Origin: Flavobacteriales bacterium
GTDB taxonomy: Bacteria > Bacteroidota > Bacteroidia > Flavobacteriales_D > Crocinitomicaceae
Assembly: GCA_015665275.1 (NCBI GenBank)
Contig: JADFAL010000044.1
Location: forward strand, 1 to 57,813
Direction: 5' to 3'
Length of the DNA stretch: 57,813 nucleotides
A program made the position numbers and the translations under genes. The notes beneath the pieces were generated by a model. That model did no database searches. It worked only from the letters and a program-made list of their open reading frames with translations, and was not told the origin of the DNA. Of the stretch, positions 1 to 57,813 are shown piece after piece (position 1 is the first letter of the stretch; each line of letters opens with the position of its first letter).

Positions 1-52
1 ACAGAACTCTATCTTATTTTTTAAGCCAAAAAGTTCAAATATCGCTGAAGAC

Positions 53-817
53 CTACAGTAATCCATCGTATTCAATTTTCCAAAGGAATAACCCTTGAGG
101 CGGAACAGAGGTAGCCGCAGCGCCTCTATCTTTTGCTTCTAATATTGTTTTTACTTCTGACGGTTTAATTTTACCCACTCCAACTTCGAGGAGGATGCCA
201 ACCGTAGCACGGACCATATTCCTCAGAAATCGATCTGCGGAAATTTCAAAGTAGAATTGCTTTCCGTCGTTAATCCATTCTGCTTTTGTGACTGTGCAGA
301 TATTCGTTTTGACATCGGTATGCAGTTTCGATAATGAAGTGAAATCCTGCGTTCCCAAAAGTAATTCTGCTGCCGAATTCATGGCTTGAATGTCCAGTTC
401 TTGAGGGAAATACAAACTCGTTCCTGATTGAAATGGATCTTTTTGATGATGCGCGAAATAACGATAGGTACGAGCTGTCGCGCTAAAACGTGCATGCCAA
501 TCTTTTGACACCGGGTACACATCTTGAATGGCAATAGAATTGGGCAACATTCGATTGAGTTTGAAGCGAAATTTCTCCAAATCCTTCACCATCGGAATAT
601 CTACATGTAAAATGTAATGATGCGCATGAACCCCTGTATCAGTGCGCCCACATCCCACAACGGAAATCGGTTGATTCGAATGTAATTTGCTTAACTGAGA
701 TTCAATAACCTCCTGAACAGAGATGTCTTTCGGTTGCTTTTGCCAGCCAAAATAATCCGTGCCATCGTAACAGAGTTCTATAAAATACCGCTGAAGAGCG
801 TCAGCACTGGAGTCCAT
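53..817 (-). CDS. truA: tRNA pseudouridine synthase A
   Basis: Converts uridines 38-40 in the tRNA anticodon arm to pseudouridine, in the cytoplasm. The catalytic aspartate is visible as D60 in the motif GRTDTGVHA (residues 57-65). The N-terminal YDGTDYFGWQ (residues 17-26) and the C-terminal FLRNMVR segment are typical of TruA. The length of 254 residues is normal for the family. It lies about 10 bases downstream of the TPR/PD40 protein gene on the same strand, so the two are probably co-transcribed. The start at 817 gives the usual short N-terminus. Confidence 0.96.
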   Translation of the reverse strand: MDSSADALQRYFIELCYDGTDYFGWQKQPKDISVQEVIESQLSKLHSNQPISVVGCGRTDTGVHAHHYILHVDIPMVKDLEKFRFKLNRMLPNSIAIQDVYPVSKDWHARFSATARTYRYFAHHQKDPFQSGTSLYFPQELDIQAMNSAAELLLGTQDFTSLSKLHTDVKTNICTVTKAEWINDGKQFYFEISADRFLRNMVRATVGILLEVGVGKIKPSEVKTILEAKDRGAAATSVPPQGLFLWKIEYDGLL

Positions 818-827
818 TATGAATTGA

Positions 828-2210
828 TTATTCCGGGAACTCGAAACTTGTCAAATCAATCTCGTACAAATCCATACTCGATTTTTGACCTGTAATTTCT
901 AATCCTGCAATGTATCCTTTCTTGTTCGCCGGATCGTATACAAAGTGCGTATCGTTGTTCACTGTGTTGATGCCAGCTCCAAGGTTTACAGGGTCCGACC
1001 ATTCGTTCTTTCCGATGCGCTTGGTTACGTAAATATCAGTTCCTCCCATTCCTTCTGCTTGTCCGTCAGAACTGAAGAATAAATATTTTCCGTCAGGAGA
1101 AACGAATGGAGTAGTTTCACGACCAATAGTGTTGATATTGTCTGGTAAAAGTTCTGCATTTCCCCACGATTTCCCGTTTCGCTCAACTCGGTAAATGTCC
1201 GTAGACTTCTTCTCGCCTTTACGATCCGATACAAAGTACATCACGTTTCCGTCTGCTGTCAAAGATGCTGCGCCGTCAAAGAATGAAGTATTAATTGTCT
1301 TGTTATCGATTGCTTTCGGCGAGTTCCACGTTCCTTTGTTGTTCTTTTTAATAATGCAAATGTCCGAAACACGGGTAGACTTTTTTACGTCAGTCATTGT
1401 GTTGTTCAGTGTCACAACAGCCCAGTGTCCATCAGCGGAAATCCAGTTAAGGCAATCAAACCCTTCGCTGTTCATTTTCCCAAGATCATTGGATACTTCG
1501 TCCCACATTTCCAATTCCGGTTCGTAAACTACACGGTAGGTATCCTCAAAATATAACTGATCGTCTGGGTTCATATTCCCTCCCGTAGTATTAGATCTTC
1601 TTGAAACAAAATAAAGTACTGTGTCTTGTCCTGACAATACAATATTGTAATCATGGTATCCCGAGTTGATGTCTCCCGACATGCGCACACGCTCAAATTT
1701 CGCTCCCGACTCCATCTGCTTCTTGGCGTAATTGCACTGATCAATATTTTGTTGGATTCGAAGATCGTGCACACGAAGCTTGGACAATTTCTCCATAGCC
1801 AATTCGTAGTACTTGATAGCTTCGTCCAATTCATTGTTACGGTGATACGCAAGGCCAAGAACATAGTATAATTCATCGGTTACGTCTTCTTTTCCCATGT
1901 CTAGGGCTTCTTTTCCATATTTCAATGCATATCCGTAGTTATCCATACGGTAATGACATTTTGCAATCCAGTAGGGAGCTCTCCATGTAAAAGGGTCTTT
2001 CACGGCAGCCTGACGAAACTTAATAAGCGCATCACGGACTTTTCCTTCGCCCCATTTCGTTTTGCCATCCTCTATCATTACAAGGGCGGCAGAGCGATCA
2101 ATTAGCTTACTCGTTGAATCTTTAGGTTCTTCAAAATTATTGGCTCCGAAGGATAAATTGACGGCCAATACAAACAGGCAACTTAGCGCGATACGGTACA
2201 ATTGGTTCAT
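828..2210 (-). CDS. Secreted TPR and PD40 (WD40-like) repeat protein
   Basis: A protein of about 460 residues. The start at 2210 (MNQLYRIAL) is preferred over an ATG 33 bases further upstream because it begins a clean signal peptide ending near NLSFG. An N-terminal TPR region (roughly residues 45-180) is followed by PD40-type beta-propeller blades, recognisable by repeats such as TADGNVMYFVSDR and SPDGKYLFFSSDG. This arrangement resembles the periplasmic TPR/PD40 half of Bacteroidota OmpA-family proteins (PorE-like), but there is no OmpA domain here. It is probably periplasmic or outer-membrane associated; the specific function is unknown. It sits between the EI24 protein and truA on the same strand. 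Confidence 0.85.
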   Translation of the reverse strand: MNQLYRIALSCLFVLAVNLSFGANNFEEPKDSTSKLIDRSAALVMIEDGKTKWGEGKVRDALIKFRQAAVKDPFTWRAPYWIAKCHYRMDNYGYALKYGKEALDMGKEDVTDELYYVLGLAYHRNNELDEAIKYYELAMEKLSKLRVHDLRIQQNIDQCNYAKKQMESGAKFERVRMSGDINSGYHDYNIVLSGQDTVLYFVSRRSNTTGGNMNPDDQLYFEDTYRVVYEPELEMWDEVSNDLGKMNSEGFDCLNWISADGHWAVVTLNNTMTDVKKSTRVSDICIIKKNNKGTWNSPKAIDNKTINTSFFDGAASLTADGNVMYFVSDRKGEKKSTDIYRVERNGKSWGNAELLPDNINTIGRETTPFVSPDGKYLFFSSDGQAEGMGGTDIYVTKRIGKNEWSDPVNLGAGINTVNNDTHFVYDPANKKGYIAGLEITGQKSSMDLYEIDLTSFEFPE

Positions 2211-2276
2211 AGTAATTAATTTGTAGTTGCTTGAGTAATACAAAAGTTGTGCAAAACAAGTAAAAAATCCTTTTTC

Positions 2277-3122
2277 TTAGGATTCTTCTTCCTCTAAAGT
2301 ATCTATTTTTTGCGAGTAAACATTTGTTTTTAAGTCAACAAGATCGTCCATGGCGATAGTCGCAGCAACAATTGCAAGGATCGGAGCGACCGAAGCACAA
2401 AGCCAAAGTGAAAAATGTTTTAGGAAAGGAAGAAATTCAAAATCTGACCAATCGAATAAAATTCCAACATCTACCGGAACAAAAATCAATAAAGAATAAA
2501 TACTTCCGATTGCCACCGCCACGCCACGATGATCTCTTACGAAATGAATACTTTGATCCATGTCCATTCGTTTGCGCTCCAGAATATAATCTAAGAAACC
2601 GAAACCATAGTAGAAACAACCTACGAGGTAGGTGAGATAGAACAACGGAGAACTTCCAAATTCCGAACCACTAAATACATAGGTCACAATAAGGATCAGA
2701 ATGAAAATGGCGTATTCCCACATCATGTTTCGCACAACGATTCGCATGGCTCTTTTGATATCGTCGATAAGTTGCTTAAAATTAAATGGGTAGGTGTTTC
2801 CCGTCAGAATCTTCTCTGTCCTCATACTAATCTCCGAAAGCAGGGGGGATAGAATAATGATCACGAGATACTTGGCGAATTTCATCAGCAAGATCGCGAG
2901 GGTAATTTCGATCATTACCTGAATCAAAATCCAAACGATTTCACTCATATTCTCAGCAGCCAAATCCATTGGTCTGGATTGAATCCATTCGCCAATTTTG
3001 TAAACCACAAGCATCAAAATAGCCGGTATAATAAAGAACCAGTACATCTTGTGCTCGATGATGAACTTAATGGCTTTAATGTAGGATTTATAGCCGAAAA
3101 TGAGGTTTCTCAGAAATCGCAT
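2277..3122 (-). CDS. EI24/CysZ-like membrane protein
   Basis: An integral membrane protein of about 281 residues. Start chosen at 3122 (MRFLRNLIFGYKS); an in-frame ATG 21 bases upstream is possible. Several hydrophobic segments are visible, around residues 30-50, 65-95, 120-150 and 195-215. The stretch containing YYGFGFLDYILERKRM followed by HRGVAVAIG is characteristic of the EI24 family, which includes the sulfate transporter CysZ. No transport substrate can be assigned from sequence alone. It is divergent from purB and upstream of the TPR/PD40 gene with a gap of about 66 bases. Confidence 0.8.
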   Translation of the reverse strand: MRFLRNLIFGYKSYIKAIKFIIEHKMYWFFIIPAILMLVVYKIGEWIQSRPMDLAAENMSEIVWILIQVMIEITLAILLMKFAKYLVIIILSPLLSEISMRTEKILTGNTYPFNFKQLIDDIKRAMRIVVRNMMWEYAIFILILIVTYVFSGSEFGSSPLFYLTYLVGCFYYGFGFLDYILERKRMDMDQSIHFVRDHRGVAVAIGSIYSLLIFVPVDVGILFDWSDFEFLPFLKHFSLWLCASVAPILAIVAATIAMDDLVDLKTNVYSQKIDTLEEEES

Positions 3123-3172
3123 AGTCAAAAATAAACAAAGCAATCAATATCCCGTAGTTTCTATTGTATTTG

Positions 3173-3180
3173 TATCTTTG
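3173..3180 (+). promoter_or_regulatory. -7 promoter box of purB
   Basis: TATCTTTG matches the Bacteroidota -7 consensus TAnnTTTG and lies 37 bases before the purB ATG at 3218. It lies inside the longer open frame that starts at 3164, which argues for the later start. No good TTTG -33 element is visible at the usual distance. Confidence 0.55.
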
Positions 3181-3217
3181 CGCTTTCAATTATTGTGGAT
3201 CCACAAAGCAAAATCGT

Positions 3218-4573
3218 ATGAATTTCAGCAGTTTAACAGCAATTTCTCCGGTCGATGGAAGATACCAGGGAAAAACGCAGGAATTACAGTCTTATTTCTC
3301 TGAATTTGGTCTAATCCGATACCGTGTTATCGTTGAGGTAGAATACTTCATCGCCATGGTAGAATCTGGAGTGGCACCCTTGCAATCTTTCCCGAAAGAG
3401 AAATACGATGCGTTGCGAGCGATGTGTACGAACTTTTCGGAAGAAGATGCGCAGTGGATCAAGGACACAGAAAAGGTAACGAACCACGATGTGAAAGCGG
3501 TTGAGTACTTCGTAAAGGAAAAAATGCGCGGGCTGCAACTAGACGATTACTTAGAGTTTGTGCACTTTGGATTGACGTCTCAGGATATCAACAATACTTC
3601 CGTGCCTTTGTCTTTGAGAGATGCGGTGAAAGAACAATACATTCCTTTATTGGACGAAATGATCGCTTCTTTAGAAGGATTCGCGCAAGACTGGAAAGAT
3701 ATACCCATGTTGGCGAAAACACACGGTCAACCGGCTTCACCTACACGATTGGGGAAAGAAATTCAAGTATTTTCTGAGCGGTTGAAAGTGCAGAAAATAC
3801 AATTGGAAGCGATTGATTACTCTGCAAAATTTGGCGGTGCGACAGGAAACTTTAATGCGCATCACGTAGCATTTCCCGAGAACGATTGGGTAGCCTTCGC
3901 AAATGATTTTGTGAATAACACCTTGGGATTGTCCAGAAGTCAAACAACGACACAAATTGAGCACTACGATAATTTAGCAGCCTTGTTTGATGTCTTGAAA
4001 CGAATCAATACGATCGTTTTAGATTTGGATCGCGATATGTGGATTTATATTTCTATGGAGTACTTCAAGCAAAAATTGAAGGAAGGAGAAGTAGGATCTT
4101 CAGCAATGCCACACAAAGTAAACCCGATTGATTTCGAAAACTCGGAAGGAAATGTGGGAATCGCCAATGCTTTGTATGAGCATTTATCGGCGAAATTGCC
4201 GGTGTCTCGATTGCAACGCGATTTGACAGATTCTACAGTGCTTCGTACGATTGGTGTTCCAATGGCGCATTCCTTTATTGCGTTTAAAGCGACCTTGAAA
4301 GGATTAAGTAAATTATTACTCAATAAAGGAGCTTTCGAAGCCGACTTAGAGCAGAATTGGGCAGTGGTAGCTGAAGCTATCCAAACGATTTTACGTCGTG
4401 AAGGGTTTCCAAAACCTTATGAAGCACTGAAAGGACTAACAAGAAAAAACGAAGCAATAACAAAACAAACTGTTCATTCTTTCGTAGATTCGTTAGAAGT
4501 GTCCGATGCACTGAAATCAGAGTTAAAGGAAATTACACCTCAAAACTATACGGGAATTCAGTTGGTAAAGTAG
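3218..4573 (+). CDS. purB: Adenylosuccinate lyase
   Basis: Catalyses two steps of purine synthesis: cleavage of SAICAR to AICAR and of adenylosuccinate to AMP, both releasing fumarate. The fumarase/aspartase superfamily signature GSSAMPHKVNP is at about residues 293-303, preceded by the histidine-containing KTHGQPASPT segment. The N-terminal LTAISPVDGRY is typical of the E. coli-type PurB. The start at 3218 (MNFSSLTAIS) is chosen because the upstream extension from 3164 overlaps the promoter box and is not PurB-like. The resulting 451 residues match the family. Confidence 0.96.
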   Translation: MNFSSLTAISPVDGRYQGKTQELQSYFSEFGLIRYRVIVEVEYFIAMVESGVAPLQSFPKEKYDALRAMCTNFSEEDAQWIKDTEKVTNHDVKAVEYFVKEKMRGLQLDDYLEFVHFGLTSQDINNTSVPLSLRDAVKEQYIPLLDEMIASLEGFAQDWKDIPMLAKTHGQPASPTRLGKEIQVFSERLKVQKIQLEAIDYSAKFGGATGNFNAHHVAFPENDWVAFANDFVNNTLGLSRSQTTTQIEHYDNLAALFDVLKRINTIVLDLDRDMWIYISMEYFKQKLKEGEVGSSAMPHKVNPIDFENSEGNVGIANALYEHLSAKLPVSRLQRDLTDSTVLRTIGVPMAHSFIAFKATLKGLSKLLLNKGAFEADLEQNWAVVAEAIQTILRREGFPKPYEALKGLTRKNEAITKQTVHSFVDSLEVSDALKSELKEITPQNYTGIQLVK

Positions 4574-4604
4574 CATTGGACTGATTTTTGAAGTTCAATA
4601 GCTA

Positions 4605-6170
4605 GTGAGGTTAACATTCATCATACTTTTATTTTTCTGGGTTATACCTTCTCAGGCACAGGATTATGCTGTGGATTGGGGTGAAATGCAGCGTTCGAAT
4701 GGCCGCATGGTTCAAATCTTACCAGATTCACTTGGAAACTTCTATGCACTTCGATGGGTAGGAGGAAATTTAATGGGCCGATATAAGGTTTCGCGTCATG
4801 AAAACTTAGAACAAGTAGCCCGTGGGTCTATCTCATTGGAGGTACCGGGAGGTATTGGAACCTTCGAAGGGCTGCGCTTGATTGGCGACCGTCCGGTTGC
4901 TTTTTTGTCTGATAAGCGAGGAGATACACGTTTGTTGTTCATGCAAGAATATTCAACGGAGCTTGAGAAGAAAGGCGAACCGATCCAATTGGCATCGTAC
5001 GATGTAGATAAATTAATCGATCGTGGTTGGTTTGACGTAATTCAATCCAATAATGGAAAGTATTTCTCAGTTATTTGGGAGATCCCTGGGAAGAAAGAAG
5101 AGAAAGATCGCTACGGTTTCCGGATTTATGATGCGAATATGGTAGAAATCAACGAGGGCGATTACCGTCTGCCTTTTGCCTCCGAGCTATCGACCATTCA
5201 CGGACATTACCTTTCTAATAGCGGTGACTATTTCTTATCGATTTCTGAATACAAGAGAGGAGAAAGGAATTTGGTATTTAAAGACAATCGGGAATTTATT
5301 GCACTCCACATTTATCACATCGCACAAGATGGGTTGCAGGATTTCAAATTGGATGTAGATGATCGTCGCATCATTGCAATGACTCTTTCCACGGCATCAA
5401 CGGATAGTTTGACGGTTACGGGAATTTACGGAATGAACGATACGCCCGGTGTGGATGGAGTTTTCTATCAGCGAATTGATTTGAAGAACGGGGAGACTAC
5501 AATGGAGGGGTTTAGGGGATTCGATAAAGATTTCATCACCCAAGATTGGTCCGAACGTGATATTTTGCGATCGGAACGTCGCGAAGACAGAGGTCGTGGT
5601 TCTGAGCCGCAATTGTATAATTATCGCATGCGAGAGGCGCATATTCTTGAAGACGGAAGTATCGTGGGTACCTTGGAGCAATATTTCGTTCAGATCAGTA
5701 ATACCCAATCGGGGCAAACAGGTGACTTCTCGAACAACTACAATTACTATTACAACGACATCATTGCCTACAAAATCGATGCGGAAGAACAATTTGCCTG
5801 GGTTTCTAAAATCGATAAGGTTCAAGTTTCAACCAACGATGGAGGTCCGTATAGTAGTTACGAGAGTTTTGTGGCAGATGGGAAACTGAACTTCATTTTC
5901 AATGATCACATCAGCAATTATGACCAGAACGGCAACTTTATTGATGCGCGTCAAATTTATGCAGCGAATTACTCCAAGCGAAGAAATGTGGTGGCATTGG
6001 CCAATGTAGATTTGGAAACCGGGGAGATAACAAGAAAGCCATTTTTTGATCGAGAAGATATTGATGCATTGGTAATGCCAAAGCTGTTCAATGTGAACTA
6101 CCGAAGCAATGAGGTGTTAATCTATGCGATTTGGGGAAGGCAAGAGAAGTTTGGCTTGCTCAGGTTTTAA
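4605..6170 (+). CDS. Secreted protein of unknown function
   Basis: 521 residues starting with GTG at 4605, giving MRLTFIILLFF and a signal peptide ending near SQAQ. The mature part looks all-beta, with repeated aromatic and charged strands suggestive of a propeller, but I do not recognise a family. There are no clear catalytic motifs, no transmembrane segment after the signal and no T9SS sorting domain at the C-terminus, so it is probably periplasmic. It follows purB by 31 bases, which suggests co-transcription, although no functional link is evident. It converges with the anti-sigma gene. Confidence 0.75.
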   Translation: MRLTFIILLFFWVIPSQAQDYAVDWGEMQRSNGRMVQILPDSLGNFYALRWVGGNLMGRYKVSRHENLEQVARGSISLEVPGGIGTFEGLRLIGDRPVAFLSDKRGDTRLLFMQEYSTELEKKGEPIQLASYDVDKLIDRGWFDVIQSNNGKYFSVIWEIPGKKEEKDRYGFRIYDANMVEINEGDYRLPFASELSTIHGHYLSNSGDYFLSISEYKRGERNLVFKDNREFIALHIYHIAQDGLQDFKLDVDDRRIIAMTLSTASTDSLTVTGIYGMNDTPGVDGVFYQRIDLKNGETTMEGFRGFDKDFITQDWSERDILRSERREDRGRGSEPQLYNYRMREAHILEDGSIVGTLEQYFVQISNTQSGQTGDFSNNYNYYYNDIIAYKIDAEEQFAWVSKIDKVQVSTNDGGPYSSYESFVADGKLNFIFNDHISNYDQNGNFIDARQIYAANYSKRRNVVALANVDLETGEITRKPFFDREDIDALVMPKLFNVNYRSNEVLIYAIWGRQEKFGLLRF

Positions 6171-6215
6171 TGAATCGGATTTTAACCCGAAAGGAAGCAT
6201 TAAGGCAATGTAACC

Positions 6216-6464
6216 CTAAGAATCTGATTTGGATTGAAGCAAGATTTTCAATTTTTCCTTCTCTTCGGTTGTGAAGGAGTATTCACCAAGATGCTTAAAG
6301 CGCTTCGATTGCATCATTTCATCCAATGTATCGCTGTCGCGAAAGAACTGGCGGCAATTCTTGCAGATAGCTGAATGCATACCAATAGACATGCGATCCC
6401 CTAAAGAGATACGCTCGATTTTTGATCGCTCAACAAGTTCCGTAATGTCTTGGCAGTCTTTCAT
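6216..6464 (-). CDS. Minimal zinc-binding anti-sigma factor
   Basis: 82 residues with the zinc-binding anti-sigma (ZAS) signature HxxxCxxC (MHSAICKNC, around residues 29-37). Proteins with this motif bind and inhibit ECF sigma factors. There is no transmembrane segment and no sensor domain, so it is probably a soluble cytoplasmic inhibitor. Its start overlaps the end of the sigma gene by 4 bases (ATGA arrangement), which indicates translational coupling and identifies the neighbour as its partner. The signal it responds to cannot be seen. Confidence 0.8.
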   Translation of the reverse strand: MKDCQDITELVERSKIERISLGDRMSIGMHSAICKNCRQFFRDSDTLDEMMQSKRFKHLGEYSFTTEEKEKLKILLQSKSDS

Positions 6465-7012
6465 CGCAATTCAGCTTTTGTAAGGCAATCGCGCAATAAT
6501 AATTTAGCACGATGAATAATCACCCATAGATTGGAAGGAGTGATCTCCATATCCTTACAAATATCATCACTAACTTTTTCGTCCAGATACTTGGAGGCTA
6601 TAACGCCGCGCCATTTCGGAGGGAGTTTTTCGATACAATTGTACAATTCCATGGTAGCCTCTTCCTTGGTGATTTGATCTACAACAGACTCAACAGATGT
6701 ACTGTTCTTCTTATCCATCAGCCAGTGCTTGGCTTTGCCTTCCTGATCAAAGTAGGATGATACTGGGTCCGTGTAGCGCGTTTCTGCTTTTCTCCAATGA
6801 TCAATGATCTTGCGGTTTAGAATGCTTGTTAACCACGTGCGAATATTACTGCGGTTTTCAAAACTGTCCAATTTTGTAATTGCGGAAACGAATGTGTCTT
6901 GGACCAAATCTTTGGCTAATTCAAGATCTTGCAGTTTGGACATTGCGAACGATAACAAATAATCACTCTGTTCTTCAACCAACTTCCCTGTATCTATACT
7001 AGTATCACTCAC
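6461..7012 (-). CDS. ECF RNA polymerase sigma factor
   Basis: 183 residues with an ECF sigma layout. The region-2 segment contains LAKDLVQDTFVSAI and IRTWLTSILNRKIIDHWR. A long acidic linker of about 50 residues follows, then a region-4 helix-turn-helix around LPPKWRGVIASKYLDE and ITPSNLWVIIHRAK. It directs transcription of an unknown regulon. The gene overlaps lnt upstream by 4 bases and the anti-sigma gene downstream by 4 bases, so all three are read as one translationally coupled unit. Confidence 0.93.
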   Translation of the reverse strand: MSDTSIDTGKLVEEQSDYLLSFAMSKLQDLELAKDLVQDTFVSAITKLDSFENRSNIRTWLTSILNRKIIDHWRKAETRYTDPVSSYFDQEGKAKHWLMDKKNSTSVESVVDQITKEEATMELYNCIEKLPPKWRGVIASKYLDEKVSDDICKDMEITPSNLWVIIHRAKLLLRDCLTKAELR

Positions 7013-8628
7013 TTTGAAAAAAGTTTCTTAAAACGTCTAACGAATGTAAAAAGTAAGAGAAATATCGAAACGAAGCCAAAGCTGCGGCCTAAAACGTCAC
7101 CGTATTCTGAATAAACGGTTGAATTGCTATTGAGGTTAATAGTTGCATTTATAGCCTTCTTTTCTCTCCACTTCGTAGCTTTCAAAATGTCTCCTCTTTG
7201 ATTGACAACACAAGTGGTTCCGGTGTTCGCAGATCGCAATACACTGCGTCGATTCTCAATGGCTCTTAAGCTTGCAAAGCTAGCATGCTGTTTGTATCCT
7301 GGTGTGTCTCCCCACCAACCATCGTTTGTAATGATACAAATTACCTCTGCTCCCTTGCGGCATTGTTCTGCAACAAAACCTCCGAAGATGGATTCGTAGC
7401 AAATCACAGGTGCAAATTTGAACTTCTTGGATTTGAAAATCTTTGGTGAATCTTCTACTCCATATCCAACTTGAGTTCCGTCCATGGAAATCGCCCAATC
7501 GGACATGAATGGTAGACTGTTCGCAAATGGAACCTTTTCTACGCCGGGTACCAACTTCGATTTTCGGATAAATTCTGGCTTTCCTTCTGGATTGATATGC
7601 AGAGAGGCATTATAGTCCTCTAGGAATTCTCCATTCCCCATTGGGCGCATGGTAACAGCTTTCTGCTTTTTGAAAACTCTGGAACTCGAAACACCCCATA
7701 AGATGTCTGCCTTGTTCAAATAGGGTTGTGCACTTCTTAGCAAGCTATACAATCTATTGGATTGAATACGCTCTTCTTGAATATCCCTCCAATAAGCCGT
7801 TTCCGGAGCCAAAACAATGTCGGTATTTGGCGTCACCTTTTCAACTGCCTGCTTCAGCATATCATTGGACTGCAAAAGAGGATCGGAGCCAAATTTTTCA
7901 GAAGGCATGTCGTCCTCAGGTTGCAACGGATTGAGGTTGGGCTGAATCAAAATCGCCTCTAATGGATCTTTCTGCTCTTCGTAAGAATAATAGGTAATGA
8001 GAGAAATGGTAAGAGGAATGATTAATGCAGCTCCTGCAATGTAAAACAAGGGTGTTTGAATACGCCATGTCTCCTTTCTTAGGTACACATTTTCAATCGT
8101 TCGGAACAATAATAAGTTGATCACAAGAATCCATAATGTTCCTCCTAGAGCGCCGGATACGCTGTACCATTGAATCCAACTTGGACGAACGCTGAAGACA
8201 TTTCCAAAAGTGAGCCACGGCCATGAACTTTCCCAGTCGTAGTGGAAATATTCGAACCCAATCCAATATAAGACCAACGCAATAATGCCTTCTTTGTGAC
8301 CAACGTATTTCTTCGTGAGGTGAAATCCGTAAAAGACAGTTGCCATCAATAGCGTATTTAATAAGAACGCCAATATCGCCCCTCCTTGGCTCGCATTCCA
8401 TACCCACCACGTTGTACCAATGTTATAGATGAAGAAGGTGAGATATGCATGAATGAAAACTTTTCCAGAACGATAATTCTGTCGTGAAATATACGATTCG
8501 ACGAAAAGAAGCGGAATCCAGGCGATGAATACCAAAGGCGTGATGCTGCCCGTGAAAGGAAAGCATAGTACCATGAGCAGTCCGGAAAACGTACTCAATA
8601 AATAGCGCTGTGCCTTGGTCAATTTCAT
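7009..8628 (-). CDS. lnt: Apolipoprotein N-acyltransferase
   Basis: Adds the third acyl chain to the N-terminal cysteine of lipoproteins at the periplasmic face of the inner membrane. The N-terminal third holds several hydrophobic helices. The nitrilase-like domain carries the expected triad: E276 in LAPETAYW, K358 in SKLVPGVEK and C410 in VICYESIFG. The conserved ITNDGWWG motif follows, and a C-terminal membrane helix (FVSIFLLLFTFV) ends the protein. At 539 residues it is normal in length. It overlaps the downstream sigma gene, an unusual pairing that suggests the sigma system monitors envelope or lipoprotein status (inference). Confidence 0.95.
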   Translation of the reverse strand: MKLTKAQRYLLSTFSGLLMVLCFPFTGSITPLVFIAWIPLLFVESYISRQNYRSGKVFIHAYLTFFIYNIGTTWWVWNASQGGAILAFLLNTLLMATVFYGFHLTKKYVGHKEGIIALVLYWIGFEYFHYDWESSWPWLTFGNVFSVRPSWIQWYSVSGALGGTLWILVINLLLFRTIENVYLRKETWRIQTPLFYIAGAALIIPLTISLITYYSYEEQKDPLEAILIQPNLNPLQPEDDMPSEKFGSDPLLQSNDMLKQAVEKVTPNTDIVLAPETAYWRDIQEERIQSNRLYSLLRSAQPYLNKADILWGVSSSRVFKKQKAVTMRPMGNGEFLEDYNASLHINPEGKPEFIRKSKLVPGVEKVPFANSLPFMSDWAISMDGTQVGYGVEDSPKIFKSKKFKFAPVICYESIFGGFVAEQCRKGAEVICIITNDGWWGDTPGYKQHASFASLRAIENRRSVLRSANTGTTCVVNQRGDILKATKWREKKAINATINLNSNSTVYSEYGDVLGRSFGFVSIFLLLFTFVRRFKKLFSK

Positions 8629-8687
8629 TGGAATAAAAGTAGGGAGAAAAAACCAGTTGAACGACCTTGAAAGGAAATCTAATGATG

Positions 8688-9227
8688 CTAATTTACGATT
8701 AGCGGACTGGCGTTTTTAAGTCCTTTTTCAAGGTCCAGGCCTATTTGCCCTTCAATGTCTTTAAAAAGTAAGGATAGATTCCACGGATATGGGATTTCAC
8801 CTTTCATTTGCCAGGTTACTTTGCTTTCGTTGGGGCCATTGTCTTCAATTTGGACGATCAAATTTGCTTGAATGGATTGGGGTTCTACAAAATCTACTTT
8901 GTATTCAATGCTTTCGTTTTCATTCAAGGTAATTATTTCTTGCGTTCCTTCTCCAACCCGATTGTTTGAACTTTTCCAATGCATTTTATAGCCAATCTCT
9001 CCCGGTGTTCCTTCGTACCAGATGTTTGCGTCAGGATCTTGGTTCAGCCAGACATTGAAGTCTTCATGATTTTCAAGGTTCTTGAAATATTCAAAGGTTT
9101 CTTGTCGATTGGCAGAAATGGTATCGCTTCGTTTTACTTCAAAAGAACGATCGACGAAGAAAGCAATAACCAGCACAATGCCTGCTAATGAGGCAGCGGC
9201 TACAATAAGTTTGAGCAGGAATTTCAT
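8688..9227 (-). CDS. SRPBCC-fold membrane-anchored protein
   Basis: 179 residues with one N-terminal hydrophobic helix (residues 4-25, LLKLIVAAASLAGIVLVIAF), followed by a domain typical of the SRPBCC/START-like ligand-binding superfamily. The typical features are NRQETFEYFKNLENHEDFNVW, a central GEGTQEI strand and a C-terminal amphipathic helix. Such proteins bind hydrophobic ligands, but the ligand here is unknown. It lies 59 bases upstream of lnt on the same strand and could begin that operon. Confidence 0.8.
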   Translation of the reverse strand: MKFLLKLIVAAASLAGIVLVIAFFVDRSFEVKRSDTISANRQETFEYFKNLENHEDFNVWLNQDPDANIWYEGTPGEIGYKMHWKSSNNRVGEGTQEIITLNENESIEYKVDFVEPQSIQANLIVQIEDNGPNESKVTWQMKGEIPYPWNLSLLFKDIEGQIGLDLEKGLKNASPLIVN

Positions 9228-9282
9228 AGTAGCGTAGTTTGCTTTAAATGGCGTTTCCCGACCAATATAACAAAGAACAGCC

Positions 9283-9311
9283 CCCCTGAAACAGGGAGGC
9301 TGTTATAGTAA
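9283..9311 (-). terminator. Terminator after the OmpA-family gene
   Basis: Hairpin arms AACAGCC and GGCTGTT enclose an inner CCCTG/CAGGG pairing with an AAA loop. It lies about 20 bases beyond the OmpA-family stop codon. On the minus strand it is followed by a weak T-rich tract (CTTTGTTATATT). Confidence 0.7.
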
Positions 9312-9329
9312 TCAACGTTGGCTTCTTAA

Positions 9330-11879
9330 TTATTCGAAAATAATTGTCATCTCAACACGTCTGTTTTTCTGTCTTCCTTCAGCAGTCTCGTTATCAGCGA
9401 TTGGCTGAGTTTCACCAAAGAACAATACGCTTAGACGGCTACCGTCAACTCCTTTGCTCACCATGAAACGCTTCACTGATTCAGCACGCTTCTTAGATAG
9501 GATTAAGTTGTTTTGTGCGGCACCTTGGCTATCCGTGTGACCAGCAATTTGCAACTTCCATTCAGGCTTCTTGTTCAATACTTCAGCCAATTCTGTCAAC
9601 GATAGGATAGACTCATCTTTAATGATGTCTCTAGCTGTTTCGAACTCTAAGTTATCGAAGGCAGTCTGCAAGATTTCTTGAACTTCCTCTTCGATTACCG
9701 GACATCCTTTGTTTTCAATTGGACCGGCAACTGTAGGACAGTCATCGTCTTTGTCAAGAACTCCATCTTCATCTGTATCAGAGTAAGGACATCCTTCGTT
9801 TTCAACTGGACCAAAGATGTATGGACACTTATCGTCTTTATCCAACAATCCATCTTCATCAGTATCTGGCCAAGGACAACCGTTGTTCTCTTGTGGTCCA
9901 GGTACTTCAGGACAATCGTCCAAGAAATCAAGGATTCCATCATTATCTGTATCAGGACATCCATTGTTTGCCAATGGACCTGGTACATCTGGACAAGCAT
10001 CGTCTTCATCTTTGATTCCGTCACCGTCAGTATCCGGGCATCCTTTGAACTCTGCCAATCCTGGCGTATCCGGACATTCATCTTCAGGGTCAATAATAGT
10101 GTCACCATCAGCATCAGGACAACCTTTCAACTCCTTCTTACCAGGAAGTTCAGGACAGTTGTCATCTTTATCTGGAATTCCATCTCCGTCTTTGTCCGGA
10201 CATCCTTTGAATTGCTCCAATCCAGCTTCCAATGGACATTCATCCTCAGTATCTTGAATTCCGTCACCGTCCGTATCAGGACATCCACGGAACGTCCAAA
10301 CACCAGGAGTCGTCACACATTCATCAACATCATCAGAAACAAGGTCACCATCTTCATCCGATGGGTGACCGTAAAGAACCGGAATACGCAATCCAGCGTA
10401 AAATTCTGCACCTTTGATTTTACCAAATGCAAATAATGTTCGCATGTCAGTTACTCCAACGGTAATCGGTCCAAGTCGTGTAGCAAGTCCCGCTTTGAAA
10501 CCGGAGTACTTGTTCATTGACATCGGTACATGCAGTCCAAACCATGCTTGATCGAAGCTTGGTGTGATGGACAATTGATTCGCCGTACGCACACGGTGCG
10601 GGTTACGACGGTTTTGAATACTTGCGATACCCGTAACGTTTACATAAAACCACTTGTATATGTGGTAATCGAACTGTAAACTAATTGCAGTAGGTAATTG
10701 CATGAAGAATGTTCCAGCGTCATCTGTAGCGTTCCATCCATTACCAGGTACGGTGTTCAATGAATCAACAATACTGTCAAAGCTAACCAAACCAGAGGCC
10801 GCATCAAATATAGTAAGGTCAAATAGGTTGTTACTATTCACACTAAAGTCACGTGATAAACCTCCTTTCGCGAAACGCATTCCTCCAATATCAAGAATGG
10901 AAGCACCAGCACGAATTTTGTATTTGTCTTGATCACGACGCCAGATGTTTGTTTCTCCATCCATGTCGTATTTGTACTCTTTCCAATCCGGACGCCATTC
11001 GTAAACGAATCCAAGATCCAATCCCAATCCGAATTTTGATGCTGCTTCTGGTAATCCAGATTCGGGTGCGTTACCTTCTATCAATCCTTGAGAGTGACCG
11101 TAAGAAAAATCTCCTTGTAGGTACTGTGTGGTATCGTCGTTAAGTAGGTTATAGCTAAGGTTGTCGGTATGCACATAAGCGGCCGTGTATCCTTGAAGGA
11201 ATTTCGCTTTTCCACCCGCTTTCATGAAGTGTTCACCGTCTTCCTTAATTACTTGGGAGTAAACCAATCCGTATTCTGCCCATGACATATGATTTACGTT
11301 CAGTAATTCTTCATCAAATTGCTTATTCCATAGCGTGGAGATGTCCAAACTGTTTTCTGCCAACAAGGCTAGTTTTGGATCAACGTCGTCAATGTTCGTG
11401 ATGGAACGGAATTTCACCGAGGCTCCAACAGCAATTTTACGATTGATGTGGAACATAAAATTCAAGGCGTCAACCTGAACGTTGTTGTAGAAACCAATTT
11501 TTTTAGTGGATGATGCATCGTAGTTTCTAAAAATGTAACGATCTGCAAATGTGGAATCCGGAAGAATCCAGTCATTATTCGGATTGCTCCCAGTCAGGTT
11601 GTATTCTCCTGTGTTCGGATCATCTGGAGAGAACGATTTTCTCCACCACTTTGGCATGTCCTTAGAGTCGAAGTATCCGGCATTAGTCCATAATCCAAAA
11701 TTGGCGCTGAACAAGTTTACATCGGTTACAAATCGGCCATCTACAAAACTTGCAGGCTGTAGATCGATACCCATGGTACCGGCATAGTTACTTCCGGTGA
11801 TACCAAGATAGTTTTGGGAGAATCCTGTAAAACACAGGTTGAGTGCGACTAGCACTCCGAGTAGTTTTAGCGTTTTCAT
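9330..11879 (-). CDS. OmpA-family outer-membrane protein with TSP3 repeats
   Basis: 849 residues from the start at 11879 (MKTLKLLGVLV), which gives a signal peptide ending near TGFSQ; an ATG 27 bases upstream is less likely. The first 500 or so residues resemble the DUF5723 beta-barrel found in Bacteroidota. They are followed by about ten calcium-binding thrombospondin type-3 repeats (DxDxDGIxDxxDxCP) and a C-terminal OmpA peptidoglycan-binding domain ending in RVEMTIIFE. The conserved GHTDSQG and NNLILSKKRAESV segments are visible. It probably links the outer membrane to peptidoglycan. It follows the propeller-like membrane protein gene by 16 bases. Confidence 0.92.
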   Translation of the reverse strand: MKTLKLLGVLVALNLCFTGFSQNYLGITGSNYAGTMGIDLQPASFVDGRFVTDVNLFSANFGLWTNAGYFDSKDMPKWWRKSFSPDDPNTGEYNLTGSNPNNDWILPDSTFADRYIFRNYDASSTKKIGFYNNVQVDALNFMFHINRKIAVGASVKFRSITNIDDVDPKLALLAENSLDISTLWNKQFDEELLNVNHMSWAEYGLVYSQVIKEDGEHFMKAGGKAKFLQGYTAAYVHTDNLSYNLLNDDTTQYLQGDFSYGHSQGLIEGNAPESGLPEAASKFGLGLDLGFVYEWRPDWKEYKYDMDGETNIWRRDQDKYKIRAGASILDIGGMRFAKGGLSRDFSVNSNNLFDLTIFDAASGLVSFDSIVDSLNTVPGNGWNATDDAGTFFMQLPTAISLQFDYHIYKWFYVNVTGIASIQNRRNPHRVRTANQLSITPSFDQAWFGLHVPMSMNKYSGFKAGLATRLGPITVGVTDMRTLFAFGKIKGAEFYAGLRIPVLYGHPSDEDGDLVSDDVDECVTTPGVWTFRGCPDTDGDGIQDTEDECPLEAGLEQFKGCPDKDGDGIPDKDDNCPELPGKKELKGCPDADGDTIIDPEDECPDTPGLAEFKGCPDTDGDGIKDEDDACPDVPGPLANNGCPDTDNDGILDFLDDCPEVPGPQENNGCPWPDTDEDGLLDKDDKCPYIFGPVENEGCPYSDTDEDGVLDKDDDCPTVAGPIENKGCPVIEEEVQEILQTAFDNLEFETARDIIKDESILSLTELAEVLNKKPEWKLQIAGHTDSQGAAQNNLILSKKRAESVKRFMVSKGVDGSRLSVLFFGETQPIADNETAEGRQKNRRVEMTIIFE

Positions 11880-11895
11880 TAGTTTTCGTTTGGTT

Positions 11896-14028
11896 TCAGT
11901 CCTCAATATACTGTATCACAAATTGATCTACAACAGTTGTGATACATTTAGAGTTTCCAACCGTTTGCAAATGCACACGAGTTTGTCCTTCTAAAGCTTT
12001 GTTGCTCAATTGTGATCCGTCAGTACCGTACAAATATACATTATTCTCCAATGCATCAATAACACAAATGTAGGTTTTACCTGATTCTAGCGTTGTAATG
12101 TACAGGTCGCCTACATCGCTAAACGGGACGGTGATTTGGCCAAACCCTATGCCTTCTTCATTGAGCAACGAGAGCGTGTTTCCGGTTTGAATTGCCATGG
12201 CATTTTCACTGATGTACAGGAGTTTACCTTCAGGGTATCGATCAATGTTATCTTGCCTTCCTTTTTGATCCATGCGCACCAAGGCATTATCTGTAATCGA
12301 GAATCTATAGAGTTGATTGGGCACTTTTACCGATTTCGATCCTGGAAGAATTTCGAAAGATCGAAGCGATCGTCGTTTTTCCAGTTCAAACATGGTGAAT
12401 TGTACAGTATTCGAAGCTAATCCAGCAAACAGTCGTTTCTGACTTACCCAAATATCAATGGGCTTTTGGATGGGATGATCTACTTTGTAAACGTCGAGTT
12501 CTCGTCCTTTGGCATCAAATTGAATGAGTTTATTGTTCTCTGTTCCAACAAGGAAATAACTGCGCTCGCGCCAGCGGTAAAACTTGGTTGGTGCCGTAAT
12601 CTCACTTTCAATGTTCACGGGAAATCCGGTGGCATCTTTTCCTTTAAGATCCCACAAATAGAGTTGATTGCCAGTATTCAGATGTACGTACATCTCACCA
12701 TTGTAATGCAGGTCGATAAGGGAAATGGTACCTACGATCTTGTCATCAATCTTTTTCTTCCAAGCGAGTTTTTTGTTGGTATAACAAGCAATTTCTCCTT
12801 GGGTGCCCAGAACTGCCAAATTTCCTTGTCCCGGAAGAACAACAAAGTCCTTAATGTCGAAGCCGCAACTTAAGTTCACCGAGGCACTCAGTTCTTTGGA
12901 AGCTTCAGGAACTGGAATTCCTGTGTATGTTTCCATAAGTCGACCTTGATAGACGGATTTCGAAAAACTCTGATCTTCTCCAACAAACCTTTCAGATACA
13001 GCTTTTGGTAATTCTCCGAAATAGCGGTAACGAACATTTGTACTTGAAGCAATCGTAATGCCGAGCTTATAGTCTGCAAGCATTTTATCGCACGCCGATT
13101 CACTTTCGGAGAAAACGACAAGATCTTCGAGATACTTTACAACATAAGACCCTCCTTGCGACGGAAAGTCTTTCGTTAAACGATTCTCGAATCGGTTGCT
13201 ATCCAAGGTCTGATTAATGTCATTCAAGATGAGGATGGGGTTTTGACCGCCTAGGTAATCAGACACGATCACCGTTTCACCATCGTAGTCAGCGACAGCA
13301 AAACCGTTAAGTAGCCACTGATGCATGGGGCCTGTAGCAAATTCCTGATCGAGCGTTGCGTAGTAATCACGTTCGTAGAAATGATAGTTGGAAATGTTTC
13401 GGGAGACCAATCCAGCAAAGATGTTCTCGTCTTTGATTTGTGTTCCTTGTTCGATGTTCGCGTTTCTAGTCACGAAGTTGACACGTCCGTTTGCTTTAAA
13501 ATAAATGTCTGTAGTGTTCTTGATTCCCTTGTCTGCGAAGGTTATCAAACTGGCAGAAGCTTTTTTATCAATAAGGAAATGTGTTGATTCATCTCCTTCA
13601 TGAAGCAAATTACCTTTGGAAAGGTAGAGGCTGTTTTTGTAGAATTTGCCTGAATATCCTGCAACGCTCACTTCTGAACCATCGATCTTTACCGACTTAT
13701 CATCAAAGAGTTTTTTGATGGATTGTGAATTCCAATTTACCTCGGAAAACAGCAGTAGATGTGCACGTTTTTGACTGAAATATCCTTTCTGATAGCTGCT
13801 GTCATTAAGACTTTTGATTAAATCTAGCGTAGGTGCCTCTTGAAACGACTCAATGGCATTGAAATTCACTTCATCCGAACGCAGGACGACCAAAAGTTGA
13901 CCATCGGATTCAGAGAACACAATTTCAGGAACGTAATTGTTCTTGGCACTAGCAATGTCCCATGCATAATAGGCGATCCAGGCTAAGCTAGCAAGGAATA
14001 ATATACCGAGAAGTACACGTTTGAACAT
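11896..14028 (-). CDS. Membrane-anchored propeller-like protein
   Basis: 710 residues with one N-terminal hydrophobic helix (residues 4-26, RVLLGILFLASLAWIAYYAW) that is probably an uncleaved anchor. The first half (about 30-380) resembles the DUF3352 type of large exported protein. The second half reads as PQQ/WD-like beta-propeller blades, with patterns such as LYLWDLKGKDATGFPV and NVYLYGTDGSQ. I do not recognise a named family. It is in the same operon as the OmpA-family protein, 16 bases apart, so the two may act together at the envelope (inference). Confidence 0.75.
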   Translation of the reverse strand: MFKRVLLGILFLASLAWIAYYAWDIASAKNNYVPEIVFSESDGQLLVVLRSDEVNFNAIESFQEAPTLDLIKSLNDSSYQKGYFSQKRAHLLLFSEVNWNSQSIKKLFDDKSVKIDGSEVSVAGYSGKFYKNSLYLSKGNLLHEGDESTHFLIDKKASASLITFADKGIKNTTDIYFKANGRVNFVTRNANIEQGTQIKDENIFAGLVSRNISNYHFYERDYYATLDQEFATGPMHQWLLNGFAVADYDGETVIVSDYLGGQNPILILNDINQTLDSNRFENRLTKDFPSQGGSYVVKYLEDLVVFSESESACDKMLADYKLGITIASSTNVRYRYFGELPKAVSERFVGEDQSFSKSVYQGRLMETYTGIPVPEASKELSASVNLSCGFDIKDFVVLPGQGNLAVLGTQGEIACYTNKKLAWKKKIDDKIVGTISLIDLHYNGEMYVHLNTGNQLYLWDLKGKDATGFPVNIESEITAPTKFYRWRERSYFLVGTENNKLIQFDAKGRELDVYKVDHPIQKPIDIWVSQKRLFAGLASNTVQFTMFELEKRRSLRSFEILPGSKSVKVPNQLYRFSITDNALVRMDQKGRQDNIDRYPEGKLLYISENAMAIQTGNTLSLLNEEGIGFGQITVPFSDVGDLYITTLESGKTYICVIDALENNVYLYGTDGSQLSNKALEGQTRVHLQTVGNSKCITTVVDQFVIQYIED

Positions 14029-14044
14029 CCGTATCCATTTTTAT

Positions 14045-14052
14045 CAAAAGTA
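14045..14052 (-). promoter_or_regulatory. -7 promoter box of the propeller/OmpA operon
   Basis: On the minus strand this reads TACTTTTG, matching TAnnTTTG, 17 bases before the ATG at 14028. No clear TTTG -33 element is present at the expected distance. Confidence 0.4.
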
Positions 14053-14113
14053 GGAAGAAGGACGGCTGGTATTCATGGAACGTTCAGTAGAAATGAACAG
14101 GTGTCTGTTTACT

Positions 14114-14719
14114 CTAAAAGAGTTCCAATTGTTCGGGTGGCAAGAGCGTGAAGGATTGTCGATGATATTTACAGTCACCGTGCTTTTGAACTCCCAATCG
14201 ATGCTTTTTGGTTGGATACCCTTTGTTGCTAGCCCAATCGTACATTGGGAATTCTTCTGCGATTTTTTCCATGTAATCATCGCGATAGGTTTTCGCGAGA
14301 ATTGAAGCCGCAGCAATTGAGAGGTATTTTCCATCTCCTTTGATAATGCAAGCGTGCGGAAATTTAGCATGTGGATTGAAACGATTTCCATCGATGAGCA
14401 AGAATTCTGGTGCTTGTTGCAGGGCATCTACCGCTTTATGCATCGCAAGAAAACTGGCATTCAAAATGTTGATTTCATCAATTTCATTCGGGTAAACGAA
14501 TGCTACGGCATGCGCAAGTGACTGCTCTTCAATTATGGGCCGGAGTGCTTTTCGTTTCGCTTCTGTAAGTTTTTTGGAATCGTTTAAAATCTCGTTCTGA
14601 AAGTCGTCTGGGAGAATTACGGCTGCAGCAACTACGGGGCCTGCAAGGCAACCTCGGCCTGCTTCATCACAGCCCGCTTCAATCTGTTCTTTACGGTAAT
14701 GGAGCAAAAGATTACTCAT
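14114..14719 (-). CDS. rnhB: Ribonuclease HII
   Basis: Cleaves RNA in RNA/DNA hybrids and single ribonucleotides in DNA. The active-site signature GCDEAGRG (residues 16-23, D18 and E19) is followed by [13 protein letters not shown] further acidic position lies in LLIDGNRF, and the conserved [14 protein letters not shown] segment is present. Length of 201 residues is normal. An overlapping frame running to 14044 is a shadow. It is divergent from the small exported protein gene at 14812. Confidence 0.96.
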
Positions 14720-14733
14720 GCGAACAAATTTGG

Positions 14734-14741
14734 CAAAAATA
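14734..14741 (-). promoter_or_regulatory. -7 promoter box of rnhB
   Basis: On the minus strand this reads TATTTTTG (TAnnTTTG). A GTTG lies 22 bases further upstream and could serve as a weak -33 element. It is 14 bases before the rnhB ATG, implying a very short leader. Confidence 0.4.
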
Positions 14742-14811
14742 TTGTAGATTCGTTTACCTGAAACAACGTTTCGAACGAATTATACGTCTAATAGTAAAAG
14801 AAGAAGATAAG

Positions 14812-15186
14812 ATGAAAAAATTGATTTCTACGTTGGTATTTGTACTTGGAGTAGTTGCTTTGAGTTTTGCCCAAGACGCAAAGAATACAGCAATTTCACA
14901 AGGCGCTAAGGAATTGGCAACTAGTAAAGTGAACGGTACATATGTGTATACTTTACCTGAAGGAACGACTCAAGAAGAAGTGACTAAGGTGGCTGCATAT
15001 TACCCGGATTATTTCACCGTGTCATTCGATGCATCATCTCGTGAGGCTTCAGTACAGATTACTGGTGAAACAGCACCAAGTTCTCAAGTTATGCTTCGTT
15101 TCCTTTCTGGATGCGGCGTAATGTATGTTGATGTAGACGGAGACAGTCACCAATTGAATTTATTCTACGCAGAATTCGTAAAATAA
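14812..15186 (+). CDS. Small exported protein of unknown function
   Basis: 124 residues with a signal peptide ending near LSFAQ. The mature part of about 100 residues alternates strands and helices (VYTLPEGTTQEEVTKVAAYYP, then YFTVSFDASSREASVQI), somewhat like a ferredoxin-like or heavy-metal-associated fold. The metal-binding CxxC is absent and only one cysteine is present. No family recognised. It is a single-gene unit ended by the terminator at 15207-15239. Confidence 0.75.
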   Translation: MKKLISTLVFVLGVVALSFAQDAKNTAISQGAKELATSKVNGTYVYTLPEGTTQEEVTKVAAYYPDYFTVSFDASSREASVQITGETAPSSQVMLRFLSGCGVMYVDVDGDSHQLNLFYAEFVK

Positions 15187-15206
15187 AATTCTTAAAAATA
15201 TGTTAT

Positions 15207-15239
15207 ACCCCGACGCTTAGAGGTGTTTGGGGTTTTTTT
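15207..15239 (+). terminator. Terminator after the 14812 gene
   Basis: Stem starting ACCCCGA and closing with GGGGT, with one bulge and the loop TTAGAG, followed by seven T residues. It lies 20 bases after the stop codon. A TTTG inside the distal arm and TATTTTTG at 15245-15252 could form a promoter for the next gene, although the 15-base spacer is short. Confidence 0.75.
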
Positions 15240-15283
15240 ATGTGTATTTTTGTCAAAGAAATACGAATTCTAATTAATCGACT

Positions 15284-15769
15284 ATGAAGAAATATATGAT
15301 TGCATTTGCAGTTGCAGCTATTGCGATTGCTTGTTCAGCACCAGAAACAAATCAAGAAGGGAAAGAAAAATTGGGAAAAAGCTACGGTCCTGTTAAAGTT
15401 GACGTAAGCAAAGCAATTACTGTAAAGGAAATGTTGAAAGACTTTGAGGGAAAAGAAGGCGAAGTTGAATATACTTTTGAAGCCGACATCTCAGAGGTTT
15501 GTTCCAAAGCGGGATGCTGGATCAATGTTGACAAAGGAAACGGGGATATGTTTATGGTTCGTTTCAAGGATCATTTTACGATTCCACCGAAGACTGATGT
15601 TGGAACTGGAGCTTACTTGCATGGAGTAGCATTCATGGATACAATTTCCGTGGCTGATTTGCAGCACTTCGCTGAGGATGCGGGTAAAAGTCAAGAAGAA
15701 ATTGACATGATTACAGAAGCTGAGTTTGAATTGAACTTCACTGCTGACGGAATTACGTTGAAGAAGTAA
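15284..15769 (+). CDS. DUF4920-family lipoprotein
   Basis: 161 residues with a lipoprotein signal; the lipobox is IAIAC with the cysteine at residue 17. The mature part matches the DUF4920 pattern: GKSYGPV near the start, FEADISEVCSKAGCWINV in the middle with the two cysteines of CSKAGCW, then FKDHFTIP and GAYLHGVAF. Function of the family is unknown; the CxxxGCW motif suggests metal binding or redox chemistry (inference). The gene is followed directly by a strong terminator. Confidence 0.88.
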   Translation: MKKYMIAFAVAAIAIACSAPETNQEGKEKLGKSYGPVKVDVSKAITVKEMLKDFEGKEGEVEYTFEADISEVCSKAGCWINVDKGNGDMFMVRFKDHFTIPPKTDVGTGAYLHGVAFMDTISVADLQHFAEDAGKSQEEIDMITEAEFELNFTADGITLKK

Positions 15770-15786
15770 CTATTCATATAGAAATT

Positions 15787-15822
15787 AAAAACCCTGACGT
15801 CATTTGATGTCAGGGTTTTTTT
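15787..15822. terminator. Bidirectional terminator
   Basis: Arms AAAACCCTGAC and GTCAGGGTTTTT around a short loop, with A-rich and T-rich flanks. It sits between the convergent DUF4920 gene and the GH72-like gene and can serve both. Confidence 0.9.
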
Positions 15823-15835
15823 ATGTGTTGATTGG

Positions 15836-16432
15836 TCAGGTGGTTATTACTTTACAAGCGCCTTCCCAATTTTCATTGTTGATGACCGCCCCATCGCTTA
15901 AGGTCTCAACATCTACAGCGGCTAATGTGCATGAGTTTTCCCAAGTTGTGTGTCCGGGCCCTGGTTCTCTCTGAATGAATAGTTCTAGGTTGTCCGTTGT
16001 GTTAATATTCAAGGTAGTTGGTGTTTTTACGCCATTGCTTGGTGCTCCTGTTATTTTTCCCATTATTGCGTTTCCTTGAACTGCTACTAAGTTGGCTGTT
16101 GAAAGATTTTCCATCGTGATACTCGTAGTTGGTGGAGAGAAACTCGCTAACAAGGCCGGGTCGCATGTACTTGGGTTGGGTGCCGATGCTGGAGGGTTTT
16201 CCGGAATTGGTAATGATGCCAGTCCACTAACATGTTGAAATTGTGCCTCAAGTGCAGACACTCCTCCCTTTGCTGTTTTTCTGAAGTTTCCAGATTGGTC
16301 TTCATTTTGAATGTACAAGCCTAAATTGTTCTTTTCATTGAAAAACGAAAATGCGATTTGACCAGAGAAATTTTCATAAAGCTTCTTCTCTGTATACATT
16401 TGAGTAATGATGGCCCAGTCTCGCTTCCATGT
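15836..16432 (-). pseudogene. C-terminal continuation of the GH72-like gene after an in-frame TAG
   Basis: This frame is the same as that of the upstream GH72-like gene; only the TAG at 16433-16435 separates them. After the stop, eleven codons (TWKRDWAIITQ) lead into MYTEKKLYENFSGQIAFSFF and NEKNNLGLY. These match the end of the fungal Gas1/Gel catalytic barrel, where a segment of the type FSGGIAYMYFEEENNYGL follows the nucleophile. About 130 residues of unrecognised Ser/Thr/Pro-rich and beta-like sequence follow (CDPALLASFSPPTT to the end at CKVITT). An internal ATG at 16399 exists, but a separate protein starting there would begin inside a barrel helix, so an independent gene is unlikely. 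Confidence 0.75.
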
Positions 16433-17257
16433 CTAAACGGCAGAAATTGCTCCAATTTCAGAAAAAATGATGGGTATTGGCATACCACTCCATTTTTTTA
16501 CAATGTTATCGTAACACGTTAATGGGTCTTTTTTGGGGTCTTCCGCTGTCACGTAGCGATATGTGTTTAGCCCAATAAAGTCTGCACGCTCTGCGGCATT
16601 TGTTCCACCAGCATAGTATTCTGCGCAAATGTCAGTTCCAATCAATCCAGCCGGAACAACCGAAGGTTGAAAAACATCTCGGATGGCAACTCCTACTGGA
16701 ATCGCGCGATACCCTTTTGAAGTAATGTAAGTTTTCAAATCTCTAATGAAAGATTTGAGGGCGGCAGCGATATTCTTCTGTATTTGAACGGTTTCTGCTA
16801 CACTATTGTTCATGGAATAGATATAGCCTGGGTCTTCTGTTTCGTTTCCTACAGAAAATGCCAAAGTATTTGGATATTTCTGAAACAAATCAATCACTTG
16901 AATCCCTCGCATGTATAACTGATAGTTGTAGTCTGGGGTTAAGGATTTAATGCAGATTTCTTTGTTTTCTACTTCTAGCATCACATAAATTCCATTGTCT
17001 TCTAATAATTTCATGGTTTTATCGTGCGATGCGGTAAGGTCAATTTGATACACACGAATCATGTTGATGTTCAAGTCCTTTAAATAAGGAAGCAGTACGG
17101 TATTCGTGTAGTTATAGTTTGTGTCCGATAGGGGGTAATCGTAAAAGCTAATGCCTTTGCCGGGTTGCAGACAGACACCGTTGGCCATGAAGCGGTCTCT
17201 GCTTGAAAGCTTTAGTGCCTTTCCATCTACTGATACTGTTGGGAATGTTGTACTCAT
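16433..17257 (-). CDS. GH72-like beta-1,3-glucanosyltransferase catalytic domain, interrupted
   Basis: 274 residues that track the fungal Gas1/Gel/Phr family (GH72). They read FMANGVCLQPGKG, then LPYLKDLNINMIRVYQID, LEDNGIYVMLEV, the acid/base motif GNE (E139), YRAIPVGVA, ERADFIGLNTYRY and the nucleophile motif FSEIG (E267). The reading frame meets TAG at codon 275, then continues open for 198 codons with the remaining GH72 sequence. GH72 enzymes cut and rejoin beta-1,3-glucan chains. No signal peptide is visible, unlike fungal members. The truncated product lacks the last barrel elements and would probably be inactive unless the stop is read through. It has terminators on both sides, so it is a single-gene unit. 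Confidence 0.8.
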   Translation of the reverse strand: MSTTFPTVSVDGKALKLSSRDRFMANGVCLQPGKGISFYDYPLSDTNYNYTNTVLLPYLKDLNINMIRVYQIDLTASHDKTMKLLEDNGIYVMLEVENKEICIKSLTPDYNYQLYMRGIQVIDLFQKYPNTLAFSVGNETEDPGYIYSMNNSVAETVQIQKNIAAALKSFIRDLKTYITSKGYRAIPVGVAIRDVFQPSVVPAGLIGTDICAEYYAGGTNAAERADFIGLNTYRYVTAEDPKKDPLTCYDNIVKKWSGMPIPIIFSEIGAISAV

Positions 17258-17480
17258 AGTTTTTTGTTTTATGTAGTTTATAATCAGAATGATTGTGCAT
17301 TCGAATCTTTCTTATTTGCTAAAGTCTTCAATTTTGAGTCTCAGAAAGGTCTGATTGACATGAAATGGAGTTTTTTTGTTACGAAAAGGTTTGTTTAAGA
17401 TTTTACTATGTGAATTATCTTCGCTTCGAGTTCCAATTAATTTCGCTGTGGTTCTGTAAAGACATTGGTTATGGTCCATA
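17258..17480. other. Upstream region of the GH72-like gene
   Basis: This noncoding stretch lies between the GH72-like gene and the terminator of the acyl-CoA dehydrogenase gene. I see no ORF of note, no TAnnTTTG box in either useful orientation, and no repeat. If the GH72-like gene has its own promoter it must be here, but I cannot point to it. Confidence 0.4.
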
Positions 17481-17483
17481 AAA

Positions 17484-17507
17484 AAAGGCCGTCTTACGAC
17501 GACCTTT
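17484..17507 (-). terminator. Terminator after the acyl-CoA dehydrogenase gene
   Basis: Arms AAAGGCCGTC and GACGACCTTT around the loop TTAC with one mismatch. On the minus strand the hairpin runs into seven T residues. It lies about 20 bases beyond the stop codon at 17529. Confidence 0.9.
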
Positions 17508-17528
17508 CAATATATTCATTAGGCAATT

Positions 17529-19316
17529 TTAATAACAGTACCCATTCGCTTCAATTAGCTTTTGAGCAATAACTTGACGTGCTTCTTTTACGTTAAACTG
17601 CTGTGTTTTCGTGAAGCGTTTCAGCCCCATCAACATCATGCGCAGTTCATCCCCTTCTGCAAATGAATTAACAGCATCTTTACCGGCTTTATTGATTTTG
17701 TCCGCTGTGTCATAAAACAACGTTCGAACAATTGCGATTTGTTCCTTGCATGCGTCCTCTCCTTGCGCGTCAATCATTTGTTGAACGCGTAAAAGAGTAG
17801 ATTCTGCGATGTAAGTGTCGATGGACATGTCTGCAATGTTCATCAATACTTCCTGTTCTTTTGCGAGGGATTGCATCAGTTTTTGAACAGCTGATCCAGC
17901 AACCATTAGAATCGATTTCTTGAAACCTTCCAATGCATCGAACTCTGCTCCTAAAGGCCCCTCGGTAGGATCTTTCATTTCAGGGATGCTTACCAATTCG
18001 TTCGCAACGCTCATTGCAGGTCCCATTAAATCTAGTTCGCCTTTTAATGCGCGTTTCAAGACCATATCGACCGTGAGCAAACGGTTAATTTCATTGGTGC
18101 CTTCGAAAATTCGATTGATTCGAGCGTCGCGATAAGCGCGTTCAACAGTTGATTCTGCTGAATAACCCATTCCACCAAAAATTTGAACTGCTTCGTCGGT
18201 AACGTAATCCAATGCTTCTGATCCAGCAACTTTCAGAATAGCACATTCAGGTGCGAATTGCTCAATTCCCTTCAAAGTGGCTTCGCCTTTGTCTAAGCCT
18301 TGATCCATGTACCCTTGAATGGCATCGTCGATATTTTGTCCAGCACGATAGGTAGCTGATTCAACGGCATACGTGCGAATAACTTGCTCTGCCAATTTGT
18401 AGCGGATGGCTCCGTATTTTGATATTGAGCGACCGAATTGCTCACGTTCGTTAGCGTATTTTACTGAGTCGCGAACTGCTTCTTTTGCTCCTCCCATAAC
18501 ACCCGCTGCCAATTTGATTCGGCCAATATTCAGAATATTTAAAGCGATTTTAAATCCGTTTTCACGCTCGGAAAGCATGTTTTCAACCGGAACTTTTACG
18601 TTGTTGAAGAACACCTGGCGGGTAGATGATCCTTTGATCCCCATTTTCTTTTCTTCAGGATTCGTAGTGATGCCCTCTGTGTCAGCTTCTACTAAAAATG
18701 CGGTTAACTTTTCGTCGTCATCAATTTTAGCAAATACCGTTAATAGGTTCGCAAATCCAGCGTTGGTAATCCACATTTTTTGTCCGTTCAATGTGTAATG
18801 CGTACCATCTTCGGACAGGACAGCTTTGGTTTTACCAGAATTTGCATCAGAACCGGAACCGGGTTCAGTAAGACAGTATGCCGCTTTCCATTCACCAGAC
18901 GCTAATTTTGGAATGTATTTTTGACGTTGCTCGTCATTTCCATAATAGAGGAGTGGAAGTGTTCCAATTCCTGTATGAGCGCCGTACGCAACGGAGAAAG
19001 AATATCCAGCTCCTAGAGACTCTGTCGCCAGTAAGCTAGTTTTGAAATCAACACCCAAACCTCCCAAATCTTCAGGGACAGACATTCCTAGAAGTCCAAG
19101 TTCACCAGCTTTCTCCATTAAAGAGGGCATTAAACCTTCTTCCATGTTATCGATGCGTTCCAAATGTGGTTTTACTTCAGCGTCAATAAAGTCCTGACAC
19201 ATTTGTTGGATCATGCGTTGCTCTTCCGTAAAGTTCTCGGCAGTGAAAATATCTGATGGAGCTGTATCTCTTACGATAAACTCGCCTCCTTTAATTGGTT
19301 TTTTCTGTGATTCCAT
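17529..19316 (-). CDS. Acyl-CoA dehydrogenase
   Basis: 595 residues. The FAD-dependent first step of beta-oxidation: acyl-CoA to trans-2-enoyl-CoA. Visible are AAYCLTEPGSGSDA (flavin-binding signature), MWITNAGFANLLTVFAK, QVFGG-type VQIFGGMGYS, and the FEGTNEINR motif near residue 416 that often carries the catalytic glutamate of very-long-chain type enzymes. A C-terminal extension of about 160 helical residues after the canonical domain is typical of the long bacterial form. A palindromic site (19367-19378) and a -7 like box TATCTTAG (19340-19347) lie upstream, so it has its own promoter although it belongs to the fatty-acid locus. Confidence 0.95.
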   Translation of the reverse strand: MESQKKPIKGGEFIVRDTAPSDIFTAENFTEEQRMIQQMCQDFIDAEVKPHLERIDNMEEGLMPSLMEKAGELGLLGMSVPEDLGGLGVDFKTSLLATESLGAGYSFSVAYGAHTGIGTLPLLYYGNDEQRQKYIPKLASGEWKAAYCLTEPGSGSDANSGKTKAVLSEDGTHYTLNGQKMWITNAGFANLLTVFAKIDDDEKLTAFLVEADTEGITTNPEEKKMGIKGSSTRQVFFNNVKVPVENMLSERENGFKIALNILNIGRIKLAAGVMGGAKEAVRDSVKYANEREQFGRSISKYGAIRYKLAEQVIRTYAVESATYRAGQNIDDAIQGYMDQGLDKGEATLKGIEQFAPECAILKVAGSEALDYVTDEAVQIFGGMGYSAESTVERAYRDARINRIFEGTNEINRLLTVDMVLKRALKGELDLMGPAMSVANELVSIPEMKDPTEGPLGAEFDALEGFKKSILMVAGSAVQKLMQSLAKEQEVLMNIADMSIDTYIAESTLLRVQQMIDAQGEDACKEQIAIVRTLFYDTADKINKAGKDAVNSFAEGDELRMMLMGLKRFTKTQQFNVKEARQVIAQKLIEANGYCY

Positions 19317-19366
19317 ATCTTAAATAAATTAGCATATGACTAAGATAATAAAACTTAACACTGCAT

Positions 19367-19378
19367 TATGCATGCATA
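19367..19378. promoter_or_regulatory. Candidate MarR operator upstream of the acyl-CoA dehydrogenase gene
   Basis: TATGCATGCATA is a perfect 12-base palindrome. It sits where the -33 element would be, 19 bases upstream of a -7-like TATCTTAG and 51 bases before the start codon. The same element with one mismatched pair occurs upstream of the marR gene (25271-25282). Assignment to that regulator is inference. Confidence 0.5.
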
Positions 19379-19392
19379 GCTATATTTTTGTT

Positions 19393-20691
19393 TTATTTTG
19401 CTTTTTTTATAACATATCGCTTGCCCTTAATTCGTTTCATGTGAATATTGTTTAAGGTTGATTTGAGTTTATTAGATCGAATCGCTGCGTAGGCCATGCG
19501 GTCAAGAAGATCGATTTTGCCAATTTCGTCTGATTTCAGTTGTCCCTGTTGGGATAAGAAACCGACAATATCCAGCTTCCGAAGCTTGTCTTTCTTTCCC
19601 GCACTGAAGTATAGGGTCGTCCATTCCGAGGGTTTGTTTATCACGTTTGGATTCGGAACAAACTCTTTTTTCGGTAAGGATAAGTATTCGGGAAGATCCT
19701 GTGAGGATTTGTAGAGGAGGTATGCATTTCCGTCTTTATCTGCTCTTGCTGTTCGTCCATTTCGATGGATAAATGCTGTTTCGCTATCCGGAAATTGATA
19801 GTGAATTACATGGCTCACACCATCAATGTCCAATCCTCTTGAGCCAAGATCAGTGCAAATCAACGCATGAACACTTCGGTTTCGAAACTTAATCAATGCC
19901 ATTTCTCGCTCTGGCTGTTCCATTCCGCCATGGTAGGCGATGCAGGTGATTCCTTCGTCTGTTAGTCGTTCGGTAACATCTTCCACAACTTCGCGATAAT
20001 TACAGAACACGACAGATGGCTCGTCTTGAAATTGACCAAGGCAATCTGTTAAGCTCTTGAATGTATTCTCCGAGTTAACTTTCCAGAGTTGCAATCGCGA
20101 TGACTGCTCTGTTGATCTAAAATCGAGGGTGTTGCTTTTCGACGCTTTCCATGATTGAGGAACGTAGTCGATTTCAGTAGCTGAGACGAGAATTGATTTT
20201 ATCTCCTTTGGAAGATACTCGCGAATGGATTGCATCTCTTTCTCAAAACCGAACTCCAGACATTTATCGAATTCATCAATTACGGCAATTCCGCAGCCTG
20301 AAAGATTTACGTGTTCTCGTTCCAGGTGATCAAGCAGGCGGCCAGGGGTCGCAATAATAACATTCGGTTGTTGGTTCAGTTCATTTCGTTCTGTTTTTAC
20401 TGGGTGTCCGCCGTAACAAGTCGTAAACGAAATGGAAGATTTTAGCGATTTAAAAACGTCTGCTGTTTGCAACGCTAATTCTCTGGTAGGAGAGAGGATG
20501 ACAATTTGAGCTCCCTTTTTCGATCCATCAACCAACTGGATTGCGCCTAATAGAAATGCCAATGTTTTGCCAGATCCTGTTTGCGCTAACAATTGCACAT
20601 GATTATGCTGTTGGAAGGCTTCAATAGTTGCTTCCTGCAGCGGAAGTAACTTACTGTGACCGCTGTTTTTCAGGAGTTGTTCTATTTTCAT
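19393..20691 (-). CDS. DEAD-box RNA helicase, DbpA-like
   Basis: 432 residues from the start at 20691 (MKIEQLLKNSG), chosen because its ATG overlaps the thiolase stop as TAATG. Helicase motifs in order: Q-motif region LLPLQEATI, motif I AQTGSGKT, PTRELA, TPGRLL, motif II as DEFD instead of DEAD, SAT, and HRNGRTAR. The C-terminal 75 residues (TTLYFSAGKKDKLRKLDIVGFL and onward) match the DbpA RNA-binding domain that targets 23S rRNA. It probably acts in ribosome assembly. Its place inside the fatty-acid operon is unexpected. Confidence 0.88.
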   Translation of the reverse strand: MKIEQLLKNSGHSKLLPLQEATIEAFQQHNHVQLLAQTGSGKTLAFLLGAIQLVDGSKKGAQIVILSPTRELALQTADVFKSLKSSISFTTCYGGHPVKTERNELNQQPNVIIATPGRLLDHLEREHVNLSGCGIAVIDEFDKCLEFGFEKEMQSIREYLPKEIKSILVSATEIDYVPQSWKASKSNTLDFRSTEQSSRLQLWKVNSENTFKSLTDCLGQFQDEPSVVFCNYREVVEDVTERLTDEGITCIAYHGGMEQPEREMALIKFRNRSVHALICTDLGSRGLDIDGVSHVIHYQFPDSETAFIHRNGRTARADKDGNAYLLYKSSQDLPEYLSLPKKEFVPNPNVINKPSEWTTLYFSAGKKDKLRKLDIVGFLSQQGQLKSDEIGKIDLLDRMAYAAIRSNKLKSTLNNIHMKRIKGKRYVIKKAK

Positions 20692-21866
20692 TATAACATT
20701 TCTATAACGCCGGCGGCACCTTGTCCCGTTCCAACACACATGGTTACTACGCCGTATTTCTCGTTGCGCTTTTTCAATTCATTCATGATTTGAACTGTCA
20801 ACTTCGCTCCGGTACAACCCAGTGGATGCCCAAGTGATATGGCTCCACCGTTTACATTCACGATATCTGGATTCAATTCTGCTTTTCGAATTACAGCTAG
20901 CGATTGTGATGCAAAAGCTTCATTCAATTCGAATAGGTTAATATCATTCTTATTACGTCCTGCTGCTTTCAATGCTTTTGGAATGGCGTCTACCGGACCA
21001 ATTCCCATAATACGCGGCTCAACTCCTACAACACTGTAAGATGCCAATCGTGCAATTGGTTCTAATCCTAATTCTTTTACCATTTTCTCAGACATTACGA
21101 GGCAAAATGCGGCTCCGTCCGACGTTTGAGATGAATTTCCTGCGGTTACCGAACCGTTGGCTGTAAATACGGGGCGTAATCGCGCTAACCCTTCTACAGA
21201 ACTGGCTCTTGGACCTTCGTCCGTATCAACCACATTGACTTTCTCTTGACGCTTTTCGTTTTCATCTAAGAAGATGTGCTTCACTTCAACCGGAACAATG
21301 TCATCTTGGAATCGTCCCGATTTAATTGCTGCAATGGCTTTCGCGTGAGATTTTACGGCAAATGCATCTTGATCTTCTCGAGAAACACCAAATTCTTTGG
21401 CAACAGCTTCAGCTGTAAGTCCCATTCCCCAATACCAATCGGGATTGTTTTTTCCAACTTCTGCATTTGGTACAATGCGCCATCCACCCATTGCCATCGT
21501 TGACATGGATTCAACACCGCCGGCTATAATACAATCGGCCATTCCGGCTTCAATTTTGGCCGTGGCAATTGCGATCGTTTCTAATCCTGAAGAACAGTAT
21601 CGGTTGACGGTCATGCCGGGAACTTTAACGGTGTCAAGTCCCATCAGTGAAATCATACGACCTACGTTTAGTCCTTGTTCGGCTTCTGGAGTGGCGTTTC
21701 CAACAATTACGTCATCTACGCGCTCTTTGTCCAGTTGCGGAACTTCTTTCATGATGTGTTTTACTACATCTGCTGCCAAATCATCTGGGCGGTAAAATCG
21801 GAATCCACCTTTGTTGGCTTTTCCTACCGCTGTGCGATATCCGGTAACAATATATGCTCTGTTCAT
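20691..21866 (-). CDS. fadA: Acetyl-CoA acyltransferase (thiolase)
   Basis: 391 residues, the normal thiolase length. Catalyses the last beta-oxidation step, cleaving 3-ketoacyl-CoA with CoA. The active-site residues are C91 in NRYCSSG, H347 in SLGHPLG and C377 in CVGTGQG. Its stop overlaps the start of the DbpA-like gene (TAATG). Upstream the four-helix-bundle gene separates it from the FadB-like gene, with which it is expected to cooperate. Confidence 0.95.
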   Translation of the reverse strand: MNRAYIVTGYRTAVGKANKGGFRFYRPDDLAADVVKHIMKEVPQLDKERVDDVIVGNATPEAEQGLNVGRMISLMGLDTVKVPGMTVNRYCSSGLETIAIATAKIEAGMADCIIAGGVESMSTMAMGGWRIVPNAEVGKNNPDWYWGMGLTAEAVAKEFGVSREDQDAFAVKSHAKAIAAIKSGRFQDDIVPVEVKHIFLDENEKRQEKVNVVDTDEGPRASSVEGLARLRPVFTANGSVTAGNSSQTSDGAAFCLVMSEKMVKELGLEPIARLASYSVVGVEPRIMGIGPVDAIPKALKAAGRNKNDINLFELNEAFASQSLAVIRKAELNPDIVNVNGGAISLGHPLGCTGAKLTVQIMNELKKRNEKYGVVTMCVGTGQGAAGVIEML

Positions 21867-21877
21867 AATATTCTTTT

Positions 21878-21911
21878 TAGATGTTAGACTTAGAGACGCT
21901 AGATACTAGAC
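21878..21911. repeat. CTAG-rich repeat, left flank of the four-helix-bundle gene
   Basis: Tandem CTAGA/TTAGA words (start GATGTTAGACTTAGAGACGC). Its reverse complement begins AGTCTAGTATCTAGCGTCTC and aligns with the block at 22311-22348 on the other side of the gene. The stop codon of the four-helix-bundle gene lies within this repeat. Confidence 0.6.
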
Positions 21912-22250
21912 TAATACTTTCTTGAAGCCCTTCAACATCTTTTGTAATTCATTTAGTTCTTCTAAGACTGACTTATTATCAATTTGGTAAATGTCTTTAC
22001 ATAACATCAATTGCGTCTCAAGTTCGTAACTCGATGAAATGCTGATGTCGATGAAACGAGCGAAATCTTTTTCTGTGGTTCTGCCTGATCCTTCAGCAAT
22101 ATTCAACGCAATAGAAACGGATGATCGATTCATTTGGTCAATCAATCCGAATCGTTCAGACTTCGGCAGGTTATCAGTTAACTTGTATATATTTCGACTT
22201 GTGTTCATCGCGTATTTCCAGATTTTCAACTCTTTAAAATTGTGATTCAT
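21906..22250 (-). CDS. Four-helix-bundle protein (S23/IVP family)
   Basis: 114 residues that match the family first described as open reading frames in 23S rRNA intervening sequences: FKELKIWKYAMNTSRNIYKLT, LPKSERFGLIDQMNRSSVSI, NIAEGSGR, and a C-terminal FIDISISSSYELETQL helix. All-helical and probably oligomeric; the molecular role is unknown. Here it lies between fadB-like and fadA genes and is flanked on both sides by CTAG-rich repeats in inverted orientation, suggesting a later insertion. The same family supplies accessory proteins of diversity-generating retroelements, but no reverse transcriptase is present here. Confidence 0.9.
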   Translation of the reverse strand: MNHNFKELKIWKYAMNTSRNIYKLTDNLPKSERFGLIDQMNRSSVSIALNIAEGSGRTTEKDFARFIDISISSSYELETQLMLCKDIYQIDNKSVLEELNELQKMLKGFKKVLV

Positions 22251-22310
22251 AAGGTTAGGTTTCTCTTTAAGTTAGAAAGAATTATCCAATTATTTCGAAG
22301 ATATTTCAGT

Positions 22311-22348
22311 CTAGCTTCTTGATGTCTAGCCTCTAGTGTCTCACTAGT
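22311..22348. repeat. CTAG-rich repeat, right flank of the four-helix-bundle gene
   Basis: Begins AGTCTAGCTTCTTGATGTCT and contains repeated CTAG words. It resembles the reverse complement of the block at 21878-21911. It runs up to and includes the TAG stop of the FadB-like gene. Confidence 0.6.
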
Positions 22349-24749
22349 TTCTTAAAACTTTCCCGGTCTTAATTATGCTCTCCAATCGTTCCAATGTTTT
22401 TCGCTCGCGGCACAATTCCAAGAAAGCTTTGCGCTCAAGGTCTAAAAGATATTGCTCAGAGACCATGGCGTTTTCGGATAGATCGCCACCGCAAAGAACG
22501 AAGCCTAATTTTTCAGAAATCACACGGTCGTGTTCCGACATGTAATTTCCAGAAAGCATGGTGTTGGCTCCAACATAAACGATTCCAAGGCCCTCTTGTC
22601 CCATAACTGTAACGTTCTTCTCGCGTTTCGGACTAACGTATCCTTTGTCTGCTAGCTCCAAACAGGCTTGTTTTGCTCGGGTCAAATGCAACTCACGACT
22701 TACCACAACTTCGTCGATTCCTTCTCTCAGGTATCCAAGATCAAAGGCTTCATAGGCCGATGTAGATACTTTGGCTTGCCCAATAGTCAGGAAGCGATCA
22801 CGCATTCGGTTGATTTTGATATCACCGCTGTGCAATTCCTCCGAAAGACGTTTGGCGAATTCTTTGGTTCCTCCGCCGCCAGGGATGAGACCAACACCAA
22901 ACTCTACAAGTCCCATGTAGAGTTCTGCATGCGCAACGACTTTATCGGCGTGAAGCGAAATTTCGCAACCTCCACCTAGGGCCATATTGTGCGGTGCAAC
23001 GATTACTGGAATGTTCGAGTAGCGAACTCGCATCATGGTGTCTTGGAATGTTTTTACAGCGAAGTTCAATTCGTCGAAATCTTGCTCAACTGCCATCATA
23101 AAGATCATTCCGACGTTGGCTCCGGCTGAGAAGTTTTGTCCGTTATTGGAAATCACCAATCCTTTGTGAGATTCTTCTGCAAGGTCGATTGCTTTATTGA
23201 TTCCTTGAATAACGCCTCCACCAATTGTATTCATTTTGGTATGGAACTCAAGATTCAGAATTCCGTCTCCAAGGTCAATGATGGTAGTGTCTTCGTTTTT
23301 CCAAAGTGTATTTCTTTCGCGAAGTGCTTCCAGAGAAACACGATCTTCAGAACCAGGAATTATTTTGTATCCTTTGCTCTCAGAATCGTAATACAACTGC
23401 TTACCGTCTTCAAATTTGTAGAAACTCGAAATGCCGGCATCTTTCATTTCTGAAATCCAACTAGGGATTGTTTTTCCTTCTTTCTCAGCGAGTTCAATTC
23501 CTTTGGAAAGCCCAATAAGGTCCCACGTTTCAAATGGTCCTAATTCCCAACCAAAACCGGCTTTTAAGGCATCATCTACTTTGTATAGATCATCGGAAAT
23601 TTCAGGAATTCGATTCGCGACATAAGCAAAGAGGCCACCGAATACTTTTCGATAGAACTCTCCGGCTTTGTCCATTCCCATAAACAACATCTTCGTGCGT
23701 TGTTTTAAATCTTCAATGGGTTTGGTCATTTCAAGCGTCGGGAATTTTACCTTTTGCTTCTCGCGATATTCCAACGATTCGAGATCGAGCACCAAAATAT
23801 TGCTCTTCCCGTTTTCGTCTTTGACCTTCTTGTAGAATCCCTGACCTGATTTTGATCCGAGCCAATTGTTTTCTACCATTTTTGAGATATACTCAGGTAG
23901 CTCGAATAGGTCTTTTTCTTCGTCGTCTGGGCAGTTTTGTTTGAGTCCATTGGCTACATGCACCAAGGTGTCCAGTCCAACGACATCGCATGTTCGGAAT
24001 GTTGCCGATTTTGGTCGCCCCATAACTGGCCCAGTCAGTTTATCTACTTCCTCTACAGAAAGTCCCATTTCTTGAACGGCATGAAACAACGACATGATTG
24101 CATAAACTCCAACGCGGTTAGCGATGAATGCGGGTGTATCTTTACAAAGCACCGTTTTCTTACCTAGCATACGCTGGCCGAAATCCATTAAGAAATCAAC
24201 GATTTCAGGATCTGTTTTTGGCGTTGGAATAATTTCCAGTAATTGTAAATAGCGCGGAGGATTGAAGAAATGTGTTCCGCAGAAATGCTTCTGGAAATCG
24301 TCACTTCTGCCTTCCAACATCATGTGAATTGGAATTCCGGAAGTATTTGATGTGATCAGCGTTCCCGGTTTTCGGTGCTTCTCTACGTTTTCGAATACCT
24401 GATGCTTTATATCCAGTCGTTCGATAACAACTTCCATGATCCAATCGCAATCTGCGATGCGAGCCATATTATCCTCAAAGTTTCCAGTCTGAATGCGTGA
24501 AGCAAAAGACTTTCGATAAATCGGGGAAGGGTTCGATTTCAGTGCAAATTGCAAAGCATCGTTTACGATTCTGTTACGGTGCGCTTTGGAATCGGCACTG
24601 ATTCCTTTCTTTTGTTCTGCCTCATTCAGTTCGCGAGGAACGATGTCAAGAAGCACAACTTCGCACCCAATATTTGCAAAGTGACAGGCAATTCTCGATC
24701 CCATTACTCCGGATCCCAAAATTGCAACTTTACGAATGTGTCTGTTCAT
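22344..24749 (-). CDS. fadB: 3-hydroxyacyl-CoA dehydrogenase / enoyl-CoA hydratase fusion
   Basis: 801 residues combining two beta-oxidation steps. The N-terminal dehydrogenase carries the NAD site GSGVMG (residues 12-17), TSNTSGIPI and HFFNPPRYLQLLEI. The C-terminal part carries a crotonase fold with the oxyanion segments FSAGANVGMI and NMALGGGCEIS. This domain order (dehydrogenase first) is that of Bacillus FadN rather than E. coli FadB, in which the hydratase comes first; the symbol is used loosely. It lies 3 bases downstream of the MarR regulator gene and shares its transcript. Confidence 0.94.
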   Translation of the reverse strand: MNRHIRKVAILGSGVMGSRIACHFANIGCEVVLLDIVPRELNEAEQKKGISADSKAHRNRIVNDALQFALKSNPSPIYRKSFASRIQTGNFEDNMARIADCDWIMEVVIERLDIKHQVFENVEKHRKPGTLITSNTSGIPIHMMLEGRSDDFQKHFCGTHFFNPPRYLQLLEIIPTPKTDPEIVDFLMDFGQRMLGKKTVLCKDTPAFIANRVGVYAIMSLFHAVQEMGLSVEEVDKLTGPVMGRPKSATFRTCDVVGLDTLVHVANGLKQNCPDDEEKDLFELPEYISKMVENNWLGSKSGQGFYKKVKDENGKSNILVLDLESLEYREKQKVKFPTLEMTKPIEDLKQRTKMLFMGMDKAGEFYRKVFGGLFAYVANRIPEISDDLYKVDDALKAGFGWELGPFETWDLIGLSKGIELAEKEGKTIPSWISEMKDAGISSFYKFEDGKQLYYDSESKGYKIIPGSEDRVSLEALRERNTLWKNEDTTIIDLGDGILNLEFHTKMNTIGGGVIQGINKAIDLAEESHKGLVISNNGQNFSAGANVGMIFMMAVEQDFDELNFAVKTFQDTMMRVRYSNIPVIVAPHNMALGGGCEISLHADKVVAHAELYMGLVEFGVGLIPGGGGTKEFAKRLSEELHSGDIKINRMRDRFLTIGQAKVSTSAYEAFDLGYLREGIDEVVVSRELHLTRAKQACLELADKGYVSPKREKNVTVMGQEGLGIVYVGANTMLSGNYMSEHDRVISEKLGFVLCGGDLSENAMVSEQYLLDLERKAFLELCRERKTLERLESIIKTGKVLRN

Positions 24750-24752
24750 ATT

Positions 24753-25199
24753 TTAAAAATTACTCAATTCTCTATCAAGGGCCATGTCAATGCGTTCGGC
24801 TACTTCAAAAAACGTATTCAACTTTCCTTTCGGAATAGAGTCAATGATACGTTCGTTAAAGGTCAAAACCACATCTTTGGCAATGCGTCTTTTCTCTAAG
24901 CCTTCGTCGGTTAAGAAGATCAAAACCTTCCGTTTATCGTTCTTGTCGACTTCTCGGCGAATCCAACCTTTTTCTTCCATCGTTTTTAACGTTCTTGAAA
25001 GACTGGTAGGTTCCATTCCCATTTTAGGTCCCAATTGTGTACTGGGAGTTCCTTCTTTGTCTATATTTAACATGATGAAACCAACGGAGATACTAACTCC
25101 ATAATCGTTCGCTTTTTGGTTGTACATACGGGAAGTCTTGTGCCACAGATGACGTAGGACAAAATCCACCATGTACGCGCGTTCTTTCTTTTTACTCAT
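24753..25199 (-). CDS. MarR-family transcriptional regulator
   Basis: 148 residues with the winged helix-turn-helix of MarR. LGPKMGMEPTSLSRTLKTMEEKGW is the recognition region, and the wing contains REVDKNDKRKVLIFLTDEG. It heads the fatty-acid locus with the FadB-like gene 3 bases downstream, so it very likely controls beta-oxidation in response to an acyl-CoA (inference from context). A palindrome at 25271-25282 in its own upstream region and a matching one before the acyl-CoA dehydrogenase gene are candidate binding sites. Confidence 0.93.
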   Translation of the reverse strand: MSKKKERAYMVDFVLRHLWHKTSRMYNQKANDYGVSISVGFIMLNIDKEGTPSTQLGPKMGMEPTSLSRTLKTMEEKGWIRREVDKNDKRKVLIFLTDEGLEKRRIAKDVVLTFNERIIDSIPKGKLNTFFEVAERIDMALDRELSNF

Positions 25200-25270
25200 A
25201 GCATTGTTTAAAGTCCTTAAAGCTAAGAATTATTTCTATGCGGTCACAGTAATTTTGCTGAGCAATGTAT

Positions 25271-25282
25271 TATGCATGAATA
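25271..25282. promoter_or_regulatory. Candidate MarR operator upstream of the marR gene
   Basis: TATGCATGAATA is a 12-base palindrome with one mismatched pair, 72 bases before the marR start codon. It shares 11 of 12 bases with the perfect palindrome at 19367-19378, and the identity continues outward as ATTATGCATG in both. Confidence 0.5.
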
Positions 25283-25305
25283 ATTTTAGGAATCTTTAAC
25301 CTGAC

Positions 25306-25797
25306 TCATTCTTTGAGTGTGAAACTGTCAAAAAAGTGCTTCGTAGTTGGGGCTAGTGATTCGTTTTCACTGTTGGCACCAATCCGAATAAAGTGTGATT
25401 TCGTCAGTATGTATCGGAAATGGATCGTCTCAGTGGAAGTTTTCGCTATGAAGCTAAGTGTGGGATATCCATTCAGTTTCCCTTTTTTCTTTTGAGAAAT
25501 TTCAGGAAGTGTCCAATAACTCAGCCAATCCATTTCACTTTGAAAGGTATCATGCTTGTTGTCATCTTCCATGCGATCCCGGTACACTATCGAATAGGAC
25601 TGATCGTTCTCTCCTTCTAATGTATACGAATGTTTGACAATCAGTGATGAGTGATTAAGTGTGTCGCATTCGAATTTTGGTATTCCAGGAAACTCAATTG
25701 TGAAGACGTTTGTTTCCAGTGTTACGTTCGATACGTTTTGAGCCCACGAATTTGAGTTTATGGCAAGTAACAAGAAAATCGTCAAGAATGGACGCAT
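25306..25797 (-). CDS. Small exported protein of unknown function
   Basis: 163 residues from the start at 25797 (MRPFLTIFLLLAIN), which gives a signal peptide ending near NSWAQ; an ATG 15 bases upstream would overlap the thioesterase gene. The mature part is beta-rich. No family recognised. It directly follows the thioesterase gene and overlaps nothing else. Confidence 0.75.
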   Translation of the reverse strand: MRPFLTIFLLLAINSNSWAQNVSNVTLETNVFTIEFPGIPKFECDTLNHSSLIVKHSYTLEGENDQSYSIVYRDRMEDDNKHDTFQSEMDWLSYWTLPEISQKKKGKLNGYPTLSFIAKTSTETIHFRYILTKSHFIRIGANSENESLAPTTKHFFDSFTLKE

Positions 25798-25805
25798 GTG
25801 GCAAT

Positions 25806-26213
25806 TTACCAAATTTCACTGGAGATATTCACAGTGCCTTTAAACATGGAAACTTTTTCTTCGCGTTGGTTGAAGATAGTAACCGTGTAAATGGCGACTG
25901 TTTTGCCGCGATGAATTTCGTTGCAGGTAGCCGTAAGTGTATCACCCGCTTTTACGGGAAGGAGATGCGAGATTGAAGTTTCAATACTTACACACTTGTT
26001 TCCATAGGAATTTGCTGCAAACGCCAACGCTGAATCCGAGAGCGAATAAGAGATGCCACCGTGGGCAATTTGATGGCCGTTCAACATTTCCGATCGAACG
26101 GTACATGATAACGAGCAGTGCCCCTTTTGAAGTTTTTTAACCGAAACGTCCATCCAGCGACTAAAAGCGTCGCCTTCCAGCATTAGGTCAACAATTTCTT
26201 TTGGGGTTTTCAT
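25806..26213 (-). CDS. Hotdog-fold acyl-CoA thioesterase (PaaI-like)
   Basis: 135 residues of the 4HBT/PaaI type. The central helix reads HGGISYSLSDSALAFAANS (residues 51-69), with the conserved HGG preceded by a GHQIA turn, followed by ETSISHLLPVKAGDTLTA. It hydrolyses acyl- or aryl-CoA esters; the exact substrate is not visible. Its start overlaps the end of the preceding gene by 4 bases. It lies near the fatty-acid locus but is separately placed. Confidence 0.88.
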   Translation of the reverse strand: MKTPKEIVDLMLEGDAFSRWMDVSVKKLQKGHCSLSCTVRSEMLNGHQIAHGGISYSLSDSALAFAANSYGNKCVSIETSISHLLPVKAGDTLTATCNEIHRGKTVAIYTVTIFNQREEKVSMFKGTVNISSEIW

Positions 26214-26689
26214 GCTTTGATCGCACGCGACATCAAGGTAATCATCGCTGCAGTCACTATGAATAATTGTGTGGCTGTATCATCGTCCAAGGAAGTTCCG
26301 TCCTCATCTTTCGTAGTGATTTCCATCATCATGAAACGAACCAATTCAGATTGCTCTGTGAATCCGTGAATAATGTCCTCTTCTTCTTTGTCAAAATATT
26401 CATCCAGCATTTCAAAAAACGGCTGTTCGAAGGCATCGATATCGTCCTCTGTGATGTCGTTTAATGTTACCTGTTCTTGCATAAAAGCCTCTGAAATAAG
26501 GCAGTAATAATAAATTAACAAGCCTTCAAGTTGCTCATTTTTATACTCAACAGAAGCAGACATAATATAGCCTAGCAAGGTTTGTTGTGCCAGTGCATAC
26601 GTTTCTGAAATACGTCCTAATCCGTCGTCATCCAGATTGTCGATTTTTTCAATGGCTTTCTCTATACTGTTAATGCTTACTTGCTTCAT
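26210..26689 (-). CDS. Helical cytoplasmic protein of unknown function
   Basis: 159 residues, acidic and predicted largely helical, without signal peptide or membrane segment. The stretch VTLNDITEDDIDAFEQPF is rich in acidic residues. No family recognised. Its stop overlaps the thioesterase start by 4 bases (ATGA), so the two are translationally coupled. It is divergent from the S9 peptidase gene. Confidence 0.75.
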   Translation of the reverse strand: MKQVSINSIEKAIEKIDNLDDDGLGRISETYALAQQTLLGYIMSASVEYKNEQLEGLLIYYYCLISEAFMQEQVTLNDITEDDIDAFEQPFFEMLDEYFDKEEEDIIHGFTEQSELVRFMMMEITTKDEDGTSLDDDTATQLFIVTAAMITLMSRAIKA

Positions 26690-26750
26690 TTGGAAATATT
26701 TCGCGTAAAGGTAGCCGATTTTTGATTACCGCTCGTCCAATCTTTCCTAA

Positions 26751-26765
26751 ATCCTGATTCAGGAT
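26751..26765. promoter_or_regulatory. Palindrome upstream of the S9 peptidase promoter box
   Basis: ATCCTGATTCAGGAT is a perfect 15-base palindrome with a single central base. It ends 3 bases before the -7 box TATATTTG (26769-26776), which puts it in the promoter spacer where a repressor would act. It is also 62 bases upstream of the divergent gene starting at 26689. Confidence 0.4.
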
Positions 26766-26768
26766 CGC

Positions 26769-26776
26769 TATATTTG
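26769..26776 (+). promoter_or_regulatory. -7 promoter box of the S9 peptidase gene
   Basis: TATATTTG matches TAnnTTTG exactly, 45 bases upstream of the ATG at 26822. A -33 TTTG is not clear. Confidence 0.5.
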
Positions 26777-26821
26777 GGATCGTTTGAAATTCGAGATACA
26801 TAAACTCGCAAAATACCGTAC

Positions 26822-28942
26822 ATGAAAAAGTTATTATTGGGTTTTGTAACCCTGACAATTAGCCTTCAAGGATTTGCTCAGCAAGAATTGACATTAGAGC
26901 AATCTACTTCTGGGTTCCGAAGTTTGGTTCCAGAATCAATTCTTGATTTTCAATGGATGATGGATTCTAAATGTTACACACAGTTAGCAGCAGATTATCA
27001 ATCCATTTTGAAAGGAACAGCGACAGGAGATGAAATGGAAACGCTTCTAACGCTCGCAGATTTCAATAAGATTGCAGGGGTTGAGTTCCGTCATATGTAT
27101 GGAGTGCAATGGAAGGACGATTCGAAATTTTGGCTCAGTCAAGGAGGAAAGTACGTAGAATTTGATATCAGCAACAATACAGCGAAAACCTTAGTCGAAC
27201 TTCCTGAGGGAGTTGAAAACCCAAGTCAAAGTGATGCTGTAGGACACGTAGCTTATACATTGGATAACAATGTTAGGATATTAGGTGTAGATGGGATGAC
27301 GCATTCGGTGACAGAAATTGAAGATCCAAATATTGTTTCGGGTCAGGCAATTGCACGAAGTGAATTTGGAATTACGCAAGGTTTCTTCTGGTCTCCAAAC
27401 GGATCGCAATTGGCATTTTATCAGAAGGACGAAAGTAATGTAGCAGATTATCCATTGTTAGACAATTCTACAACTCCAGGGACGTTGCGCAATATCAAAT
27501 ATCCAATGGCGGGTCAAGGTTCAGAGAAGGCACGCGTTGGAATATACAATTTGAGTTCTAAGAAGTTGGTGTATTTCAAAACAAGAAATGGCTCCGAAAA
27601 CTACTTGACTAACGTTTCATGGACACCGGATAGCAAGTTTGTTTTAGTCGCAGAAGTGAATCGCAATCAAGACCAATTGTGGTTGAATGTGTACGATGCA
27701 GCTTCAGGAAAATACGTAAAGACATTATTGGAAGAGAAAAGTGAAACGTGGGTAGAACCAGAGCACCCGGCATTTTTCCCTGAGGATGATTCTTACAACT
27801 TTGTTTGGATCTCGGAAAAAGATGGATTCAACAACTTGTACTACTACAATTTCGAAGGGGAGTTGATTAAGAAATTAACTGAGCACGACTTCGTTGTAAA
27901 TAACATCATTGACTACGTGGAAGGACGGATTTATTACCAAACTACTGGTGAAACACCCATTGAATCACACGTTTATTCAGTTGATCTGAAAGGAAAGGTG
28001 AAAATCTTGACGCGAGCAAATGGAACACACTCAGTAGATATTTCTCCAGATGCCAAGTACTTTCATGATAATTTCTCTAGTCAGAAAGTTTCTAACAACC
28101 ACTGGATATTGGATGGTCGTGGTAAGATCGTAACCAAGAAATTAGAAGCGGAAAGTAAGTTGGACGCCTATACTATTGGTACCATTGAGATCAGTACAAT
28201 TGAGGCGAAAGATGGTTCTAAGTTGTATACCAGAATGATCAAGCCTAGTGATTTTGATCCGAATAAAAAGTATCCAGTGTTGGTGTACGTTTACGGTGGG
28301 CCGCACGCTCAAATGATTACCGATTCATGGAGCACTGGAGCGTCTGGATGGATGCTTTGGATGGCAGAGCAAGGGTACATTATTTACACCGTTGATAACC
28401 GCGGTTCTGCGAATCGTGGAAAAGCCTTTGAAGAGCAAATTCACCGTCAAGTAGGAACTGTGGAGATTGAAGATCAGATGACCGGAGTGGCGTACTTGAA
28501 GTCTCTTCCGTATGTGGATGCGGATCGCTTGGCAGTGCACGGGTGGTCATTCGGTGGATTTATGACAACGTCTTTGATGTTGCGTCAGCCAGGAACATTT
28601 AATGTTGGTGTAGCTGGAGGCCCTGTTACGGATTGGAAATATTACGAGATTATGTACGGAGAACGTTACATGGATCAGCCAGACCAAAACCCTGAAGGAT
28701 ATAAGCAAGCTTCATTGTTTACGCATGCAGAAAACTTGGAGGGAGATCTTATGTTGATTCATGGAACCGTGGATGACGTTGTAGTGATGCAGCACAGCCT
28801 TTCGTTAGTAGAAACGTTTGTCAAAGCTGGAATTCAAATGGATTTCTTCCCGTACCCAATGCACCCGCACAATGTTCGTGGTAAAGATCGCGATCACTTA
28901 ATGCGCAAGGTGTTGGAGTATGTGATGGAGAATAATCAGTAA
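26822..28942 (+). CDS. S9 family peptidase, dipeptidyl peptidase IV-like
   Basis: 706 residues with a signal peptide ending near GFAQQ. An N-terminal eight-bladed propeller region (about residues 30-450) with DPP-IV-like strings such as YPMAGQGSEKARVGIYNL precedes an alpha/beta hydrolase domain. The catalytic triad is S576 in GWSFGGF, D651 in GTVDDVV and H683 in HPHNV. The enzyme probably removes N-terminal dipeptides from peptides in the periplasm. It is a single-gene unit with its own promoter, divergent from the helical protein gene. Confidence 0.94.
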   Translation: MKKLLLGFVTLTISLQGFAQQELTLEQSTSGFRSLVPESILDFQWMMDSKCYTQLAADYQSILKGTATGDEMETLLTLADFNKIAGVEFRHMYGVQWKDDSKFWLSQGGKYVEFDISNNTAKTLVELPEGVENPSQSDAVGHVAYTLDNNVRILGVDGMTHSVTEIEDPNIVSGQAIARSEFGITQGFFWSPNGSQLAFYQKDESNVADYPLLDNSTTPGTLRNIKYPMAGQGSEKARVGIYNLSSKKLVYFKTRNGSENYLTNVSWTPDSKFVLVAEVNRNQDQLWLNVYDAASGKYVKTLLEEKSETWVEPEHPAFFPEDDSYNFVWISEKDGFNNLYYYNFEGELIKKLTEHDFVVNNIIDYVEGRIYYQTTGETPIESHVYSVDLKGKVKILTRANGTHSVDISPDAKYFHDNFSSQKVSNNHWILDGRGKIVTKKLEAESKLDAYTIGTIEISTIEAKDGSKLYTRMIKPSDFDPNKKYPVLVYVYGGPHAQMITDSWSTGASGWMLWMAEQGYIIYTVDNRGSANRGKAFEEQIHRQVGTVEIEDQMTGVAYLKSLPYVDADRLAVHGWSFGGFMTTSLMLRQPGTFNVGVAGGPVTDWKYYEIMYGERYMDQPDQNPEGYKQASLFTHAENLEGDLMLIHGTVDDVVVMQHSLSLVETFVKAGIQMDFFPYPMHPHNVRGKDRDHLMRKVLEYVMENNQ

Positions 28943-29008
28943 AGGCAGCCGCAGAGGCGTAAAGAAATGCCACTTCTTCTGAAGAGGAATTGACATTGAT
29001 ATTCAGGG

Positions 29009-29212
29009 CTAGAGCGAGAGCGCAATGAGTGCAGATAAATCGTTGATGTTCTTTATGTCTTTCATTTTTTTAGCAAGTGTCAGTCCTTTCATGTACCATT
29101 TCAAGGATTCTTCCATGTTGCCGAATTTCCCAGCGTTATTTCCCAGTTTCAAATATTGATCTGGGTGTTTCAGTGGTGAATCTTTCCTTATGGTTGGTGC
29201 TGTTTCCATCAT
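29009..29212 (-). CDS. Small TPR-like protein
   Basis: 67 residues containing one TPR-like helix pair (YLKLGNNAGKFGNMEESLKWYMKGL). No signal peptide. It stands alone between larger genes, 65 bases from the S9 peptidase end. It could be a genuine small protein or the remnant of a longer TPR protein; there is no supporting neighbour. Confidence 0.4.
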   Translation of the reverse strand: MMETAPTIRKDSPLKHPDQYLKLGNNAGKFGNMEESLKWYMKGLTLAKKMKDIKNINDLSALIALSL

Positions 29213-29327
29213 ACAACAATGATACTGATGGAAGATAATTTGTGGATTAATGTCGGGTTAAAGCAATATTATTTCTGCTTAACATCCAATTCACAATCGT
29301 TAAATGCGACAGTTTGCGCAAGGTAAT

Positions 29328-29825
29328 TTAAAGCTTATAGGCCATGCCAATATTGAAAACACCATTAAGTGCTTTTCCGCCCCAGCGGTCCCACATGAAT
29401 GCACCGCCTAACGATACAAACGTTTGAATGGGTAGAGCAGATATATACATAGAATAACGTAAATCCGTTTGGTAGCGATAATTAAAGAAAGAATTTTGCC
29501 CCAATTTCGTATTTACCCCAACTCTGTGGTTCCAACTGAAATATTGATCCCACCATTTGAAATGATAAGAGCCAATTGCATGCACTGGAATGGTAAAAGC
29601 TCCGGGGTAAAGAACAAATCCAGTTTCAATTCCTGATGAAAATTTTGAATTGAAGTGATACGAAAATCCTTGAATCACTCCTAGGATAGGTCGTTCTTTG
29701 CTGTAAGATCCAGCATGCGGATAGCCCATTTCAAAACGCGTCTCACCACGAAGGAAACCTTCTTTTTCTTGGCCGTAAGATGCCGTCGCCATCAGGAATG
29801 TCCAAATGATAAAAATTCTATTCAT
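29328..29825 (-). CDS. Small outer-membrane beta-barrel-like protein
   Basis: 165 residues from the start at 29825 (MNRIFIIWTFLM) with a signal peptide ending near SYGQ. The mature part alternates aromatic and polar strands, for example FSYHFNSKFSSGIETGFVLYPG, consistent with a small beta-barrel, and ends in a short hydrophobic strand with a lysine-leucine tail. The first 8 bases overlap the end of the beta-helix lipoprotein gene. No family recognised. Confidence 0.7.
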   Translation of the reverse strand: MNRIFIIWTFLMATASYGQEKEGFLRGETRFEMGYPHAGSYSKERPILGVIQGFSYHFNSKFSSGIETGFVLYPGAFTIPVHAIGSYHFKWWDQYFSWNHRVGVNTKLGQNSFFNYRYQTDLRYSMYISALPIQTFVSLGGAFMWDRWGGKALNGVFNIGMAYKL

Positions 29826-30849
29826 CTGCTCCAGCATTTATTGACCCAGTTCTTGGGTCGCCATCAATATCTTCACCTGGTGCTCCAAGCACATTAGGAG
29901 TTGCGTAACCTATTGCAGGCGAACTTGGTTGTAAGTGTAGGTCTCCAGAGTTCATATTTACGAAGCCAATGTTGTCTTCCGATGTATAGTTGAATTCTTT
30001 CAAATACAAATCAAAAAAAGTACGATAGTATTCCTTAGATGGGTTTACGATAATATTGCTGGAAATCATCACCATTGTGGAGTTTTCAAACTCTTCTCCA
30101 ATATAAATCGAATAGTTTTCTTCTTGTACCATGCTATTGAATCGAATTACCACCGACTCAACATGATTTGATGCATCACCATTACTGGCGGCGGTTATCG
30201 AGTAATTGTTATCGAATAAGAAGTTGTTTTCAACCAAAAGAATTTCGTCTGCAGGGTGGTCTGCGTAGTACATGATTCCGTTTTTCGGATAACCGGAAAT
30301 AATATTCTTATGGATGTGTCCTGAGCTTCTTACGCTAATGCCATTTCCAAAGGGTTGATCTCCACCGATGAACCTACTTTTTTCAATAGTTACGTATGGA
30401 CCTTTCCAGTATATAGCGTGATGCGGTTGCGCCATCGTAGCTCCTGTTTGAGAAAGCGCGACATTATTGAATTGGCATCCCGTGATGAATCCATGTGAAG
30501 CATCTTCGTGGCTGTCGATCGCATTGTATCCGATGTTTTCAAAGGTACATTCTTCAATTCTTACATGATTTGCAGGACCGATAAACCCAACCTTGATTCC
30601 ATTTCCTTTGATGTTCTTGAAAGTGCAGTTTCTGATCGTTACATAGTCGGCATTTCCAATGCTTAACGTAGCTTCATCGAATACACAGTTCTCAATGATC
30701 AGGCTATCGAAATGATGTCCGTCAACACGAAGATTCGTTGTGAATGTTTGCCCCGTGACAATTGAGGTAGGTTCTAAATTGTTTTCCTTTTTGCAGGCGG
30801 ATAAGCTAGCTATGAAAATAACGCAACACAGAATCGAAATGGTCTTCAT
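29818..30849 (-). CDS. Right-handed beta-helix lipoprotein
   Basis: 343 residues from the start at 30849 (MKTISILCCVIFIASL), with a lipobox LSAC; the longer frame to 30897 lacks a lipoprotein signal. Repeats of the beta-helix type are visible: LIIENCVFDEATL, VTIRNCTFKNIKGNGI, VRIEECTFENIGYNAI, each with an asparagine or cysteine ladder position. The C-terminal GDPRTGSINAGADE is a pattern common in such proteins. Likely a surface or periplasmic polysaccharide-binding or -degrading protein, but no catalytic residues can be identified. Confidence 0.85.
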   Translation of the reverse strand: MKTISILCCVIFIASLSACKKENNLEPTSIVTGQTFTTNLRVDGHHFDSLIIENCVFDEATLSIGNADYVTIRNCTFKNIKGNGIKVGFIGPANHVRIEECTFENIGYNAIDSHEDASHGFITGCQFNNVALSQTGATMAQPHHAIYWKGPYVTIEKSRFIGGDQPFGNGISVRSSGHIHKNIISGYPKNGIMYYADHPADEILLVENNFLFDNNYSITAASNGDASNHVESVVIRFNSMVQEENYSIYIGEEFENSTMVMISSNIIVNPSKEYYRTFFDLYLKEFNYTSEDNIGFVNMNSGDLHLQPSSPAIGYATPNVLGAPGEDIDGDPRTGSINAGADE

Positions 30850-30973
30850 AATTGAATGTGTAGTTTTTGACAAGTTACCAATTGAGAATTGGTTCATTGA
30901 GAAAACGTTGAAAATTGAACGTTATTACCTCGGATTCGGCATTTGAACCGCCCTGTATTTGCTATCGAATGTG

Positions 30974-30981
30974 TATATTTG
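30974..30981 (+). promoter_or_regulatory. -7 promoter box of the branched-chain E1 gene
   Basis: TATATTTG matches TAnnTTTG, 21 bases before the ATG at 31003. TTTG elements occur upstream at spacings of 12 and 28, neither ideal. Confidence 0.45.
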
Positions 30982-31002
30982 TAGTCCGAAAAACCAGACA
31001 GA

Positions 31003-33096
31003 ATGGGCGAAGCGACAGCTAAAAATAAAAAGTCAACCATTAAAACATCAAAAGAAACGCTTCTTGAAGCTTTTAAGCTAATGTGTACAGCAAAAACGCT
31101 GGCAGATAAGTATGAAGAGAACAAAGAAGTGACATCAAAATACGTGCACGCAACTTCGCGTGGACACGAGGCGATCCAATTGGCGTGCGGAATGCAATTG
31201 AAACCACAGGATTGGGTGGCGCCGTACTACCGTGATGACAGTATCCTATTGGGAATTGGCATGACGCCTTACGATTTGATGCTTCAGGCTTTTGCGAAAA
31301 AGGACGATCCGTTTTCTGGAGGGCGCACCTATTATTCGCATCCTTCTTTGAATGATGACGATAAGCCTAAAATCCCACATCAATCTTCTGCAACAGGTAT
31401 GCAAGCGATTCCTGCAACTGGAGTGGCGATGGGGATTCAATACAAAGAGATGCAAGGTTTGGCCGAAGATTTCGGTGGCGAAAACCCAGTGGTAGTTTGT
31501 TCACTTGGCGACGCTTCTTGTACCGAAGGAGAGGTTTCTGAGGCGTTCCAAATGGCTGCATTGAAGCAATTCCCAATCATCTATTTGGTTCAGGATAATG
31601 GCTGGGATATTTCGGCAAATGCAGAAGAAACTCGAGCTCAGGATATTACACATTACGCCCAAGGATTCAAAGGAATCGAAGTGCGAACCATAGATGGAAG
31701 TGATTTTGAAACGTCATTCCAAACAATGCAGGATGTAATTGATACAGTGCGTAAAGAACGTCGTCCTTTCATTGTGCATGCGAAAGTTCCCTTGTTAGGG
31801 CATCATACTTCTGGTGTTCGTAAGGAATGGTATCGCGATGATTTGGAAGAAGCTGCCAAAGATGATCCGTATCCAAAATTGAAGACCTTGCTTCGCGAAG
31901 CAGGAGTAGACGAAGCGGATATTATCAATATTGAAGCAGATACACGCAAACATATTGATGCTGAGTACAATCGGGCTTTCGAAGCTGATGAGCCAGAGCC
32001 GTCATCTATCACTGATTATATTTTTGCTCCAACTCCAATTACAGAAGAGAAAGGAGAGCGCGAACCAAAAGGAAAGAAGAAAACTGTGATGGTAGATTCT
32101 GCTCTTTTTGCGGTTCGTGAATTGATGGAGAAACACCCGGAATCGTTGTTGTATGGACAGGATGTTGGAGGGAGGTTAGGAGGTGTTTTCCGTGAGGCAG
32201 CAACCTTGGCGCAGCAATTCGGAGACGAACGAGTTTTCAATACGCCCATTCAAGAAGCATTTATTATTGGTTCTACGGTGGGGATGTCAGCGGTAGGATT
32301 GAAACCTTTCGTTGAGGTGCAGTTCGCAGATTATATTTGGCCCGGACTGAATCAGTTGTTTACGGAGGTAAGTCGATCTTATTATCTATCGAACGGTAAA
32401 TGGCCGGTTAGCTGTGTCATTCGCGTTCCAATTGGAGCCTACGGTTCTGGAGGACCGTACCATTCGTCTAGTGTTGAGTCAATATTGACAAATATTCGAG
32501 GAATCAAAGTCGCGTATCCATCAACTGGAGCGGATTTGAAAGGATTGATCAAGGCTGCCTATTACGATCCAAATCCGGTAGTTTTATTGGAGCACAAAGG
32601 ATTGTATTGGTCGAAAATTCCAGGAACAGAAGGTGCCATGTCAATTGAACCAGACGAAGATTACGTGGTTCCTTTTGGAAAGGCACGAACTGTTATTGAA
32701 GCGGATGCTGACAAAATTGAAGCGGGAGAAAGTTGTGCAGTAATTACCTATGGACGGGGAGTTTATTGGACGTTGGAAGCCGCAAAAGATTTTGAAGGTC
32801 AAATTGAAATTATCGACTTGCGCACCTTGAATCCATTGGATCACGAAGCGATGAACGAAGCTGCAAAGAAGCATAGCAAGGTGATGTTGGTGACGGAAGA
32901 ATCAGAAGAAGCTTCATTTACCTTGGGATTGGCTGGACGCATTCAACGTGATAATTTCAAATCGCTAGATGCTCCCGTTGCCATTGTTGGTTCAGTTGAT
33001 ACACCTGCCATTCCATTGAATTCCATCTTGGAGGCGGAGTTACTAACCAATGGTGAGAAAGTAAAATCTGCCTTGAACGATCTTTTGAATTACTAA
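31003..33096 (+). CDS. Branched-chain 2-oxoacid dehydrogenase E1, alpha-beta fusion
   Basis: 697 residues with the E1 alpha subunit fused to E1 beta. It decarboxylates the 2-oxoacids of valine, leucine and isoleucine with thiamine diphosphate and acylates the E2 lipoyl domain. The alpha half (about 1-340) has the ThDP motif GDASCTEGEVSEAF followed by VQDNGWDIS. The beta half (about 360-697) has YGQDVGGRLGGVFREA, IQEAFIIGSTVGMSA and VRVPIGAYGSGGPYHS. The fusion is common in Bacteroidota. E2 and E3 are not in the window. The next gene follows by 1 base. Confidence 0.93.
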   Translation: MGEATAKNKKSTIKTSKETLLEAFKLMCTAKTLADKYEENKEVTSKYVHATSRGHEAIQLACGMQLKPQDWVAPYYRDDSILLGIGMTPYDLMLQAFAKKDDPFSGGRTYYSHPSLNDDDKPKIPHQSSATGMQAIPATGVAMGIQYKEMQGLAEDFGGENPVVVCSLGDASCTEGEVSEAFQMAALKQFPIIYLVQDNGWDISANAEETRAQDITHYAQGFKGIEVRTIDGSDFETSFQTMQDVIDTVRKERRPFIVHAKVPLLGHHTSGVRKEWYRDDLEEAAKDDPYPKLKTLLREAGVDEADIINIEADTRKHIDAEYNRAFEADEPEPSSITDYIFAPTPITEEKGEREPKGKKKTVMVDSALFAVRELMEKHPESLLYGQDVGGRLGGVFREAATLAQQFGDERVFNTPIQEAFIIGSTVGMSAVGLKPFVEVQFADYIWPGLNQLFTEVSRSYYLSNGKWPVSCVIRVPIGAYGSGGPYHSSSVESILTNIRGIKVAYPSTGADLKGLIKAAYYDPNPVVLLEHKGLYWSKIPGTEGAMSIEPDEDYVVPFGKARTVIEADADKIEAGESCAVITYGRGVYWTLEAAKDFEGQIEIIDLRTLNPLDHEAMNEAAKKHSKVMLVTEESEEASFTLGLAGRIQRDNFKSLDAPVAIVGSVDTPAIPLNSILEAELLTNGEKVKSALNDLLNY

Positions 33097-33097
33097 A

Positions 33098-33412
33098 ATG
33101 GAACAGGCTGCCATCACTGTTACGATGCTGTCTTCACTGATTTTAGTGATTGCGATGTTGGTTTGGCTGTTCTTGATGATTTCACTGATTTTCTGGTTGA
33201 ATAAATACGATCAAGAAGGCGACCTTATGGGCGGGAATATCTGGAGGAAAGTATTCCGAAACAGTAAGGCTTACCTCGAAAATATCGAAGATGAGAAAGA
33301 GGTGAAGTCTGTGCAAACACGATTGAAGCTGATTCTTATTTCTCAGAAAGTAATTCTAGGTTCTCGAGGCGGTGTGGCTATTGCAATCATTCTTTGGCAA
33401 TTCGTATCTTAG
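33098..33412 (+). CDS. Small membrane protein of unknown function
   Basis: 104 residues with a long hydrophobic N-terminal segment (about residues 8-34) and a shorter one at the C-terminus (VAIAIILWQFV). A short charged middle contains RKVFRNSKAYLENIEDEKEV. It starts one base after the E1 stop, so it shares that transcript. No family recognised. Confidence 0.75.
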   Translation: MEQAAITVTMLSSLILVIAMLVWLFLMISLIFWLNKYDQEGDLMGGNIWRKVFRNSKAYLENIEDEKEVKSVQTRLKLILISQKVILGSRGGVAIAIILWQFVS

Positions 33413-33416
33413 AGGT

Positions 33417-34292
33417 ATGAAAATCAGCCTTCTCGCTTTGCTGTTAATTTGTTGTTCATTCACTGCTCGCAGTCAAAATTATTTGCCATTTCCAGATTCT
33501 GGGGCCGTTTGGGTGAATACGGGGTATAATGTAGGTGAATTTGGTGCTGATCTAGTGTACTCAGAGTATTTTTGCGCAAACGGAGAGGATACCGTGATTA
33601 ATGCCCTAATCTATACGAAAATGGAGTCTTGTGTCAACGGAGATTACATTGGGGCTTTTCGCGACACTGCCGGATCGGTTTATTATCTGCCCAAAGATTC
33701 AATCGGAGAGAGGCTTATTTACGATTTCTCTGCAATGCCAGATGATACGGTAGATTTTTACGCAGAAGATCAAGTATGGAGCGATTCATGGTACAATTTC
33801 ACTTTGAATGATTGGGATACATCAACAATTGTGATTAATGGAGTCAGTAGAAAGCGGATTCAAGTATTTGATGGGGCTTGGATTGAAGGTGTTGGATCGA
33901 ACGTAGGGTTTCTTCAAGTCCCTATTGGCAACGTTTCCAATTATGCAGGTATTTTGTACTGCATGAGTCACATGGATACTATTCTATATGGTTACAGTGC
34001 TTCTCAATCTGGACAATATGTCGCCTGTGATTTTTTTATTGGGATGGATGAATTACAGAAAAAAACGATTGAGGTGTACCCGAACCCAGTAGAAGATCAA
34101 TTGAGTTTTGATACCGAGTCTCAAATCAATGCTATTTTGGTTTCTAATTCGGAGGGAAAGTCTATAGCAGTTGACCTCACTAAACAGGGCGATACATATA
34201 CTGTAACGTTAGATTTTTTGCCTGCTGGAAGCTATCAAATCTTAATTAAAACTGATTTGACACTATATAGGGCGAGTGTCAGTAAACAATGA
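33417..34292 (+). CDS. Secreted protein with a type IX sorting domain
   Basis: 291 residues from the start at 33417 (MKISLLALLLICCSF) with a signal peptide ending near ARSQ. The C-terminal 75 residues match the T9SS type A sorting domain: IEVYPNPVEDQLSF, followed by AILVSNSEGKSI, DFLPAGSYQILIKT and a final YRASVSKQ. The protein is therefore secreted through the PorU/PorV system encoded in this window or a related one. The N-terminal cargo region is beta-rich and unrecognised. Confidence 0.85.
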   Translation: MKISLLALLLICCSFTARSQNYLPFPDSGAVWVNTGYNVGEFGADLVYSEYFCANGEDTVINALIYTKMESCVNGDYIGAFRDTAGSVYYLPKDSIGERLIYDFSAMPDDTVDFYAEDQVWSDSWYNFTLNDWDTSTIVINGVSRKRIQVFDGAWIEGVGSNVGFLQVPIGNVSNYAGILYCMSHMDTILYGYSASQSGQYVACDFFIGMDELQKKTIEVYPNPVEDQLSFDTESQINAILVSNSEGKSIAVDLTKQGDTYTVTLDFLPAGSYQILIKTDLTLYRASVSKQ

Positions 34293-35963
34293 TTAATCCT
34301 CTTCCATCAATTTCAACACAGTAAATAACTGCCAATAAAAATTGATACTGTGTTTCGATTTCAACGCTTTTAGATTTAGTACTTCTTTGTGAGAAGCAAT
34401 CAATTGCTGTAATTCCTGTTCAAAGCCAAACGATTCCATGCCCGTATTCTTTCTGGCTTCCAGAATTCTTTCGGGTAAAAACGCCTTCATTTTTTGGCGA
34501 TCGTGAATCCGTTTTACTTGCTTCTGGTTGGCTACTTCTTCCTTCCAGTTTGGATTAATAACCTCGTTAAGATTTCCTGGGTATTGCTGGTATAAGTAAT
34601 GGTAAAGTCCGCCGTATTCTTTGGCGTTTTGAGGAATGCTTAAGCACGTTTCAATTAACTTTGGATTGTAGAATGGAGTCGTACTCCAAACATATTGTCG
34701 GTTCCGATCTTCACCTTCAAACGCCCAGTTAATTCCAGCTTCTCGGATCAGATAGTAGACGTATTTATCATCAAAGGAAGCGAATGGATATGAATCCAAA
34801 TGACCAATAACGTTTTCCTCGAGCTCCATGGTTGATATGCCTACTAGTTTCGCAGCAGTTTCCAATGAGCAAAACGCATTGTAACGCATGATGTAACGCA
34901 TAAGTCCTTTCATCGAACGAATCGATTTCAATGCGGACAGGTCTACGAAAAATTTACCGCCACCATCTCCAGTGATTGTTGTGAGTTCTCGCTCTGCATG
35001 CATGCGATAGTACGGAAGTACATAACTCATTGAAAGGTAATTGATTCCTTGTTTGAACTGAAGCAATTCCTCTGCATCGGGCAATTCAGGAGGGTGTATT
35101 TCGAACACCTCGTGTTGCTTTAGATCAAGTCGTTTTACAATGTCTTCAGAAGAGGAATCATCTAAATAATCGGTTCCATCTTTACGGCTATATGTTATAA
35201 AAGGAATATCCTGCTCCAGTTTTTTTACGCCCGCGGCGATCAATCGAGAATCCAGTCCTCCGCTTAGCGATATAGACGGATTTTTTAACTGCTCCAATCG
35301 ACTTTTAAGAGAAGCGTCAAATTGCTTTTGAATAGAAGGTGCCACTTCTTCGAGCGTTTTATTACCTCCTACTGATTCCAGATAGAAGTACTCGTACAAG
35401 GAGATGTGTCCATCTCCGTGAATGTGCAAAATACTGCGCGGTGGCATACGTTGAACGTTCTTCCAAATGGTATTCGTTCCCAAATCGGTGCCCAATAATA
35501 GATTCATCCCCAAATGAAGCGGATGGTATTCCGGTTGGGCAAAATGCGTTATACAAGAGATGTTTCTGCTCGCAATGAATTGATCACCTTGTTGCCAATA
35601 ATATACAGGTAATCGTCCCCACGAATCGTTCACGATGTACATAGATTTGGAACTTCGATCGCGGTGCATGAATACGAACTCGCCATCCCAGTATCGGATT
35701 TTCTCAATGACTTCGTCAAAATGATATGCATCCAGCAGTCGCGTCAACTCTTTGAAATGCTCTTTCGGATCGAGGTTGTACACCATTCCTTCAAAGTAAG
35801 AGCCGTACTTCTCGATGAATTCGTGCGGATAGTTTTTAGGATACTGACCCGTAAACTCAAAATAGTCATTCGCAGACCATTCCGTCCGTTCCAAGCCATC
35901 GTTGAGATAGGGAACTTTTTGAGGGTGTTGTAATCCGGAAGAGCGTAGGTTGAATCCTGGCAT
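34293..35963 (-). CDS. Asparagine-synthetase-like protein lacking the glutaminase cysteine
   Basis: 556 residues from the start at 35963 (MPGFNLRSS). A longer frame to 35984 begins MCC, but that region coincides with the -7 box TACATTTG, so it is probably untranscribed. The N-terminal part resembles the glutaminase domain of AsnB (DGEFVFMHRD, PVYYWQQGDQFIASR), but the Cys2 nucleophile is absent in the chosen start. The C-terminal synthetase domain has the pyrophosphatase loop SLSGGLDSRL. It may use ammonia or an amine donor to form an amide, as such variants do in glycan and peptide biosynthesis (inference). The downstream neighbour on this strand is none. Confidence 0.8.
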   Translation of the reverse strand: MPGFNLRSSGLQHPQKVPYLNDGLERTEWSANDYFEFTGQYPKNYPHEFIEKYGSYFEGMVYNLDPKEHFKELTRLLDAYHFDEVIEKIRYWDGEFVFMHRDRSSKSMYIVNDSWGRLPVYYWQQGDQFIASRNISCITHFAQPEYHPLHLGMNLLLGTDLGTNTIWKNVQRMPPRSILHIHGDGHISLYEYFYLESVGGNKTLEEVAPSIQKQFDASLKSRLEQLKNPSISLSGGLDSRLIAAGVKKLEQDIPFITYSRKDGTDYLDDSSSEDIVKRLDLKQHEVFEIHPPELPDAEELLQFKQGINYLSMSYVLPYYRMHAERELTTITGDGGGKFFVDLSALKSIRSMKGLMRYIMRYNAFCSLETAAKLVGISTMELEENVIGHLDSYPFASFDDKYVYYLIREAGINWAFEGEDRNRQYVWSTTPFYNPKLIETCLSIPQNAKEYGGLYHYLYQQYPGNLNEVINPNWKEEVANQKQVKRIHDRQKMKAFLPERILEARKNTGMESFGFEQELQQLIASHKEVLNLKALKSKHSINFYWQLFTVLKLMEED

Positions 35964-35981
35964 AAATGATACGTAACAGCA

Positions 35982-35989
35982 CAAATGTA
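35982..35989 (-). promoter_or_regulatory. -7 promoter box of the asparagine-synthetase-like gene
   Basis: On the minus strand this reads TACATTTG (TAnnTTTG), with the ATG at 35963 about 19 bases downstream. It decides the start codon of that gene. Confidence 0.5.
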
Positions 35990-35999
35990 CAAAATGCCG

Positions 36000-37166
36000 C
36001 TATTCCGGAATCATGCTTTCGACGGTCCAGTGGAACTTATCTTGAAGTAAAGGCAAATCTTCGTTAGAAACACGCTTGCATCGCCAAAGCAATTGGTTGC
36101 CTTCTACAAAAAGCCATTCCTTGTCTTGTCGTATCGCTCGGATGTGAGTCCCATTGGAAAACTTGAATTGGTTCGACCCTTGCGGAATTCTAATCGGATA
36201 ACTTTGAAACTGTCCATCAAATGTCTCCATTACTAAAAAACCGAGCGGATGAAAGTGTAATCGTTTGTATTCTTGGTTCGGAATGCCATCCGGACATTTT
36301 TCCGTTTGTACAATGGTAAAAGATTGGTGGTTGATAGCTTTTGGGTTGAACGCGTGTTCGGTTCTATTGATTACAGGCCAGAAGCATTCTATAAGAATCA
36401 AGGTAACTGCGAATCCTTTCAAGGCTCTGTAAAGCATTGGTTTGATTTCAACTGAGTCTGATTCAATTGCCAGGATTGACGAACTAGATAACAGTTGGAA
36501 TAATGGTTTTGCTGAAGGAGCAATGATGAACATCGAGCCGAGTAGTAGTCCAAACGAAAGCAGTTTCACGGTAATGTCAAATCCGATATTTAGTGCAAGG
36601 ACGTTCGCGAATACACCTAGCGCTAAATACCCACCAATGAATCGCGTTTTCTTGAAGAAAAGAAAGGTTCCTGCAAGAATTTCAATGAATCCCATGAAAC
36701 CGGCATAGGCCTTGCTCGACCCCATTAAGCTCCAGAAAAGAATGTCTTTGTCGAGACTGCCAATTTCGGCGTGAAGAATATTTGGCGGAGGCACAGGAAA
36801 TTGCAGTCGCGTCCATTTCTCAATCCCATATTTCAACAAGAAAAAAGCAAGGGTAAATGTGATAACCGCTCTGATCCATGGGAGTGCGAGGTGTGCTTTT
36901 TTAAGCCGAACCAATACCAGAGCTATAATAAGTGCCAGTATTCCAAGTAGTGCAGATTGTAAATACAAATGGACGCTATCCGAAAAACTATGCGTACTGG
37001 AAAGTGTCTCTGCACTATTAGCGCTCAGGCTTTTGGTGAACGGAAGAAATAGCTTCGTAATGTGCGTGCCAATTTCTGGAACGATGTCCAATGGAAACGG
37101 CAAAAAAAGAAAAAACAGGCACAACCAAGTGCCTGCAATTAGTGGTATCGGTCTTATTTTTTCCAA
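36000..37166 (-). CDS. DoxX-like multi-pass membrane protein
   Basis: About 388 residues if translation starts at a TTG at 37166 (MEKIRPIPLIAGTW), which avoids a 76-base overlap with the preceding gene; an ATG at 37229 would add 21 residues. At least six hydrophobic helices are visible, with a block like DoxX (GSSKAYAGFMGFIEILAGTFLFF, then YLALGVFANVLALNIGFDI). A soluble C-terminal domain of about 130 residues follows (YKRLHFHPLGFLVMETFDG and onward). Role unknown. It is 15 bases upstream of the asparagine-synthetase-like gene promoter region. Confidence 0.65.
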   Translation of the reverse strand: MEKIRPIPLIAGTWLCLFFLFLPFPLDIVPEIGTHITKLFLPFTKSLSANSAETLSSTHSFSDSVHLYLQSALLGILALIIALVLVRLKKAHLALPWIRAVITFTLAFFLLKYGIEKWTRLQFPVPPPNILHAEIGSLDKDILFWSLMGSSKAYAGFMGFIEILAGTFLFFKKTRFIGGYLALGVFANVLALNIGFDITVKLLSFGLLLGSMFIIAPSAKPLFQLLSSSSILAIESDSVEIKPMLYRALKGFAVTLILIECFWPVINRTEHAFNPKAINHQSFTIVQTEKCPDGIPNQEYKRLHFHPLGFLVMETFDGQFQSYPIRIPQGSNQFKFSNGTHIRAIRQDKEWLFVEGNQLLWRCKRVSNEDLPLLQDKFHWTVESMIPE

Positions 37167-37636
37167 GAAAGTTGCGGTTGAAATATGTATGTTCCCAAGC
37201 CTATTAAAATCAATGGAAGTAACAACCATCGAACTTTACTTTTCTTGCGCTTCTTAAAGTAAGAATTGCTTGTTGATTTAAGGCTGGAACTCTCTTTTTC
37301 GAAACCGATAAGGGTCACTTCGTGATCGTAAAGTTTCTGAATTTTCTTTGGATCGTAATTTACATCATTGTACTGCCAATGGTTGCAAATGGTGTCCTTG
37401 AAGTAGAATGCATTTGTCGATCCCCAGTCTTGTTCTTTCACGTAATGAATCACACAAGTTTCGTTGATTCGTTCAATGGTGTCGATAGATCGATCTGGCG
37501 CCGGGATTCCAAATTTGTCTTCAGACAAACTCAAATCTTTCACATTACCATGATGACTTTTTAATCGGATTACGGAAGTCTGGGCAAATATGGGTAATCC
37601 GCATAAAATGATCAGTGTAGCAAGAATTGTTTTCAT
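37154..37636 (-). CDS. Exported protein with a C-terminal membrane segment
   Basis: 160 residues with a signal peptide ending near IFAQ, a soluble region of about 100 residues, and a C-terminal hydrophobic helix (VRWLLLPLILIGLGTYIF) preceded by the basic stretch KKRKKSK. It is probably anchored in the inner membrane with the soluble domain in the periplasm. No family recognised. Its end overlaps the start region of the DoxX-like gene. Confidence 0.7.
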   Translation of the reverse strand: MKTILATLIILCGLPIFAQTSVIRLKSHHGNVKDLSLSEDKFGIPAPDRSIDTIERINETCVIHYVKEQDWGSTNAFYFKDTICNHWQYNDVNYDPKKIQKLYDHEVTLIGFEKESSSLKSTSNSYFKKRKKSKVRWLLLPLILIGLGTYIFQPQLSWKK

Positions 37637-37780
37637 GTTGTAATTTCTGTCGTTGTTTTAATTAGTACAACTCGATTTGAAATGGGTTCACTACTATCAA
37701 CAATTTTACGCTCATAACATTTTGAATCCCTCGAAAACACAGCGATTAATGGTTGTACCTTCGAATGATAACACCACAGT

Positions 37781-38707
37781 ATGAAGCTTAAAAAAGAACA
37801 TACAGTTGCCGAAATAGCGGCGTTAATTGATGCAACTTTCGTTGGAGATGCAAATCACCGAGTTACCGGATTGAATGAAATTCACCGTGTGGAATCAGGC
37901 GATTTGATGTTTGTGGATCATCCGAAATACTATCAGAAAGCGCTGAAGAGTGCAGCTACAACGATATTGATCGATCAGGAGGTGGAGTGTCCGGAGGGAA
38001 AAGCACTCATTGTTTCGAATCAGCCTTTTGACGATTACAACAAGTTGACGAAACTATTTGCACCAACAATTCCATGGACTAGTAATGTCGGTGAGAATTG
38101 TACAATTGATCCGTCTGCGAGCATATATCCCAATGTGATCATTGGAAATGATGTGTCTATTGGCAAAAATGTAGTGCTCTATCCAGGGGCCGTAATTGGA
38201 GATCGAAGCGTGTTGGAAGACAACGTGATTGTTGGTTCGAATTCTGTTATTGGTCACTACGCTTTTTATTACAAAAAGAAAGATACCGGATTTGATCGCA
38301 TGCATTCGTGTGGCGATGTTCGATTGGAAAAAGATGTGGAGATTGGTGCACTTTGTACCATTGACGCAGGTGTTTCTGCTACGACGATAGTTGGCGCTGG
38401 AACCAAGATTGACAACCAAGTACATATTGGTCACGATACTGTTGTTGGAAAGCATTGTCTCATGGCTGCGAACGTTGGTATAGCTGGCTGTGTTACGATC
38501 GAAGATCATGTAACGCTTTGGGGACAGGTGGGTGTTGTTAGTGATGTGGTCATTGGTGAAGGAGCCGTAGTTCTTGGTCAAGCTGGTGTAGGACGAAGTC
38601 TGGATGGACGGAAGTCATACCTCGGAAGCCCTTGTGATGAGGCCCGAAAGAAATTTAGAGAAATAGCAGCCATTCGTAAGCTGCCCGAAATAATAGAACA
38701 CCTCTAA
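37781..38707 (+). CDS. LpxD-like UDP-3-O-acylglucosamine N-acyltransferase
   Basis: 308 residues. LpxD adds the second acyl chain to UDP-GlcN during lipid A synthesis. An N-terminal domain of about 100 residues is followed by hexapeptide repeats of the left-handed beta-helix (IGNDVSIGKNVVLYPGAVIG and onward) and a short C-terminal helix. The conserved histidine probably lies in the HIGHDTVVG segment. It is shorter than usual LpxD (about 340) and does not sit with lpxA or lpxC, so it may be the paralog seen in many Bacteroidota. Its stop overlaps the phosphatase start by one base (TAATG). Confidence 0.9.
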   Translation: MKLKKEHTVAEIAALIDATFVGDANHRVTGLNEIHRVESGDLMFVDHPKYYQKALKSAATTILIDQEVECPEGKALIVSNQPFDDYNKLTKLFAPTIPWTSNVGENCTIDPSASIYPNVIIGNDVSIGKNVVLYPGAVIGDRSVLEDNVIVGSNSVIGHYAFYYKKKDTGFDRMHSCGDVRLEKDVEIGALCTIDAGVSATTIVGAGTKIDNQVHIGHDTVVGKHCLMAANVGIAGCVTIEDHVTLWGQVGVVSDVVIGEGAVVLGQAGVGRSLDGRKSYLGSPCDEARKKFREIAAIRKLPEIIEHL

Positions 38708-39936
38708 TGGAAGCGCGCTTGCTTCAAAATATGGAAAACCAATTGCAGTTGAAGGAATTCAAGTTGCATTCTTTGTTGGAGGTCACCAATGCCATCAACC
38801 TGAATAAAGATGTCCGAGAATTAACACGCTTATTCGAATTCATCGTTCGAGAACAACTCGGTTATGATAAGTTTATCCTGTTCAATAAGCAGGACGAATG
38901 GAATTGTATGTTACGTGTTGGAGTTAAAACCAAAGTCAGAAAATTCAACGTTGATGCAGAACTTGGTCGGTTCCGAGAAATTACGGTGATCGAATCTTCG
39001 CATTCCAAATTACTGAGTGACTTTGATGTGATTGTCCCCGTCTTGCACAAGGGCAATCCATTGGCTTATTTGCTCATTAAAGGGATTGAGTACGACGGAC
39101 ATCTGAACAAGCAAATCAACTACATGAGTTTCATTCAGACCTTGGCGAACATAATCGTTGTGGCGATTGAAAACAAGCGAATGGCGCGTGTTAACATCAA
39201 GCAGGAACGCTTGAAAAAGGAATTGGAAGTTGCCTCTGCGATGCAGCAATTGTTGTTTCCGTCGAGTTTACCGACCAACAAGAGAATGGATATTTCAGCG
39301 ATGTACAAGTCGCGCCACGAAGTTGGAGGAGATTATTACGATTTCATTCCCTTGGGAGATGATGAGTACATTATTTGTATCGCTGATGTTTCCGGGAAAG
39401 GAATTAGTGCTGCCATGCTCATGGCCAATTTTCAGGCGACGTTGCGCACCATGTTTCAGTATCGTGAATTCAATATGGAAGAATTGCTTTTCGAATTGAA
39501 TGAGAATGTGATGTCGAGCGCAAAAGGGGAGAAGTTTATTACCTTTTTCATCGCTCATTACGATGCAAATTCCCGAAAGATGTCTTATGTGAACGCAGGG
39601 CACAATCATCCGTTTTTAACAGATGGACGGAATTTTACGCCACTAGATAAAGGAACCATTGGATTGGGAATGTTAGATCAACTTCCATTTCTTGATGTTG
39701 GTAAGGCCGAATTGGGTCCGAATACAACGTTGGTTCTATACACAGATGGTGTTGTGGAGTTGGAAAATGAAGCAGAAGAATTCTTTGGTTCAGATCGATT
39801 GCAAACACTCATCAAAAGCTATTACCCGCTAAGCATGGGCGACATGAACAGTCTCATCTTTTCAAAGCTTGACGAATGGAAAGGTCCCTTAGACTTGGTG
39901 GATGATACGGCGATCTTTAGTTGTCGATTTTTTTAA
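38707..39936 (+). CDS. GAF-PP2C (SpoIIE-type) serine phosphatase
   Basis: 409 residues. A GAF-like sensor domain (about 25-165) is joined by a coiled linker (NIKQERLKKELEVASAMQQLL) to a PP2C phosphatase domain with EVGGDYYDF, IADVSGKGISAAMLMA, NAGHNHP and YTDGVVE. Such enzymes of the RsbU type release anti-sigma or anti-anti-sigma partners. No RsbV/RsbW-like partner is in the window. The start overlaps the end of the LpxD-like gene, linking the two in one transcript. Confidence 0.93.
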   Translation: MEARLLQNMENQLQLKEFKLHSLLEVTNAINLNKDVRELTRLFEFIVREQLGYDKFILFNKQDEWNCMLRVGVKTKVRKFNVDAELGRFREITVIESSHSKLLSDFDVIVPVLHKGNPLAYLLIKGIEYDGHLNKQINYMSFIQTLANIIVVAIENKRMARVNIKQERLKKELEVASAMQQLLFPSSLPTNKRMDISAMYKSRHEVGGDYYDFIPLGDDEYIICIADVSGKGISAAMLMANFQATLRTMFQYREFNMEELLFELNENVMSSAKGEKFITFFIAHYDANSRKMSYVNAGHNHPFLTDGRNFTPLDKGTIGLGMLDQLPFLDVGKAELGPNTTLVLYTDGVVELENEAEEFFGSDRLQTLIKSYYPLSMGDMNSLIFSKLDEWKGPLDLVDDTAIFSCRFF

Positions 39937-40160
39937 GCTAGACAAAAGATCTTTAGACGTTAGATAAAAGACACGTTGATCATAGATTTAACTAAGACAT
40001 TTGATTCAATCAGTCCACTTCGAGATTTCGATAAACTCAATCCAAAGAAGTCTCATTTACCGTCTAAAAGCGCAGCGATCTAATGTCTAAAAGCGACGGG
40101 GGAGCGGTCTGATGTCCTTAAGAAAAGCGGTCTAGAATCTTATAAGCGCAGCGATCTAAA
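39937..40160. repeat. Intergenic degenerate repeat block
   Basis: The noncoding stretch between the convergent phosphatase and porU genes. The first part holds TAGAC words (GCTAGACAAAAGATCTTTAG). From about 40061 at least four degenerate units of 22-29 bases follow, sharing CTAA...AAGCG...GCGATCTAA (for example 40062-40083 and 40139-40160), the last ending just before the porU stop codon. A CACTTCGAGATTTCGATAAA segment at 40017-40036 resembles a common palindromic repeat of this phylum. Confidence 0.55.
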
Positions 40161-40162
40161 AT

Positions 40163-43100
40163 CTACCTCAACAAATACATCTTCCCGAAATTCTTTGTAA
40201 AGTATTGATCGGCTCCAGAATCACGATGTTCAATAGATTCTCCGTTAATGCGTGTTTTTACGCGATAGAGATATACACCGTTGGCAAGCGGGTCGCCGAA
40301 TTGATCTGTTCCGTCCCAAGAAAAATCAGTAATGTTTCGACCAATATTAATCGGTCCAAGTTCATCTTCCGAAATTTCCCGTACCACACGACCCGAAACA
40401 GTCATAATTTGAATTAGGATATCATCTGGAACCTCAGAACCCGTAAGGGTGAATACAAATCGTGTGCTCGTACTGAACGGATTCGGATAGTTCATCATTG
40501 CAGTAATGGATGATTCATGAATCACTTCGAAGTCTACGAGATATTCTAAGTCTCCAGATAGGTTTCCACTTTTATCAGAGCCTTGCACGGATAAAGTGTA
40601 TGTTCCATCCATTTCAAAATTTGTCGGCCAAATAATCTGGAAACGAAGATTCGAAACATCAGCAGGAATCCATTGCATGACTGTATTTCCCGATCCATCA
40701 ACAAAAGGAATTCGCTCTTGAACTCCTGATGGGTCCGTTAGGTAGATTCCAAATTTTGTAGTGTCGTCATCGGAATCCATGACCAAGAAAGGATTGTCGT
40801 CTTTCAAGGTAATCAAGATTTCTCCATAAGGATTGATGATGTCACCGTTCAAAATGTGATTTCCATCGAAGGTCACGTCTAGAAGCGGGTGTTCGTCATC
40901 TTCGGCTACAATAAAAGGAATTTGAAGTAAATTGTTAAAGTGTTCTTGCTCCGGCTGATCCGTAACAATGAAACTGCCATTGATGTAAGGATTGATCTCC
41001 ATCCAGAAGGAGTTTACCCCTCCCAAATTAAACGTAGAGAATGTAACTGTATCGCGCAGCAAATCAGGGACGCGAAGCGAGTCTTGTCTAGGGTAATTGA
41101 TTTCGGTGCGAACGCCATTCTCATCTTCAATCCAGTAATTCACAAGTAGTGAATCCATGTCAACAGTATAAATATTCCTAACATCAACTGCAAATGAGAT
41201 GGAATCTCCTTCCTGAATAACATTCGTTCCGGCAGACCAATAATGACCGCTACTACCGTCAATTGCCGCTTCAGGAAGTGGAGAATACAATACGTGCCAA
41301 CGGTCAATCTGCGAAGGTGTTTGGTCAACGCTGTCTACGTAGTTAGCTCTCAAAGAGATGTAAGGATATAACGCCGCATCCAAATTCAGGTTGAGGTTGA
41401 TCAAAGAATCATTTAAGGAGAACTCTTGTGTAATGACTGTATCCTGAATTCCATTGATGTCGTATCCAATAATAGAAAGTAAAGTCGTATCCGATGAAGG
41501 CGTTTCTTGTGGGTCTTGTTTCCAGTAAACGTTGCCCCAGTCAGATGCCGGGCCAATCAATGGAGAGGCTTCTACACCACTGCTGGATGGTCCTAAAACA
41601 CTTGCTGTCAACTGGTAGGTTCCACCTGGAGGTGCATACCCTTCGATTTTCGTTCCGGGGAATCCTTTTCGTACAAAGAAAGAGAATGGTAATTCAGCAT
41701 GATTTGCCGTGATGCTATCGGTTCCAAGGTTCTGGAAGGTGGTGTAGATTGTCGTAGAGTCAAGAAGTGTATTCCATGTACTATGTTTGGTTTCTATTGG
41801 TGCGTATATTAATACATAATCACCCACTGGAATAACGTTGTTCACGAAGTTGCAGAAATTTGCCATCGAAGTGGAGTCTTCTTGCAAATACTGGAATTCA
41901 TTACAGAAAATGTTCGTGTTGATTTGGCCATGATCCGATCCACCGCAAGATGCAATTTGATGTGGTTCAAGGGTTGTTCCATCTAGCCAGGCAACATGGA
42001 GCTTACGAGCGAGCCCTTGTCCAATTCCATAATGAATTAATTGTGCATCAATGTACCAGTTGTTTTCAAAGTAGTATGCTGGCGATGAAGTACTCGTCCC
42101 TACGTTCGATTCAATCTCTACGAGGGCCGGTTCAAAAACACGTTGCCTTGGACCTCTTTGATATCCTATGTTGGCAAAGTCATTGTCTTTAAATTGGAAG
42201 AAATGATCTTGTCCCCAACCTGTTTTACCTTCTATGTATTGAAATGAAGATTCATGCCAAATCGTATCTCCCTCGATAGCCACACGCCAGAAATATACTA
42301 CACTATCTTCACATATCAGAGACATTGTGTCGTTAGTAGCAGTGCTTAGCCATTGAGAAGGGTCTATAGATTTAACTCCGCCAGTTCCACTAACTAGCGC
42401 ATATCTATATTCGGGACTTTGCGGTAATATTCCTTCAAAGTCGATGGTGTCAATTTCAAAACGATAGGTATTATATGGCGCTATTGGGTCCGTAGTAGAT
42501 GCCTTGACTGTTACATATGGATCAGGAACTACAGCAAATTCATAAGGTATGACGGGGACAATGCCATCAAGATTAATAAGTAAATTTTTTGTGATCTGAT
42601 TGTTGGTGATTTCGTCGTATTGCTCCTGAATGAATGATGGGAGATCGACGCGGACCGTGAAGGTATTTTCACCCAATGAAATCTGCGGCAACAATGGAAT
42701 TTTGAATCGAAGGGTGTCTACGTGGTGTAGTTCCGGATAGTAGAATACATAAACAGAATCGCCATTTCCATTCGGGAAAGAGCGTGTCAATTCAATTTGG
42801 AAGGTATCCGTTACCGATTGACCGAGATTGGTCAAATTCAGTTGAATTTCTAGGCTATCAACCGTCCAATCCAAAATGCTAGGAGAGAAGGAAAGATCGT
42901 CTGGGGTAATTTCAATTTCCGGATTTTCATGTGAGTTCAACTTCAACATTGGGTCTCCATTAAGAACCATTTGCATACAAGTTGTTTCATTTTCAAGGTT
43001 ATTGACTTGCGCCTCTATATCGTCAGTTGTAAGTGATAAAAACTCACCCAATGTTTTTCCATAGTGCTCTGAACTCCAATTCGTATATAAGGCTTGTGAA

Positions 43101-45301
43101 TAACCATTCAATTGACCGACTAGCCCAAGACCTACTGGGGCGATATAAGCAATGGCTCCACTATTCCCTACCTGAACAAACTCCTCCGATTTAGAGACGC
43201 TTGATTGAAATACGTTACCATTATAACAAGAATTCACGTACATAACAGGATATCGATCCTGATTATTCCAGTTGCCAGCGTCATCCAGATTGATTTCGAA
43301 TCCACTATTGGTTCCCGTCGCGTGACCGAAATAAGTCATGAGTGAAACTCCGTCTGCAATACGATCCGTAACTTCCGATAAAATCGTCGGATCAAGCGGA
43401 TTGCTCGATTCTTTGTAAACCTGATGCACAGTTGCTCCGAAAAGGCTATCGCTAATCTTAGCTTCCATCGCATTCATATTCGACTGGAAGGACGATTGTT
43501 CCAAGGCATCTGAGCCTCCTGCAAAGTGCAGTACGTGCTTTTGCCAATCCTTGATTTGAGAATCGTACACGCTGTTAGGGTCTTGTTCATTTTCATAAAC
43601 AATAACTTTGTCGAGGTAATCTTGTAGCTCCTGATTCGTGCGAGCAGAAATACGTCCTGTAGGAATCAGTGCCTTCCAATCTGACGAACCAGAAAGTCCA
43701 GCGGTAATAGCTGCGTCACTCGAAGGCTGTCCGTATGAAGGCACTAATGAAAGTGCGTAAATAGAAGGGTTGTTTCTCGTTCCTTGGCCGTCAAATGAAG
43801 TCTGATTGATGTCAGCCTCTCGCACTCCTTTTCCTATCAAGAAAAGTCCTCTTGGCTTCTGGGTAGAATTTTGGTAAGCGAAATGTGCAAATCGCCGTAT
43901 ACCATAAATGTGTTTTGGGATTCCTCCGCCAAACTGCAAATACAACTCTTCAACGTTTGCCATATAAGGTGACATTCCTGTTGTATTTCTATAATTGTAA
44001 TATGCAGTTGCAGCAGACTCCAAGTTTTTGTGATACACCATTAAAAGTGCACTGTCTGGGATTACCGTGTAATCTGTAAAATTTGGATTGTTGTTGTCGT
44101 TAACGGACGTAATGTTCGTGATGTCGTTAATCAACGAAACGTCTTTCACAACCACACGCTGATCATTTCCAGAAGTACTGTTTGGAATTAAGGTGGAATA
44201 AAACGATCCATTCGTTGCAAAAGGAACTATTCTTGGGGTGTCACCTAATACCATCGCTACCACATTGGACGTGCCCACGTTGCTGAAATCCAATCGAATT
44301 TTTCCTTGAGGGTCGTTGTTTACATGGAATGTTAATTCGTTTTCACCATCGAAGTTGGGCTCGCGCGGATACTCCAAATTCAAATATTGAAAGGCTTGAT
44401 AATCCGTAGCAACATTCAAATCATCCACAATGCGCATGGTGATTGGAGTGGTACCATTCGATATCAAAGTAGGAGACAAGGTCTTGTCGCAGCGCGCCTG
44501 ATCGTAACTGGCCCATGTTGTATCTAAGAGTACAGTATTGGAGGTGCCAAATTCCCATCGTAAATGGTGGTTAATTCCTCCGCTGGCATTCGAGGTGGAA
44601 ACAGATCTTCCTGTAAATAAAGCATTTGGGGCGCCAGGTCCAGTGTAAGGAAAGGGGGTGCTCGGGTTTAAGATTTCTGGAGAGTACCCTGGGTCCACTC
44701 CGTTTCTTCGGCCATAACCCCATCCTTCGCCTGCTGTGTAGAAGGAGCTTGAAGCAGAAGTAGCACGAATTCCTTCATGGTAAAAACTAGTACCGTAAAC
44801 AGCTGAATTGTATATGATGTAATCTGCAACATTGCTGTATGCTCCAAAATTGACATCCGTCTCTATTGTGAATCGTAAGTTATTCGAGTTTGTATTCCAC
44901 GTAAAGAAATACATCAAAGTGTCGTTGTACAGGCTGAATCCCGGGTTGCCAATGTTCTCCGGAGTTTGGTACATTGAAGAGTCTAGCCAGCCATCATTTC
45001 TTTCTGCGTAAAATAAAATGTAATCTCCGGGATCGATACTGTTGTCACCGCCATCTTCGATATGAATGGGGATTTCACGTTCCTTCCCAAAAACTTGAAT
45101 ATTTTCAGACTGAAAAACCGATAAGGGGATGTTTGCGTTGTTTAAAGCGTTGTAATCCAGTCGGTAGATGCCGTCTTCTACAATGGGGAATTTGTAATAG
45201 GATTGACTGTAGTTGATCCACTCATTCCCAAAGTTTTGGGCAAGTAAAGAAATAGGCGAAATAAGTAGAAGTAGTAATATGGTCAATCGTGCTTGCTTCA
45301 T
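40163..45301 (-). CDS. porU: Type IX secretion system sortase PorU
   Basis: 1712 residues with a signal peptide ending near LAQN. PorU is a gingipain-like (C25) transpeptidase on the cell surface that removes the T9SS sorting domain and attaches cargo to lipopolysaccharide. The catalytic histidine is H660 in YFGHATG and the cysteine C692 in NSCYNG. Long beta-rich stretches follow, then a C-terminal FlgD-like Ig domain starting near MMNYPNPFSTST and ending at GKMYLLR. It is longer than the roughly 1100-1300 residues common for PorU. It overlaps porV by 4 bases. Confidence 0.93.
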   Translation of the reverse strand: MKQARLTILLLLLISPISLLAQNFGNEWINYSQSYYKFPIVEDGIYRLDYNALNNANIPLSVFQSENIQVFGKEREIPIHIEDGGDNSIDPGDYILFYAERNDGWLDSSMYQTPENIGNPGFSLYNDTLMYFFTWNTNSNNLRFTIETDVNFGAYSNVADYIIYNSAVYGTSFYHEGIRATSASSSFYTAGEGWGYGRRNGVDPGYSPEILNPSTPFPYTGPGAPNALFTGRSVSTSNASGGINHHLRWEFGTSNTVLLDTTWASYDQARCDKTLSPTLISNGTTPITMRIVDDLNVATDYQAFQYLNLEYPREPNFDGENELTFHVNNDPQGKIRLDFSNVGTSNVVAMVLGDTPRIVPFATNGSFYSTLIPNSTSGNDQRVVVKDVSLINDITNITSVNDNNNPNFTDYTVIPDSALLMVYHKNLESAATAYYNYRNTTGMSPYMANVEELYLQFGGGIPKHIYGIRRFAHFAYQNSTQKPRGLFLIGKGVREADINQTSFDGQGTRNNPSIYALSLVPSYGQPSSDAAITAGLSGSSDWKALIPTGRISARTNQELQDYLDKVIVYENEQDPNSVYDSQIKDWQKHVLHFAGGSDALEQSSFQSNMNAMEAKISDSLFGATVHQVYKESSNPLDPTILSEVTDRIADGVSLMTYFGHATGTNSGFEINLDDAGNWNNQDRYPVMYVNSCYNGNVFQSSVSKSEEFVQVGNSGAIAYIAPVGLGLVGQLNGYSQALYTNWSSEHYGKTLGEFLSLTTDDIEAQVNNLENETTCMQMVLNGDPMLKLNSHENPEIEITPDDLSFSPSILDWTVDSLEIQLNLTNLGQSVTDTFQIELTRSFPNGNGDSVYVFYYPELHHVDTLRFKIPLLPQISLGENTFTVRVDLPSFIQEQYDEITNNQITKNLLINLDGIVPVIPYEFAVVPDPYVTVKASTTDPIAPYNTYRFEIDTIDFEGILPQSPEYRYALVSGTGGVKSIDPSQWLSTATNDTMSLICEDSVVYFWRVAIEGDTIWHESSFQYIEGKTGWGQDHFFQFKDNDFANIGYQRGPRQRVFEPALVEIESNVGTSTSSPAYYFENNWYIDAQLIHYGIGQGLARKLHVAWLDGTTLEPHQIASCGGSDHGQINTNIFCNEFQYLQEDSTSMANFCNFVNNVIPVGDYVLIYAPIETKHSTWNTLLDSTTIYTTFQNLGTDSITANHAELPFSFFVRKGFPGTKIEGYAPPGGTYQLTASVLGPSSSGVEASPLIGPASDWGNVYWKQDPQETPSSDTTLLSIIGYDINGIQDTVITQEFSLNDSLINLNLNLDAALYPYISLRANYVDSVDQTPSQIDRWHVLYSPLPEAAIDGSSGHYWSAGTNVIQEGDSISFAVDVRNIYTVDMDSLLVNYWIEDENGVRTEINYPRQDSLRVPDLLRDTVTFSTFNLGGVNSFWMEINPYINGSFIVTDQPEQEHFNNLLQIPFIVAEDDEHPLLDVTFDGNHILNGDIINPYGEILITLKDDNPFLVMDSDDDTTKFGIYLTDPSGVQERIPFVDGSGNTVMQWIPADVSNLRFQIIWPTNFEMDGTYTLSVQGSDKSGNLSGDLEYLVDFEVIHESSITAMMNYPNPFSTSTRFVFTLTGSEVPDDILIQIMTVSGRVVREISEDELGPINIGRNITDFSWDGTDQFGDPLANGVYLYRVKTRINGESIEHRDSGADQYFTKNFGKMYLLR

Positions 45302-46422
45302 GGGTCTGCATTATTTGGCTTGTCTAATTTAATTCTTAATGAGATAATATGCGAATACAAGGCAACCGAAGCGTCTCCGATATCCGTAAAGGCATAATCC
45401 AAATAGAAATTCTTGATGTTTAGACCTATTCCAAGGTTGGGTTGAACATTTAATGATCGGGTATCATCAAAGTCAGTTACATATTGCATGTTGCTCAAAC
45501 CTGCACGCAATTGCACATAGTTCTTGAATCCGAATGAAAGTCCGAGATGTGGATCTGCGGAAACCAAACTTGTTTGAAGCAAGGTATTTCGTTGACCATC
45601 CGTTGTTACTGTTAAATCCACTTCTCCGGCAGCATACAATCCTTTTTCGCCAAATTCAAATTTTCGGTAAGCCCCTAGAACAAGACGTGGAAGTGTTAAT
45701 TCCAATCCGTTTTCAGGAAGTGCATTCCCTGTATTCAAGAATACTTCTTTCGTTTCATCATTTAAGGTGAACATCCAGGCGTTGAATGTGGAGGTTGCAT
45801 CGCGCAAGACTCCTCCGAACTGCCAGCCTTTCTTCGATTCGTACTGAACACCTGCGTCAAGTCCGAATCCCCAAGAACGTGCAAAATCTCCAACACGACG
45901 GTGAATTACCTTTACGTTACCCCCCACGCTCAGTCCTTCAATGGGCATTTTACGTGCATAGGAAAAAATGAAAGCGTAATCGGCGGCAGTAAATGTTGAA
46001 ATCCGGTCGTAGTCAATGTTTCCGTTGTTATCAATTAACTGGGTCGTATTTGGAATATCATCAACAGCGAATCGAATAGCCGTGAAGCCAACGGTACTTT
46101 TCTCGTCAATAGAATGGGCCAAGCCGAGGTAATCGTATTTCGCAATTCCTGCAAAGTACTCCGCATGCATCGCTCCAGCTTCTAACCACTTATCAACTTT
46201 TGTCAATCCTGCTGGGTTCCAATACCCAGACATTACGCCCCCAGTTTGTGCTACAACTGCATTTCCAAGTCCTAATGCGTCCGCACCAACACCAATGGCC
46301 AAAAACTCATTCGAATATTTTGGGGCAATCGCGTTTGTGAGGCTTTCTTGAGTGGAGGGATCTTGGCCGAACGCGTTTAGCGCACCAGTAGTAAGCAAGA
46401 TTGCAAGAATCTTAGTTTTCAT
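45298..46422 (-). CDS. porV: Type IX secretion outer-membrane protein PorV
   Basis: 374 residues from the start at 46422 (MKTKILAILLTTGAL) with a signal peptide ending near AFGQ. PorV is a FadL-like 14-strand barrel that shuttles cargo from the translocon to PorU. The conserved FLAIGVGADALGLGNAVVA and SGYWNPAGLTKV segments are present. Its end overlaps the porU start by 4 bases, so the two are translationally coupled. It is divergent from pssA. Confidence 0.93.
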   Translation of the reverse strand: MKTKILAILLTTGALNAFGQDPSTQESLTNAIAPKYSNEFLAIGVGADALGLGNAVVAQTGGVMSGYWNPAGLTKVDKWLEAGAMHAEYFAGIAKYDYLGLAHSIDEKSTVGFTAIRFAVDDIPNTTQLIDNNGNIDYDRISTFTAADYAFIFSYARKMPIEGLSVGGNVKVIHRRVGDFARSWGFGLDAGVQYESKKGWQFGGVLRDATSTFNAWMFTLNDETKEVFLNTGNALPENGLELTLPRLVLGAYRKFEFGEKGLYAAGEVDLTVTTDGQRNTLLQTSLVSADPHLGLSFGFKNYVQLRAGLSNMQYVTDFDDTRSLNVQPNLGIGLNIKNFYLDYAFTDIGDASVALYSHIISLRIKLDKPNNADP

Positions 46423-46561
46423 AAATAAATTAATTTTCACCTCCTTTAACAGCATTTTTTACAAAAAATTGTATTCTTTGTGGCTTGTATGGTAATTAGA
46501 CGTAGTAGAAATAGTTTTCGTTGACATTTACCACTACAAAATTAGCATTTCCATAGATTCA

Positions 46562-47368
46562 ATGATAAATCTACCCAATCTGTTTACCGCAGCCAATTTA
46601 CTTTCGGGTATAATTGCCATTCTTTTGGCATTTGCCGGAAGGATTGATTTGGCGCCATTCGCAATTTTTGCAGGAGCACTTTTCGACTTCGTTGATGGTT
46701 TTCTTGCGCGTAAACTTGGAATTGCAGGAGAAATGGGAAAACAAATGGATTCATTGGCCGATATGGTCACGTTTGGCGTGGCGCCGGGAATGATCATGAT
46801 GGTGCTTATGTCCATGAACCTGAACGATTACTTGGAGTACCGAATGGAGGGAGAAGTGTTTCCCGAAGCAGTTTCCATGGATTTTTTCGCTTATATAAAT
46901 CAATTGGCTGATGGTACCCAGAGGTATGCAATTCCACTTTTTGCATTGGCGATTCCTTTCTTTTCCATTTTCAGATTGGCAAAATTTAATGTCGATTTGA
47001 GACAAACGGACCAGTTTATTGGCTTGCCGACTCCGGCGAACACACTTTTCTTTATGACCTTTCCCTTGGTACTTTGCTACGGTGATTTAGCGGATCGGGA
47101 AATGATTCTAACTGCCTGTCAACCAGAAGTTTTGTCTGTTTTATGTGTTACGGTGAGTTTTCTGACGATCCTCGAGATCCCACTGTTTGCGCTGAAATTC
47201 AAGCAATTCGGCTGGAAAGGCAATGAAATCCGATACTCGTTTTTGTTGATAAGTGCTGGATTAATTATCATTTTTAAAACTTGGGCAATTGCATTAATTG
47301 TATTTTTGTACTTGGTTTTATCGCTGTTAGATAACGTATTTAATAAAAAGAAAACGGATGAGATTTAA
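46562..47368 (+). CDS. pssA: CDP-diacylglycerol-serine O-phosphatidyltransferase
   Basis: 268 residues, integral membrane. Makes phosphatidylserine, the precursor of phosphatidylethanolamine. The CDP-alcohol phosphotransferase signature is complete: D42, D45-G46, A49-R50, G59, D63 and D67, with the final aspartate in SLADMVTFGVAPG. Several hydrophobic helices follow. The 3' end overlaps purS by 11 bases. Confidence 0.95.
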   Translation: MINLPNLFTAANLLSGIIAILLAFAGRIDLAPFAIFAGALFDFVDGFLARKLGIAGEMGKQMDSLADMVTFGVAPGMIMMVLMSMNLNDYLEYRMEGEVFPEAVSMDFFAYINQLADGTQRYAIPLFALAIPFFSIFRLAKFNVDLRQTDQFIGLPTPANTLFFMTFPLVLCYGDLADREMILTACQPEVLSVLCVTVSFLTILEIPLFALKFKQFGWKGNEIRYSFLLISAGLIIIFKTWAIALIVFLYLVLSLLDNVFNKKKTDEI

Positions 47369-47609
47369 GGCAGAAATTGATGTGATGCCATTAGACGCAT
47401 TGCTTGATCCACAAGGGAAAGCGGTTACTGGAAGCATGAAGAATATTGGTCTTGATGCTATAGACGGTGTGCGAATCGGAAGACACGTACGTTTATTTGT
47501 AGAAGCACCTTCACAAGGAGACGCCGATAAAATGGTAGACGAAGCATGCAAGAAATTGTTAGCGAACCAAATCATGGAGAGCTACGTCTACGAGATTGAG
47601 GCAGTTTAA
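47358..47609 (+). CDS. purS: Phosphoribosylformylglycinamidine synthase subunit PurS
   Basis: 83 residues matching PurS: MRFKAEIDVMPLDALLDPQG, then AVTGSMKNIG, VRIGRHVRLFVEA and a final helix with YEIEAV. PurS is the small partner that bridges PurL and PurQ in FGAM synthase of Gram-positive type. No PurL or PurQ is in the window. Overlaps pssA by 11 bases, which gives translational coupling between two unrelated pathways. Confidence 0.9.
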   Translation: MRFKAEIDVMPLDALLDPQGKAVTGSMKNIGLDAIDGVRIGRHVRLFVEAPSQGDADKMVDEACKKLLANQIMESYVYEIEAV

Positions 47610-47676
47610 AATCTGCCCGAGTTCATTTTGGCATCGCCTTTGACTGGTGACCGGAACAAACTCAAAACAATTAGTT

Positions 47677-48642
47677 ATGTCTGAAGAAATCGTAAATAAC
47701 AAAAAGAGCAACGGTGCGTATATCGCCATTATCATTATTTTGCTTGTAGGAATTGGTGCACTTTTCTTCGCTTGGAATAATGTTCAAGGAGAATTAGTGG
47801 ATGCCAACAATACTGTAAAGAAGTTGGACAATGATAAAAAGGAGCTGAATGCTGTTATCGCGAAATACATCGGAAGCGATTCAAAAGATTTAAAGGCGAA
47901 CTTAAATCAAATGTTGGCGAATTACGATCAGCTGGCAGAAATGGGTACTCCTGAACAAAATGCCGAGATCGCCCAACAAAAAGCACGCATTGAAGAATTG
48001 TTGTCTGAATTGGATTCGAACAAGAAATTGAACTACTACACGATCTCGAAATTGAAGCGTGAAAACGATGAGTTGCGCGACATCATGAGAGGGTATGTAT
48101 ACGAGATTGATTCCTTGAATACTTTGAATCTTTCGTTGCGAAACGACTTGGATGAAACAAGCACTGCACTGGAAGAAACGACAATTGACCGTGACAATCT
48201 GCAAGTGAAAGCAGATGCGCTGGATGAGAAGGTAAAGGCGGGGCAAAAGTTGACGGTAATTAAAAGTTCATTCGCATCACGAGCGATGAAGCAAACAATT
48301 ACCAACAATTTCAAAGAGACGAACAAAGCGAAAAACGCAGTTCGGGTTGAATCCGAATTTACCATCGGTAAAAATGCAATTACCGATGCCGGGGAGAAAA
48401 CTGTGTACATGCAGATAGTCGGTCCTGATAAGAAAACACTGCAAAATACGCTCTCTGGAATTGTTGAAACGGAAAGCGGGAATGTTCCTTACTCGCACAA
48501 ACGTACCATTGATTATCAAAACGCAAGTGTTGATATGCTGATGACATACAGCGTACGTTCAGAATTAGGTAAAGGAACCTACAAAGTAAATATCTACTGT
48601 CAAGGCCAATTGATTGGAGTTGATAGTTTTACACTCAAATAA
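47677..48642 (+). CDS. Membrane-anchored coiled-coil protein
   Basis: 321 residues from the start at 47677 (MSEEIVNNKKSNGAYI); a start 30 bases upstream is not needed. One membrane helix at about 15-35 is followed by heptad-rich coiled coil (about 40-190, for example AQQKARIEELLSELDSN) and a C-terminal beta domain of about 110 residues. Topology suggests a periplasmic coiled coil with a globular head. Family not recognised. Confidence 0.78.
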   Translation: MSEEIVNNKKSNGAYIAIIIILLVGIGALFFAWNNVQGELVDANNTVKKLDNDKKELNAVIAKYIGSDSKDLKANLNQMLANYDQLAEMGTPEQNAEIAQQKARIEELLSELDSNKKLNYYTISKLKRENDELRDIMRGYVYEIDSLNTLNLSLRNDLDETSTALEETTIDRDNLQVKADALDEKVKAGQKLTVIKSSFASRAMKQTITNNFKETNKAKNAVRVESEFTIGKNAITDAGEKTVYMQIVGPDKKTLQNTLSGIVETESGNVPYSHKRTIDYQNASVDMLMTYSVRSELGKGTYKVNIYCQGQLIGVDSFTLK

Positions 48643-48647
48643 GTTAG

Positions 48648-48926
48648 ATGGTCAATATTTTTATCGCGAATCTTGACTGGAGTATCACTTCAGAAGACCT
48701 CAGGGCCACTTTTTCATCATTCGGAAAAGTAGCTTACGCACACGTTGTATACGAGAAGAAAACCAAGCGCTCGCGTGGATTTGGATACGTAGAAATGGAA
48801 GACACAGATGAAGCTATTCGCGCAATTGAAGCGTTGAATGGAATGGAAGTTAATGATCGAAAGTTAGATGTGAAAATTGCATCTCCAAAAGAAAATCGAC
48901 CGAAACCTAAAACGACAGATAAGTAA
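48648..48926 (+). CDS. RNA-binding protein with one RRM domain
   Basis: 92 residues consisting of a single RRM. RNP2 is IFIANL near residues 4-9 and RNP1 is RGFGYVEM at residues 43-50. A short basic, proline-containing tail follows (KENRPKPKTTDK). Such single-RRM proteins are frequent in Bacteroidota and bind single-stranded RNA, perhaps in cold adaptation or mRNA regulation. It starts 6 bases after the coiled-coil gene. Confidence 0.93.
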   Translation: MVNIFIANLDWSITSEDLRATFSSFGKVAYAHVVYEKKTKRSRGFGYVEMEDTDEAIRAIEALNGMEVNDRKLDVKIASPKENRPKPKTTDK

Positions 48927-48927
48927 T

Positions 48928-49701
48928 ATGTCAGATGCAGTCAACCAAGGAAGTGTAACTTTCGAAATTGATGATAAAGGAATAGGAACGATCGAATTCG
49001 GTCACCCATTGAGCAATTCATTGCCCGGGAAGATCTTGCAGAAATTAGCAGATACCATTACGGAACTGGGTCAGAATGATTCAGTGAAAGTGATTGTGTT
49101 GAAGTCGCAAGGCGATCGTGCATTTTGTGCAGGAGCTAGCTTCGATGAGCTGATTTCAATTAAAGATTTCCCTACTGGTAAAGTGTTTTTCTCAGGTTTC
49201 GCAAACGTCATTAACGCATGCCGTAAATGTCCTAAGTTGATTATTGGACGTGTCCAAGGGAAAGCCGTTGGAGGTGGAGTTGGAGTTGCGTCTGCAGTAG
49301 ATTATTGCTTCGCAACAGAGCATGCTGCCGTCAAGCTTTCTGAATTGGCCGTTGGAATTGGACCCTTTGTTGTTGGACCAGCCGTAGAGCGAAAAATTGG
49401 ACGCTCGGCAATGAGTCAGTTGGCAATCAATGCTACGGAATGGCGATCAGCTGAGTGGGCGCGCGATAATGGACTGTACACAGAAACGTATGCTTCGGCG
49501 ACTGAAATGGACGAAGCGATCGCGAAACTATCAGAGAAGTTGTCGAAATCAAACCCTGAAGCCATGGCACTTTTGAAACAAGTTTTCTGGGAAGGAACAG
49601 AGCACTGGGATGAATTATTGGCAGAACGCGCAGCAATGAGCGGTAAATTGGTTCTTTCCGAGTTCACAGTGAATGCAATCAATGCATTCAAAAGTAAGTA
49701 A
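48928..49701 (+). CDS. Enoyl-CoA hydratase/isomerase family protein
   Basis: 257 residues from the start at 48928 (MSDAVNQGSVTF), 1 base after the RRM gene stop. Crotonase fold with the two oxyanion segments FCAGASFDEL and GKAVGGGVGVASAVDY. Catalyses hydration or isomerisation of enoyl-CoA; the precise substrate is not visible. It stands apart from the main beta-oxidation locus. Confidence 0.92.
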   Translation: MSDAVNQGSVTFEIDDKGIGTIEFGHPLSNSLPGKILQKLADTITELGQNDSVKVIVLKSQGDRAFCAGASFDELISIKDFPTGKVFFSGFANVINACRKCPKLIIGRVQGKAVGGGVGVASAVDYCFATEHAAVKLSELAVGIGPFVVGPAVERKIGRSAMSQLAINATEWRSAEWARDNGLYTETYASATEMDEAIAKLSEKLSKSNPEAMALLKQVFWEGTEHWDELLAERAAMSGKLVLSEFTVNAINAFKSK

Positions 49702-49725
49702 AGATATTACCCTTACTATATAATC

Positions 49726-49780
49726 CGGTACGTAGGTCGTCGAGCTTGTCGAGATGCCTGGATGCCGGTTTTTTTATACC
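49726..49780 (+). terminator. Hairpin terminator with palindromic repeat
   Basis: CCGG arms enclose a stem-loop around CGTCGAGCTTGTCGAG, followed by a run of seven T. It ends the enoyl-CoA hydratase transcript. The internal palindrome is of a type that recurs between genes in this phylum. Confidence 0.6.
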
Positions 49781-49815
49781 CAAAAGTTCCCAAGAATCTT
49801 TACTTTCGATTATCA

Positions 49816-51300
49816 ATGAATCGAATTAAACCATCTCATCTTTTCTGGTTAGCACTGTTAACAGGGCTGATTGTAAGGTTGATCATCATTTTTCAGCCTG
49901 AAGCTAATCTACTAACGCGATGGGGTTCTGACGATTTGTATTACTATTCGCAAATTGCAGGGCATATAGCGTCAGGAGATGGATTTACTTTCGACGGGAT
50001 ACATTCCACCAACGGATTTCAACCCTTGTTCCTATTCGTATTGATTCCGTTCGGGAAGTTAATGCTAAACGATTGGTATTCCTCTTGGGTTGTTGTTTCA
50101 CTCGTTGTCACTTTGCTCAGTGTTCTAGCGTGTTTTCAATTGCGGAAATGGGCACGAGAAATGGAATGGTCTGAATGGCTGGCTGTACTGCTCCCCGGTT
50201 TCTTTATTTTGCACCCAAAAATTCTCAGTGTTACGTTTAACGGAACAGAAGGGGCATTGTCATTTTTAATGTTGGTTCTGACACTTCGAGCATTTCTCTG
50301 GATGAAAGAAAAGCGAAATTTTCTGCCTTCTATTGCGGTTTTTAGCTTGTTCGTAATCACCCGCATGGAATTTTCATTGATCCTTTTCTTTTTAGCTGCG
50401 TTCGCTTTAATTCAGGGGCAGTCTTTAAAACGTTGGTTTCTTGTGGCTATTGGACCCATTATTACTTTCGGAGCCTGGATGACTATCAATTTTGTCTCGT
50501 TGGGCAATATAGTTACTTCATCTGGTCAAGCGAAAGCTACACATGCGACATGGTATGAGTTTCCATTTTTCGAAGGAATTAAGGGCGCGATCGGAACGGT
50601 GTTTTATGCGGAATCTGCGTTGAGTTGGGTGATCATTGGATTAACCCTTATAGGTTTGTATGCGCTCTTTCTTAAAAAGGATCGAAACCTTTGGGGATTA
50701 CTGCTCTGCTTGGGATTGGTTTCCATCGTACTAATGATTGTCACAATTAAGACACTTCATGGTTTCCGCGACTGGTATTTTGTCCCTCAGTATTTGATAC
50801 TGTTGATCTTAGTAGCCCATGGGATTGAGTGGTTCGTGAGCGGGAAAAAGCTATACTTAGTAATGTTTCCTGTTGTGATAGGAATGCTTTGGGGAGAGGC
50901 GACTTGGAAACCGAGAACGTTCGACGGGCAATTTGTAATTCACTCCTGCAAGGATCTTGAGAAAATTCTAGCTCCAGGAACGCTCATTGGAGTCTATAAT
51001 GCAGGTTTGCCTTCTGCTTGCCTTGGGGAAAAGTATACTGTGGTCAATTTAGACGGTGTAGTGAATAACAGTGTTTTAAAATACCTCGAAAAACGCGAGT
51101 TGGGTAGTTATGTTGGGTTGGAAAAAATAGAATTCATTTTCGATACCTCCTTGTCTTTATTGTTCTTTCGAAACAAAGCCGGGATCCCAAGTCATCGAAT
51201 GCATGTTTTTTACGACAAAAACAATGTCTGGCATCTGGAACGTGTGATGCTGCCAGAATTTGTTCATCCCTCGATCCGCGAGGCTTTTGAACAAAATTGA
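49816..51300 (+). CDS. GT-C-like membrane glycosyltransferase
   Basis: 494 residues from the start at 49816 (MNRIKPSHLFWLALL). About ten membrane helices. The acidic motif after the first helix (RWGSDDLYYYSQIA) and the segment DGIHSTNGFQPLF fit the GT-C fold of lipid-linked sugar transferases (ArnT or DUF2029 type). A soluble C-terminal part of about 90 residues follows. Donor and acceptor are unknown. A TACTTTCG box only 7 bases before the start suggests a nearly leaderless transcript. Confidence 0.8.
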   Translation: MNRIKPSHLFWLALLTGLIVRLIIIFQPEANLLTRWGSDDLYYYSQIAGHIASGDGFTFDGIHSTNGFQPLFLFVLIPFGKLMLNDWYSSWVVVSLVVTLLSVLACFQLRKWAREMEWSEWLAVLLPGFFILHPKILSVTFNGTEGALSFLMLVLTLRAFLWMKEKRNFLPSIAVFSLFVITRMEFSLILFFLAAFALIQGQSLKRWFLVAIGPIITFGAWMTINFVSLGNIVTSSGQAKATHATWYEFPFFEGIKGAIGTVFYAESALSWVIIGLTLIGLYALFLKKDRNLWGLLLCLGLVSIVLMIVTIKTLHGFRDWYFVPQYLILLILVAHGIEWFVSGKKLYLVMFPVVIGMLWGEATWKPRTFDGQFVIHSCKDLEKILAPGTLIGVYNAGLPSACLGEKYTVVNLDGVVNNSVLKYLEKRELGSYVGLEKIEFIFDTSLSLLFFRNKAGIPSHRMHVFYDKNNVWHLERVMLPEFVHPSIREAFEQN

Positions 51301-51364
51301 GCATTTCTACTTAGCAACAAATACCTGAAATTATAGGTGAAACCACTTAAATTCAGGGGTTTGG

Positions 51365-51397
51365 TTTGTTTTTATGTGTGCAATAAATGTAAATTGA
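51365..51397 (+). promoter_or_regulatory. Promoter of the T9SS cargo gene at 51420
   Basis: TTTG (51365-51368) and TAAATTGA (51390-51397) separated by 21 bases approximate the TTTG/TAnnTTTG pattern, with the ATG 22 bases further on. Confidence 0.35.
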
Positions 51398-51419
51398 GTA
51401 TCACAACCAAAAAACGGCC

Positions 51420-52013
51420 ATGAAAATAATAGCATTTCCTATTCTTTTAACTCTCTTGCTTCTTTCAGGAATATCTCACGCTCAAGATTCAACTACCGCT
51501 CGGATTTCCGGAGCCGACGTTGTATCCTTACGTTGTGAAGGTACTTGCGATTGTTCTCTCGAAGGTATTTTGGATACAAAAGTACAGTGTACTTGCAATG
51601 AGTGTACAAAGGTTATCACTATTACAGAGTCAGGTTTGCAGGGCGAGACAAGCGCGACAATCTATAATCTGGAGGATGCTTCCATTGAAGTTCCATTGGT
51701 AGAAGAGTTCTTCGATTACACCGATAGTTCTGGTGGCGGAATCATACTCGAAGACTTAGAGTTATACCGGAACGGAGACGATGTTGCTGTATTATTCATG
51801 TATCTGAATCCTGCGCAGGATAAAATTGCTGTTCGGTCAGAAGCGCAAGAAGTCCAAATATTTGATTTGTGGGGAAAGAAGGTGATACAGGTTGAAATGC
51901 TTGTTGCGAATGAGGAAATTAGCATCACCGAACTTTCCAACGGAGTTTATATTGTGCAGCTTCAAACTAGCGATGGAGATCTTGTCCGTCAATCGCTCGT
52001 CGTTCAAAAGTGA
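51420..52013 (+). CDS. Cys-rich secreted protein with a type IX sorting domain
   Basis: 197 residues with a signal peptide ending near SHAQ. The cargo part of about 95 residues contains six cysteines clustered as CEGTCDC...CTCNEC, suggesting a small disulfide-knotted or metal-binding module. The C-terminal region is a T9SS type A sorting domain: LNPAQDKIAVRS, VQIFDLWGKKVIQV, LSNGVYIVQLQT and a final VVQK. Function unknown. Confidence 0.82.
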   Translation: MKIIAFPILLTLLLLSGISHAQDSTTARISGADVVSLRCEGTCDCSLEGILDTKVQCTCNECTKVITITESGLQGETSATIYNLEDASIEVPLVEEFFDYTDSSGGGIILEDLELYRNGDDVAVLFMYLNPAQDKIAVRSEAQEVQIFDLWGKKVIQVEMLVANEEISITELSNGVYIVQLQTSDGDLVRQSLVVQK

Positions 52014-52022
52014 CGCATTACA

Positions 52023-53858
52023 TCAGTGAGCAGGCTCAATCAAGTGCTCACCATAAACTGAAAATGGCAGTAAGTGGTCAATACTTGGGGTGTAATCATT
52101 TTTGCGATCCTTCTTCTGCTTTAATTTTCCGTTTTTCTTCCGTTTGGTAACGTACCAATACTTAAGCACCTCATTGCTTGCCATAATTGCGGCATATTTT
52201 CGATCACCGTTCTGCTCATAAGCAATGCAGCTCCCTCTTCGGATACCATTAGTATAATTGATTAACCAGTGCTTTGATCCATTTGGATAGAAGGTTTGCA
52301 AGTCGTAGTTTAAAACACCAAGTTTATAGTTGCACGAAATGAGGGGCGCGAGTGTTTCATGAATTTCTCGATTTTGCTGTGGAAGCGTGTTGCTTGTGCT
52401 TAGAAATGTTGTGTCAGCCTCACGTAAGTATCGCTTGTATTCGGAAGTAAGGGTGTCTAAATGATATCTGCATTCGATGTGAATGGTGTCATTTTTATAG
52501 TTCCAATACCCGTGTTTTTGATTTGCGGTAAAGTTTCCAGAAGCATAGGGCATAGGCTCGTAATTGGTAGTGTCGAAGAATACCGCAGATCCATTGCGCT
52601 GTCCATTAGAGTAATGAACCACTTCAACCAGTTTATTGTTATTGTACACGCGCCACTGTCCTTGTTTTACTGATTTGCCTGCAACTTGGGTATAATAATT
52701 TGAATGGATTACAGAACCAAGCAAATTGCCTTGATTCAATGCATACAATTCTCTAATGGTATCCCGCCCTGTTGTCACCAATCCGCGCAAGTATTCGAAT
52801 CCATCTGAACTCTTTTCAATGGTGACGAAAGTTTTTTCAAGACCATTGAAGGATATACTGTTTCTTAGAAATTTCCCTTGCAACGTTTCCATGTCATTCA
52901 AAAGTTCTCCTTCCGGACTCCATGATTTATAAATTATAGACCCAGATGCTGCAATGTCCCACGATTCTTGCTTGCTGCCATTTGGATAAAAAATCTGTTT
53001 TGTAGAACTATTGTTGTTCTGGTAAGTATGACGCTCGGTTAATTTCTCATCAACAAAGGTTTGCTTTAGCACAAGGCGGCCGTTTTCATGAACTTGTTTG
53101 ATCAATTGATTGGCGCGAGAATTATAATCGATCCAAGTGCCCAGGTTGTTTCCTGCTTGGTCTCGGTATTCGGAATGTATAAGGATGCCATTAATGTCTC
53201 TACTTTCGGAAGAAAGAATTATGCCTTCATCATAAAGAGTTTCGCGCTTTTTATAACCATTTACGTATTCGATCTCTTCACCATGCAAAACTCCGTATCG
53301 ATAGTTATTTACAATCTTACCGTTCGATGTGAATTCAACGTGCTTCCCATGTTTTTCCTGAAGTCCATTTTGATGTGTATAGTTCCAGAGTTCCGAAATT
53401 TTTCCCTCATCGTATGTTTTATAAGAGTATTGCTTTCCATTCCAATAATGACTTACGGTACTAATCCGTCCTTGCTCATCCCAGTACACTGCTTTGCCAT
53501 GAAGAAGGCTATCCTCGTTACAAGCGCACCGACTTCTTAGAATGCCATTTTCGTGATAGGAATCTCCACATGCATTGAATGTCCAAATGATTGAAGAGAA
53601 ATCATATGTTATCGGCTGGTAATAATCCCAATCGATTTGACCATGCCATTGTACATGTTCATAGTCAGTAGGGTAATTCATCCACTCATTCGGCTTAATT
53701 AATTGTTGAATCTGGAATGTGCTGTCTAGGGTTTCAGCGGTTGGTTTAAAAACAATATGACGCGGAGTCAGATCTTCTTTCTGTATTTCAGAAGTAATCT
53801 GTGCAAATAGAACTGAGTTTGGTGCGCCTATTAGAATAAATACGAGTAACGTTTTCAC
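52023..53858 (-). CDS. Secreted MORN-variant repeat protein (YwqK-like)
   Basis: 611 residues with a signal peptide ending near LFAQ. Most of the protein is built from YwqK-type MORN-variant repeats, visible as YWNGKQYSYKTYDEGKISEL, FTSNGKIVNNYRYGVLHGEE, and FYPNGSKHWLINYTNGIRRG. The family is labelled toxin-antitoxin YwqK antitoxin, but a large secreted member is more likely a structural or binding protein. It has no T9SS domain. Confidence 0.88.
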   Translation of the reverse strand: MKTLLVFILIGAPNSVLFAQITSEIQKEDLTPRHIVFKPTAETLDSTFQIQQLIKPNEWMNYPTDYEHVQWHGQIDWDYYQPITYDFSSIIWTFNACGDSYHENGILRSRCACNEDSLLHGKAVYWDEQGRISTVSHYWNGKQYSYKTYDEGKISELWNYTHQNGLQEKHGKHVEFTSNGKIVNNYRYGVLHGEEIEYVNGYKKRETLYDEGIILSSESRDINGILIHSEYRDQAGNNLGTWIDYNSRANQLIKQVHENGRLVLKQTFVDEKLTERHTYQNNNSSTKQIFYPNGSKQESWDIAASGSIIYKSWSPEGELLNDMETLQGKFLRNSISFNGLEKTFVTIEKSSDGFEYLRGLVTTGRDTIRELYALNQGNLLGSVIHSNYYTQVAGKSVKQGQWRVYNNNKLVEVVHYSNGQRNGSAVFFDTTNYEPMPYASGNFTANQKHGYWNYKNDTIHIECRYHLDTLTSEYKRYLREADTTFLSTSNTLPQQNREIHETLAPLISCNYKLGVLNYDLQTFYPNGSKHWLINYTNGIRRGSCIAYEQNGDRKYAAIMASNEVLKYWYVTKRKKNGKLKQKKDRKNDYTPSIDHLLPFSVYGEHLIEPAH

Positions 53859-53949
53859 AAGTATGATAATGACACTATTCGATTGGAAAAGGTTGCTAAC
53901 CTTTCTGTTAAGGAGATGTTAAACTAATTTTGCACTTTTGGGGACTTTT

Positions 53950-53967
53950 CGGGGCAATTACTCCCCG
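53950..53967. other. Small hairpin upstream of the rplM promoter
   Basis: CGGGG and CCCCG arms around an 8-base loop. It lies before the rplM promoter and could terminate readthrough; there is no strong T run. Confidence 0.3.
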
Positions 53968-54002
53968 TAATTTCAGATACGCAAATTCTTTATTCAAAAG
54001 GG

Positions 54003-54033
54003 TTTGTTAATAAACCTAGAAATCATATCTTTG
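54003..54033 (+). promoter_or_regulatory. Promoter of the rplM operon
   Basis: TTTG at 54003-54006 and TATCTTTG at 54026-54033 with a 19-base spacer match the Bacteroidota consensus almost ideally. Transcription would begin near 54040, giving a leader of about 39 bases that contains a CAATT/AATTG hairpin (54040-54055) with the loop TAGGGG. Confidence 0.75.
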
Positions 54034-54078
54034 CACCCCCAATTTAGGGGAATTGTCTTATTTAATAAATGTTTAATT

Positions 54079-54534
54079 GTGGATACATTAAGTTACAAAA
54101 CCGTTTCCGCTAACAAGGAAACCGCTGATAAAAAGTGGTTCGTAGTGGATGCTGAAGGCCAACCTCTTGGTCGTTTGGCAAGTAAGGTGGCGAAGGTTAT
54201 TCGTGGGAAACACAAACCAAACTTCACACCGCATGCTGACTGTGGCGACAACGTTATCGTTATCAACGCAGAAAAAGTTGCCTTTTCAGGTACAAAACTC
54301 GTTGACAAGGAATACATCCGTTACACTGGATACCCAGGTGGACAACGTTCGTTGACAGCAGAAGAGATGTTGAAAAAACATCCAGAAAGATTAGTCGAAA
54401 AAGCAGTTAAGGGAATGCTTCCTAAAAACAAGCTTGGACGTCAGTTATTTACGAACCTTAAAGTTTACGTAGGTACTGAGCACAATCAAGAAGCTCAGAA
54501 ACCAGAAGTACTAAACTTAGATACATTCAAATAA
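54079..54534 (+). CDS. rplM: Large ribosomal subunit protein uL13
   Basis: 151 residues starting with GTG at 54079, giving (M)DTLSYKTVSANKE, the usual Bacteroidota uL13 N-terminus; the longer frame from 54004 starts inside the promoter. The motifs WFVVDAEGQPLGRLAS, NVIVINAEKV and AVKGMLPKNKLGR are typical. The protein joins the 50S subunit early in assembly. rpsI follows by 4 bases. Confidence 0.97.
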   Translation: MDTLSYKTVSANKETADKKWFVVDAEGQPLGRLASKVAKVIRGKHKPNFTPHADCGDNVIVINAEKVAFSGTKLVDKEYIRYTGYPGGQRSLTAEEMLKKHPERLVEKAVKGMLPKNKLGRQLFTNLKVYVGTEHNQEAQKPEVLNLDTFK

Positions 54535-54538
54535 CATC

Positions 54539-54925
54539 ATGGAAGTAATTAACACACTAGGAAGAAGAAAAACATCCGTTGCCCGTGTATACCTTACAAA
54601 AGGTAAAGGGAACGTGACTGTAAATAAGCGTGACTACAAGGAATTTTTTCCTGTAGCCGTACTTCAATCAAAAATCGTTCAGCCATTCGCATTGACAGAT
54701 ACAGTTGATCAGTACGATGTAAAAGTGAACGTTTCAGGTGGAGGGATCAACGGACAAGTTGAGGCCATCCGTTTGGGAATCTCTCGCGCACTAGTAGAAC
54801 TAAACGCAGAATTCAAACCAATGTTGAAAGAAGAAGGATTAATGACACGTGATCCACGTATGGTCGAGCGTAAAAAGCCAGGTCAGCCGAAAGCACGTAA
54901 GAAATTCCAATTCTCGAAACGTTAA
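54539..54925 (+). CDS. rpsI: Small ribosomal subunit protein uS9
   Basis: 128 residues with GRRKTSVARVYL at the start, VSGGGINGQVEAIRLGISRAL in the middle and the conserved basic tail ending KKFQFSKR, which reaches the P site. It pairs with rplM as in most bacteria, 4 bases apart. Confidence 0.98.
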   Translation: MEVINTLGRRKTSVARVYLTKGKGNVTVNKRDYKEFFPVAVLQSKIVQPFALTDTVDQYDVKVNVSGGGINGQVEAIRLGISRALVELNAEFKPMLKEEGLMTRDPRMVERKKPGQPKARKKFQFSKR

Positions 54926-55090
54926 TATTCCTGCGCTGTATTTATGGCGCAAGAGTTACAATTTTTGGCGGTTGTTTAGTATCCAAGCCTTGAGCACCAC
55001 CCCGAGAACTCGGAAGGCCCTCAAAAGCTGATGCGACTATAGCCTGCCTGTCGGCAGACAGGGAACGTAAACAATTTTAAAAAGAAGAAA
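54926..55090 (+). promoter_or_regulatory. Structured leader upstream of rpsB
   Basis: A 165-base gap between rpsI and rpsB holds several pairings: TTGAG (54989-54994 region) with CTCAA near 55020, an inner CCGA-GAAC-TCGG hairpin (55002-55013), and CCTGCCTG/CAGACAGG at 55043-55062 with a TCGG tetraloop. No clear TAnnTTTG box is present, so it may be a transcribed intergenic leader. It could be a regulatory leader for S2, but this is inference. Confidence 0.4.
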
Positions 55091-56044
55091 ATGTCAAAGG
55101 TAAAATTTGAAGATTTATTAGAAGCAGGTGTTCACTTCGGACACATGAAAAGAAAATGGAACCCGGCAATGGCGCCATACATCTTCGAGGAGAAGAAAGG
55201 TATTCACATTATCGATCTAAATAAGACAATTGCACACCTCGATCAATCGGCGGCTGCTTTGAAGCAAATTGCAAAGTCGGGTAAAAAGATTCTTTTCGTT
55301 GCTACAAAAAAACAAGCGAAAGATATTATCACTGAACGTGTAAAGGAAATTAACATGCCATATGTAACTGAACGTTGGTCAGGGGGTATGTTGACAAACT
55401 TCCAAACTACGCGTCGTTCCATTCGTAAAATGACGTCTATTGACAAAATGCAAACGGACGGAACGTGGGAAACATTGAACAAGCGTGAGCGTTTGTTTAA
55501 AACACGTCAGCGTGAGAAGTTGGACAAAAACTTTGGATCTATTGCAGACATGACGCGTCAGCCTGCGGCAATCTTCATCGTAGATATCGTTAAAGAACAC
55601 ATCGCATTGAAAGAAGCGAAGCGTTTGAACATTCCGGTATTCGCTATCGTAGATACAAACTCTAACCCGAAATTGGTTGATTTCCCAATTCCAGGTAATG
55701 ATGACGCAACAAAATCTATCTCTATCATCATGGATGCAATCTGTGGTGCAGTAAAAGAAGGATTGACTGAGCGTAAGAATGCGAAAGATGCTCCGGCACC
55801 TAAGGAAGCAGCTTCAGCTAAAGAAGCGGCTCCAAAAGCAGAAGCGGCTCCTGCAAAGGAAGAAGCAGCTCCAGCGAAAGAGGAGGCTCCAGTTGAAGCG
55901 CCAAAGGCAGAAGCACCAGCAACGGAAGAAGTAAAAGAAGAAGCGGCTCCAGAAGCGAAAGCAGAGGAAGCAGCACCGGCTACTGAGGAATTTGCAGCAG
56001 AAGCAGCTACAGAAGAAGGATCTTCAGAGGAAAAAGAAGCATAA
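55091..56044 (+). CDS. rpsB: Small ribosomal subunit protein uS2 with Ala/Glu-rich tail
   Basis: 317 residues. The first 230 are a normal uS2: EDLLEAGVHFGHMKRKWNP, IHIIDLNKTI, RWSGGMLTNFQTT, ADMTRQPAAIFIVD and VDTNSNPKLVDFPIPGNDDA. About 85 extra residues follow, nearly all Ala, Glu, Lys and Pro, built from short PAKEEA-like units. Such tails are found in some Bacteroidota S2 proteins; the role is unknown. tsf follows after 28 bases. Confidence 0.97.
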   Translation: MSKVKFEDLLEAGVHFGHMKRKWNPAMAPYIFEEKKGIHIIDLNKTIAHLDQSAAALKQIAKSGKKILFVATKKQAKDIITERVKEINMPYVTERWSGGMLTNFQTTRRSIRKMTSIDKMQTDGTWETLNKRERLFKTRQREKLDKNFGSIADMTRQPAAIFIVDIVKEHIALKEAKRLNIPVFAIVDTNSNPKLVDFPIPGNDDATKSISIIMDAICGAVKEGLTERKNAKDAPAPKEAASAKEAAPKAEAAPAKEEAAPAKEEAPVEAPKAEAPATEEVKEEAAPEAKAEEAAPATEEFAAEAATEEGSSEEKEA

Positions 56045-56072
56045 TTATTTACACCACTTAAAAGTTTATTCC

Positions 56073-56903
56073 ATGGCAATTACAGCTGCAGATGTAAACA
56101 AACTAAGAAAAATGACAGGAGCAGGCATGATGGACTGCAAAAAGGCTCTTGTTGAAACAGACGGCGATTTCGACGCGGCAGTTGACGTGCTTCGTAAGAA
56201 AGGTCAAAAAGTTGCTGCTAAGCGCGGTGATAACGAAACAACAGAAGGATTGATTTTCGCAGAAACTACGGAAGATGGAAAATCAGGAATCGTTTTCGCG
56301 TTGAGTTGTGAAACTGACTTCGTAGCGAAGAACTCTGATTTCAATGCATTCGTTCGCTCTTTGGTAGACGTAGCAATGAAAAACATGCCTTCTACGAAAG
56401 ATGAGTTGATGGCGTTGAGTTACGACGATAAATTGACTGTTGAAGAGAAAATTACTGAGCAAGTCGGTGTTGTTGGAGAGAAATTAGTTATCTCTGGATA
56501 CGATGTTATCAAAGCAGATCACGTTGTTGGATACAATCACCCAGGAAACCAGTTGGCTTCATTGGTAGGATTGAACAAGGCTTCTGAGACTGCTGCTGAT
56601 GCAGGTAAGCAAGTAGCAATGCAGGTAGCTGCAATGGCTCCAATCGCTTTGAACAAAGATGCAGTAGACGAAGCAACTATCGCTCGTGAGTTAGAAGTAG
56701 GTCGTGATTTGGCTATCCAAGAAGGAAAACCAGTTGAAATGGCAGACAAAATCGCTCAAGGGCGTTTGGGTAAATTCTTCAAAGAAAACACTTTGTTGAG
56801 CCAGTCATTCGTTCGTGATAACAAAATTACTGTTGAGCAATTCTTGAAGAATTCAGAAGATGGATTGACAGTAACAGACTTCAAACGTCTCGCAATGTCT
56901 TAA
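56073..56903 (+). CDS. tsf: Elongation factor Ts
   Basis: 277 residues from the start at 56073 (MAITAADVNKLRKMTGAGM); an upstream in-frame start at 55992 lies in the rpsB coding region. The UBA-like N-terminus with GAGMMDCKKAL and the core motif ETDFVAKNSDF are clear. It regenerates EF-Tu-GTP. It is the last gene of the ribosomal cluster and is followed by a terminator. Confidence 0.97.
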   Translation: MAITAADVNKLRKMTGAGMMDCKKALVETDGDFDAAVDVLRKKGQKVAAKRGDNETTEGLIFAETTEDGKSGIVFALSCETDFVAKNSDFNAFVRSLVDVAMKNMPSTKDELMALSYDDKLTVEEKITEQVGVVGEKLVISGYDVIKADHVVGYNHPGNQLASLVGLNKASETAADAGKQVAMQVAAMAPIALNKDAVDEATIARELEVGRDLAIQEGKPVEMADKIAQGRLGKFFKENTLLSQSFVRDNKITVEQFLKNSEDGLTVTDFKRLAMS

Positions 56904-56923
56904 TAAGACATTCAGTCATATTT

Positions 56924-56957
56924 AAAACCCTGACCTCGAGAGAGCGTCAGGGTTTTT
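56924..56957 (+). terminator. Terminator after tsf
   Basis: Arms AAAACCCTGAC and GTCAGGGTTTT around an 11-base loop, followed by further T residues, 20 bases after the tsf stop codon. It resembles the terminator at 15787-15822 in stem sequence. Confidence 0.93.
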
Positions 56958-57047
56958 TGTTTCATGAGGTGTGGGCAATCATTTCCTTCAACCATTCGCC
57001 AGCCTAGAACGTCTAGATGGTTAGATTTTAATGATAAATTGGATTCA

Positions 57048-57413
57048 GTGAAAACGATCGCCTTTATATCGATGCTCTGTTTTGTTCTCGTAGCTTGCAA
57101 GAAAGATGAACTTGTTGGGGACTACGAAATCCTTCAAGGGAAATGGGAGTGGATAGGAACTACCAAGGAGAAGACCTCTCCCTATTGTCCTGATAGTATA
57201 TTTTGGATTTCTGCCGCAAATCACAATCACGCTTATCACATCGAATTTGAAAAGCGTGGTAAAGTTTCCATTTGTAGGAATGACACGGAAGTTCGTTGGT
57301 ACAATACTAATGTCGATCGCCATCTAATGTCAAAGGATAAATATGTCTTGAACGAAGAGTACTTTCGCATCAGTCTTAGCTATAACGAAACCAAGATTAA
57401 AAATGAGTGTTGA
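57048..57413 (+). CDS. Lipoprotein with lipocalin-like start
   Basis: 121 residues if translation starts at GTG 57048 (MKTIAFISMLCFVLVAC). This gives a proper lipobox (VLVAC, then KKD). The longer frame from 56964 has no signal. After the cysteine, DYEILQGKWEWIG resembles the start of lipocalin-like Bacteroidota lipoproteins. The C-terminus stops abruptly at KIKNEC. Function unknown. Confidence 0.65.
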   Translation: MKTIAFISMLCFVLVACKKDELVGDYEILQGKWEWIGTTKEKTSPYCPDSIFWISAANHNHAYHIEFEKRGKVSICRNDTEVRWYNTNVDRHLMSKDKYVLNEEYFRISLSYNETKIKNEC

Positions 57414-57559
57414 TTTTGTTTAACGGTCAGTAAACCAGCAGGTAAGGGGTTTATTGCTCCTGAGCTTGACAATTGGGATTTAAAAATTGTGTTATGCGTA
57501 AATCGTGTGTGCATAATTAATAAGCTGTATTATTAATTGAATTCACCTATTTTTGCATC

Positions 57560-57813
57560 ATGAAAGAACTTATGATGGCACTATTGGTGCTTGCGCTAAT
57601 TGGCTGTGCACCAAGTCGATTTGTGGAGCCGCTGGAGAAAGATCAGTGGTCAGTTGGAGGAAGTGTTGGTGGACCTTTGGTTGGATTTAATGGAATTCCC
57701 ATTCCTGCACCTTTGTCTTCTATCGAAGCGGGATACGGTTTGGATTCTAACCTAACGGTGTTCACAGGACTCCATACCACATCACTTCTATTTGGTACCG
57801 GACATATTGATCT
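57560..57813 (+). CDS. Lipoprotein, truncated by the window end
   Basis: The first 84 codons of a gene running off the window. MKELMMALLVLALIGC carries a lipobox (LIGC) and is followed by APSRFVEPLEKDQWSVGG. A second start two to five codons in is equally possible. The sequence SVGGSVGGPLVGFNG and ASIEAGYGLDSNL-like strands suggest a beta-barrel lipoprotein. A TATTTTTG box at 57548-57555 lies only 4 bases before the ATG. Confidence 0.7.
   Translation, partial: MKELMMALLVLALIGCAPSRFVEPLEKDQWSVGGSVGGPLVGFNGIPIPAPLSSIEAGYGLDSNLTVFTGLHTTSLLFGTGHID

Follow-up and report, generated by a model that had tools for sequence, protein, structure and literature searches.

The window analysed here, a stretch of 57,813 nucleotides, carries on its minus strand a GH72-like gene whose neighbours are a DUF4920 gene on one side and a gene for an acyl-CoA dehydrogenase on the other. 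The frame runs from 17257 to 15836 and comprises 474 codons, of which 472 are sense codons, one is an internal TAG at codon 275 (16433..16435, minus strand), and the last is a terminal TAA. The N-terminal part (16433..17257, minus strand) opens with an ATG and encodes 274 residues before the TAG, while the continuation (15836..16432, minus strand) encodes a further 198 residues before the TAA and is identified by homology to intact relatives, which extends across the stop, as the end of the GH72 domain followed by a C-terminal module. Across 15836-17257 only 2 stops fall in the GH72 frame, against 20 to 37 in each of the other five, so that its continuity is not due to chance. These counts bear out the initial annotation, which had described two halves lying in one frame with a single in-frame TAG and no other disruption. 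The earliest codon from which translation could restart after the TAG, as read from the sequence, is the ATG of residue 287 (16397..16399, minus strand).

One GH72 gene interrupted by one TAG

The GH72 family, which comprises the Gas/Gel/Phr beta-1,3-glucanosyltransferases, is best known from fungi. The N-terminal part of the window gene matches the family profile PF03198 over profile positions 9-249 (E 1.5e-41, 143.1 bits), far above the curated cut-off of 25.9 by which membership is judged, and the C-terminal part gives a weak match to positions 255-297 (E 0.016) that falls under that cut-off. In a six-frame profile search the two appear as a single match to positions 6-297 of 314, with one TAG inside it and a score of 167.6 bits. 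A phmmer search of solved structures returned five distinct sequences, all of them 1,3-beta-glucanosyltransferases, including 8pe1/8pe2 and 2w62 (GAS2). Both catalytic glutamates of the family (GNE, SE) are present and aligned with those of relatives, at the residue numbers originally assigned to them: Glu139 (codon 16841..16843, minus strand), the putative acid/base, lies in a GNE motif that aligns with SVGNEVE of intact relatives, and Glu267 (codon 16457..16459, minus strand), the putative nucleophile, lies in an FSEIG motif that aligns with their TETG/TESG. These roles are presumed by analogy with GH72. Judging from its family, the protein, if intact, would act on beta-1,3-glucan as a GH72-type enzyme. 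An AlphaFold2 model of the read-through protein, built on an alignment of 3 rows, is too poor to use (mean pLDDT 47.3).

In its profile match and its two glutamate motifs the window gene thus resembles GH72, while it differs from known members in being bacterial, in lacking a visible signal peptide, in carrying a C-terminal module that has no name, and in being broken by a stop. No signal peptide is visible in the window protein, the frame upstream of the ATG stopping at the 19th codon, and none is seen by eye in the three unbroken relatives described below (L109, L133, and L134). The TAG lies eight codons past Glu267, in a loop of variable length that leads from the nucleophile strand to an RxW motif and precedes the last part of the GH72 domain; by eye, the distance from the nucleophile glutamate to the RxW tryptophan is 11 residues in L109, 12 in L134, 14 in L133, and 15 in the window. 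A small duplication was considered as the source of the stop, the window loop being 1, 3, or 4 residues longer than those of its relatives, and on inspection by eye was not supported, because the length of this loop varies anyway. As translated, the product does not hold a complete GH72 domain, since the TAG ends the N-terminal part at about profile position 249 of 314. The domain is complete only if the TAG is read through, which makes this a broken GH72 gene rather than a working GH72 enzyme.

The sequence after the TAG had initially been read as the expected end of the barrel. This holds insofar as the weak match to positions 255-297 and the longer match through the stop both place the end of the domain there, but the protein continues for more than 130 residues past the GH72 match, and the barrel is therefore not all of it. 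Alignment with relatives places in this region one copy of a C-terminal module (approximately 15839..16129, minus strand) that belongs to no Pfam family; the stretch containing it has no Pfam match and the whole C-terminal part has no NCBIfam match. The module measures about 85-100 residues, is present in one copy in the window and in more in relatives, and is repeated at the C-termini of the bacterial GH72 proteins L109, L133, and L134. It is also found at the N-terminus of another protein, encoded on a plasmid of Undibacterium (L111:2983-3942) beside phospholipase D-like and DUF2278 genes.

Relatives and genomic site

A first scan of genome contigs with the N-terminal part of the window protein found no relative. 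Unbroken homologues were found in three other genomes. The metagenome-assembled genome Fluviicola sp. B02.bin.61 (G246; JARWZO010000005.1, L109/L041), which belongs to the same family as the window, encodes one of 686 amino acids in a single frame, 34% identical to the window protein over 488 aligned columns that span the stop position. It shares with the window gene this alignment and the C-terminal module, and differs in being unbroken and longer, in having three module copies by eye, and in occupying another genomic site. A class-wide alignment search of 395 genomes, drawn evenly from a larger group, found the gene in three: the window's own, G908 (an open frame of 594 amino acids), and G841 (606 amino acids), the latter two without a stop and nearly full length, with G246 lying outside these three. 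All three of the full-length unbroken relatives found (L109, L133, and L134) thus cover the stop position in one uninterrupted frame, as had been asked of an alignment to GH72 and to relatives, and the window locus is accordingly one interrupted gene rather than two; two separate genes are rejected as the ancestral state on the same ground.

Halves in separate genes, which would have spoken against a single gene, are met only on plasmid pTs485 of Candidatus Thiodictyon syntrophicum (NZ_CP020372.1, L043:3902-4898), where a GH72 homologue is annotated as two hypothetical proteins. That copy has lost about 146 residues to an internal deletion and has undergone a frame change, which accounts for the two coding sequences and means that it, too, is broken; it carries the same C-terminal module. 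Among the relatives found it has the N-terminal part most like that of the window (49.6% identity over residues 8-137, 131 columns), with 35% identity over the C-terminal part. The remnant resembles the window gene in being homologous and broken, and is unlike it in the manner of the break and in an N-terminus that by eye looks like a signal peptide. A further GH72 gene start, 60% identical to the Fluviicola one, is clipped by a contig end (L110:2644-3021, JABXIV010000003.1); the contig, 3 kb long, was binned as Alphaproteobacteria, which could reflect either transfer or mis-binning.

Within the genus the gene is present in one of 34 genomes, the window's own, with no match in any of the other 33 (of the 34, 22 reach 90% completeness or more with contamination of no more than 5%). 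Matches above the Pfam cut-off were found in 2 of 240 genomes of the family, in 3 of 399 of the order (one marginal; 8 of 399 at E 0.001), and in 11 of 395 of the phylum (30 of 395 at E 0.001), the best of these besides the window being a partial match of 32.8 bits. We take the weak matches in the order and phylum to be related glycosidases.

The DUF4920 and acyl-CoA dehydrogenase genes that flank the GH72 gene in the window are adjacent without it in relatives. The DUF4920 protein has a match in 28 genomes of the genus, the window's own included, and at the five relatives inspected the site is empty in three and holds another gene in two. The alignable flanks stand about 120 to 165 bases apart in G044, G020, and G046, compared with 1.7 to 1.9 kb in the window, where the extra stretch relative to G020 covers approximately 15826..17481 (blastn of window 13000-20000 against L104-L108). 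In G010 and G004 the site holds a gene of 373 residues (L106:2879-4000 and L107:2575-3696), with a PqiA domain in the G010 one, and across the relatives this interval is a site of gene turnover. Both flanks align to relatives from the genus (DNA identity about 77-80% for the closest two), which rules out a foreign contig or a binning chimera. Judged from these alignments, the GH72 gene is an isolated extra gene within a native contig, and it is simpler to suppose that it was gained here than that it was lost elsewhere. It also looks dispensable, as it has no match in the rest of the genus, its site is empty or otherwise filled, and the plasmid copy is broken as well.

A mobile source was sought among phages and plasmids. 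Phage records gave no match to the N-terminal part of the window protein or to the Fluviicola protein, and pattern scans of viral contigs gave none. Plasmids yielded the Thiodictyon gene, the Undibacterium module, and a weak match in Novosphingobium (E 0.1) that lies under a TonB-receptor gene and is taken for chance, and on this basis we reject a phage or plasmid source for the window gene. The Bacteroidota-type promoter motif occurs 8 times in the window against a shuffle mean of 4.55 (at least 8 in 7 of 100 shuffles), with no match just upstream of the GH72 gene.

TAG as a terminator

If the TAG were decoded as sense throughout the genome, its use elsewhere should betray this. The initial annotation had pointed to other genes in the window that end in TAG and had considered genome-wide recoding unlikely, and both points stand: the FadB-like gene ends in TAG, as do 96 of the 357 long ORFs in a sample of 456,368 bases made up of the window and 20 further stretches (TAA 183, TGA 78). 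Release factor RF1 (prfA) is present, with a match above its cut-off. The suppressor tRNA with a CUA anticodon that had been proposed as a check did not turn up: ARAGORN found none at the loci of 29 tRNA matches (150 of 228 first-look candidates scored), and none occurs in the 20 sampled stretches. A pattern joining a CUA anticodon loop to a T-loop occurs at 18 places compared with 26 for a backwards control, and ARAGORN calls a tRNA that overlaps the pattern at two of the 18, each a tRNA-Arg (tct), and none with a CUA anticodon. With RF1 present, TAG a common terminator, and no CUA tRNA among the candidates scored, genome-wide recoding of TAG is rejected.

Apart from the GH72 gene, the sample has 11 ORFs that end in TAG and continue beyond it in frame for at least 60 open codons. 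For 8 of these pairs both sides were scanned with Pfam, and in none does a domain cross the TAG. In three the domain upstream of the TAG differs from the one downstream (SelR/PMSR, acyltransferase/GatC, and ABC/SufBD); a fourth (L122), by eye a sigma factor and the next gene, looks like two genes, as do the L123 and L131 pairs, whose downstream parts by eye have signal-peptide-like starts; and the pair at 34296-37229 of the window has a Pfam domain on its downstream side only. At L115:13927-15432 (G000 contig C4) two in-frame stretches are separated by one TAG, neither with a Pfam match and both with low coding scores. In the other 3 of the 11, the open stretch past the TAG is short (61-65 codons) and its coding score is low. 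One or two pairs aside, nothing sets TAG apart in this sample.

State and origin of the interrupted gene

The sequence beyond the stop shows no sign of excess decay. At alignment positions invariant in the other three rows, the window keeps 24 of 40 after the stop and 77 of 132 before it, whereas the other rows, each left out in turn, keep 75-80% after and 86-91% before; on either side of the stop no row is more distant than the window's. The ratio of identity after the stop to identity before it is 0.68, 0.68, and 0.71 for pairs that include the window, against 0.54, 0.62, and 0.69 for pairs of intact genes. Per codon, the codon log-odds come to 0.138 ahead of the stop and 0.125 past it, compared with a gene median of 0.161 in the sample and values of -0.33 to 0.02 for other frames of the two parts, and the post-stop part looks like normal coding sequence. 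With relatives this distant the comparisons resolve poorly, and a change made only a short while ago would leave no trace in them. Were the gene unconstrained and substitution uniform, the chance of meeting no further stop would fall to 5% at about 62 substitutions, or 0.044 per site. This age bound is looser with a transition bias of 2 to 4, under which the share of changes that create a stop drops from 4.7% to 4.1-3.4%.

Three causes had been offered for the TAG at the outset, namely a recent nonsense change, a sequencing error, and programmed read-through; the evidence favours the nonsense change, leaves a lesser share to error, and lends programmed read-through no support. The likelihoods given here are our judgement rather than computed values. 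The locus is probably a recent nonsense allele of a dispensable, sporadically transferred GH72 gene. Its main rival, which we consider appreciably less likely, is that the TAG stems from faulty assembly or sequencing, or from a minority-strain allele caught in the consensus, the gene being intact in the organism. A single lesion in 472 codons with none to follow is also what an error would give, as is the absence of decay past the TAG, and the genome is fragmented (115 contigs, 96% complete) and has yielded no second GH72 copy for comparison; against error, the sequence around the TAG by eye holds no homopolymer or repeat that would favour one. That the locus makes two useful products, a truncated barrel and a C-terminal protein restarted at the ATG at 16399, is very unlikely: the ATG comes 12 codons past the stop, and the module does start a different protein on the Undibacterium plasmid, but the stop cuts within the GH72 domain, a restarted product would separate the end of the domain from the rest, and each of the three unbroken relatives has a single frame.

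Programmed or suppressed read-through of the TAG to give a full-length enzyme is likewise very unlikely. The frame and its coding signal do go on past the stop, and among the other TAG pairs the one at L115 is not demonstrably two genes and the one at 34296-37229 only weakly so, yet the release factor, the lack of a CUA tRNA among the candidates scored, the frequency of TAG as a terminator, and the lack of any domain over the stop in the eight pairs scanned all speak against it, as do the sense codons that relatives have in this variable loop. A related proposal, in which the organism tolerates the TAG and makes use of it, with read-through or restart at a low level yielding a truncated form without the module alongside a full-length or module-bearing form, is also highly improbable; if true, it would make a stop within a variable loop the regulator of a horizontally spread bacterial GH72 enzyme that lacks a signal peptide.

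The nonsense allele would have arisen as follows. A lineage of the Fluviicola family may have acquired a rare bacterial gene for a GH72-type glucanosyltransferase between its DUF4920 and acyl-CoA dehydrogenase genes, and a later nonsense change would have placed a TAG at codon 275. Translation would then end past the nucleophile strand, ahead of both the closing part of the barrel and the C-terminal module, and with these missing the product is probably inactive. Since the frame past the stop is not visibly decayed, this allele is likely to be young or polymorphic. Pseudogenes that owe their state to one nonsense change are an ordinary kind in bacteria, and the window gene resembles them in having one stop in a gene that is otherwise open, apparently dispensable, and sporadic; only the rarity of its family sets it apart.

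As a decoding event the locus therefore carries little weight, the evidence pointing to an ordinary lost or mis-assembled gene. No account of a bacterial GH72 enzyme was found by title, and titles are no proof that none is in print. A useful by-product of the analysis is a small clade of GH72 genes scattered over bacteria, found in Bacteroidota, on the Thiodictyon plasmid, and in an alphaproteobacterial metagenome-assembled genome, whose C-terminal module is unnamed in Pfam. This clade and its module are the sole mildly new part of the finding, and bacterial GH72 copies seem to be gained and lost easily.
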